From a virus: 31,108 bases of DNA. Below the pieces are notes generated by a model. It worked only from the letters and a program-made list of their open reading frames with translations. It did no database searches and had not been told where the DNA came from. A program made the translations under genes and the position numbers. Positions 1-31,108 of this stretch are shown piece by piece; the stretch's first letter is position 1, and each line of letters opens with the position of its first letter. The stretch covers positions 1 to 31,108 of the IMG/VR virus record IMGVR_UViG_3300009550_000041; one strand, written 5' to 3'.

Positions 1-270
1 TGGGAGCACGTAGATGATATGTTTAAAAAAGGAGATGAATTTGAAATAGCCTTTAATCAAAGAGCAGATACTGAAAAAATTTGGAATGACATTAGAAAGG
101 CTCAAAAAGAACATAAAGCTGTTAAGGCAATGAATATTGGTTGGATGTCAAATGAATTTCATGATGCTATCATTTCAGTTAAAGATGGAAATTACCCAGG
201 TTTGACATATCTTTTTAAAGCATTAGATAAACATTATGGTAAATTCGGCGCAGCGATGGGTTGGAGATAA
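1..270 (+). CDS. Unknown protein, 5' end cut by window edge
   Basis: The reading frame is open from the first base and ends with TAA at 268-270, so this is probably the C-terminal 89 residues of a longer gene. An ATG at 19 would give 83 residues and cannot be excluded. The protein is charged and mostly helical in appearance, with a lysine-rich stretch near the start (MFKKGDEF) and a C-terminus ending in FGAAMGWR. I see no catalytic motif or membrane segment and do not recognise the family. It is followed by a strong terminator, so it ends a transcription unit upstream of the late sigma factor gene. Confidence 0.6.
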   Translation, partial: WEHVDDMFKKGDEFEIAFNQRADTEKIWNDIRKAQKEHKAVKAMNIGWMSNEFHDAIISVKDGNYPGLTYLFKALDKHYGKFGAAMGWR

Positions 271-290
271 ACACCAAATAAACTTACTAC

Positions 291-324
291 AAAGGGCTAA
301 ATGAAACATTTGGCCCTTTTTTCA
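291..324 (+). terminator. Rho-independent terminator
   Basis: A 13-bp stem (AAAGGGCTAAATG paired with CATTTGGCCCTTT, one G-T pair) closes on an AAA loop and runs straight into a T tract. It lies 20 bases after the stop of the partial gene at the left edge and before the gp55-like gene. Confidence 0.88.
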
Positions 325-349
325 TATAATAAAGTAAAATATACAAATA

Positions 350-730
350 ATGCCTAGAAAAAAGAATTATTTAAACAACAAAGACCTTAGAGAGCAAATA
401 ATAATTTCTTTAGAACAAGATGAATTAACTAGAGAAGCTCAAAAAATGCTACAATTATTGGCTGAAAAAACAATTAATAAATTAAGATATGCTAATGAGG
501 ATGATAGAAAGGATTGCCTTCAATTCGCTCTTTTAGACCTTTTAAAATATTGGAGAGGTTACAAGCCTCAATACCCAAATGCATTTGCATATTATACTGA
601 AATAGCAAAAAGAGGTTATGCAAAAGGATGGAATAAACTTCATCCCCACAAATATAAAGGAACGCTTTCAATGGATAGAATTAATTCTAATGATAGCGAT
701 TCAGGAAATTCAGGAATGTTTAATATTTAA
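350..730 (+). CDS. 55: Late-transcription sigma factor, T4 gp55-like
   Basis: 126 residues. In T4, gp55 is a minimal sigma factor that directs host RNA polymerase to late promoters (TATAAATA). Two stretches match what I recall of T4 gp55: an N-terminal YLNNKDLREQII (T4 has YVNNKELLQAII) and a central PNAFAYYTEIAKRGYAKGW region at about residues 76-94 (T4 has KNPHAYITQACFNAFVQR), the sigma region 2-like helix. T4 gp55 is about 185 residues, so this protein is short at the C-terminus, where T4 carries the sliding-clamp binding end. Here the tail is a Ser/Asp/Asn-rich linker ending GMFNI, which may be a reduced clamp-binding motif (inference). The window contains many GATATATA boxes that would be its natural targets. 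Confidence 0.78.
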   Translation: MPRKKNYLNNKDLREQIIISLEQDELTREAQKMLQLLAEKTINKLRYANEDDRKDCLQFALLDLLKYWRGYKPQYPNAFAYYTEIAKRGYAKGWNKLHPHKYKGTLSMDRINSNDSDSGNSGMFNI

Positions 731-731
731 A

Positions 732-1205
732 ATGTCCATAAAAAATAATAAGCCTTCTGGCAATTCCAACTGGAATCAGGGTTATTATAACCCTGTATAT
801 CCCCAAAAATACACTGGAAAAGGACCTATTATATATAGAAGCTCATGGGAGTTAAAATTTATGAAAATGTGCGATAATAGAGAAGATATTGTACTATGGT
901 CAAGTGAACCGGTAGAAATAAAATATTGGAGTTCGCTTGACAATAAAGAACATTCATATTTTCCAGATTTTTATATCAAAGTTAAAAAAGATGAAAGTTT
1001 TGAAGAAACTTTGATAGAAATTAAACCAGAAGAGCAAATAAAAAAACCACAACCACCTACAAAAAATAGTAAACAAGCTCTTAAAAACTATAAATTTCTT
1101 GCAGAGCAGTTCATAAAAAATAGAGATAAATATAAATATGCACAAGAATGGGCAAAGTCAAGAGGCTGGAGATTTGTAGTCATGACAGAAAAAAGTCTTA
1201 AATAA
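732..1205 (+). CDS. 4: Head completion protein, T4 gp4-like
   Basis: 157 residues, close to the T4 gp4 length of about 150. Characteristic stretches are QKYTGKGPIIYRSSWELKFM, DIVLWSSEPVEIKYWSS and YFPDFYIKV. In T4, gp4 (also called gp50/65) acts after DNA packaging, before the tail joins the head. The PDF...LIEIK arrangement (about residues 78-98) resembles a PD-(D/E)XK nuclease core, as noted for this family. The ATG at 732 is chosen because the frame's earlier ATG at 618 lies inside the gp55-like gene and would add unrelated sequence. The start sits one base after the preceding TAA, and the stop overlaps the next ATG by one base. Confidence 0.85.
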   Translation: MSIKNNKPSGNSNWNQGYYNPVYPQKYTGKGPIIYRSSWELKFMKMCDNREDIVLWSSEPVEIKYWSSLDNKEHSYFPDFYIKVKKDESFEETLIEIKPEEQIKKPQPPTKNSKQALKNYKFLAEQFIKNRDKYKYAQEWAKSRGWRFVVMTEKSLK

Positions 1206-1795
1206 TGGGTCAAGTTAGAAACGATATAAAAAAACTAATTAAAGAAAATGGAAGTTTAGCTAAGGCTTCTTCTGCTTCTCAAGATTGGTTTGATGCTGGT
1301 AAAAAATCTGTAAATGAAAAAGGTGCAAGTTTTACCTCTAAAAGGTTTTTTCCAGGAAAAATATACATTTTTAGATATACGCCTTTAAATTCAAAAAATC
1401 TACCATGGTTTGATAAAAACCCAGTAGTTTTAGCTTTAGACCCTGCAGGTGCAAATGATGTTGGAATAAATTTAAACCTTTTACCAAAAGATGTAAAAGA
1501 AAATTTATTAGATAAGGTATATAGTATGTTTGAGGCAGAAATTAAAAGTAATTCAGTAGGAGGTGCAGCAAATAACGTTAAAAGACAAAAGCATCTATCA
1601 ATGACTTGGGAAAATATGAAAGGTTTTTTAAAAGGACCTGGATATGATTTTGCGTTAAGGCAATACATTGTTGGTAGAAAGTCTGCACAGGCATTTGTTA
1701 GTTATGAAAACTGGGCAAAAATAGTATTATGTGATTTTGCAGATTTGCAAGGAACTTCGTATGCTGAATTAGAAAGGCTTTTTAAAAAGAAATAG
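1205..1795 (+). CDS. Conserved-looking phage protein of unknown function
   Basis: 196 residues, starting within the stop of the gp4-like gene (TAATG). A central beta-rich segment reads PGKIYIFRYTPLNSKNLPWF followed by DKNPVVLALD, then GINLNLLPKD. I associate this pattern with uncharacterised proteins of other T4-like phages but cannot name a function. The C-terminal part contains aromatic and basic residues (YIVGRKSAQAFVSYENW) and ends in KKK. The position between gp4 and the portal suggests a virion or head-completion role. T4 gp2 (DNA end protector) and gp53 (baseplate wedge) are neighbours of gp4 in T4, but I see no sequence basis to choose either. Confidence 0.7.
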   Translation: MGQVRNDIKKLIKENGSLAKASSASQDWFDAGKKSVNEKGASFTSKRFFPGKIYIFRYTPLNSKNLPWFDKNPVVLALDPAGANDVGINLNLLPKDVKENLLDKVYSMFEAEIKSNSVGGAANNVKRQKHLSMTWENMKGFLKGPGYDFALRQYIVGRKSAQAFVSYENWAKIVLCDFADLQGTSYAELERLFKKK

Positions 1796-1803
1796 AATAA
1801 AAA

Positions 1804-1814
1804 GAATATATAAA
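1804..1814 (+). promoter_or_regulatory. Late-type promoter box before portal gene
   Basis: GAATATATAAA lies 20 bases before the portal ATG. It matches the GATATATA box family seen before other head and tail genes, with one extra A. Confidence 0.6.
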
Positions 1815-1834
1815 TTGAAAAAGTATTAAAAATT

Positions 1835-3436
1835 ATGGCAGGTTTTGCAGATAAGGACCCTAGAAATGGGCCTTTTAGTACAGGTAAAAGACCATTTAGT
1901 CTAAGTAATACACTAAAAAGATTATCTTCATTTGGTATGAGATATGATGATTTAGTACTTAGGCAATCACAGGCTATTGGTCCTTTAGAAGATAAATTCG
2001 GATATGGCGACATTAACCCTATGGGTATTGACGATGATAATATGTATGCGGCATTTGCTGCATTATCAATGGCCGATACAACAATGCGAAAAAATGTACC
2101 TTTTTTCGATCAGCAATATGTTGTAAAAAGAGAAGAACTTAGAAGATTTTCAGTAAATGATGAAATTGAAGATATTTTAGATATTCTTTGTGATGAAACA
2201 ATAGTATATGATAATAAAAATTTCTTTGGTTCTCCTGAAATATTAGGAGTTGAGGTTTCTGATGGAATTCAAAAAGACTTAAATAGATATTTTAGACAAA
2301 TATATCATGCATTTGGATTTAATTCAGATCAATCTGCTTGGTACTACTTTAGGAAATGGTTAATTGACGGATATCTTGCATTTGAAATTATTTATTCACC
2401 AGATCAATCAGAAATTATAGGTTTTAAAGAATTAGACCCAGTAAGTTTAATTCCTGGATATAATAAAGATGATGGTAAAAAAGTTTGGATTCAATTTAAG
2501 GATGACCCTGTAAAAGAAAGAACTCTTTATGATTCTCAAGTAATTTATCTTTCTTATTCTTCAATAACTACAGCCTCTAGAGTATCTTATGTTGAAAGAT
2601 TAACAAGGTCATTTAACTTATTAAGAATTATGGAGCACACCAGGGTAATTTGGGCTGTTACTAATAGTTCATATAGAATGAAATTTGTAATACCTGTAGG
2701 TGGTAAATCTAAGACTAGAGCAAAACAATCTTTAGCACAACTTATGAATTCGTATAAAGAAGTTGTTGATTTTGATTGGGAATCTGCTTCAATGCAAACA
2801 AATGGACAGCCAATGTTACAATTTAATAAAGAGTATTGGTTACCAAGTAAAGACGGAGATAGTCCAGAAATAGAAACATTAGATAGTTCAGGTCCGGACC
2901 TTTCAGACACAGAAGCATTAAAATATTTTAGTGATAAATTAAAACACGTTTCTAAAATACCATATTCAAGATTTTTATATGAAGATGGAGGTGGAGACTT
3001 TAATCTTGCTGCAGATGGAATGATTAGAGATGAAATAAAATTCAGTAAATTTGTTAAGAGACTTAGAGCAGCTTTCCAAGAAATTTTAGTTAAGCCTCTT
3101 TATTTACAAATGTGCATTAAATATAAAGACCTTTCTGAAGACCCACAATTTAAAACTCAAGTGGCTTTAAGATATTATAAAGATAATGATTTTGCAGCAT
3201 TAAAAGAAATGGAAATCATGGAACGTAGATTAGACTTCGTTTCAACAATGAGAGATTCATTGATGACAACAAATCAAGAAACTATGGAAGAAGAATACTA
3301 CTTTGATATGGAGTTCTTAGTTGATAGATATCTGCAGCTTAGCCCAGATGATATTGCAGCAAATGCAGCGGCTAAAGCTAAGGAAGAAAGAGAAAAAGAA
3401 GAAGCACCTGAGCCAGAAGACCCAATGGCAATGTAA
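1835..3436 (+). CDS. 20: Portal vertex protein, T4 gp20-like
   Basis: 533 residues (T4 gp20 is 524). The portal forms the dodecameric ring at the head vertex through which DNA is packaged and to which the neck attaches. Recognisable gp20 segments are SLIPGYNKDDGKKVWIQF (about residues 206-223), YVERLTRSFNLLRIMEHTRV (about 250-270) followed by AVTNSSYRMKFVIPVG, and YFSDKLKHVSKIPYSRF (about 365-381). The C-terminus is acidic and alanine-rich (EEREKEEAPEPEDPMAM), as is common for portals facing the scaffold. The gene has its own late-type box, and the order portal, core protein, protease, capsid matches T4 genes 20-67/68-21-(22)-23. Confidence 0.95.
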   Translation: MAGFADKDPRNGPFSTGKRPFSLSNTLKRLSSFGMRYDDLVLRQSQAIGPLEDKFGYGDINPMGIDDDNMYAAFAALSMADTTMRKNVPFFDQQYVVKREELRRFSVNDEIEDILDILCDETIVYDNKNFFGSPEILGVEVSDGIQKDLNRYFRQIYHAFGFNSDQSAWYYFRKWLIDGYLAFEIIYSPDQSEIIGFKELDPVSLIPGYNKDDGKKVWIQFKDDPVKERTLYDSQVIYLSYSSITTASRVSYVERLTRSFNLLRIMEHTRVIWAVTNSSYRMKFVIPVGGKSKTRAKQSLAQLMNSYKEVVDFDWESASMQTNGQPMLQFNKEYWLPSKDGDSPEIETLDSSGPDLSDTEALKYFSDKLKHVSKIPYSRFLYEDGGGDFNLAADGMIRDEIKFSKFVKRLRAAFQEILVKPLYLQMCIKYKDLSEDPQFKTQVALRYYKDNDFAALKEMEIMERRLDFVSTMRDSLMTTNQETMEEEYYFDMEFLVDRYLQLSPDDIAANAAAKAKEEREKEEAPEPEDPMAM

Positions 3437-3442
3437 AAAAAA

Positions 3443-3450
3443 GATATATA
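3443..3450 (+). promoter_or_regulatory. Late-type promoter box very close to a start codon
   Basis: GATATATA followed by AAAC and then the ATG at 3455. Only 4 bases separate box and start, against about 16-32 elsewhere. Confidence 0.55.
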
Positions 3451-3454
3451 AAAC

Positions 3455-3841
3455 ATGAAAATACAAAGAATAACATCGTACGAACAATTTTCAAGAGTTT
3501 TCGGTCCTATAAGTGAGGAAAAGAAAGAATCTTTATCTTCTATTAAAGCAGGTGATGAAAGTAAAGTTGAAGTATCAGATCAAAAAACTTCAGATGGTAA
3601 AATTATTTCTGCACAGGAGATTCTAGGTCAAATAATTGCTTCTGAAACAGAAGGAGATTTTAAAAAATATTTTTATGATAAGTATGGAACTACTAAATTC
3701 GATACTGAGACAATGGGACAAATGGTAACAACTTACCAGGAATATAATAAAGAACTTGCAGCTGAAGAAAAGGAAGAAGAAAAGGAAGGCGGTGAAGGTG
3801 AAGGAGGTGAAGAAGATCCACTTGCAGGACTAGATGTTTAA
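3455..3841 (+). CDS. Small acidic protein, probable prohead core component (gp67/gp68 position)
   Basis: 128 residues. The N-terminus MKIQRITSYEQFSRVFG resembles short basic/aromatic N-termini of T4-like core proteins, and a similar start (MKRFYLKENLKTYSEF) occurs in the protein at 7758. The C-terminal 30 residues are almost entirely Glu/Gly (EEKEGGEGEGGEEDPLAGLDV). In T4 the small internal core proteins gp67 and gp68 lie exactly here, between portal and protease, and are degraded or trimmed during head maturation. The assignment rests on position and composition; sequence similarity to gp67 or gp68 is not evident to me. Confidence 0.6.
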   Translation: MKIQRITSYEQFSRVFGPISEEKKESLSSIKAGDESKVEVSDQKTSDGKIISAQEILGQIIASETEGDFKKYFYDKYGTTKFDTETMGQMVTTYQEYNKELAAEEKEEEKEGGEGEGGEEDPLAGLDV

Positions 3842-3860
3842 AAAATAAAATTTTATTAAA

Positions 3861-3868
3861 GATATATA
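3861..3868 (+). promoter_or_regulatory. Late-type promoter box before protease-scaffold gene
   Basis: AAAGATATATACA, 19 bases before the ATG at 3888; same box as at the other late genes. Confidence 0.65.
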
Positions 3869-3887
3869 CAAAAAATAAGAAACAAAA

Positions 3888-5771
3888 ATGGATAAACTTA
3901 TCGACAAGACAAGCAATTTTGATTTGTTAATAGTAGAGAAGTCCTCATCAATTTTAACAAAATCTGGTGATGACAAAGACTATGTTTTAGAAGGTACTTT
4001 TGGAGAGATTGATGTTAAGAATAAAAACAACAGAATTTATACAGAAGGAGAATATTTACCACAAATTGAATCATTGCAAAATAAAATTAACTCTTCTAAG
4101 TTATTAGGAGAATTAGACCATCCTCAGCAATTTGATATATCTTTAAAAAACGTATCGCATATTATTGAAGAATTAAGATATGATAAAGAAAATAAAAAAG
4201 TAAAAGGTAAAATCAGACTACTTGATACCGACGCAGGAAGACAAGCTAAGGCTTTAGTAGACGCTGGTGTACCTTTACACATTAGCTCTAGGGCAGCAGG
4301 TGAAGTATCAGAAGGAGGTAAAGTAAAAATAAAGCAATTATTTACTTATGACCTCGTTGCAGACCCTGGTTTTCAAAATGCAGAATTAACAAGAGTAAAT
4401 GAATCTTATGGATATTCAAATGACGAAAACTTATTTATTTACGAGTTATTTAAAAGAAAAGAAGAAAATAAAAACCAAAACATAATAGAAAATAAAAACA
4501 AAAAAGAAATGGAAGAATTTGTAAAAACAGATGATTTCAACAACTACACAAAGTATCTTGCTGAGCAGATCAAAGGTTTAAAATCGGTTATTTCTGAATT
4601 ATCAGAAAAAACAAATAATGGTTCGGATGAAACAAATGAAACTATTGAAAATGTAACAGCACATAACGACAGTATTGTTGAACAATTAAACAATTTAACA
4701 GAGTACGTTAAATATGTTGCAGAAAAAACAGACCAAAACATCTCATACACTGAGCATGTTGCAGAAAAAACAGACCAAAGTATTCAATATGCTGAGTACG
4801 TTGCGGAAAAAGTAGACCAAGGAATCGGATACACTGAACACGTAGCAGAATCTTTAACATCTTTAAAAGAGTATGCAAACTACGTTGCAACATCTTACAA
4901 CGAAGGTGCTGAAACAACAGAAAAATTAATAGAGTATGTTGAGTATTTAAGAGGTAATGTACAAAATATCAGTGAATATGCTAATTATATTGCTGAATCT
5001 ATCAACGAAAATCTAGTAATAGAAGGCGATGATGAAACAGCAAAAGAATTCGATGAATCAGATGAAGATAACGAATTAGAAAAAGTAGGAGATAACTCTG
5101 GAGAAGCTAATAGAGCTGATGGTGGAGCTGGTCAAGAAAAAGAAGATTTAGATAACGATTTAAAAGACGTTACTACACCTGATGAAAAAGAAGAAGCTGA
5201 TAAAGAAGTTCCTAAAAATTCAGGAGCAGACGGTGCTGATGACCCGCTAGAATCATATAAAGATGAAATTTCAGGTAAATTAAGTAGTTTACTAGAAAAA
5301 GCAGCTACAAAAGAAAATAAAGACCCTCATTTCTTTAAATTAGTTAGTTCTACAACAGCAGAAAAATATAATAACTTAGATGAAAATTCTAAAACTGCAG
5401 CTAGAAAATCAATTACTGAATCAGGATTTTTAACAGAATCTCAAATTATCAGAATCATTGAAAACGTTAATGAAGTATCAGGAAACGTTTCAAATGAGCC
5501 TTTATTTATTACAGCTATGCCGTCTGAATATAAAGATAAATGGAATTCACTTTCAGAATCTAAGAAAAGACAAATTGTTGCACAGTCTAAGACTCGTAAA
5601 TTAGAAACAGAATATCAAGTAAGAAACTTCTGGCAAACTAGAGACCTTAGAGAATTTGCTCCAGTAATGGAAAAAGTAGAAATGATTAACGAAAGTAAAA
5701 AAGAAGAACCAAAATTACCTTATAGTCTAGATGGTGTACAAGAGGCATTATCAAAAAGATTTAATAAGTAA
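3888..5771 (+). CDS. 21: Prohead protease (gp21-like) fused to a coiled-coil scaffold-like region
   Basis: 627 residues, about three times T4 gp21 (around 212). Residues 1-175 are the protease: EGTFGEIDVKNKNNRIY, then GELDHP with the probable catalytic His78, and HISSRAAGEV with the probable catalytic Ser at 133/134, as in the T4 gp21/HK97-type prohead proteases that cut scaffold and capsid proteins. Residues about 190-207 form a Lys/Asn/Glu linker. From Met208 the protein is helical, with 14-residue coiled-coil repeats at about 277-345, a very acidic segment (about 380-460) and a C-terminal domain ending in ALSKRFNK. No separate gp22 scaffold gene follows, so this part probably is the scaffold. 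An internal ATG at 4509, behind an A-rich leader-like stretch, could also give the scaffold alone. Confidence 0.88.
   Translation: MDKLIDKTSNFDLLIVEKSSSILTKSGDDKDYVLEGTFGEIDVKNKNNRIYTEGEYLPQIESLQNKINSSKLLGELDHPQQFDISLKNVSHIIEELRYDKENKKVKGKIRLLDTDAGRQAKALVDAGVPLHISSRAAGEVSEGGKVKIKQLFTYDLVADPGFQNAELTRVNESYGYSNDENLFIYELFKRKEENKNQNIIENKNKKEMEEFVKTDDFNNYTKYLAEQIKGLKSVISELSEKTNNGSDETNETIENVTAHNDSIVEQLNNLTEYVKYVAEKTDQNISYTEHVAEKTDQSIQYAEYVAEKVDQGIGYTEHVAESLTSLKEYANYVATSYNEGAETTEKLIEYVEYLRGNVQNISEYANYIAESINENLVIEGDDETAKEFDESDEDNELEKVGDNSGEANRADGGAGQEKEDLDNDLKDVTTPDEKEEADKEVPKNSGADGADDPLESYKDEISGKLSSLLEKAATKENKDPHFFKLVSSTTAEKYNNLDENSKTAARKSITESGFLTESQIIRIIENVNEVSGNVSNEPLFITAMPSEYKDKWNSLSESKKRQIVAQSKTRKLETEYQVRNFWQTRDLREFAPVMEKVEMINESKKEEPKLPYSLDGVQEALSKRFNK
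4509..5771 (+). CDS. Possible internally initiated scaffold protein (gp22-like), same frame
   Basis: An in-frame ATG (codon 208 of the protease gene) is preceded by a run such as AAAATAAAAACAAAAAAGAA, which looks like the true A-rich leaders of other genes in this window. Initiation here would give a 420-residue protein of coiled coil, acidic linker and C-terminal domain without the protease. This corresponds to the layout of lambda C/Nu3, where scaffold is made from an internal start in the protease gene. The feature is inferred; cleavage of the fusion by its own protease would give a similar product. Confidence 0.4.
   Translation: MEEFVKTDDFNNYTKYLAEQIKGLKSVISELSEKTNNGSDETNETIENVTAHNDSIVEQLNNLTEYVKYVAEKTDQNISYTEHVAEKTDQSIQYAEYVAEKVDQGIGYTEHVAESLTSLKEYANYVATSYNEGAETTEKLIEYVEYLRGNVQNISEYANYIAESINENLVIEGDDETAKEFDESDEDNELEKVGDNSGEANRADGGAGQEKEDLDNDLKDVTTPDEKEEADKEVPKNSGADGADDPLESYKDEISGKLSSLLEKAATKENKDPHFFKLVSSTTAEKYNNLDENSKTAARKSITESGFLTESQIIRIIENVNEVSGNVSNEPLFITAMPSEYKDKWNSLSESKKRQIVAQSKTRKLETEYQVRNFWQTRDLREFAPVMEKVEMINESKKEEPKLPYSLDGVQEALSKRFNK
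4716..4925 (+). repeat. 42-bp coding repeats, two-heptad coiled coil
   Basis: Repeats start at 4716, 4758, 4800, 4842 and 4884, exactly 42 bases apart, each encoding 14 residues of the type VAEKTDQ-(N/S)I-x-Y-(T/A)-E-(H/Y). Later copies are degenerate, but the spacing stays a multiple of seven residues. The period of two heptads indicates a continuous coiled coil. Confidence 0.85.
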
Positions 5772-5793
5772 TAAAATTCTATTTTTGTTTTTT

Positions 5794-5821
5794 AAAGCCC
5801 AGAATTTTCTGGGCTTTTTTA
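5794..5821 (+). terminator. Rho-independent terminator after the protease-scaffold gene
   Basis: Perfect 11-bp stem AAAGCCCAGAA / TTCTGGGCTTT with a TT loop, followed by Ts. It separates the protease unit from the small membrane gene and capsid unit. Confidence 0.9.
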
Positions 5822-5833
5822 TGTTCCTAGAAA

Positions 5834-5841
5834 GATATATA
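5834..5841 (+). promoter_or_regulatory. Late-type promoter box
   Basis: AAAGATATATAATAAA, 16 bases before the ATG of the small membrane protein at 5858. Confidence 0.65.
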
Positions 5842-5857
5842 ATAAAAAACATCAGTT

Positions 5858-6049
5858 ATGATTAAACATATATTTCACTTATTACCGGTTATTTTATGCT
5901 TAGGGTTTTCTATCCTTTGGCCTTTTTGGTTAGCAAACGGATATTTAGATACTTTATACCTTAAAGCAGCAACTTTTATAGCGGCTTATGGTGGCTTTAT
6001 AGGAGGTACTGTATGGTACATTCAATGGGTTAAAAGAAACAAAAGATAA
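5858..6049 (+). CDS. Small two-helix membrane protein
   Basis: 63 residues with two hydrophobic segments: about residues 5-26 (FHLLPVILCLGFSILWPFWL) and about 33-56 (LYLKAATFIAAYGGFIGGTV...), ending in the basic tail VKRNKR. The gene stands alone between a terminator and the capsid promoter, with its own late-type box, so it should be made late together with head proteins. A membrane role in lysis or assembly is possible, but I do not recognise the family. Confidence 0.65.
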   Translation: MIKHIFHLLPVILCLGFSILWPFWLANGYLDTLYLKAATFIAAYGGFIGGTVWYIQWVKRNKR

Positions 6050-6150
6050 TCCTATAATCAAATACTCTACTTTTATTTAAAAAATATACAACTTTATTAT
6101 ATGATTCTAGTTATATAATATTAATGTAGTATTTTATTGAAAAATAAAAA

Positions 6151-6158
6151 GATATATA
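6151..6158 (+). promoter_or_regulatory. Late-type promoter box of the capsid gene
   Basis: AAAAAGATATATAAAAC. It lies 86 bases before the preferred capsid start at 6245, giving an unusually long leader of about 75-80 bases. Confidence 0.65.
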
Positions 6159-6167
6159 AAACATATT

Positions 6168-6211
6168 CGACGATTTGGCTAAAGAAGCAGAAAGCCATGT
6201 AAATAATGTCG
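6168..6211 (+). other. Possible leader structure before the capsid gene
   Basis: Two nested inverted repeats, CGAC (6168-6171) with GTCG (6208-6211) and TGGCT (6176-6180) with AGCCA (6193-6197), lie in the capsid mRNA leader. The right arm would sequester the alternative ATG at 6206. The structure is weak and interrupted, so this is tentative. Confidence 0.25.
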
Positions 6212-6244
6212 AAAACTAAAACGCAAAAAAATAAATTTAACAAA

Positions 6245-7657
6245 ATGGCAAATTTAATTAACGAAGCGGAAATTAGAGATACATGGTCACCGATTATTGA
6301 ATCGGCAACTGGTATCAAAGACGCTGAAAAATTATCATGGATGTCTGAGTACTGTCACAATCACAAACTTTACGAAGACGCAAACATCATGTCCCTTAAC
6401 CCAGGAATGAACTTAACAGGTATGGGTGCAGTAGCATTCCCATCAAACTTTGACGGTGCAGCTGACGGTTCAGGAGACAAAGCTCCAACTTTACTTCCTT
6501 TAGCGATGCAAGTTGCAGCTCAAACAATCGGATTAGACTTAGTACCAGTTGTACCAATGGCTGGACCTATGGGTCTTTTATCTTACCTAGACTTCGTATA
6601 CGAAGGAGGTACTTTAGGTGCTGGAGCTTCCGGTGCTGATGGTACTGTAGCACCTACATACATCAAATCAGGAGCAACTGCTGCTTCTACTGGTGATACT
6701 ATCGTAGGTACATCTAGAATTGACGGAAAATCAATCATCAAAATTGGAGCAACAACTGAAGCTGCAGCACCAGTAACTAACACTTACGCTGACGCTGAAT
6801 TAGTTGCTGCATTAGACGACCATATCCCTGGTTTCGTTGGAAATGATGATGGAACTCCATACACTAGAGAAGTTGGTGAATCAACTCCGGACAGAGTTAT
6901 GGGTCTTTCATTGTTCAGTAAATCAGTAGACGCTAGAACTTATCAAGTTGCTGCTGCAGTTACTAGAGAGCAAGTACAAGATTTAAAACAATTCGGTGTA
7001 GATGCAGTTGCTCAAGTAGAGGCTGTATTAACTAACGAGCTTACTCAAACAATCAATGATTTAATTATCAATAACATCGATTCACTTGCTACTGCTAACA
7101 TGGCAGCTGCTGGTATCGCTGGAAACTTAAACGTAGCTTTAACTCCTGTTGCATCTGCAGCTGGTGGTGCTACTGAAGGTTCACAACACAGAAAAGTATT
7201 AACAGGTATTCTTGCTGCTGCTAACTTAATTGCTAACAGAGGTAGAAGAGGTGCTGGTAACTTTGCTGTAGTTGGACCACAGGTTGCTACATTAATTCAA
7301 TCGGTTTCAGGATTTGTTCCTAACCCATTCGCTAACACGGCAAACCAATCAGCAGGTGCTATTTATCCTGTAGGTTCTGTTGCTGGTGTACAAGTTTATA
7401 CTAACCCAAAATGGAATTGGTCTTACAATGAAGTATTAGTTGGTAGAAAAGGAGACGGAAACGGACCTGGATTAGTATTCATGCCTTACTTAATGGCAGA
7501 ATCAGTACAAACAATTGCTGAAGGAACTATGGCTCCTAAAGTAGCTGTTAAGTCTAGATTCAGAATCGTTGAAGCTGGTTTCCACCCAGAAACACAATAT
7601 GCAAAATTTGCAATTACTGTTGCTGGTGGTGGTACTGATTTAGTAAACATCGCTTAA
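6245..7657 (+). CDS. 23: Major capsid protein, T4 gp23-like
   Basis: 470 residues from ATG 6245 (T4 gp23 is 521, cyanophage versions about 465). The segment LLPLAMQVAAQTIGLDLVPV followed by VPMAGPMGLLSYLDFVY is the gp23 signature around the start of the mature shell domain. The C-terminal part has the usual FMPYLMAESVQTIAEGTMAP and KSRFRIVE. The residues before about 45 are probably a propeptide removed by the adjacent protease. An in-frame ATG at 6206 would add 13 Lys/Thr/Asn-rich residues encoded by leader-like A-rich sequence; I prefer 6245 (MANLINEAEIRDTW). Codon use is enriched for C-ending codons (AAC, TAC, GAC, TTC) compared with its neighbours, in keeping with very high expression. 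Confidence 0.94.
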   Translation: MANLINEAEIRDTWSPIIESATGIKDAEKLSWMSEYCHNHKLYEDANIMSLNPGMNLTGMGAVAFPSNFDGAADGSGDKAPTLLPLAMQVAAQTIGLDLVPVVPMAGPMGLLSYLDFVYEGGTLGAGASGADGTVAPTYIKSGATAASTGDTIVGTSRIDGKSIIKIGATTEAAAPVTNTYADAELVAALDDHIPGFVGNDDGTPYTREVGESTPDRVMGLSLFSKSVDARTYQVAAAVTREQVQDLKQFGVDAVAQVEAVLTNELTQTINDLIINNIDSLATANMAAAGIAGNLNVALTPVASAAGGATEGSQHRKVLTGILAAANLIANRGRRGAGNFAVVGPQVATLIQSVSGFVPNPFANTANQSAGAIYPVGSVAGVQVYTNPKWNWSYNEVLVGRKGDGNGPGLVFMPYLMAESVQTIAEGTMAPKVAVKSRFRIVEAGFHPETQYAKFAITVAGGGTDLVNIA

Positions 7658-7682
7658 TAAACTTTTAATAGTTTTAAGATAT

Positions 7683-7708
7683 AAAGGGAAACGTAAGTTT
7701 CCCTTTTT
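7683..7708 (+). terminator. Rho-independent terminator after capsid gene
   Basis: Perfect 10-bp stem AAAGGGAAAC / GTTTCCCTTT with a GTAA tetraloop and following Ts, 26 bases after the capsid stop. Confidence 0.9.
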
Positions 7709-7720
7709 CTGATTTAAAAG

Positions 7721-7728
7721 GATATATA
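7721..7728 (+). promoter_or_regulatory. Late-type promoter box
   Basis: AAAAGGATATATACT, 29 bases before the ATG at 7758. Confidence 0.6.
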
Positions 7729-7757
7729 CTATATTAATCTAAATAAAATTAACAAAA

Positions 7758-8783
7758 ATGAAAAGATTTTACCTAAAAGAAAATTTAAAAACATACAGTG
7801 AGTTTACATCACTTAATGAAGAAATCAATATTGAAAACCAACAAGAAACCTCTATATCAGGTCAAGATATTGAGGGCGATGTCATAACTGGAGATAATCT
7901 TTCCGGTGAAATTGATACCATCTTAGATAAATTAAAAGAATTAGAAGATGGAATAGAAGAAGAACTTGCGGTTAAATATTTAGGTCTTATAGAAGATAGA
8001 GACCTTTTTGAAGAAGAAGATGGCGCAATGGCCAAAATAAAAGATTTTGTATTTGTAGCACCTAAAGTTACAAAAATGCAGAAAAAAGCTAATAAAATTA
8101 GACTTAATAAAGAGGTCTTAGATATGACTGTACAAAATCCTGAAATAGATGGTAAGAAAAAGAAATCGTTAGAACAAAAAAGAGACGGACTTAAAGACCA
8201 ACTTAAAGATTTAGAAAATGCAGTTACCCAATATCAAAAAGATAACGGTGGAAAATATTCTGCTAGAAAACTTGCTAAAACAAAAATTGAAGGTCAATTA
8301 GCAGCTATTAAGAAAAAGACTGGTATGTCAGATGACCCAAAACAGCAAAAGTCATTAGCACAAGATGCTAAAGAACTTGCAGTAAGATACAAAGAAGAAG
8401 TTGCAGCAACAAAAGAAATTGCAGATGCTGATAAGCCTTCACCGGAAGAAGTAGCTAAAGCTAAAGCTGATGAAATCAAAACTCAAAGAAAAGAACTTAT
8501 CGATAAGAAAGAGTCTACTGATGATAAAAAAGCACAAGCAACTTTACAAGTAGAAATAGAAACACTTAACGTAAAAATAGCTGCATTAGAGAAAGAAGGT
8601 GAAGCAGAAGCTAAACAAGATTTAAAAGATGCTAAGGCAAAATTAGCAGAAATTGAATCTGGAGGAGCAGAAGCAGAAGCAGGAGCTGAAGGAGAAGCAG
8701 GAGCTGAAGGAGAAGCAGGAGCTAAAGGATATAATGAGTCTGAATTTGATGGTTCTGGTAGAAGTTTACCTATCGCAGAATAG
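7758..8783 (+). CDS. Coiled-coil protein with Ala/Glu/Gly repeat tail, probable head-associated protein
   Basis: 341 residues. The N-terminus (MKRFYLKENLKTYSEFTSLN) recalls core-type proteins of this phage. Most of the chain (about 50-295) is Lys/Glu/Ala-rich with long heptad-like stretches (KKKKSLEQKRDGLKDQLKDL; DDKKAQATLQVEIETLNVKI), hence an extended coiled coil. The end carries AEGEAG hexapeptide repeats and a non-repetitive tail, SLPIAE. It follows the capsid gene with its own promoter, so it is late. It may be a second scaffold/internal protein or a head decoration partner; the family is not recognised. Confidence 0.7.
   Translation: MKRFYLKENLKTYSEFTSLNEEINIENQQETSISGQDIEGDVITGDNLSGEIDTILDKLKELEDGIEEELAVKYLGLIEDRDLFEEEDGAMAKIKDFVFVAPKVTKMQKKANKIRLNKEVLDMTVQNPEIDGKKKKSLEQKRDGLKDQLKDLENAVTQYQKDNGGKYSARKLAKTKIEGQLAAIKKKTGMSDDPKQQKSLAQDAKELAVRYKEEVAATKEIADADKPSPEEVAKAKADEIKTQRKELIDKKESTDDKKAQATLQVEIETLNVKIAALEKEGEAEAKQDLKDAKAKLAEIESGGAEAEAGAEGEAGAEGEAGAKGYNESEFDGSGRSLPIAE
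8674..8727 (+). repeat. Three 18-bp tandem repeats
   Basis: Copies at 8674-8691, 8692-8709 and 8710-8727 of the type GAGAAGCAGGAGCTGAAG, nearly identical, encoding Glu/Ala/Gly hexapeptides near the C-terminus of the coiled-coil protein. This is a likely slippage or expansion site. Confidence 0.85.
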
Positions 8784-8794
8784 TATTTTTTAAA

Positions 8795-9406
8795 ATGATA
8801 CCTAAGATAATACACCAAATATGGATAGGAGATAAACCTATCCCAGAAAAATGTAAAGCTTTTAGTGCAAAAATGAAGCAACTACATCCAGACTGGAAAT
8901 ATGTTTTTTGGGACAATAATAAAATATTTAACGAAGTTTATAAAGAAGATGAATATCTGCAAAGCTACTACGAGGATATTAATACCCATTTTAAACCTGC
9001 CCATATTGCGGATAGAGCTAGACTTTTAATATTAAGAGATTTTGGAGGAGTTTACGTGGATATGGATGCTAACCCTATAAAATCGTTTAATAATATTCAT
9101 GAAAAACTAAACGAATCAATTACTTTTTTTGGAGGTGTTAGGCCTAAAAGTAAAGAAGAAAAAAGAGGAGCATTAATAGACTGTACTGTTTTAGGAGCTG
9201 AAAAAAACTCAAGAATAATCAATGAGGTTTTAAAAATTTATAAGAGTAAAAATTGGGCATGGGGAGGAAGAGCACTTTCTGATAAAATGTTTGAAAATTT
9301 AGGACCTGATGTTGCACTTTTTAACTATAAAAAATTTTACGATACAGAAATAACAGAAGAAACTATAGTTTCTCATGACTCAAATAGACTATGGTCTTGG
9401 TTATAA
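8795..9406 (+). CDS. Glycosyltransferase with DXD motif (Och1/capsular sugar-transferase type)
   Basis: 203 residues. The N-terminus MIPKIIHQIWIGDKPIP and the segment ADRARLLILRDFGGVYVDMD (about residues 72-91) are hallmarks of the Gly_transf_sug family (PF04488), which transfers a sugar from a nucleotide sugar. Asp89 and Asp91 form the metal-binding DXD. The gene starts 11 bases after the coiled-coil gene and has no separate promoter that I can see, so it is probably late-expressed. Possible targets are virion proteins or host surface glycans. It ends one base before the minus-strand gene, tail to tail, with no visible terminator. Confidence 0.85.
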   Translation: MIPKIIHQIWIGDKPIPEKCKAFSAKMKQLHPDWKYVFWDNNKIFNEVYKEDEYLQSYYEDINTHFKPAHIADRARLLILRDFGGVYVDMDANPIKSFNNIHEKLNESITFFGGVRPKSKEEKRGALIDCTVLGAEKNSRIINEVLKIYKSKNWAWGGRALSDKMFENLGPDVALFNYKKFYDTEITEETIVSHDSNRLWSWL

Positions 9407-9407
9407 T

Positions 9408-9899
9408 CTAAGATTTCTTACCCTTTTTAACAATACGTATAAACTCTTGTTGGTCTTCCAGCAGGAGTTTTTTACAATATTTTCGAAATTCAATACTGCT
9501 TTTAAGAATACGACTATCTACCATACTTTGTTTCAGGATATCAGAATACTCAGGGTGAATAAAATTTTCAAGCTGAAAGTTATTAAATTTAGCTTTAATG
9601 GGTTTACGACTTATTGCGCAGAACCAATCTATGGTATCATACGAATTAATTAGCTCTTCCATCTTAACAGGTGTTTGATTTGTCCAATCATAATAAAACT
9701 TATCTCTTAAAACGGTGTTTTTTAGTTTTAACTCTTTTTGTTTAATTCTAAGAATTTGCTCCATAAAAACCATATCATTTTTCCATCTACGTAGATTTCT
9801 GTGTTCTATCATAAATTTACGAAGAGTTCTAGGAAGGCCATCAAGTCTTACTCCATGCCGATGAGCCTGTTTAGGATTGTTTGAGCGTTTTATTTGCAT
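9408..9899 (-). CDS. Unknown basic protein, minus strand
   Basis: 163 residues, the only convincing minus-strand gene in the window. It is strongly basic (for example QIKRSNNPKQAHRHGVRLDG, RNLRRWKND, ending RIVKKGKKS) and looks helical, without membrane segments. A basic charge could mean nucleic-acid binding, but no known motif is visible. ATG is at 9899-9897, with an A-rich upstream region (on the minus strand AACAAATATATAAATAA) that resembles the late box. It converges with the glycosyltransferase gene and diverges from the early promoter at 9931. Confidence 0.65.
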   Translation of the reverse strand: MQIKRSNNPKQAHRHGVRLDGLPRTLRKFMIEHRNLRRWKNDMVFMEQILRIKQKELKLKNTVLRDKFYYDWTNQTPVKMEELINSYDTIDWFCAISRKPIKAKFNNFQLENFIHPEYSDILKQSMVDSRILKSSIEFRKYCKKLLLEDQQEFIRIVKKGKKS

Positions 9900-9904
9900 T
9901 TATT

Positions 9905-9914
9905 TATATATTTG
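9905..9914 (-). promoter_or_regulatory. Possible late-type box, minus strand
   Basis: Read on the minus strand, AATATATAAA lies about 6 bases before the ATG at 9899. It resembles the plus-strand late boxes but lacks the G and is very close to the start. Confidence 0.3.
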
Positions 9915-9930
9915 TTAAAAATAATTGCCC

Positions 9931-9970
9931 TCAGATTTTTTTATGTCGTTTATAATGATTATATTTATAC
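9931..9970 (+). promoter_or_regulatory. Presumed early promoter, copy 1
   Basis: Contains CTCAGA, seven Ts, ATGTCGTTTAT, a variable spacer and ATATTTATACT, nearly identical to the copies at 10581 and 29648. The TATATTTA-like box is close to the Bacteroidota -7 element TAnnTTTG. It lies 25 bases before the ATG at 9995. Confidence 0.75.
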
Positions 9971-9994
9971 TATATTAATCAAAACGAATAAATT

Positions 9995-10561
9995 ATGGAA
10001 TTTTTACACTACTTAGGAAAAGGATTAGGATGGTTACTAATGTACGGTGCCATTGCGGCATCAATAATATACAGTGTATTGCTACTATTCGGTTTAATAA
10101 TATATTCTACTAGATATGTTATTTGGAAATTAATCTTAAGAAAAGAAACTTCAACTGAGTTTCTTGATAGACTTGCTATAGAAAAAGGATATACGTCATA
10201 TCAGGAGATGCGTGATATATGGAAGAACCAGTTCGGCTCACATTTTGAGTGGTCTTACTACGCAGCATCTGAACAGAACCTTGAACCCTATCTTGAAGAA
10301 GAAGACAGGACTGATCGAGAATATAGCAAAATGTATGACAATTTGTATGATATTTATAGAAAACACAACGAAACTTATAATAATCCATGGAAGAAAAGAT
10401 GGTATATCTTAACTGATTACAAATTTACAGCTAATAAAGAATGGAAAGGCGAGGCTTTTGTAGTTGCAGCAACCACGTTCATTATTTCAATATCAGCATA
10501 TATGATAGCAGCACTCACATATTATATGGAGCATGGACAAAAGATGCCTCTACTATTTTAA
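9995..10561 (+). CDS. Membrane protein with N- and C-terminal helices, unknown
   Basis: 188 residues. Hydrophobic segments lie at about 12-45 (LGWLLMYGAIAASIIYSVLL and onwards) and about 152-176 (AFVVAATTFIISISAYMIAA). Between them is a soluble region of about 105 residues rich in Tyr, Glu and Asp (DREYSKMYDNLYDIYRKHNE). It is the first gene behind presumed early promoter copy 1, so probably an early protein acting at the host membrane. I do not recognise the family. Confidence 0.7.
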   Translation: MEFLHYLGKGLGWLLMYGAIAASIIYSVLLLFGLIIYSTRYVIWKLILRKETSTEFLDRLAIEKGYTSYQEMRDIWKNQFGSHFEWSYYAASEQNLEPYLEEEDRTDREYSKMYDNLYDIYRKHNETYNNPWKKRWYILTDYKFTANKEWKGEAFVVAATTFIISISAYMIAALTYYMEHGQKMPLLF

Positions 10562-10580
10562 AAAAAGTGAAAAATAAATC

Positions 10581-10623
10581 ACTCCAGATTTTTTTATGTC
10601 GTTTATTTTTCTTATATTTATAC
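10581..10623 (+). promoter_or_regulatory. Presumed early promoter, copy 2
   Basis: ACTCCAGA, seven Ts, ATGTCGTTTAT, spacer, TTATATTTATACT. It shares almost every position with the copy at 29648 and lies 24 bases before the ATG at 10648. Confidence 0.78.
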
Positions 10624-10647
10624 TGTAACAAATTAATAATAACAACA

Positions 10648-10815
10648 ATGAAATTACCTTTTGAACTTAAATTTTTATTAACAATTATAATAATGGCAAT
10701 CTTTATTATTTGGATTCCAGTATTATTCGCTTTGAATATTGAAGATATCAGAATTTTAATACCAATTTGCACAGTATACGGATTTTGTTTAGGTAAATTA
10801 ATTGCAAATAACTAA
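10648..10815 (+). CDS. Small two-helix membrane protein
   Basis: 55 residues, MKLPFELKFLLTIIIMAIFI at the start, with hydrophobic segments at about 7-29 and 35-52. The start at 10648 is chosen because it lies just behind the second early promoter; the earlier ATG of the same open frame (10441) falls inside the previous gene and upstream of the promoter. The gene is followed within 3 bases by the next start, so it heads an early operon running toward the clamp loader genes. Confidence 0.65.
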   Translation: MKLPFELKFLLTIIIMAIFIIWIPVLFALNIEDIRILIPICTVYGFCLGKLIANN

Positions 10816-10818
10816 AAA

Positions 10819-11556
10819 ATGAATTTAGAAAACTTAAATTTCACATCACCTGAACAGCATATACCAGCTGTTACTATCCCAGCAAAAACTTATATTTTTG
10901 CAGAAGAACTAGAAAAAGCAGTACTTAAGTACATGGAAGATAGATATCATTATCTTGCAGAAGGAAGACATATCCTTGATGACTTAAGTCCATCGTCTTA
11001 TATTAAGAACCTCGCAAATATTTTCACAAAAGTATCATATCATGATATTGAAAAGCACTTTAATGCTCTTGGTGAAAAAATCACGGCTGAAAGATTAAAA
11101 AAAGAAAGAGAAGAGTATTTTGAACATCATGGCATTGATGTTAAAATAGACTCAGAAATGTTACTTCAATCATGTAAGTTTTTAAGAGAAAGGTTTCTTA
11201 AAAATAGACCTACGAAAGGATGGAATACAAATAAAATGGACAAATGGAGACTTCAAAACGAAGAACTACTCTATGAAGAACTTGGTTTAAAAACATATAC
11301 AAAATCTGATAAAAATTGTTTAGACCTTAGAGGCTATGAAGACATAGACATCATAATTCACACTGATGGAATATTCCCAAGAAATGAGTGGGAGGCTGAT
11401 AGAGGAATGGAATCTTTCTACATTAAAGCCCATTTTCCTAACGAATTTAGATGGGCAGAGCAGAAAAAACACGGTTCAGTAGGTATCTTAGAGATATACT
11501 ACAGCAAGCGCAAAAATGAAATAAGAAATAATACAAACACAATAAAAATTAAATAA
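10819..11556 (+). CDS. Unknown soluble protein
   Basis: 245 residues, no membrane segment. Rich in charged and aromatic residues, with segments such as ILDDLSPSSYIKNLANIF, RPTKGWNTNKMDKWRLQNEE and DIIIHTDGIFPRNEWEADRG. No catalytic motif that I can name. It sits in the presumed early operon, 3 bases after the small membrane gene and 1 base before the next gene, so translation is probably coupled. Confidence 0.7.
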   Translation: MNLENLNFTSPEQHIPAVTIPAKTYIFAEELEKAVLKYMEDRYHYLAEGRHILDDLSPSSYIKNLANIFTKVSYHDIEKHFNALGEKITAERLKKEREEYFEHHGIDVKIDSEMLLQSCKFLRERFLKNRPTKGWNTNKMDKWRLQNEELLYEELGLKTYTKSDKNCLDLRGYEDIDIIIHTDGIFPRNEWEADRGMESFYIKAHFPNEFRWAEQKKHGSVGILEIYYSKRKNEIRNNTNTIKIK

Positions 11557-11557
11557 A

Positions 11558-11920
11558 ATGAGAAAAAGAAGAATAGATTGGTTTAGAGTAACAATGGTAG
11601 GTACTTTTGTATTGGTAGCAGCAATAATACTAGGAGGTATTGGCTTAGAAGTAGCGTACTATCAAACATCAGATACTGTTACATTTACAGTAACGGATAA
11701 AGAAACAAAAGTAACATCAGATGGAGAACACGTATCTTCAAAGTATATTGTCTTTACAGAAAACGAAACCTTTGAAAATACAGACCTTTTATTTGGGGGT
11801 AAATTTAACTCTTCAGATATCCAAGGAAAACTTAAAAGAGGAGAAACATACACTGCTGAGGTTTATGGATGGAGAGTTCCTTTCTTCTCAATGTACAGAA
11901 ATATAGTAGTAATTAAATAA
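11558..11920 (+). CDS. Membrane-anchored protein, possibly DUF1523-like
   Basis: 120 residues. A basic N-terminus (MRKRRIDWFR) is followed by one hydrophobic helix at about 12-33 (TMVGTFVLVAAIILGGIGLE) and then a beta-rich domain that should lie outside the cytoplasm. The domain contains VTDKETKV, SKYIVFTENETFENTD, GKFNSSDIQGKL and YGWRVPFFSMYRNI. This order (FTEN...FENTD...KFNSSD...VYGWRVPF.SMY) is one I associate with the uncharacterised DUF1523 family; I could not confirm that. Function unknown; an envelope role during infection is plausible. Confidence 0.72.
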   Translation: MRKRRIDWFRVTMVGTFVLVAAIILGGIGLEVAYYQTSDTVTFTVTDKETKVTSDGEHVSSKYIVFTENETFENTDLLFGGKFNSSDIQGKLKRGETYTAEVYGWRVPFFSMYRNIVVIK

Positions 11921-11930
11921 AATAATAAAA

Positions 11931-12113
11931 ATGACTAAACAAGAAGCATTAAATGAAATAATGAAAGCAGTGGAATATAAAGTACCTGGATATGATAACA
12001 CAGAATTAGTAAAGGCTATTCTAGGAGTTTTTGAAAAACAGGTAAGAATAGACCAGATAGAAAAAGACCGCGAAATGAGTATGAAAACCCTAAATATTAC
12101 TAAAATTAAATAA
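11931..12113 (+). CDS. Small unknown protein
   Basis: 60 residues, helical, mixed charge (MTKQEALNEIMKAVEYKVPG ... EKDREMSMKTLNITKIK). It follows the membrane-anchored protein by 10 bases and precedes the clamp loader gene by 38 bases. Its spacing and A-rich leader support a real gene, but no domain is recognisable. Confidence 0.55.
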   Translation: MTKQEALNEIMKAVEYKVPGYDNTELVKAILGVFEKQVRIDQIEKDREMSMKTLNITKIK

Positions 12114-12151
12114 ACAAATCAAAGATTTTTTCTATAAAATAAAAATAAAAT

Positions 12152-13117
12152 ATGCAAGCAGTTCAACAACTTTTCACAGAAAAATACAGACCAAAAAATC
12201 TTAGTGAACTTATTCTACCAGAAAGAGTGATGAATAAATTCAAAGACGGGTTAGTTCAAAACATGTTATTAGCAGGTAGTCCAGGTACTGGAAAAACATC
12301 AACAGCTAAAGCAATTGTTAATCAATTTAACATGCCGTATCTTTACATAAATGCATCGACAGATACTTCAGTAGACGTAATTAGAACAAGAATCACAGAC
12401 TTTTGTTCTACAGTTTCTATTATGGACGGACCTAGTTCTATGAAGGTTGTAATATTAGATGAGGTTGATGGTGTATCAGATCAATTCTTTAAAGCACTTC
12501 GTGCTACAATGGAAACCTTCGCATCAAATAGCAGATTTATTGCTACATGTAATTATATAAATAAATTACCAGATCCAATACTTTCAAGATTTGAAGTTAT
12601 TAATTTTGATTTTGACAAAGAAGACGAAGCTGAACTAACTAAAAAATATATTAGAAGAGTTTACGAAATATGTCAAAATGAAGGACTTGAAATAGAAAAA
12701 CCAGCTCTATTAGAATTTGTAAGGCGAAATTTTCCAGATCTAAGAGATACTCTTAATAAACTGCAGGGCTTTAAATCTCAAGGAACTTTAGATATTAAAG
12801 TAGAAGACGTAAAAAGATTTAACTCTGTCTATAAAGACATATTTGAACTCATATTTAATGAAACAAATCCAGTAGTTAATTATAAAACATTAGTAAGCAA
12901 TTATTCAAACAGAGTTGAAGATGTATTGCAGAGCTTAGGTAGCGATTTTATTGATTATATAAATCAAGAAAAAAGCCAGTACACAAAGCATATTCCAGAA
13001 ATAACAGTGGAAGTTGCACAGCATCAAGCACAGAGACTTTCTGTAATAGACCCTGTAATTACAATGCTTTCATTAGTGTTTAAAATACAAACAATAATAA
13101 AAGAAACAAAGGTATGA
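12152..13117 (+). CDS. 44: Sliding clamp loader large subunit, T4 gp44-like AAA+ ATPase
   Basis: 321 residues (T4 gp44 is 319). It uses ATP to load the sliding clamp (gp45 in T4) onto DNA for replication and, in T4, for late transcription. Visible motifs: KYRPKNLSEL near the start, Walker A AGSPGTGKTSTA (about 41-52), Walker B VVILDEVDG (about 99-107), sensor 1 IATCNY (about 130-135) and the SRF arginine finger region (LSRFEVI, about 144-150). A short collar domain follows. The stop overlaps the next start (ATGA), so it is translationally coupled to the nuclease gene. Confidence 0.94.
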   Translation: MQAVQQLFTEKYRPKNLSELILPERVMNKFKDGLVQNMLLAGSPGTGKTSTAKAIVNQFNMPYLYINASTDTSVDVIRTRITDFCSTVSIMDGPSSMKVVILDEVDGVSDQFFKALRATMETFASNSRFIATCNYINKLPDPILSRFEVINFDFDKEDEAELTKKYIRRVYEICQNEGLEIEKPALLEFVRRNFPDLRDTLNKLQGFKSQGTLDIKVEDVKRFNSVYKDIFELIFNETNPVVNYKTLVSNYSNRVEDVLQSLGSDFIDYINQEKSQYTKHIPEITVEVAQHQAQRLSVIDPVITMLSLVFKIQTIIKETKV

Positions 13118-14346
13118 TGAAAAAAGGAGGACATACACTATTAATAGATGGCAATTATTTTTTGCACAGCAGACTTTTTGTTCTTCCAAGACCATCTAGT
13201 GGTAAAATGATGGAAGATGAAGAATCAAGAGCCAATCTTATGCGCAAATTAGCGATAGACTTAGCATCCGAAGTAAGAAAGATGAGAGACTTTATAGATA
13301 AAGTTGTAGTAACAGTAGATGCTAGAAGTTGGCGCAAAGACCTATTCCCACAAGCAGAATATAAAGGTACTAGAAAGCAAGATTCTAAAATAGATTGGAC
13401 TGGCGTATATGGAATTTATGAAGAATTTCAAGCTATTTTACAAAAGCACGGTGTTATTGTACATAGAATAGACGGCGCAGAAGCAGATGATGTTCTTTTT
13501 GGTTGGTCAACTTACTTAAACAATAAAGGTAAAAATTGTATAATATGGACAGGTGATAGAGACCTTATTCAATTAGTAAATTATTCAATACCAAATGATG
13601 CATACACACTATGGTATTCAAGTGCTCATAAAAGTTTATATACTTTTCCTAACTTTGAAGAAGTTATTAATAGGAAAGAAGATATAGATAAAAATGACAT
13701 GTTATTTAATATGAGTCACTATAAAGGTCTTTCTCAAGAATCTAGACACTCTCTTAAATTATGGATGGAAAATAATAAAGTAAAATTAACTGAAGTAGAT
13801 TGTGACGAGTTTTTATTTAAAAAAATACTTGTAGGTGACAGTGGTGATAACATACCATCTGTTATTACTTGGCAAAAAGTAATGAAGAATGGTAAATTAA
13901 GAACTTATTCTATTACAGATAAAATGGCAGATAAAATATATGCTCAGTTTACAAAAGAATCAGATGGATTTGTTGTAGATACCTTATTTGTAAAAAGCGA
14001 ATTAGAAAGAATGGCTGATGTTGTTTATAGGGTAGTAGGTAGAGAATCTGCAAAGATTATATCTAACAGGATATTTGATAATATGTCTCTAATGATGCTT
14101 CACTCTAGAGTAATACCTGAACCTATTCAGAACGAAATATACAAAGCAGTAGAAAATGAATTTTCTTTGCTAGATAGAATGGACCTATCTAAGTTAACAA
14201 ACAAAGATAAAATATTAGAAAATACAAAATGGTTAGATATTAAAAAATCTAAAAAAGCAGATATTTTCTCTAATTTAGATATAGAAGATAACCAGCCTAA
14301 AAAATTAAAATTAATAAATAAGAATAACAAAAATAAATTGTTCTAA
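13114..14346 (+). CDS. rnh: RNase H / FEN1-type 5' nuclease, T4 Rnh-like
   Basis: 410 residues, longer than T4 RNase H (305). In T4 this enzyme removes RNA primers from lagging-strand fragments. Acidic metal-binding positions of the FEN/PIN fold are present: LLIDGN (Asp12), VVTVDA (Asp69), GAEADD (Glu123, Asp125, Asp126), TGDRDLIQL (Asp148, Asp150) and VGDSGDNIPSV (about 240-250, start of the helix-hairpin-helix region). AEYKGTRKQD is the usual basic arch element. The extra length is mostly C-terminal and ends in a Lys/Asn-rich tail. Two adjacent ATGs exist at 13114 and 13117; either could be used. Confidence 0.9.
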   Translation: MMKKGGHTLLIDGNYFLHSRLFVLPRPSSGKMMEDEESRANLMRKLAIDLASEVRKMRDFIDKVVVTVDARSWRKDLFPQAEYKGTRKQDSKIDWTGVYGIYEEFQAILQKHGVIVHRIDGAEADDVLFGWSTYLNNKGKNCIIWTGDRDLIQLVNYSIPNDAYTLWYSSAHKSLYTFPNFEEVINRKEDIDKNDMLFNMSHYKGLSQESRHSLKLWMENNKVKLTEVDCDEFLFKKILVGDSGDNIPSVITWQKVMKNGKLRTYSITDKMADKIYAQFTKESDGFVVDTLFVKSELERMADVVYRVVGRESAKIISNRIFDNMSLMMLHSRVIPEPIQNEIYKAVENEFSLLDRMDLSKLTNKDKILENTKWLDIKKSKKADIFSNLDIEDNQPKKLKLINKNNKNKLF

Positions 14347-14771
14347 TGTTAGACGACACAAAACTTTTTGATTTTATTAAAATAATGTTTACAAAACCGG
14401 AGCATTATAATAAATTAAAAAACTTTTCAAAGAAAAGGCATCATTTTATGGTAAATAGATTTATGTCAATTAAACACCCAACAACTGCAAATTTATTTAA
14501 TATAAATGGTATTGATGGCGGAAGAGTAATTGATTGTTGGCACAAAGTTACTAGTAGATTTAATAAAGTCCCAGGTTGGATATACACTAAGACTAAAAGT
14601 TCAAAGAAAAATATTAAAGAAAAATACCAACCAAGTGAAGAAGCTTTAAGAATTTATATGGAAAAAAATGAAATAGGAAAAAGAGAAATAGAAGAGTTAA
14701 AAAAATTTTGCAAAGAAGAGTTATATCAAGATTTAAAAACATTAGAAAATCAAATAAAAGTTTATGGCTAA
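14346..14771 (+). CDS. 62: Probable clamp loader small subunit, gp62-like
   Basis: 141 residues, starting within the stop of the nuclease gene (TAATG). The segment HHFMVNRFMSIKHPT (about 32-46) parallels FMVENALSQ of T4 gp62 and the F(I/M)VNKxLS pattern I recall in cyanophage gp62. RFNKVPGWIYTK (about 70-82) parallels KRYGKWAKL. The C-terminal helices (PSEEALRIYMEKNEIGKREI) fit the short C-terminal part of the marine versions. In the T4 clamp loader one gp62 joins four gp44. The location two genes after gp44 supports the call, but similarity is faint and based on memory, so confidence is moderate. Confidence 0.55.
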   Translation: MLDDTKLFDFIKIMFTKPEHYNKLKNFSKKRHHFMVNRFMSIKHPTTANLFNINGIDGGRVIDCWHKVTSRFNKVPGWIYTKTKSSKKNIKEKYQPSEEALRIYMEKNEIGKREIEELKKFCKEELYQDLKTLENQIKVYG

Positions 14772-15411
14772 CTATCTTTTTCCTGAAATTGTAGCTATAA
14801 CTCTACAAAAACATAATTCAATAGACAATAAAATTTACACTCTTATAAAAAATAAAGGGTGTTTTACTAAACATGCTAATACTATTTTAGTAAAAAGCGA
14901 AGAATTATATTCCATTCTTAAAGAAAATTATGAATTAGAATTAGAAAAATTAAATACTATTTCTAATAAAAACCTATATAAAGGAGCAACTACAATTTAC
15001 TTTCTTAATAAATTCATGAAAGACATGAAAAACTTAAGATGGTTTCAAATCACTTTATGTAAAAATATATCTTATAGTAGAATTAGTAGCAATCATCAGC
15101 CAGATGAAGAAAAAACTTTAAATTTTGATTTTAAAGTAATAAGAGGAAGTTTTAGAACTTTTGATTTATTTAAAGAAGAATTATTACCATCGGTTAATAA
15201 AATTTTAAAACTAGTAGGATGTGTTAACAAATCACACTACGCTGTAGTAAAACTAAAAAATTTAGAAAATAGAATTTTAAATTTTAAAGAATCTTCCAAT
15301 GACTTAACAGAAGAAGAAAATAGTATATGTAGTACTTTAATCTATCATTTTTCAGAATGGTCAGATGATAATCCACAAACACTTATAGTCACAGATTTCT
15401 TAGATATATAG
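14764..15411 (+). CDS. Unknown soluble protein at end of replication island
   Basis: 215 residues, overlapping the preceding gene by 8 bases, so probably co-translated with it. Mixed alpha/beta character, Lys- and Asn-rich, with an aromatic segment KNLRWFQITLCKNISYSRIS and an ending SDDNPQTLIVTDFLDI. No motif that I can name. Its last codons (encoding LDI and the stop) contain the late-type box that serves the next gene. Confidence 0.7.
   Translation: MANYLFPEIVAITLQKHNSIDNKIYTLIKNKGCFTKHANTILVKSEELYSILKENYELELEKLNTISNKNLYKGATTIYFLNKFMKDMKNLRWFQITLCKNISYSRISSNHQPDEEKTLNFDFKVIRGSFRTFDLFKEELLPSVNKILKLVGCVNKSHYAVVKLKNLENRILNFKESSNDLTEEENSICSTLIYHFSEWSDDNPQTLIVTDFLDI
15403..15410 (+). promoter_or_regulatory. 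Late-type promoter box inside the end of the preceding gene
   Basis: TTAGATATATAGTAG overlaps the last codons of the gene ending at 15411 and lies 20 bases before the ATG at 15431. It marks the switch from replication genes to the packaging and tail module. Confidence 0.65.
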
Positions 15412-15430
15412 TAGAAATACGTATTATATT

Positions 15431-15676
15431 ATGAAAGATAACAAGACTTTTTTTGAAAAGTTGCTTTCTGATGTTGATGGTCAGCCATCTTCTAAAAGAT
15501 TAGTAACTTTAGTAGCATTCGTTTTAATTTCCGGAGCATTTGTTATAAATATTTTTGCTGAAATACCATTAAAAGAATATATGTTTGAGGGTATGCTTTG
15601 GTTAACTGGAGCTGGAATAGGTTCAGCAACAGTTGAGAAGTTTAGTAGAAAAGGGTTTAAAGACGAATCAGAATAA
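15431..15676 (+). CDS. Small two-helix membrane protein, holin-like
   Basis: 81 residues. A short soluble N-terminus with PSSKRLVTL is followed by two hydrophobic helices, about 24-44 (LVTLVAFVLISGAFVINIFA) and about 52-68 (MFEGMLWLTGAGIGSATVEK), and a charged tail. The pattern SSKR, two helices, then a small-residue-rich second helix ending ATVEKF is common among small phage membrane proteins annotated as holins. A holin would permeabilise the inner membrane at lysis. No endolysin gene is visible nearby, so the call is tentative. Confidence 0.6.
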   Translation: MKDNKTFFEKLLSDVDGQPSSKRLVTLVAFVLISGAFVINIFAEIPLKEYMFEGMLWLTGAGIGSATVEKFSRKGFKDESE

Positions 15677-15692
15677 ACTAGATAAATAAAAC

Positions 15693-17654
15693 ATGGTTAC
15701 AAGTTACACAGCATCCGAAGTAGGAGATATTATCATTGCTAAATTAGTAGAACCTTACAAAGGGGCAGAGCAAATTTTAGATTGGGATATACAAGCCGGT
15801 TTTTCTAATGAGTTTACTGTTGGAAAAATAACTTTTGTACAAGGAAGTTCAACAGTTACTGGGATTGGAACAAATTTAGACCTTAATTCCGGAGATATTA
15901 TTTTAGCAGCAGGTTATGAATTCGAAGTATCTTCTACACCTGACCCTAATACAATAGAACTATCTTCACCATCTCTTTATGATTTAACAGATGTTGAGTT
16001 TCATATAAAAGAAAACGAATGGAATTATTTTAAATACGAGTTTAGATGGTCGCAAAATGATGTAATAGAAAAAGGAGGAGAGCATAGTGAATGGCATCCC
16101 TTAAATAAAACAAATATTTTAGGAGATATTTTAACTTTAGATATAAATCCAGCAGCCCCTTTTTGGGTAGAAATAAAATCAACAGTTCAGGATTTACAAC
16201 CTCTCCATACTATTTCTTTTTTAAAAGTAACATACACTATTCAATATGAAAATGGTACAATAGAAGAATGTCCTCAAATATGTGCAGAATGTGAACCTTA
16301 TGATGTCATAGGATGTGCTAATATTTTAGTAGAATGTGACTCAGAAAATCTTTATAACCCCTATGGTTTAAGTAGGCCTGTAAAAATCTATAATAGTTTA
16401 TCTAATTTAGCAAATCAAGTTTATGGTCATCCTGTAACATATTATAGAGTTGAACCAAATGTTAGGAGTAAAGACGTTATTTTAAAAGAATATTCGCTCT
16501 ATGATGTTATTGAAAAGGCAACAATAAAGATAATGGTACCAGATAACGAATTTCCTACAGAAGCTGCAAGTTTTGATATTTTTGGGATGGGTTTTGAAGA
16601 TTTTGAAATTCACATGTTAGGTTCTGAATTTAGAAAGCATTTTGGTGAAGGTAAAAGCCCCAGATCAAGGGACTATTTATTTATACCATACAATAATAGA
16701 ATGTATGAAGTAAATTCAGTTTCTTTAGCCGACGAATTTAATAAAGAGCTAACTTATTTCAAACTACATTTGAAAAAATATGAAAATAGAACTTCTACTA
16801 ATAAAGGAGATTTTGCAGAAGATTTAACAGACTTAGTAGTAGGAGTAGAAGAAGTTCTAGGAGAAGACATAAAAGAAGAGTTCACAAAAGTTACAAAACC
16901 TTTACAATACCAAGCAACTCATCATGCATCACAGGACGGTGTTAGAAAATATGTTCATAAAGATTTAGAAATTAGAGATATTAATTTAATGAATAAATGG
17001 ACGGTTGTTTCTAGAAATTACTACGAAACATCAAGTATTTTAGGAGATGAATCTCAAAGTCCTGCTGTTATTTATAATGAAATTTCTAAAAATGGAGTTG
17101 GTGAAAATCTTTCACTACACCACTGGTTTCAACCAACTAAAAGATTCGATTACAAAAAAGCTGAACAGTATACAACATTAGATGGAACTGATATTGAAGG
17201 AAATGGACTTGCTTTAAAAATATCATCAAAGGGTATTATTGTTAGAATAAACAATCAAGATTATTTATTTAAACATAAAATAATATTTGGTTCAGATCAT
17301 TGGTACTCAATAGTTGTTAACATGAGTAACACTTATAACGAAGTTTCTGTAAGTATTTTTAAATTAGATGGGCAAAATAATTATAATAGCCCTACAGGTC
17401 CTATGGAACTTGAAGAAATGTTTTTTGGTAAATTAGATATGCTTTCAATTCAAACTTGGGAAACCGATGTTAATTGGTCTTTAAGAGGCAGCGAATTAAA
17501 CATAACTAATGTTAGAATATTTAAAAAGACTATCGAAGACGAACAAAAAGTTCCAGTATTACACCAATATGTAGTAAGAGATGCACATCACCTTTTATTA
17601 GCAGATAATGCCATACCATCGTTAATGTTACAGAAGTATGGTCAATCTAGATAA
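15693..17654 (+). CDS. Large virion protein: gp14-like neck domain with added beta-rich and lectin-like domains
   Basis: 653 residues, against about 256 for T4 gp14. Residues about 45-105 are beta-rich (FVQGSSTVTGIGTNLDLNSG). About 105-190 may be a fibronectin-like domain. A cysteine cluster follows at about 193-215 (CPQICAECEPYDVIGCANIL). About 228-365 resembles the T4 gp14 neck family: KIYNSLSNLANQVYGHPVTY, FGMGFEDFEIHMLGSEFRKH, SRDYLFIPYNNRMYEVNSVS and a closing LHLKKYE. About 470-612 looks like a LamG/concanavalin jelly roll (SDHWYSIVVNMSN ... ELNITNVRIFKK). The gene lies just before gp16 and gp17, as gene 14 does, nearly, in T4. The neck call is moderate and the lectin-like call is an inference from strand pattern. 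Confidence 0.6.
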   Translation: MVTSYTASEVGDIIIAKLVEPYKGAEQILDWDIQAGFSNEFTVGKITFVQGSSTVTGIGTNLDLNSGDIILAAGYEFEVSSTPDPNTIELSSPSLYDLTDVEFHIKENEWNYFKYEFRWSQNDVIEKGGEHSEWHPLNKTNILGDILTLDINPAAPFWVEIKSTVQDLQPLHTISFLKVTYTIQYENGTIEECPQICAECEPYDVIGCANILVECDSENLYNPYGLSRPVKIYNSLSNLANQVYGHPVTYYRVEPNVRSKDVILKEYSLYDVIEKATIKIMVPDNEFPTEAASFDIFGMGFEDFEIHMLGSEFRKHFGEGKSPRSRDYLFIPYNNRMYEVNSVSLADEFNKELTYFKLHLKKYENRTSTNKGDFAEDLTDLVVGVEEVLGEDIKEEFTKVTKPLQYQATHHASQDGVRKYVHKDLEIRDINLMNKWTVVSRNYYETSSILGDESQSPAVIYNEISKNGVGENLSLHHWFQPTKRFDYKKAEQYTTLDGTDIEGNGLALKISSKGIIVRINNQDYLFKHKIIFGSDHWYSIVVNMSNTYNEVSVSIFKLDGQNNYNSPTGPMELEEMFFGKLDMLSIQTWETDVNWSLRGSELNITNVRIFKKTIEDEQKVPVLHQYVVRDAHHLLLADNAIPSLMLQKYGQSR

Positions 17655-17657
17655 AAG

Positions 17658-17666
17658 GAATATATA
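17658..17666 (+). promoter_or_regulatory. Late-type promoter box before terminase genes
   Basis: AAAGGAATATATAATC, 16 bases before the ATG at 17683. Has the same inserted A as the portal box. Confidence 0.6.
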
Positions 17667-17682
17667 ATCTAAATTAATAAGA

Positions 17683-18333
17683 ATGTCAGAAGATAAAAAG
17701 AAGACTATTTCAGAACAAGCTGAATTTATTAGAAAAGACTTAGAAGACCTTTTAGGTCCAGATAATAGTATAGACGTAGAACAAGACCCGTCAGATTTAC
17801 CTATTCCTAAATTTCATAATGCAAAACCAGCTGTAAATTATTCTGAAATGAAAGGTATTTCAGAAAAACAGGCTAAAAAAACTATCTCTAGCCTAATGGA
17901 ATTTTACTTAGATTCAGAAATCATTGAAAAAGATGAATATTTACAAGCTAAGAAAAAAATGGATGAAATGACTATGGGCTCTCTTGTGTATCAGCTACAA
18001 GCAGGTGAAAGAGCACTAACAACATTATTAGAAACTATTGAAGGAGGAGAATTAGCACCCAGAATGTTTGAGGTATTAGCAACATTGCAAAAATCAATGT
18101 TAGATATTATTAAAAGCCAAACCATGTACCTTATGGCAACTGAAGAGAGCGCAAAAAGAATAGCAAGAGATATTGAACTCTATAAAAAGAGAGATAGAGA
18201 TGATGAACTAGAACAGGTTGGAGGAAAAGAAAATGGAAATATTCAAAGAGGTACAAAAGACCTTATGAATCAAATTCAAGCAGGTATAAATAAAGCTGAC
18301 ATAGAAGATATAGAACCAGAAACAGATGAGTGA
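17683..18333 (+). CDS. 16: Small terminase subunit, T4 gp16-like
   Basis: 216 residues (T4 gp16 is 164). Small terminase oligomers recognise the DNA and regulate the packaging motor. The central helical region RALTTLLETIEGGELAPRMF followed by EVLATLQKSMLDIIKSQ (about 106-148) parallels T4 gp16 SPRHMEVFATLMGQM. The N- and C-terminal regions are acidic and probably disordered, and account for the extra length. The gene overlaps the large terminase start by 8 bases, the usual coupled arrangement of 16 and 17. Confidence 0.85.
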   Translation: MSEDKKKTISEQAEFIRKDLEDLLGPDNSIDVEQDPSDLPIPKFHNAKPAVNYSEMKGISEKQAKKTISSLMEFYLDSEIIEKDEYLQAKKKMDEMTMGSLVYQLQAGERALTTLLETIEGGELAPRMFEVLATLQKSMLDIIKSQTMYLMATEESAKRIARDIELYKKRDRDDELEQVGGKENGNIQRGTKDLMNQIQAGINKADIEDIEPETDE

Positions 18334-20140
18334 TAACGTTTGGATTCCTAAAGAAACAGGCCAGGCAACTTCAGAAAGACTTGTTTGGACAACTAAAAAA
18401 GTCAATGATTTAGAAGTAGCACTTGACCAAGGTTATAAACCACAGGTTAAAATGCCATTTTATGAAGGAAAGCAATTTTTAAGAAGAGGTAATATCGTAT
18501 TTGAATACACTGATGGAGAGATTCAAGAGCTGGCTAGATGCGCGTCAGATATTGTATATTTTGCAGAAAAATATGCAGTTGTTTTAACTGATGAGGGAAT
18601 TCAGCAGGTAAAATTAAGAGATTATCAAAAGGAAATGTTGCGTAATTTCCAAAATAATAGATTTAATATTTGTTTAGCAGCCCGCCAAATGGGTAAAACA
18701 GTTATGGCAAGTATTTTTAATGCATGGTTCTTAACTTTCAATACAGATAAAAACACACTGTTATTAGCAAATAAATCTGACACAACAAAAGAAATTATCG
18801 ATAAAGCAAAGGTTGTTATAGAAAATCTTCCATTCTTTATGAAACCTGGAATTACAAAATATGATGTAATGAACGTAAAATGTGACAATGGCTGCAGACT
18901 TGTAGGACAGAGCACGACAGCTAAAGCAGGTATTGGTTTTACAATTCATTTATTATTTTTAGATGAGTTTGCACATATTCACCCTTCTATAGTTGACGCT
19001 TTTTACGAAAATGTTTATCCTACACTTTCTGCTTCTAAGGTGTCCAGGATTATTATCACAAGCACACCAAACGGCTTTAATAAGTTTTATCAAATATACA
19101 CCGCAGCTGAAAGAGGAGATAACGAATATAATTCTATGAGAATAGATTGGTGGCAGCATCCCGATAGAGACGACGCTTGGTATAAAAGAGAACTTGGAAA
19201 CTTAGGAACTGTTGAGGCTTTTAATAGACAATATGGAAATGAATTTGTAAGTTCATCAAATTTGCTTTTAGACCCAGGGTCTATGAAAAAGATGAGAAGT
19301 TCAATGAAAGAATATGTACATCATGAATTCGATTGTTTTACCGATAACCAAATAGATATAAAAGGTTTTTTAAGTTTTCACCCAGGCTTTGATGTAGAAA
19401 CTTTAAAAGACAAAGATAAATATTGGCTTTTAACAGTAGATATTGCTGAAGGAAACGGAGGAGACTATTCTATTATTAATATATTTAGAATCGACCCAAT
19501 GACTAAAAAACAGATAAAAAATGTTACAACACCAGGTGCAATGTATGACTTTTTTAAATTAAATCAAGTCGGTGTTTTTAGAAGCAATGAACATATTATT
19601 GAAGATTTTTCAAAAATACTTTATTTAGTAGGAGTAGAATTGCTATATAATGAAAACACAAAGATAATCGTAGAATTTAATACTTATGGTTCAGTTCTTT
19701 TAAAATATTTACAAACTGTATTCCCTAGAACAAATGATTTTGATGAAGAGATGATTTTAAGATTTAAACACAGGCACGATAGTAAAGGTTTAAAACATGG
19801 AATAAAAATAAAAAATGATAATAAGCCAATATTTTGTCAAAATTTCAAATCTCTTTATGAAAATAATAAAATAAACATTACTGAATTTCAAACAACAAAC
19901 GAAATAAGTCTTTTTGGAACTTTACCCTCAGGAAACTATGGTGCTCAGATGGGCAATGATGACCTTGCAATGTCAAGTATTATAGCAACTGAATATTTTA
20001 ATACAGCAGCATATGCTGATTCAGTAGAAGAATTGTTAGACTTAATTGACCCAGACTTACATGATTTCATGGAAACTACGTTATTTAAAGATAATCAAGA
20101 CCAAGGAGACTTAAATTTCGACATTTATGACCTATTATAG
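18326..20140 (+). CDS. 17: Large terminase subunit, T4 gp17-like packaging ATPase/nuclease
   Basis: 604 residues (T4 gp17 is 610). The motor drives DNA into the prohead at the portal and cuts the concatemer. ATPase domain: Walker A AARQMGKT (about 118-125), Walker B LLFLDEFAHI (about 209-218), coupling motif IITSTPNG (about 243-250). Nuclease domain (RNase H-like fold): LLTVDIAEGNGGDYS with the first Asp at about 372, IIVEFNTYGS (about 447-456) and GNDDLAMSS (about 545-553), giving the acidic metal-binding set. Full length with no damage, so packaging should be headful type as in T4. Confidence 0.96.
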   Translation: MSDNVWIPKETGQATSERLVWTTKKVNDLEVALDQGYKPQVKMPFYEGKQFLRRGNIVFEYTDGEIQELARCASDIVYFAEKYAVVLTDEGIQQVKLRDYQKEMLRNFQNNRFNICLAARQMGKTVMASIFNAWFLTFNTDKNTLLLANKSDTTKEIIDKAKVVIENLPFFMKPGITKYDVMNVKCDNGCRLVGQSTTAKAGIGFTIHLLFLDEFAHIHPSIVDAFYENVYPTLSASKVSRIIITSTPNGFNKFYQIYTAAERGDNEYNSMRIDWWQHPDRDDAWYKRELGNLGTVEAFNRQYGNEFVSSSNLLLDPGSMKKMRSSMKEYVHHEFDCFTDNQIDIKGFLSFHPGFDVETLKDKDKYWLLTVDIAEGNGGDYSIINIFRIDPMTKKQIKNVTTPGAMYDFFKLNQVGVFRSNEHIIEDFSKILYLVGVELLYNENTKIIVEFNTYGSVLLKYLQTVFPRTNDFDEEMILRFKHRHDSKGLKHGIKIKNDNKPIFCQNFKSLYENNKINITEFQTTNEISLFGTLPSGNYGAQMGNDDLAMSSIIATEYFNTAAYADSVEELLDLIDPDLHDFMETTLFKDNQDQGDLNFDIYDLL

Positions 20141-20160
20141 AATAATTCCCATAATTCTTA

Positions 20161-20168
20161 GATATATA
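20161..20168 (+). promoter_or_regulatory. Late-type promoter box before sheath gene
   Basis: TTAGATATATACTT, 32 bases before the ATG at 20201. Confidence 0.65.
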
Positions 20169-20200
20169 CTTTAACAAACTAAAAAAAAATAATTTCAATT

Positions 20201-22453
20201 ATGGCACTAAGTCCTCAATTATTACAATTCAAATCAAGCGGTGTTTACCGTTTAGAATTTGATAAGTCTCAAGTATCTACAGTTACTGCAGAGACTATTA
20301 GGTTATTGGCAGGTCACTCTAAAAAAGGACCAATCAATACACCAGTATATTGCGAAGATACAGAATCTTTTACTCTTATCTTTGGTAATATCGATAAAAA
20401 ATTAGAAAAGAAAGGAATGTTCTTTCACAGAAGTTGTTTAGAAGCTCTTAAAAGAGGTCCTATTCTAGCTATTAATTTAGCAGACCTTTCATCAGCAGAT
20501 AAAGCTGACTATTGGAAAATTTCAACAGATGCGACAGGAGCATCTGCTGCAGCATCTTCAACTTCAGATGATGAATATGAATCATTCCACAACACTGACA
20601 AATTTATGTTTGCATCAGACTCTGAGTTTTTAGCAACTGTCGGAGAACACCCTGAAGAAGCATTAAACATTGTTAATTTAGGTAATGATAATCTTTCAGT
20701 TATCGTAAGACAAGCACAAGATGTTAAAGCTTTTGAAGTACAGGCTAGAGATTGGTATGGAACAGGAAATATTCCAGAAGGAATTTCTGAACTAGACTAT
20801 ATTTCAGACTACATGGTCGATGTCTTTGTATTTAAAGGTAAATTTGACGCAGCTGCGTTAGATGCAGACCCTGTATATGGAGATTACTTTACTTCAACTG
20901 GTCTTAAAAAAGATAAACTTAACGCTTTTGCAGATGAAAGACAAATCACTTTATTATCACAGTATACTGGTTCAATCATACCAAACTTTCAAGATTTAGA
21001 AGGAAATGGTCTATACATTGAACAAATAATAAATGCAGAAACTAGAAGAACTGGTTTATTTTGTGCAGTTAATGAAGAAGCTGTAGAAGATTCAAAAGTA
21101 AATTTAGTAGGAATAAATGCTGCTGTTGCTATTGACGCTTTATCTTATCAGATTGGAGCTACAGCTAGAGCCATAGATTTCTCAACAACTGATTTCGTTT
21201 ATACTTCAAATGGTTCATCATTTGATTTCGAATCTGCATCAAATGATGATTTAGATTTAGTTGTAGGAGACTATTTTCCAGGAGCAACAGGTACAGATTT
21301 AGTTAAAGTAACTAGAATTTCACAACAAGGTACTTCACCGACAGTATATACTGTTACATGTTCAGGACCAGTTGATTCAGGTTTTACAGTATCTTCTGAT
21401 GTTGCGTTTAAATCTCTTGAAAAAACAGCTACTGAGTACAGAATTTTTAATTTTGATGCAGCAACTTTAGCAGATCAGTCTATTTCAGATTGTTTAACTG
21501 CTATTTCATCAGATGGATTATTCTCTGCATTAACAGATAGAGACGTTATAGATTTAAGATATATTGTAGATACTTTTGGTTCAATAGATGGTTCAAACCT
21601 TTTAAATAAAAATGAATTTACAAGAATCGCAAAAGAAAGACAAAACGTATCTTGTATATTAAATGCACCTACAGTTGCTGAATTTAAAAAATCAACAGAC
21701 CCGTCGTTTAAAGATGCTACTACAAAGAAATTTAATACAAGATTTGTAAAAGATGGTGGTGATTTATCACAAAATCCAACTGCAATTTATTCGCTACCTT
21801 CAATTGCTGAAGGAGCTAATTACGGTTTTTATTACGGACCTGGTTTAGAAGTAAGAGAAAACGGAAAAGTTAAAACAGTTGTACCAGCAGCTTACGTATC
21901 TAATAACTATATTGATAAATTTACAAATGCACTTCCTTGGTCTATTGTATCAGGACCTAGAAGAGGAGTTATTACAGGAACTAACGTTATTGGAGCTGAA
22001 TATGCATTCGATAAAACAGACAGAGATAATTTAGAACCTTTTGGAATCAACCCAATTGTATTTGAAAGAGGAGTTGGACTAAATATTAAAGGTAATAAAA
22101 CAGGACAGCAAAGCGTAAAATCGGCTTTAAGTTCAGCTCACGTAAGAGAGGTATTAATCTTCATCGAAAATGGTTTAGCAGATATACTTAAAGATTACTT
22201 ATTTGAGTTTAACACTGCACAAACTAGATTAGAAATTAAAACACTTGCTGATTCATTCATGGATGGTGTTTTAGCAGATGAAGGTGTATTTGCATATAAT
22301 AATGTAATAGACTCAACTAACAACACAAATGAAGTTATAGATGCTAATATGGGTATCCTTGATACATTTGTAGAACCAGTTAAAGGTTTAGAAATTATTG
22401 TACATAGAACAACAGTACTTAATACTGGAGATATAGCTTCAGGTAACTTCTAA
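20201..22453 (+). CDS. 18: Contractile tail sheath protein, T4 gp18-like
   Basis: 750 residues (T4 gp18 is 659). The sheath surrounds the tail tube and contracts to drive the tube into the cell. The N-terminal region has the usual sheath pattern: LSPQLLQFKSSGVYRLEFDK, TIRLLAGHSKKGPINTPVYC, FTLIFGNIDKKLEKKGMFFH. The C-terminal domain needed for sheath polymerisation is recognisable (LPWSIVSGPRRGVITGTNVI; NIKGNKTGQQSVKSALSSAH; VREVLIFIENGL). The middle, about 330-430, is Ser/Asp/Thr-rich and variable, which would fit the surface-exposed inserted domains of sheath proteins. It has its own promoter and terminator. Confidence 0.94.
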   Translation: MALSPQLLQFKSSGVYRLEFDKSQVSTVTAETIRLLAGHSKKGPINTPVYCEDTESFTLIFGNIDKKLEKKGMFFHRSCLEALKRGPILAINLADLSSADKADYWKISTDATGASAAASSTSDDEYESFHNTDKFMFASDSEFLATVGEHPEEALNIVNLGNDNLSVIVRQAQDVKAFEVQARDWYGTGNIPEGISELDYISDYMVDVFVFKGKFDAAALDADPVYGDYFTSTGLKKDKLNAFADERQITLLSQYTGSIIPNFQDLEGNGLYIEQIINAETRRTGLFCAVNEEAVEDSKVNLVGINAAVAIDALSYQIGATARAIDFSTTDFVYTSNGSSFDFESASNDDLDLVVGDYFPGATGTDLVKVTRISQQGTSPTVYTVTCSGPVDSGFTVSSDVAFKSLEKTATEYRIFNFDAATLADQSISDCLTAISSDGLFSALTDRDVIDLRYIVDTFGSIDGSNLLNKNEFTRIAKERQNVSCILNAPTVAEFKKSTDPSFKDATTKKFNTRFVKDGGDLSQNPTAIYSLPSIAEGANYGFYYGPGLEVRENGKVKTVVPAAYVSNNYIDKFTNALPWSIVSGPRRGVITGTNVIGAEYAFDKTDRDNLEPFGINPIVFERGVGLNIKGNKTGQQSVKSALSSAHVREVLIFIENGLADILKDYLFEFNTAQTRLEIKTLADSFMDGVLADEGVFAYNNVIDSTNNTNEVIDANMGILDTFVEPVKGLEIIVHRTTVLNTGDIASGNF

Positions 22454-22468
22454 AAATAATTAAGATAA

Positions 22469-22496
22469 ATCAGGAAAGACTTCGGTCTTTCCTGAT
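22469..22496 (+). terminator. TTCG-tetraloop hairpin after sheath gene, probable terminator
   Basis: Perfect 12-bp stem ATCAGGAAAGAC / GTCTTTCCTGAT closed by TTCG. The following AAATTTTAAAA has only four Ts, so it may terminate partially or protect the 3' end of the sheath mRNA. Confidence 0.75.
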
Positions 22497-22515
22497 AAAT
22501 TTTAAAAAAGAATTA

Positions 22516-22523
22516 GATATATA
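22516..22523 (+). promoter_or_regulatory. Late-type promoter box before tube gene
   Basis: AATTAGATATATAAAAC, 28 bases before the ATG at 22552. Confidence 0.65.
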
Positions 22524-22551
22524 AAACATAAATAAAAATAAAAATAAAGAA

Positions 22552-23106
22552 ATGGCATTACCACATTATTCAAACGACCAAACTAGCAAGAAAGGTAAGA
22601 ATTTTGAACCAGTATTAGCGAATATGTTTGAGGTAACTATTCTTCCACCAGCAGGAGTTGGAGGTCAAGAATTATTAATTCAACATATTAACAGTATTTC
22701 AGGTTTAGAACTTCATAAAGATTTGGGAACAGTAACCCAAAAATTCAAATGGTCTACAAGGTCTTTTACAGGTGTACCTGGAGATTCCTTCTTAGACGTT
22801 ACCGTTAATTTCTCATTAAACTTAAACGATGCAAATCAAATGTACCTTTACAAAACATTAAGAGATTGGTACAGACTAGCATATAACCCAGAAACTGGAG
22901 AAACGGGTCTTAAAAAAGACTACGTTGGACAGATGGTTATAGTTCAATTCAACAGAAAAGGTGATATTTTTAGAAAAATCACACTAGACGATTGTTTCGT
23001 ATATTCACCATTGAATCCATTGGCTGAAAATAACTATGAAACAGGAGACCCACAAGCAATTGATTGTGTATGGAGAGCTGACGTATGGTCAGAAGAATTA
23101 GCATAA
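22552..23106 (+). CDS. 19: Tail tube protein, T4 gp19-like
   Basis: 184 residues (T4 gp19 is 163). It stacks as hexameric rings into the inner tail tube. Typical features are NMFEVTILPP near the start, HINSISGLELHKDLGTVTQK, the FKWSTRSFTGVPGDSFLDVT beta region, and the aromatic stretch MYLYKTLRDWYRLAYNPETG followed by the conserved C-terminal strands (FVYSPLNPLAENNYETGD; VWRADVWSEELA). It directly follows the sheath gene, as in T4, but with a separate promoter and its own terminator. Confidence 0.93.
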   Translation: MALPHYSNDQTSKKGKNFEPVLANMFEVTILPPAGVGGQELLIQHINSISGLELHKDLGTVTQKFKWSTRSFTGVPGDSFLDVTVNFSLNLNDANQMYLYKTLRDWYRLAYNPETGETGLKKDYVGQMVIVQFNRKGDIFRKITLDDCFVYSPLNPLAENNYETGDPQAIDCVWRADVWSEELA

Positions 23107-23123
23107 CAGCATTAAATTTTAAG

Positions 23124-23155
23124 AAAGAGAAGGCAATAAAACCTTCTCTTTTTTT
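23124..23155 (+). terminator. Rho-independent terminator after tube gene
   Basis: 10-bp stem AAAGAGAAGG / CCTTCTCTTT with an 8-base loop, followed by a run of Ts. Confidence 0.9.
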
Positions 23156-23187
23156 ACACTGAAAATATAATATAATAATATTTTAAT

Positions 23188-23391
23188 ATGTCCAACAAAA
23201 AAGATTATTTAGTAGATAAGTTAATTAAAAAAATTCAAGTTTTATTAACAGAGCCGGAGTTTGAGGAGTTAAATAATATTATTTTAAGCGAAGCACTTCA
23301 AAATAAACAAAGACCTAGGTCTGTAAGTGCTTTTGTTAGAGAACTTGTTAAAAAAGAAATAAAAAGAATCGAAGATTCTGAAACAAAATAA
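23188..23391 (+). CDS. Small protein with ribbon-helix-helix-like pattern
   Basis: 67 residues. A short strand-like stretch (KKIQVLL, about 14-20) is followed by a helix (EPEFEELNNIILSEALQN) and a second helix (SVSAFVRELVKKEIKRIED), which is the order of a CopG/Arc-type ribbon-helix-helix DNA-binding fold. If so it could be a transcription regulator placed inside the tail cluster; it may instead be a small assembly factor. The leader before it (TATAATATAATAAT) is AT-rich but lacks a clear GATATATA box. Call based on pattern only. Confidence 0.55.
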   Translation: MSNKKDYLVDKLIKKIQVLLTEPEFEELNNIILSEALQNKQRPRSVSAFVRELVKKEIKRIEDSETK

Positions 23392-23426
23392 ATTAAATTT
23401 ATATAAACCTTAAAAATTCATTAAAA

Positions 23427-24446
23427 ATGAGCAAAGAAGAAAACAAAAATGAAGAATTTGATAAATTCTTAAACAAAAAAGAAGAAGGCAACGGATACGA
23501 TTCTGTTGAAAACACTTCAACAGAAAAAGCTGGACCAGACTCAAACCCTGAGTTAGCCTCTTTTGAAGAAACAATCAATGAAAAAGGATTGGGTTCTGTA
23601 GATATTTCAAACTATGGAAGAAAAAAGGCAGATTCTACAGATACTGTATTAGGTTATGTACCTCTATCTATGGAAACACTTTTTTCTAAAGGTAGATTTT
23701 ATCCACAAGACGCATCTATTCATGTTAGATCTGCAAAAGTTGCAGAAATTAGACATTTTTCAACAATGAACGAGCAAAATATTTTGGACATTGAAGAAAA
23801 ATTAAACAACATTGTAAAATCTTGTATTAGATTTGAATCAAAATCTAAAAAGCTTTCATATAAAGACCTTATGGAAGAAGATAGAATTGCAGTACTTTTA
23901 GCAATTAGAGACCTTACTTTTCCAGAGCCTGAAAACAAAATCATAGTTCAAGCAGAAAATAGTTATGGTCAAACTAAAGATGTTGAGATTGCTACAAATA
24001 ATTTTGTTGCAAATGAAATTCCAGAAGAAATAGAAAAGTATTACGATGTAGTTTCAAGATGTTTTAGAATTCAAACTCGCTCATCTGGAGAAATATTAAT
24101 GAGACCCCCTTCTATTGGAGTTATGGAAGAAGTTACTAAGTATATTAGAACTCAGCAGGAAAGTAAAAAAAGATGGGACCAGGCCTTTATTCAAATCTTA
24201 CCATATATTCAGTTAGATTGGAGAGGTTTTAGTTCAAAAGAAATCTTTAATCAAGAGATAGACTTCCAAGGTTGGAATGAGAAAAAATACATGGTAGTAT
24301 ATAGATTAGCAGAAAAAATGAGAATTGGCGCACAGCCGGAAATGCAAGTAGATGTTGACGGGGAGGACGTTTCGGTCCCTCTCGATTTCCCAGGTGGAGT
24401 CAAAAGCCTTTTCATTATTTCAGATCTCGCTGGAGAGCTTCTTTAA
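23427..24446 (+). CDS. 26: Tail assembly/baseplate hub protein, T4 gp26-like, upstream partner of a frameshift
   Basis: 339 residues. After an acidic, disordered first 70 residues comes YVPLSMETLFSKGRFYPQ, then IHVRSAKVAEIRHFSTMNEQ, then the helical DRIAVLLAIRDLTFPEPEN. This order (short LP-x-S-x-G-x-YP strand, VR strand, then EE/IL helices) is that of the gp26-type proteins of T4-like phages. Such proteins belong with tail tape-measure chaperones and hub assembly. The frame ends at TAA 24444-24446 in GGAGAG-CTT-CTT-TAA, a likely +1 frameshift site leading into an 82-residue extension. In T4, genes 26 and 51 are adjacent and the tape measure gene 29 lies downstream, which fits this order. Confidence 0.75.
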   Translation: MSKEENKNEEFDKFLNKKEEGNGYDSVENTSTEKAGPDSNPELASFEETINEKGLGSVDISNYGRKKADSTDTVLGYVPLSMETLFSKGRFYPQDASIHVRSAKVAEIRHFSTMNEQNILDIEEKLNNIVKSCIRFESKSKKLSYKDLMEEDRIAVLLAIRDLTFPEPENKIIVQAENSYGQTKDVEIATNNFVANEIPEEIEKYYDVVSRCFRIQTRSSGEILMRPPSIGVMEEVTKYIRTQQESKKRWDQAFIQILPYIQLDWRGFSSKEIFNQEIDFQGWNEKKYMVVYRLAEKMRIGAQPEMQVDVDGEDVSVPLDFPGGVKSLFIISDLAGELL

Positions 24447-24447
24447 G
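24432..24447 (+). other. Candidate programmed +1 ribosomal frameshift site
   Basis: GGAGAG CTT CTT TAA G. A purine-rich Shine-Dalgarno-like hexamer is followed, after exactly one codon, by CTT and the stop codon. A P-site tRNA on CTT can re-pair with TTT one base forward, and the next codon becomes AAG. The release factor 2 gene of E. coli uses AGGGGG TAT CTT TGA C with the same spacing. The +1 frame is open from here to the TAG at 24691-24693. Confidence 0.7.
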
Positions 24448-24693
24448 GCTAAATTCTATCTGGGTTTTCATTTGCATCTCCAGCCTAGTGAAATTGATGC
24501 ACTCGACTTTTATGAGTATCAGTATTATATACAAAATCTTACTGAGCATCTTAAAAAGCAAAATAAAGAAGAGGCTGAACAAAATGAACAGATGCAAGAG
24601 CAATATGGTACAAAAGCACCAAAAACACCAAAAATGAGTGATTATGGGGTAAATATGCCTAAAATTCCAAGTATGAAAATGCCTAAGTTTTAG
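24445..24693 (+). CDS. Frameshift extension, tail chaperone-like (gp51 position)
   Basis: 82 codons in the +1 frame after the gp26-like stop. The sequence KAKFYLGFHLHLQPSEIDAL then DFYEYQYYIQNLTEHLKKQN is typical in style of the second half of tail assembly chaperones (a LxPSEIDxxxxYEYxxY element and a charged helix). It ends with a Pro/Met/Lys-rich tail (NMPKIPSMKMPKF). An ATG at 24352 begins this frame directly after a stop, but its first 31 codons overlap the gp26-like gene and look like an out-of-frame shadow. The fusion product would be about 421 residues. Immediately downstream is the tape measure gene, as expected for such chaperones. Confidence 0.68.
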   Translation, partial: KAKFYLGFHLHLQPSEIDALDFYEYQYYIQNLTEHLKKQNKEEAEQNEQMQEQYGTKAPKTPKMSDYGVNMPKIPSMKMPKF

Positions 24694-24694
24694 A

Positions 24695-24702
24695 GATATA
24701 TA
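24695..24702 (+). promoter_or_regulatory. Late-type promoter box before tape measure gene
   Basis: TAGAGATATATAATAAA begins right at the stop of the chaperone extension and lies 19 bases before the TTG start at 24722. Confidence 0.65.
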
Positions 24703-24721
24703 ATAAAAATACTTAAGTTAG

Positions 24722-27700
24722 TTGGCAAGACCATTTTCATCCCCGTTTGAAAAATTATCAGTAGATAATCAGAAAGTTTTAATCGAACAGCTCTCCCCAG
24801 GAGGAGAGCTGTTTAGTTTGTTTGAAGAAATTTTAAATCAACTTCAAAGTACTGACGATCGCCAGCAAAAAGACGAAGCAAAAACAAAAGTAAGTTTATT
24901 TTCTGGTTTAACAATTAAAGAAGCATTAGCATGGAAACTGCTAGGAGAAAAAGGTCTTCAATCTATAGGTAAAGGTTTAGGAGCGATAGCTGAAGTTATT
25001 GACAAAATGACCACTGCCGGTAAAGAAGTTAAAGAAAGAATAGAAGGTATAGCGATGGGTATCGAAACGGTATTTGGCATTGCTCCTAAAATTCTTAAGT
25101 TTGCATTTACCATGGTGCTAGCTCTTCCACTTTTAATGCTTGCCGTAGTAGCAGTGCCTTTTATAGGGCTATTGCTATTAGGTACTTTAGCAATAATGGG
25201 TATTTTAAGTAAAGTTGCAGAGAAACAAAAAGGAATGTATGAGAGTCTAGCTCTTTTAGGAGATGTAGGCGCTGCAATATTAAAATTTGGAGGTTATTTA
25301 GCACTTTCTGCACTGGTATATCCAATAGCGTTACTTGGTATGATAGTAGTTATACCTACGTTGCTAATAATGTTAGCTGCGTTAACACTTATAGGACGTT
25401 TAGTAGACCCTAAATCTATGGAAAAATATAAAGGTTTAGAAGAAGTAGGTAAAGCAATACTTTTATTCGGTGGATATTTAGCACTCTCTTTATTAATATA
25501 TCCATTTGCTATATTAGCAACACCTATGGTTCTCGGAGTAATAGTTGGTTTTGCTGTAGTATTTGCTCTTTTAGATAGATTTGGTTTTGTAAAATCTGTA
25601 AATAAAGCTGGAAAAGCACTTAAACAAGTAGGAATAGCAATATTAGTATTAGGTGCCGCTTTATTTATTTTTGGACTTATTTTTCCACCTACCGTAGAAA
25701 CATTTCAAACTTTAGGTTTTGTAATGTTAGTACTTGTAGGTATTTCTGCCGCTATGTGGTTAGTCGGTAAAATGTATAAAAAAATGAGAAAAGGTGCAAT
25801 AGGACTTGCCTTAACAGGTCTTGCTATTCTAGTATTAGGATATGCCCTTAAGAAATTTGAAGAATCTTTGCCTGCCAATCCATGGGAATTCTTTGCTGAA
25901 TTAGGAGTTGCACTTGTAGGTTTAGGTGTAATAATGTATGGTTATGGTTCACAATGGAAAAGTATAGCAAAAGGTGCATTAGTACTTGCCGGATCTGGAT
26001 TAGCCCTTGCACTTATGGGATATGGTATTTCAGAAATAGGAGAAGCTTTAAATAGTACAGGAGATGCTTGGATGTTTATGGCTGAACTTGGAGTATTTCT
26101 TGTTGGTATGGGAGTTATGGCAGCAGGTTGGGGTGCAGCAGTAATGTTGATAGGTCCGGGTCTTTTAGCAATGGGTGGTGCAGGAGTTGCATTAAAATCA
26201 GTATCATGGGGTCTAGAAGGATTTATACCTATATTTAAAGGTTCAGAATGGAAATCTATGGTAGGCGAACATCATAAATCTAAAGGTATTTTAGGAATGG
26301 GTGGTGGATCTGTATCTAATTTTCAAGCTCTAATGGAAGCTGTAGGTTATAGCTTTATTTGGAACCCTGTTTCGGTTGCCGGTATTTTAGGAGGAGCAGC
26401 AGCTCTTGGTGCAGCAGGATTGGCATTAAAGCCTCTTGCTAAAGGTATTAATGATATGATTCCTATATTTAAAGGAAAAGGTTGGAAAGAAATGGTTGAA
26501 ACTAAAGGAAACCCTAAAGCCGGAGGTATTTTAGGATTTGGTGCTACTGAACAAACAAATATTCAACTTTTAATAAGTTCTATAGCAAACTCCTTTAAAT
26601 TAGGCTTTGGTGTTATTAATGTAGGTGCAGGTGCAGGTGCAATGGCAATTGTAGGAAAATCTTTAAGTAAATTAGCAGTAGGACTAAATGATTTTATGAA
26701 ATATAAAATAAGTAAAACTATTGCAAAGAATATTGCTTCTATGGTTGATGCAGTCGCCGGTACTTTTGGTGAGATAGGAAAAGAATATGGAGGTGCTGGC
26801 TTTTTTGGTTTGGGCGCAGGACCATTATATGATGGTATTGAAGCAACGATGGGAATGGGTGATGCTTTAACTAGCATCGCAAAAGGTATGGCTGCTGTAG
26901 CAGAACTTAGATTTCCTACTTATGGAGACCCTAAAAACCCTGGTAAAATAACTGAATATATTACTTTAGATAAAGGTAAAATGAGAGACGTTTCAGCCAA
27001 TGTTGCAGATATGGTTGATGCTCTTGCAAGTGCTTTTGGTGAAGTAGGAAAGAGATATCCTAATAAGCCTGCATCTGGTTTATGGGGCTTTTTTGGAGGA
27101 ACAGAGAATCCTGTAAAAACAGGTCTATCTTCAGTTAGTGGTATGGGAAGTGCATTAGGAGGAATTGCACAGGGAATGCAAGATTTCTCAACTCTTAAAT
27201 TTCATAAATATGATGACCCTACTAACCCTGAAAAAATAACAGCAACAATTGACTTAACCCAAGGAGACGTACTTAGTGAAGTTACTGCAAACATAGTTTC
27301 GATGATCGATTCTTTAGCAACAGGTTTTGCTCAAATAGGTATAAGATATCCAAAAGTAAAAAAGAAAGGTTGGTTCGGTATAACTTATTCTACTAATGGA
27401 CCTGTTGGTGTAGGTATTGAACAATCTTCAGGTATGGGTGCTATTGTAGCGGCAATAGGTCAGGGAATGAGAGATTTTTCAGAAATGAAATTTCCGGTAT
27501 ATGATGGAACTAAAGTAGTAGAATACATTGATTTGACAAAAGGAAATGCCCTTAAAAAAGTTACAAGCAATATTACTGAAATGGTTCTATCTTTAGCTGG
27601 AGGTTTTGCTGAAGTTGCAAGAAGGTTCCCTAGAAAAAAATACAAAACTTGGTGGGGAGCTACCAGATATGCACCGGACGGTACAGTAGGTGAAGGGGTA

Positions 27701-29074
27701 AAACAGGCATCAGGTATGGGTGGTGTAATATCAGAATTAGGTTCTGGTTTAAAAGACTTTTCTACACTTAAATTTCCAATTTACAAAGGTACTAAAGTAG
27801 TAGGATATACCACTCTTACTAGTCAGACTATGGGTAAGACGACTGACAATATCGTATATATGATAGAATCTCTCATGAATGGTTTTGCTAAGATAGGAGA
27901 TAAATACGGTTCTTGGCCAGGTACTAGAAGTTCAGTACAACAAGGTGTACAAGCTGCGCAGGGCGCAGGATTTGAAGTTGCAATGTTGGCTATAGGTTTA
28001 AAGTCAATGGCTATGTTAAGATTCCCAATTTATAAAGGTAAGAGAATTGTAGGTTATGAATCTCTTACGGGAGATGGTATAGAAAAAGTAGCAAGAAATA
28101 TTTATATGATGATATCCTCTCCTTTAGATGCTTTCGGTAGGATTGGTAAAAAATATGGTGGAGAAGTCGTTAGTTTTATGGGAGTTAGAAGCGGAGATGG
28201 AGGAGACGTAGGTAAAGGTATTCTAGCCGCAAAAGAATTACCTAAAGGATTAGGAACAGTAATGGGTTCTATTTTGGGAGTAGTAAGTCATAAAAACTTT
28301 AAAGAAGTTGTAAAAGCAACACCTATAGTTTCTAAAATGGTTACTATGATAGGAGAATCATTTGAACCACTTGCTAAAGCAGGCCCTGATGGCATTATGG
28401 CTTCTGCAAATGCAGTTAAATATTATTTTGAGCAGTTTGCAACTATAGAAACTCCAATCAAAAATTGGTTAAAGTTATCAGATAATTATAGAACTATGCA
28501 ACTAACAAATAGATATTTTGCAGGTATCGCTCGCTCAACTAAAGAAATTGGAGAAACTCCAGTATTTGGTGCAATGATGCTTTCTAGATTAACTAAAACC
28601 CTACAAGATAGAAAATTAATGAAAACTGCCTTAGCAATGACACATATTGCAAATGCTTATAAAAAAATACAGGTATCTTCTACTGAAATGGAAATTGAGG
28701 CTTTAGAAAAGTCAACAGAGATGTTTAAAGCACTTTCTTATCTTACTGAACAGGGAGGTGAAACTGCAATAGAGGCATTAGGAGATAATTTAATTGAAGC
28801 TGTAAAAGAATTAGCATCAATGATAGCTAATTTTGAACAGACTGTTGGTGACGCTAAAGACCAGAATGCTGATGTTGCTGAAAAAATGGAAAATACAGGA
28901 AGCATATTTGATAGAGTAGCAGCAGTATTTTCAGATAATCCTGCAACACCAATAGGTCAGCCAACTCCTTCAGCTGATCCTTCACCATCTTCATCTTCTG
29001 GAGATATGCAAGAGTTAATAGATATATTGACTAGTGGTGACGCAATAGTTCAAGTACAAAAGACTTTTGATTAA
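24722..29074 (+). CDS. Tail tape measure protein (gp29 position), 1450 residues, TTG start
   Basis: The largest gene in the window. Tape measure proteins set tail length and are held by the chaperones encoded just upstream. Residues about 120-500 contain many hydrophobic stretches (for example LALPLLMLAVVAVPFIGLLL), some repeated (GGYLALSALVYPIALLGMIV and GGYLALSLLIYPFAILATPM). Residues about 670-1150 contain six modules of 83-97 residues. The last 250 residues are helical with a Ser/Pro-rich linker near the end. T4 gp29 is 590 residues and I see no direct similarity, so the call rests on size, composition and position. The start is TTG at 24722: it directly follows an in-frame stop, sits 19 bases after a late box, and no ATG follows in this frame for about 280 bases. 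Confidence 0.82.
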   Translation: MARPFSSPFEKLSVDNQKVLIEQLSPGGELFSLFEEILNQLQSTDDRQQKDEAKTKVSLFSGLTIKEALAWKLLGEKGLQSIGKGLGAIAEVIDKMTTAGKEVKERIEGIAMGIETVFGIAPKILKFAFTMVLALPLLMLAVVAVPFIGLLLLGTLAIMGILSKVAEKQKGMYESLALLGDVGAAILKFGGYLALSALVYPIALLGMIVVIPTLLIMLAALTLIGRLVDPKSMEKYKGLEEVGKAILLFGGYLALSLLIYPFAILATPMVLGVIVGFAVVFALLDRFGFVKSVNKAGKALKQVGIAILVLGAALFIFGLIFPPTVETFQTLGFVMLVLVGISAAMWLVGKMYKKMRKGAIGLALTGLAILVLGYALKKFEESLPANPWEFFAELGVALVGLGVIMYGYGSQWKSIAKGALVLAGSGLALALMGYGISEIGEALNSTGDAWMFMAELGVFLVGMGVMAAGWGAAVMLIGPGLLAMGGAGVALKSVSWGLEGFIPIFKGSEWKSMVGEHHKSKGILGMGGGSVSNFQALMEAVGYSFIWNPVSVAGILGGAAALGAAGLALKPLAKGINDMIPIFKGKGWKEMVETKGNPKAGGILGFGATEQTNIQLLISSIANSFKLGFGVINVGAGAGAMAIVGKSLSKLAVGLNDFMKYKISKTIAKNIASMVDAVAGTFGEIGKEYGGAGFFGLGAGPLYDGIEATMGMGDALTSIAKGMAAVAELRFPTYGDPKNPGKITEYITLDKGKMRDVSANVADMVDALASAFGEVGKRYPNKPASGLWGFFGGTENPVKTGLSSVSGMGSALGGIAQGMQDFSTLKFHKYDDPTNPEKITATIDLTQGDVLSEVTANIVSMIDSLATGFAQIGIRYPKVKKKGWFGITYSTNGPVGVGIEQSSGMGAIVAAIGQGMRDFSEMKFPVYDGTKVVEYIDLTKGNALKKVTSNITEMVLSLAGGFAEVARRFPRKKYKTWWGATRYAPDGTVGEGVKQASGMGGVISELGSGLKDFSTLKFPIYKGTKVVGYTTLTSQTMGKTTDNIVYMIESLMNGFAKIGDKYGSWPGTRSSVQQGVQAAQGAGFEVAMLAIGLKSMAMLRFPIYKGKRIVGYESLTGDGIEKVARNIYMMISSPLDAFGRIGKKYGGEVVSFMGVRSGDGGDVGKGILAAKELPKGLGTVMGSILGVVSHKNFKEVVKATPIVSKMVTMIGESFEPLAKAGPDGIMASANAVKYYFEQFATIETPIKNWLKLSDNYRTMQLTNRYFAGIARSTKEIGETPVFGAMMLSRLTKTLQDRKLMKTALAMTHIANAYKKIQVSSTEMEIEALEKSTEMFKALSYLTEQGGETAIEALGDNLIEAVKELASMIANFEQTVGDAKDQNADVAEKMENTGSIFDRVAAVFSDNPATPIGQPTPSADPSPSSSSGDMQELIDILTSGDAIVQVQKTFD
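24786..24813 (+). other. Perfect 11-bp inverted repeat inside start of tape measure gene
   Basis: AACAGCTCTCC and GGAGAGCTGTT are separated by a 6-base loop, 64 bases into the gene. It is GC-rich for this genome and not followed by a T tract, so it is not a simple terminator. It may slow translation or be chance constrained by the coded peptide. Confidence 0.4.
26729..28150 (+). repeat. Six diverged coding modules in the tape measure gene
   Basis: Cores of the type N(I/V)xxMVxxLAxxFxExGxxY start at 26729, 26999, 27290, 27569, 27848 and 28097 (residues 670, 760, 857, 950, 1043, 1126). Between cores lie GMGxxxxxIxxGMxDFSxLKFPxY and then xxYxxLT elements. Spacing 90, 97, 93, 93, 83 residues. 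Diverged at DNA level, so an old internal expansion. Confidence 0.85.
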
Positions 29075-29119
29075 ACTTTTTAATTTTATCTTATATAAAA
29101 ATAAAATAAAATAAAAATT

Positions 29120-29359
29120 ATGCCAAAATTATCAGAAACTGTAAAATATAATTCAAGTACCATAAAATCTTCTCACTATAATTTTAAAGATAAAAATTTA
29201 GAAGTAATGTTTAAATCCGGTTCTGTATATGAATATAAGAGCGTTCCGATTATAAACTATACTTTTTTTAGAGATGGTGTTTCAACTGGAAAATCTTTTA
29301 ACGAATATATCAAAGATTTTGATTTTACTAAAATTTTTGAAGAAGCAAAAGTTGATTAA
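29120..29359 (+). CDS. KTSC-domain protein
   Basis: 79 residues. STIKSSHYNFKDKNLEVMFK followed by GSVYEYKSVPIINYTFF and STGKSFNEYIKD is the pattern of the KTSC domain (PF13619), a small domain frequent in phages and sometimes fused to lysyl-tRNA synthetases. Its biochemical role is not established. It follows the tape measure gene by 45 bases with an A-rich leader (AAAATAAAATAAAAATT) and a weak TTATATAAAA box at about 29091. Confidence 0.8.
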   Translation: MPKLSETVKYNSSTIKSSHYNFKDKNLEVMFKSGSVYEYKSVPIINYTFFRDGVSTGKSFNEYIKDFDFTKIFEEAKVD

Positions 29360-29366
29360 TATATAC
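29358..29366 (+). promoter_or_regulatory. Possible late-type promoter box
   Basis: TTAATATATACTT overlaps the stop of the KTSC gene and lies 18 bases before the ATG at 29385; A replaces G of the consensus. Confidence 0.45.
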
Positions 29367-29384
29367 TTAAAATAAATACAAACA

Positions 29385-29516
29385 ATGGCAAAATCAATAT
29401 CATCTAAAGAAAAGGTACAAAAAACAAAAAGACCAGGAGTTCATTCTAAAAACAACACATCTAGGTCTAAAGAATCCAAAAACTATAAAAAGAAGTACAG
29501 AGGACAGGGCAAATAA
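29385..29516 (+). CDS. Very basic 43-residue protein
   Basis: 43 residues, about one third Lys/Arg, no acidic stretch: MAKSISSKEKVQKTKRPGVH at the start and SKNYKKKYRGQGK at the end. I associate the final SKNYxKxYRGQG pattern with short uncharacterised proteins in phages of Bacteroidota, which suggests it is a real gene. The charge suggests binding to nucleic acid or to acidic protein tails. It has an A-rich leader and a possible late box. Confidence 0.6.
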   Translation: MAKSISSKEKVQKTKRPGVHSKNNTSRSKESKNYKKKYRGQGK

Positions 29517-29525
29517 CCCGGTTAC

Positions 29526-29627
29526 ATGGACTTACCTACTAAAATGGTCACATTAATAGCAGTTCTTGCATTTTTCATGATAGGCTTTGCCTTAAACCAC
29601 ATTGACAAAAAGTGGCCAAATAAATAA
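29526..29627 (+). CDS. 33-residue single-helix membrane peptide
   Basis: MDLPTKMVTLIAVLAFFMIG begins the peptide; residues about 7-24 form one hydrophobic helix and the rest is charged (NHIDKKWPNK). It starts 10 bases after the basic protein. A short but plausible gene; the leader before it (GGTTAC) is not A-rich, which lowers confidence. Small phage membrane peptides often act in lysis or superinfection exclusion, but nothing here decides that. Confidence 0.45.
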   Translation: MDLPTKMVTLIAVLAFFMIGFALNHIDKKWPNK

Positions 29628-29647
29628 AACTTTTTTAAAAAAAAGTC

Positions 29648-29690
29648 ACTCCAGATTTTTTTATGTCGTTTATTATTGTTATATTTATAC
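29648..29690 (+). promoter_or_regulatory. Presumed early promoter, copy 3
   Basis: ACTCCAGA, seven Ts, ATGTCGTTTAT, spacer, TTATATTTATACT, 22 bases before the ATG at 29712. Almost identical to the copy at 10581 although 19 kb away. Confidence 0.78.
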
Positions 29691-29711
29691 TATAATTAAT
29701 TAATCAAAACA

Positions 29712-29996
29712 ATGACAAAAATGACAAAAGTTAAAGTAGGAGACAAAGTTAGAAGTTTCGACTTCGATAGTCACGAAGTAAAAGGAAAAGATGCTTGTTA
29801 CGTTGAAGGCGTAGTAGAAAGCATAGAAGGTCACCCGATGAGCGGTGACGGAGAATACGCTAAATTCAAAATCACTCTTAAAATCTTCGGTGGAGAAGAG
29901 AGAACAGAAGCTGTTGGAGAATATAACTGGGTTCCTCAAAATGGCCAAGAAACTTGGCTCGGAAAATTAACTAATCACTTAACAATAATAGCATAA
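29712..29996 (+). CDS. Small beta-rich protein, unknown
   Basis: 94 residues. KVGDKVRSFDF at about 7-17, then CYVEGVVESIEG and KFKITLKIFGGEE look like a small SH3-like or OB-like barrel. The start VGDKVRSFDF...CYVEG is one I have met in uncharacterised proteins of other myoviruses. It is the first gene after the third early promoter, so probably early. A second ATG at 29724 would shorten it by four residues. Codons such as AAC, TAC and GAC are relatively common, suggesting good expression. Confidence 0.68.
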   Translation: MTKMTKVKVGDKVRSFDFDSHEVKGKDACYVEGVVESIEGHPMSGDGEYAKFKITLKIFGGEERTEAVGEYNWVPQNGQETWLGKLTNHLTIIA

Positions 29997-29997
29997 T

Positions 29998-30210
29998 ATG
30001 TCAAACTCAAAGAAAAAATCATTTCCAGTATTTACAATAATATTTCTAATATTTTTAACTTTAAAGCTTGCTGAAATTGGACAAGTAGCAGCTTGGTCAT
30101 GGTGGTGGGTAACCGCACCTTTATGGCTACCTCTTATAGTAGGATTATTCGTAATAGGATTAACAATCACAGTAGGTGTAATTATAGCCTACATAAATAG
30201 TAAATTATAA
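29998..30210 (+). CDS. Small membrane protein with WSWWW motif
   Basis: 70 residues. A basic start (MSNSKKKSFP) precedes a hydrophobic helix (about 11-27), then GQVAAWSWWWVTAPLWLPLI and a second helix (about 45-66). The KLAEIGQVAAWSWWWVTAPLW signature is seen in small proteins labelled transmembrane Fragile-X-F protein in phages and bacteria; that name does not describe a known function. It follows the previous gene by 1 base, so the two are translated together. Confidence 0.65.
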   Translation: MSNSKKKSFPVFTIIFLIFLTLKLAEIGQVAAWSWWWVTAPLWLPLIVGLFVIGLTITVGVIIAYINSKL

Positions 30211-30230
30211 ACCCTTAAAAACCAAAAATT

Positions 30231-30692
30231 ATGCCATGTTCAGATGCAGGAGCCTACGATTACTTAAACGACCACAGGACTCAAAGACAGTTAAATGAAA
30301 ACGAAGCTCTTAGAAAAGAAGTTTTAAGACTTGAAAAACGATTAGAAGAATCTAAAACTGAAAAAGAATTAAAGCTTGAAGCAGAACTTCAAACTGCAAA
30401 AATAGCAGCTAAAGATTTCGCACAAAGATTAAATAAGACAACAGAGCTTTTATGTAATGCAACCTTTATATTATTCGAAGAAGGATATTTGCACAGAAAT
30501 TCAAAACTTCAAGAGTGGTTTAACAATCATACCGAAGAAGACGCTAAAAGAATGAAAACCGATTTAGATAAAATAATGAAACGTAAAAACGGTACTATTC
30601 AAAGCCTTATTAAATGGTACGAAACCCTAGATGCAAAAGAGCAATGGGTATTTGAAACTCATAAAAATTTCAAAGGATATAAATTAAACTAA
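30231..30692 (+). CDS. Coiled-coil protein, unknown
   Basis: 153 residues. It begins MPCSDAGAYDYLNDHRTQRQ, a start I have seen in other phage proteins of unknown role, followed by a heptad-like helix (about 22-62, LNENEALRKEVLRLEKRLEE) and a C-terminal region with LLCNATFILFEEGYLHRNSK and a DAKRMKTDLDKIM helix. No enzyme motif. It belongs to the operon behind the third early promoter. Confidence 0.65.
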   Translation: MPCSDAGAYDYLNDHRTQRQLNENEALRKEVLRLEKRLEESKTEKELKLEAELQTAKIAAKDFAQRLNKTTELLCNATFILFEEGYLHRNSKLQEWFNNHTEEDAKRMKTDLDKIMKRKNGTIQSLIKWYETLDAKEQWVFETHKNFKGYKLN

Positions 30693-30693
30693 A

Positions 30694-30894
30694 ATGGAAA
30701 TAACATTAAACAGAAAACACACAATAGACCAGATAGAATGGGTAACAACTGAATTCGAATGGCCTGAAGTAATGAGAAAAGAATGGGTTTCTTTTTTAAG
30801 AAGTAAAAAAGTTCATGAATTAAAAGATTTAAAAAGTTTACCTATGGAAGAATTAAACGAAATATACGGAGAAGCATATTCTCTATTAACATAA
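30694..30894 (+). CDS. Small unknown protein
   Basis: 66 residues, starting 1 base after the preceding stop. Charged and tryptophan-containing (IEWVTTEFEWPEVMRKEWVS), then a short helical end (SLPMEELNEIYGEAYSLLT). No membrane segment and no family that I recognise. Confidence 0.58.
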   Translation: MEITLNRKHTIDQIEWVTTEFEWPEVMRKEWVSFLRSKKVHELKDLKSLPMEELNEIYGEAYSLLT

Positions 30895-30907
30895 AAACAA
30901 AATAAAA

Positions 30908-31102
30908 ATGAAAAATATTTTAGAATACAAATTAAGTAGAATGGTACAACTGGTCGCTTTATTTAGTCTTCCAATAATTATATACGGCGAATGGATCGAA
31001 CCTTACAGCCTTGAAAACAACATTTGGATAGGAATTAATGGAGCAGTATGGTTACACTTTTTAGACCGAGCACGAAATGGTCTACCATCTAAAAAAGTTT
31101 AA
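30908..31102 (+). CDS. Small membrane protein
   Basis: 64 residues. One clear hydrophobic helix at about 11-27 (MVQLVALFSLPIIIYGEW) and a weaker one at about 38-52 (NIWIGINGAVWLHFL), with a basic end (RARNGLPSKKV). It has the A-rich leader AAAACAAAATAAAA and is the last gene of the small operon before the window ends. Confidence 0.58.
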   Translation: MKNILEYKLSRMVQLVALFSLPIIIYGEWIEPYSLENNIWIGINGAVWLHFLDRARNGLPSKKV

Positions 31103-31108
31103 AAATAA

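Follow-up and report, generated by a model that had tools for sequence, protein, structure and literature searches.

Here we describe a phage tail gene in which the constraint on protein coding passes from one reading frame to another 36 nt upstream of the stop codon, and which probably produces a short and a long tail assembly chaperone of the G/GT type, akin to gp26 and gp51 of phage T4, through programmed slippage of ribosomes at the sequence CTT-TTC. Comparative analysis of two families of relatives locates the frame switch, reveals a double constraint on the 30 nt that follow it, relates both halves of the predicted long product to gp26/gp51 and finds no start codon for the second frame that the families share.

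The window, by which we mean the whole stretch of 31,108 bases of a virus record analysed here, carries in this order a sheath gene, a tail tube gene, the chaperone ORF (23427-24446) and a 1450-aa ORF, for which no tape-measure family match was found in family profile searches (Table 1). The chaperone ORF was originally predicted to end in GGAGAG-CTT-CTT-TAA-G, with the +1 frame open for 82 codons more, and both features can be read directly in the window. Positions 24432-24447 read GGA GAG CTT CTT TAA G, and in the +1 frame no stop codon occurs between 24352, which directly follows a TAG, and the stop at 24691-24693, a stretch of 31 codons up to 24445 and 82 beyond it. Read to the TAA at 24444, the short product has the C-terminus FIISDLAGELL, and the junction ELL-KAKF given in the original prediction is indeed the translation expected from a slip at the stop. 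The interval to which that prediction was assigned, 24432-24693, leaves out the hexamer at 24408-24413.

Table 1. Features of the chaperone locus and its neighbours, in window coordinates
Feature	Position	Strand	Basis or remark
Tail sheath protein, neighbour	20201..22453	+	phrog_34521 tail sheath, E 1.3e-123
Tail tube protein, neighbour	22552..23106	+	E 6.1e-9 to phrog_45 (tail tube) and 7.1e-42 to phrog_32623, of unknown function
Short form, G / gp26-type tail assembly chaperone, 339 aa	23427..24446	+	ATG at 23427; C-terminus GGVKSLFIISDLAGELL, then stop
Proposed shift site CTTTTC (frame 0: CTT TTC)	24408..24413	+	55/56 family-1 junctions; switch in frame of constraint
Putative T-type (gp51-like) extension, +1 frame after shift	24412..24693	+	SLFQISLESFFKAKFYL...MPKF, stop at 24691-24693; translation, PHROG 634 and profile matches
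Dual-constrained overlap	24414..24443	+	IISDLAGELL (frame 0), LFQISLESFF (+1)
RF2-like element of the original prediction, GGAGAG CTT CTT	24432..24443	+	read here as a side effect of dual coding
Short-form stop TAA	24444..24446	+	sequence reading
Probable tape measure, neighbour, 1450 aa	24722..29074	+	listed with TTG start; inferred from position and length

Two families of relatives were assembled. Family 1 comprises 62 loci from an ORF scan, the best 80 of 428 relatives from an alignment scan and LR756500; its 140 usable loci contain 56 distinct 93-nt junctions, and the window's own sequence is among them on a longer contig (L002). Family 2 comprises the best 80 of 159 relatives and two huge-phage queries, giving 82 loci with 42 distinct junctions. 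Junction counts below are of distinct sequences, since the sets of 140 and 82 include twice-fetched or near-identical contigs. Two loci that end before the stop codon (L022 and L088) and one with an early frame break (L023) were left out of the junction counts; L061 enters the hexamer, start and stop counts but neither the phase tests nor the trees, from which loci with too little flanking sequence were also omitted. From the 31 matching phage records 13 were fetched, one or two for each near-identical group, and a set of 12 representatives was drawn up that includes two from each family. The hosts of the named relatives are Prevotella, Tenacibaculum, Chryseobacterium and Flavobacterium, with PAU recorded from Sphingomonas. 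Scans for relatives with a single protein returned none for MA9V-1, and for PAU only PAU itself.

The relation between the two frames is conserved in the 56 distinct junctions of family 1 and the 42 of family 2, and is also found in the isolate records PAU, MA9V-1/2, PTm1, pT24 and MaF61. No stop codon interrupts the +1 frame in any of the 56 family-1 junctions (best 80 of 428 relatives included), and in the ORF scan (60 of 62 loci usable) this frame stays open for 73-90 codons past the stop in loci that are not cut short.

Where the constraint changes frame was followed in a column survey of 34 distinct family-1 sequences from -120 to +56 (positions -n are counted from the T of TAA). Variation falls mostly at third positions of frame 0 upstream of about -46, and mostly at third positions of the +1 frame from -30 on. 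Tree parsimony, with 70 sequences of family 1 and 46 of family 2, gave changes per site at phases 0/1/2 in family 1 of 3.06/3.25/8.44 upstream, as expected of frame-0 wobble, and of 2.9/0.8/0.6 in the overlap and 11.1/4.0/1.7 past the stop, both indicative of +1 wobble; the corresponding values in family 2 are 0.79/0.71/3.57, 1.17/0.25/0.67 and 8.7/3.3/1.15. Amino-acid changes counted on the trees within the overlap numbered 14 in the +1 frame, 23 in frame 0 and 32 in the +2 frame for family 1, and 11, 18 and 21, respectively, for family 2. The total rate of change in the family-1 overlap is 26-29% of that in the flanks, with changes mostly at +1 wobble positions. Over all pairs of family-1 sequences, the share of codon differences that are synonymous amounts in the overlap to 58% in the +1 frame, 32% in frame 0 and 0% in the +2 frame, and past the stop to 58%, 4.5% and 9.6%. 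The frames were not separated by plain amino-acid conservation in the overlap (0.89 v 0.90 in family 1, 0.96 v 0.97 in family 2), nor by all-pairs synonymous counts in family 2 (248/941 in frame 0, 204/924 in the +1 frame), which were taken from -30 on and not from the family-2 slip offset. From the substitutions on both trees and the synonymy in family 1 we conclude that the overlap codes in the +1 frame and that frame 0 is constrained too, so that 30 nt are under constraint in both frames.

Immediately before this overlap lies the hexamer. CTTTTC is found 36 nt before the stop in 55 of the 56 family-1 junctions (best 80 of 428 relatives included), L061 being the exception, and ATTTTC in all 42 junctions of family 2 (best 80 of 159 relatives plus the two queries). 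For comparison, in the upstream part of the gene CTT makes up 28% of the Leu codons in family 1 and ATT 58% of the Ile codons in family 2. In 24 ORFs of the window, 6 of 8747 codon pairs are NTT-TTC. Nine of the 12 representatives have [C/A]TTTT[C/T] at the homologous place, and the three without it are pT24, Lak-C1 and L061. The frame relation, the slip sequence and the continued open frame are therefore conserved as a G/GT programmed frameshift requires, with the exception of the Lak-type relatives, L061 and pT24.

These exceptions deserve separate description. The single family-1 contig represented by L061 and L320 reads ATC TTT ATT CCG at the slip position and has a similar +1 peptide; in pT24 (L075), ATT GTC replaces the hexamer and TTG codons of the +1 frame lie nearby, given which the extension of this phage may be separately started. 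Since both L061 and pT24 have a gp51-like +1 peptide despite the absent hexamer, another site or mechanism is needed for them. The hexamer ATTTTC is present in LR756501 (L071, 3285-3400), with an FSVF-like extension start after the ORF1 stop. In Lak and Lak-like loci (L065, L066, L343 and L345) there is no [C/A]TTTTC, L345 having TTA TTC; ORF1 ends in TTT-TAA or CTT-TAA, and the +1 extension is longer and, in L065 and L343, contains a TAG. TAG is recoded in Lak. A stop-dependent +1 shift is possible in these Lak-like relatives, to judge from how their ORF1 ends.

According to the mechanism that we propose, the majority of ribosomes would read ORF1 to the TAA at 24444 and produce the short form, and a minority would slip at CTT-TTC (24408-24413) into the +1 frame, adding SLFQISLESFFKAKFYL...MPKF. 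From the sequence we infer not only the shifting itself but also its direction, its efficiency and a role of the products in bringing the tail tube onto the tape measure. One way into the +1 frame is a shift of -2, in which peptidyl-tRNA-Phe would step back from TTC to the TTT that overlaps it (GGVKSLF-SLFQ). By the rules of base pairing, at N-TTT-T[C/T] tRNA-Phe could pair again with TTT after moving back by two bases, and tRNA-Leu could move from CTT to TTT, but tRNA-Ile would be mispaired with TTT in the first position. Because ATT stands in place of CTT in family 2, PTm1, MA9V and LR756501, -2 appears the more likely direction.

A +1 shift at the same CTTTTC site, with tRNA-Leu moving from CTT to TTT while TTC occupies the A site (GGVKSL-SLFQ), is a sub-case that overlaps with this explanation, and we regard it as possible though rather unlikely. 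It would fit the fixation of CTT in 55/56 family-1 junctions, the +1 slippage of the same codon in RF2 genes and the status of TTC as the less used Phe codon (9.5 v 38.5 per 1000 in the 24 window ORFs), but the A site would hold no stop codon and a very rare codon is not apparent there, and wherever the site begins with ATT (family 2, PTm1, MA9V and LR756501) tRNA-Ile would face its first-base mismatch on TTT. The calculated tryptic junction peptides for the window are SLFSLFQISLESFFK for -2, SLSLFQISLESFFK for +1 at CTT_TTC and SLFIISDLAGELLK for +1 at the stop. Stimulatory RNA structure was not convincing in three stretches of the window (z of -2.16, 0.19 and -2.04); the consensus fold reaches -9 kcal/mol with doubly changed pairs in 3/18, and a search of Rfam gave no match at the gathering threshold.

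The identity of the two halves of the product was examined with profiles and predicted structures. With the shift placed at CTTTTC, the C-terminal 161 residues (from 24207) match PHROG 634 (gp51) with 30.5 bits (6.9e-7), and the match starts 4 residues before the junction and crosses it; the product tested was read with +1 at CTTT, without the one Phe added by -2. The unshifted +1 ORF scores 28.1 bits (3.8e-6), and the stop-site fusion of the original prediction 13.8 bits (0.1). In hhalign profile comparisons the short-form family matches cyanophage gp26 (E 7e-7) in an alignment that stops where each has its slip site (KSLF vs ASFF), and the extension of the window's family matches the cyanophage extension (E 1.3e-10). 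Cyanophage gp26 in turn matches T4 gp26/gp51 (1.1e-10, profile). Direct comparisons with T4 are weak for the short-form family against 26/51 (2e-4, probability 45%) and for the cyanophage extension against gp51 (7.5e-4), and a direct profile comparison found no match between the extension of the window's family and the gp51 C-terminus. PF12322 is matched by 4/25 family members (best 1.9e-9), the window protein not being among them. Both T4 proteins match PF12322 and phrog_150, and residues 147-246 of gp51 also match phrog_634; as gp51 thus matches both profiles, it represents both halves in one gene, and gp26 the short form. T4 gp26 and gp51 are listed among hub assembly chaperones (PMC3004832).

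The structural model of the short form (residues 70-339) has a pLDDT of 86, and in Foldseek, with its own relatives ranking first, it matches models named as baseplate hub (T4-like) or gp51-like at 2.7e-10 to 7.8e-4; the model of the extension is poor (pLDDT 49.5). A fold search of the PDB gave nothing with E under 0.001 and, on a second look, nothing with Z of 5 or more, an absence that is uninformative. Sequence matches to solved structures, with E of 0.0015 (RavO), 0.12 and 0.11, were judged to be chance. Together, the profile and model comparisons indicate that the short form is homologous to gp26 / PF12322, by way of its relatives rather than through the window protein alone, and the profiles indicate that the extension is homologous to the C-terminus of gp51 (phrog_634).

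The original idea of a gp26-type protein joined to a +1 tail-chaperone extension, probably by frameshifting, is thus well supported by the gp26/gp51 profile matches and by the lack of a start codon common to the families, but its slip site would have to be moved 36 nt upstream, to CTTTTC. A stop-dependent +1 slip at CTT_TAA, modelled on release factor 2 (RF2, prfB) with GGAGAG as stimulator, whether alone or as a second entry to the same frame, now seems improbable. The window does resemble RF2 genes, having CTT before the stop and a Shine-Dalgarno-like hexamer at RF2-like spacing. CTT-TAA is present in 56/56 family-1 junctions, with G next in 55/56, and the Lak-like ends TTT-TAA or CTT-TAA, which have no slip hexamer upstream, would also suit such a slip. 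The alignment of homologues that the original prediction called for preserves these elements in family 1 only in part and in family 2 not at all: GGAGA[A/G] is found in 45/56 junctions of the former, being altered in 11/56, and in 0/42 of the latter, where CTT-stop likewise occurs in 0/42 and the stop is preceded by GAA (41) or AAA (1). Of the 12 representatives, none but the two family-1 members has CTT before the stop. Against a slip at the stop stand the +1 constraint and the gp51 homology, both of which begin 36 nt before it; the stop context is TAA-G and not UGA-C, and both frames code there. Frame 0 keeps LL-stop (ELL-stop also in PTm1, ELI-stop in MA9V) and the family-1 +1 frame keeps FFK or YFK at CTT-TAA, and two proteins overlapping in 30 nt account for the conserved CTT-TAA. 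On all these grounds, and with CTT-CTT-TAA explained by dual coding, we reject the stop slip as the main site. A suggested link between tail assembly and release factor activity finds no support either: TAA is read by both RF1 and RF2, and RF2 genes use UGA-C, as stated in PMC5009743.

Separate initiation, with the extension started inside ORF1 and acting in trans without fusion, is a further alternative to slippage at CTT-TTC to which we assign little probability. Starts for the second frame were searched in both families, the original prediction having named a conserved one as evidence against fusion, and are present in each: an in-frame GTG at -50 in 45/56 and at -53 in 7/56 junctions of family 1, and an ATG at -26 in 41/42 and a TTG at -20 in 42/42 of family 2. 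The window itself has an ATG at 24352, MaF61 has ATG codons at -8 and -5, and in isolates the extension is annotated as a small gene of its own with an internal start (PAU gp93/gp94, L069; also L072, L074, L076 and L067). These starts are nevertheless unlike in position and type between the families, with none common to both, and in L064 of family 1 no ATG, GTG or TTG precedes the stop in the open stretch of the +1 frame. Directly upstream of the hexamer, moreover, variation tracks frame-0 wobble in both families, the phrog_634 match spans the junction, and T4 gp51 combines the two halves in a single gene. An error of sequencing or assembly, or gene decay, for which nothing speaks beyond the frame break itself and the metagenomic origin of the contigs, has a negligible probability, since the two frames stand in the same relation in 56 distinct junctions of family 1, 42 of family 2 and the isolates PAU, MA9V-1/2, PTm1, pT24 and MaF61.

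Frameshifting of tail chaperones is known in -1, +1 and -2 forms, and the slip site of lambda is GGGAAAG. A title by Vladimirov et al. (2022, Virology) reportedly argues for another mechanism in T4-like phages; T4-type chaperones are thus not new to the literature, and the present case counts as a variant of a mechanism that phages are known to use. Among the matches listed from open-licence PMC literature, none, to judge by title and opening of the abstract, reports frameshifting in 26/51-type genes of Bacteroidota phages. The tail chaperone frameshift is described as widely conserved except in T4 in a 2016 review, in which lambda G/GT appears as a short and a frameshifted long chaperone encoded upstream of the tape measure gene, and phage Mu and arterivirus as cases of -2 frameshifting (PMC5009743). 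Our locus would share the short and long arrangement with lambda, where the shift is -1. It would share with Mu and arterivirus the entry to the +1 frame via -2, if that direction holds here, but their sites are other ones, and a single P-site tRNA-Phe on N-TTT-TC is what we propose.

Closer parallels are provided by T4 and the cyanophages. The short form ends GVKSLF..ELL and T4 gp26 ends GLKEFFELL, each followed by the stop; gp51 corresponds to the long form, and both halves are related, mainly through the cyanophage members. In T4 these are two paralogous genes on opposite strands (L077, 3803-5229), both covering nearly the whole of PF12322, whereas here a single gene has two overlapping frames. 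In the cyanophages, 75/75 distinct junctions (best 80 of 597 confirmed IMG/VR relatives of Syn9 gp26) have a T-TTT-TTC heptamer 10 nt ahead of the stop, and the -1 frame continues into a gp51-like peptide, in Syn9 as well (L239, 6478-7388; loci L240-L319); we do not claim this -1 finding as new. The annotated 47-aa gp51 of Syn9 has an internal TTG start. The cyanophage genes have the same two domains, with the fusion point at the same place in the protein, but have a -1 site 10 nt before the stop, and not a site for the +1 frame at 36 nt as in the window.

On an evolutionary scale, a tentative reading, to which we give somewhat less than even weight, is that the ancestral 26/51-type chaperone was a frameshifting gene and that its branches kept the fusion point of the protein while changing the decoding: -2 at [C/A]-UUU-UC in the branch of this phage, which would be a new slip class with a single tRNA-Phe, -1 in cyanophages at U-UUU-UUC, a duplicated gene in T4 and, possibly, +1 at the stop codon in Lak-type megaphages; CTT-TAA of family 1 could be a second, stop-dependent entry to the same frame. 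In PAU, MA9V-1/2, PTm1 and MaF61, what is annotated as a small second gene may be the 3' end of a frameshift product, and the same may hold for the 47-aa gp51 of Syn9. A T4-type chaperone seemingly shifts into the +1 frame with a dual constraint of 30 nt, and its cyanophage kin by -1 at the matching point of the protein, so that, if this reading is true, one protein family would offer a natural series for the evolution of frameshift direction.
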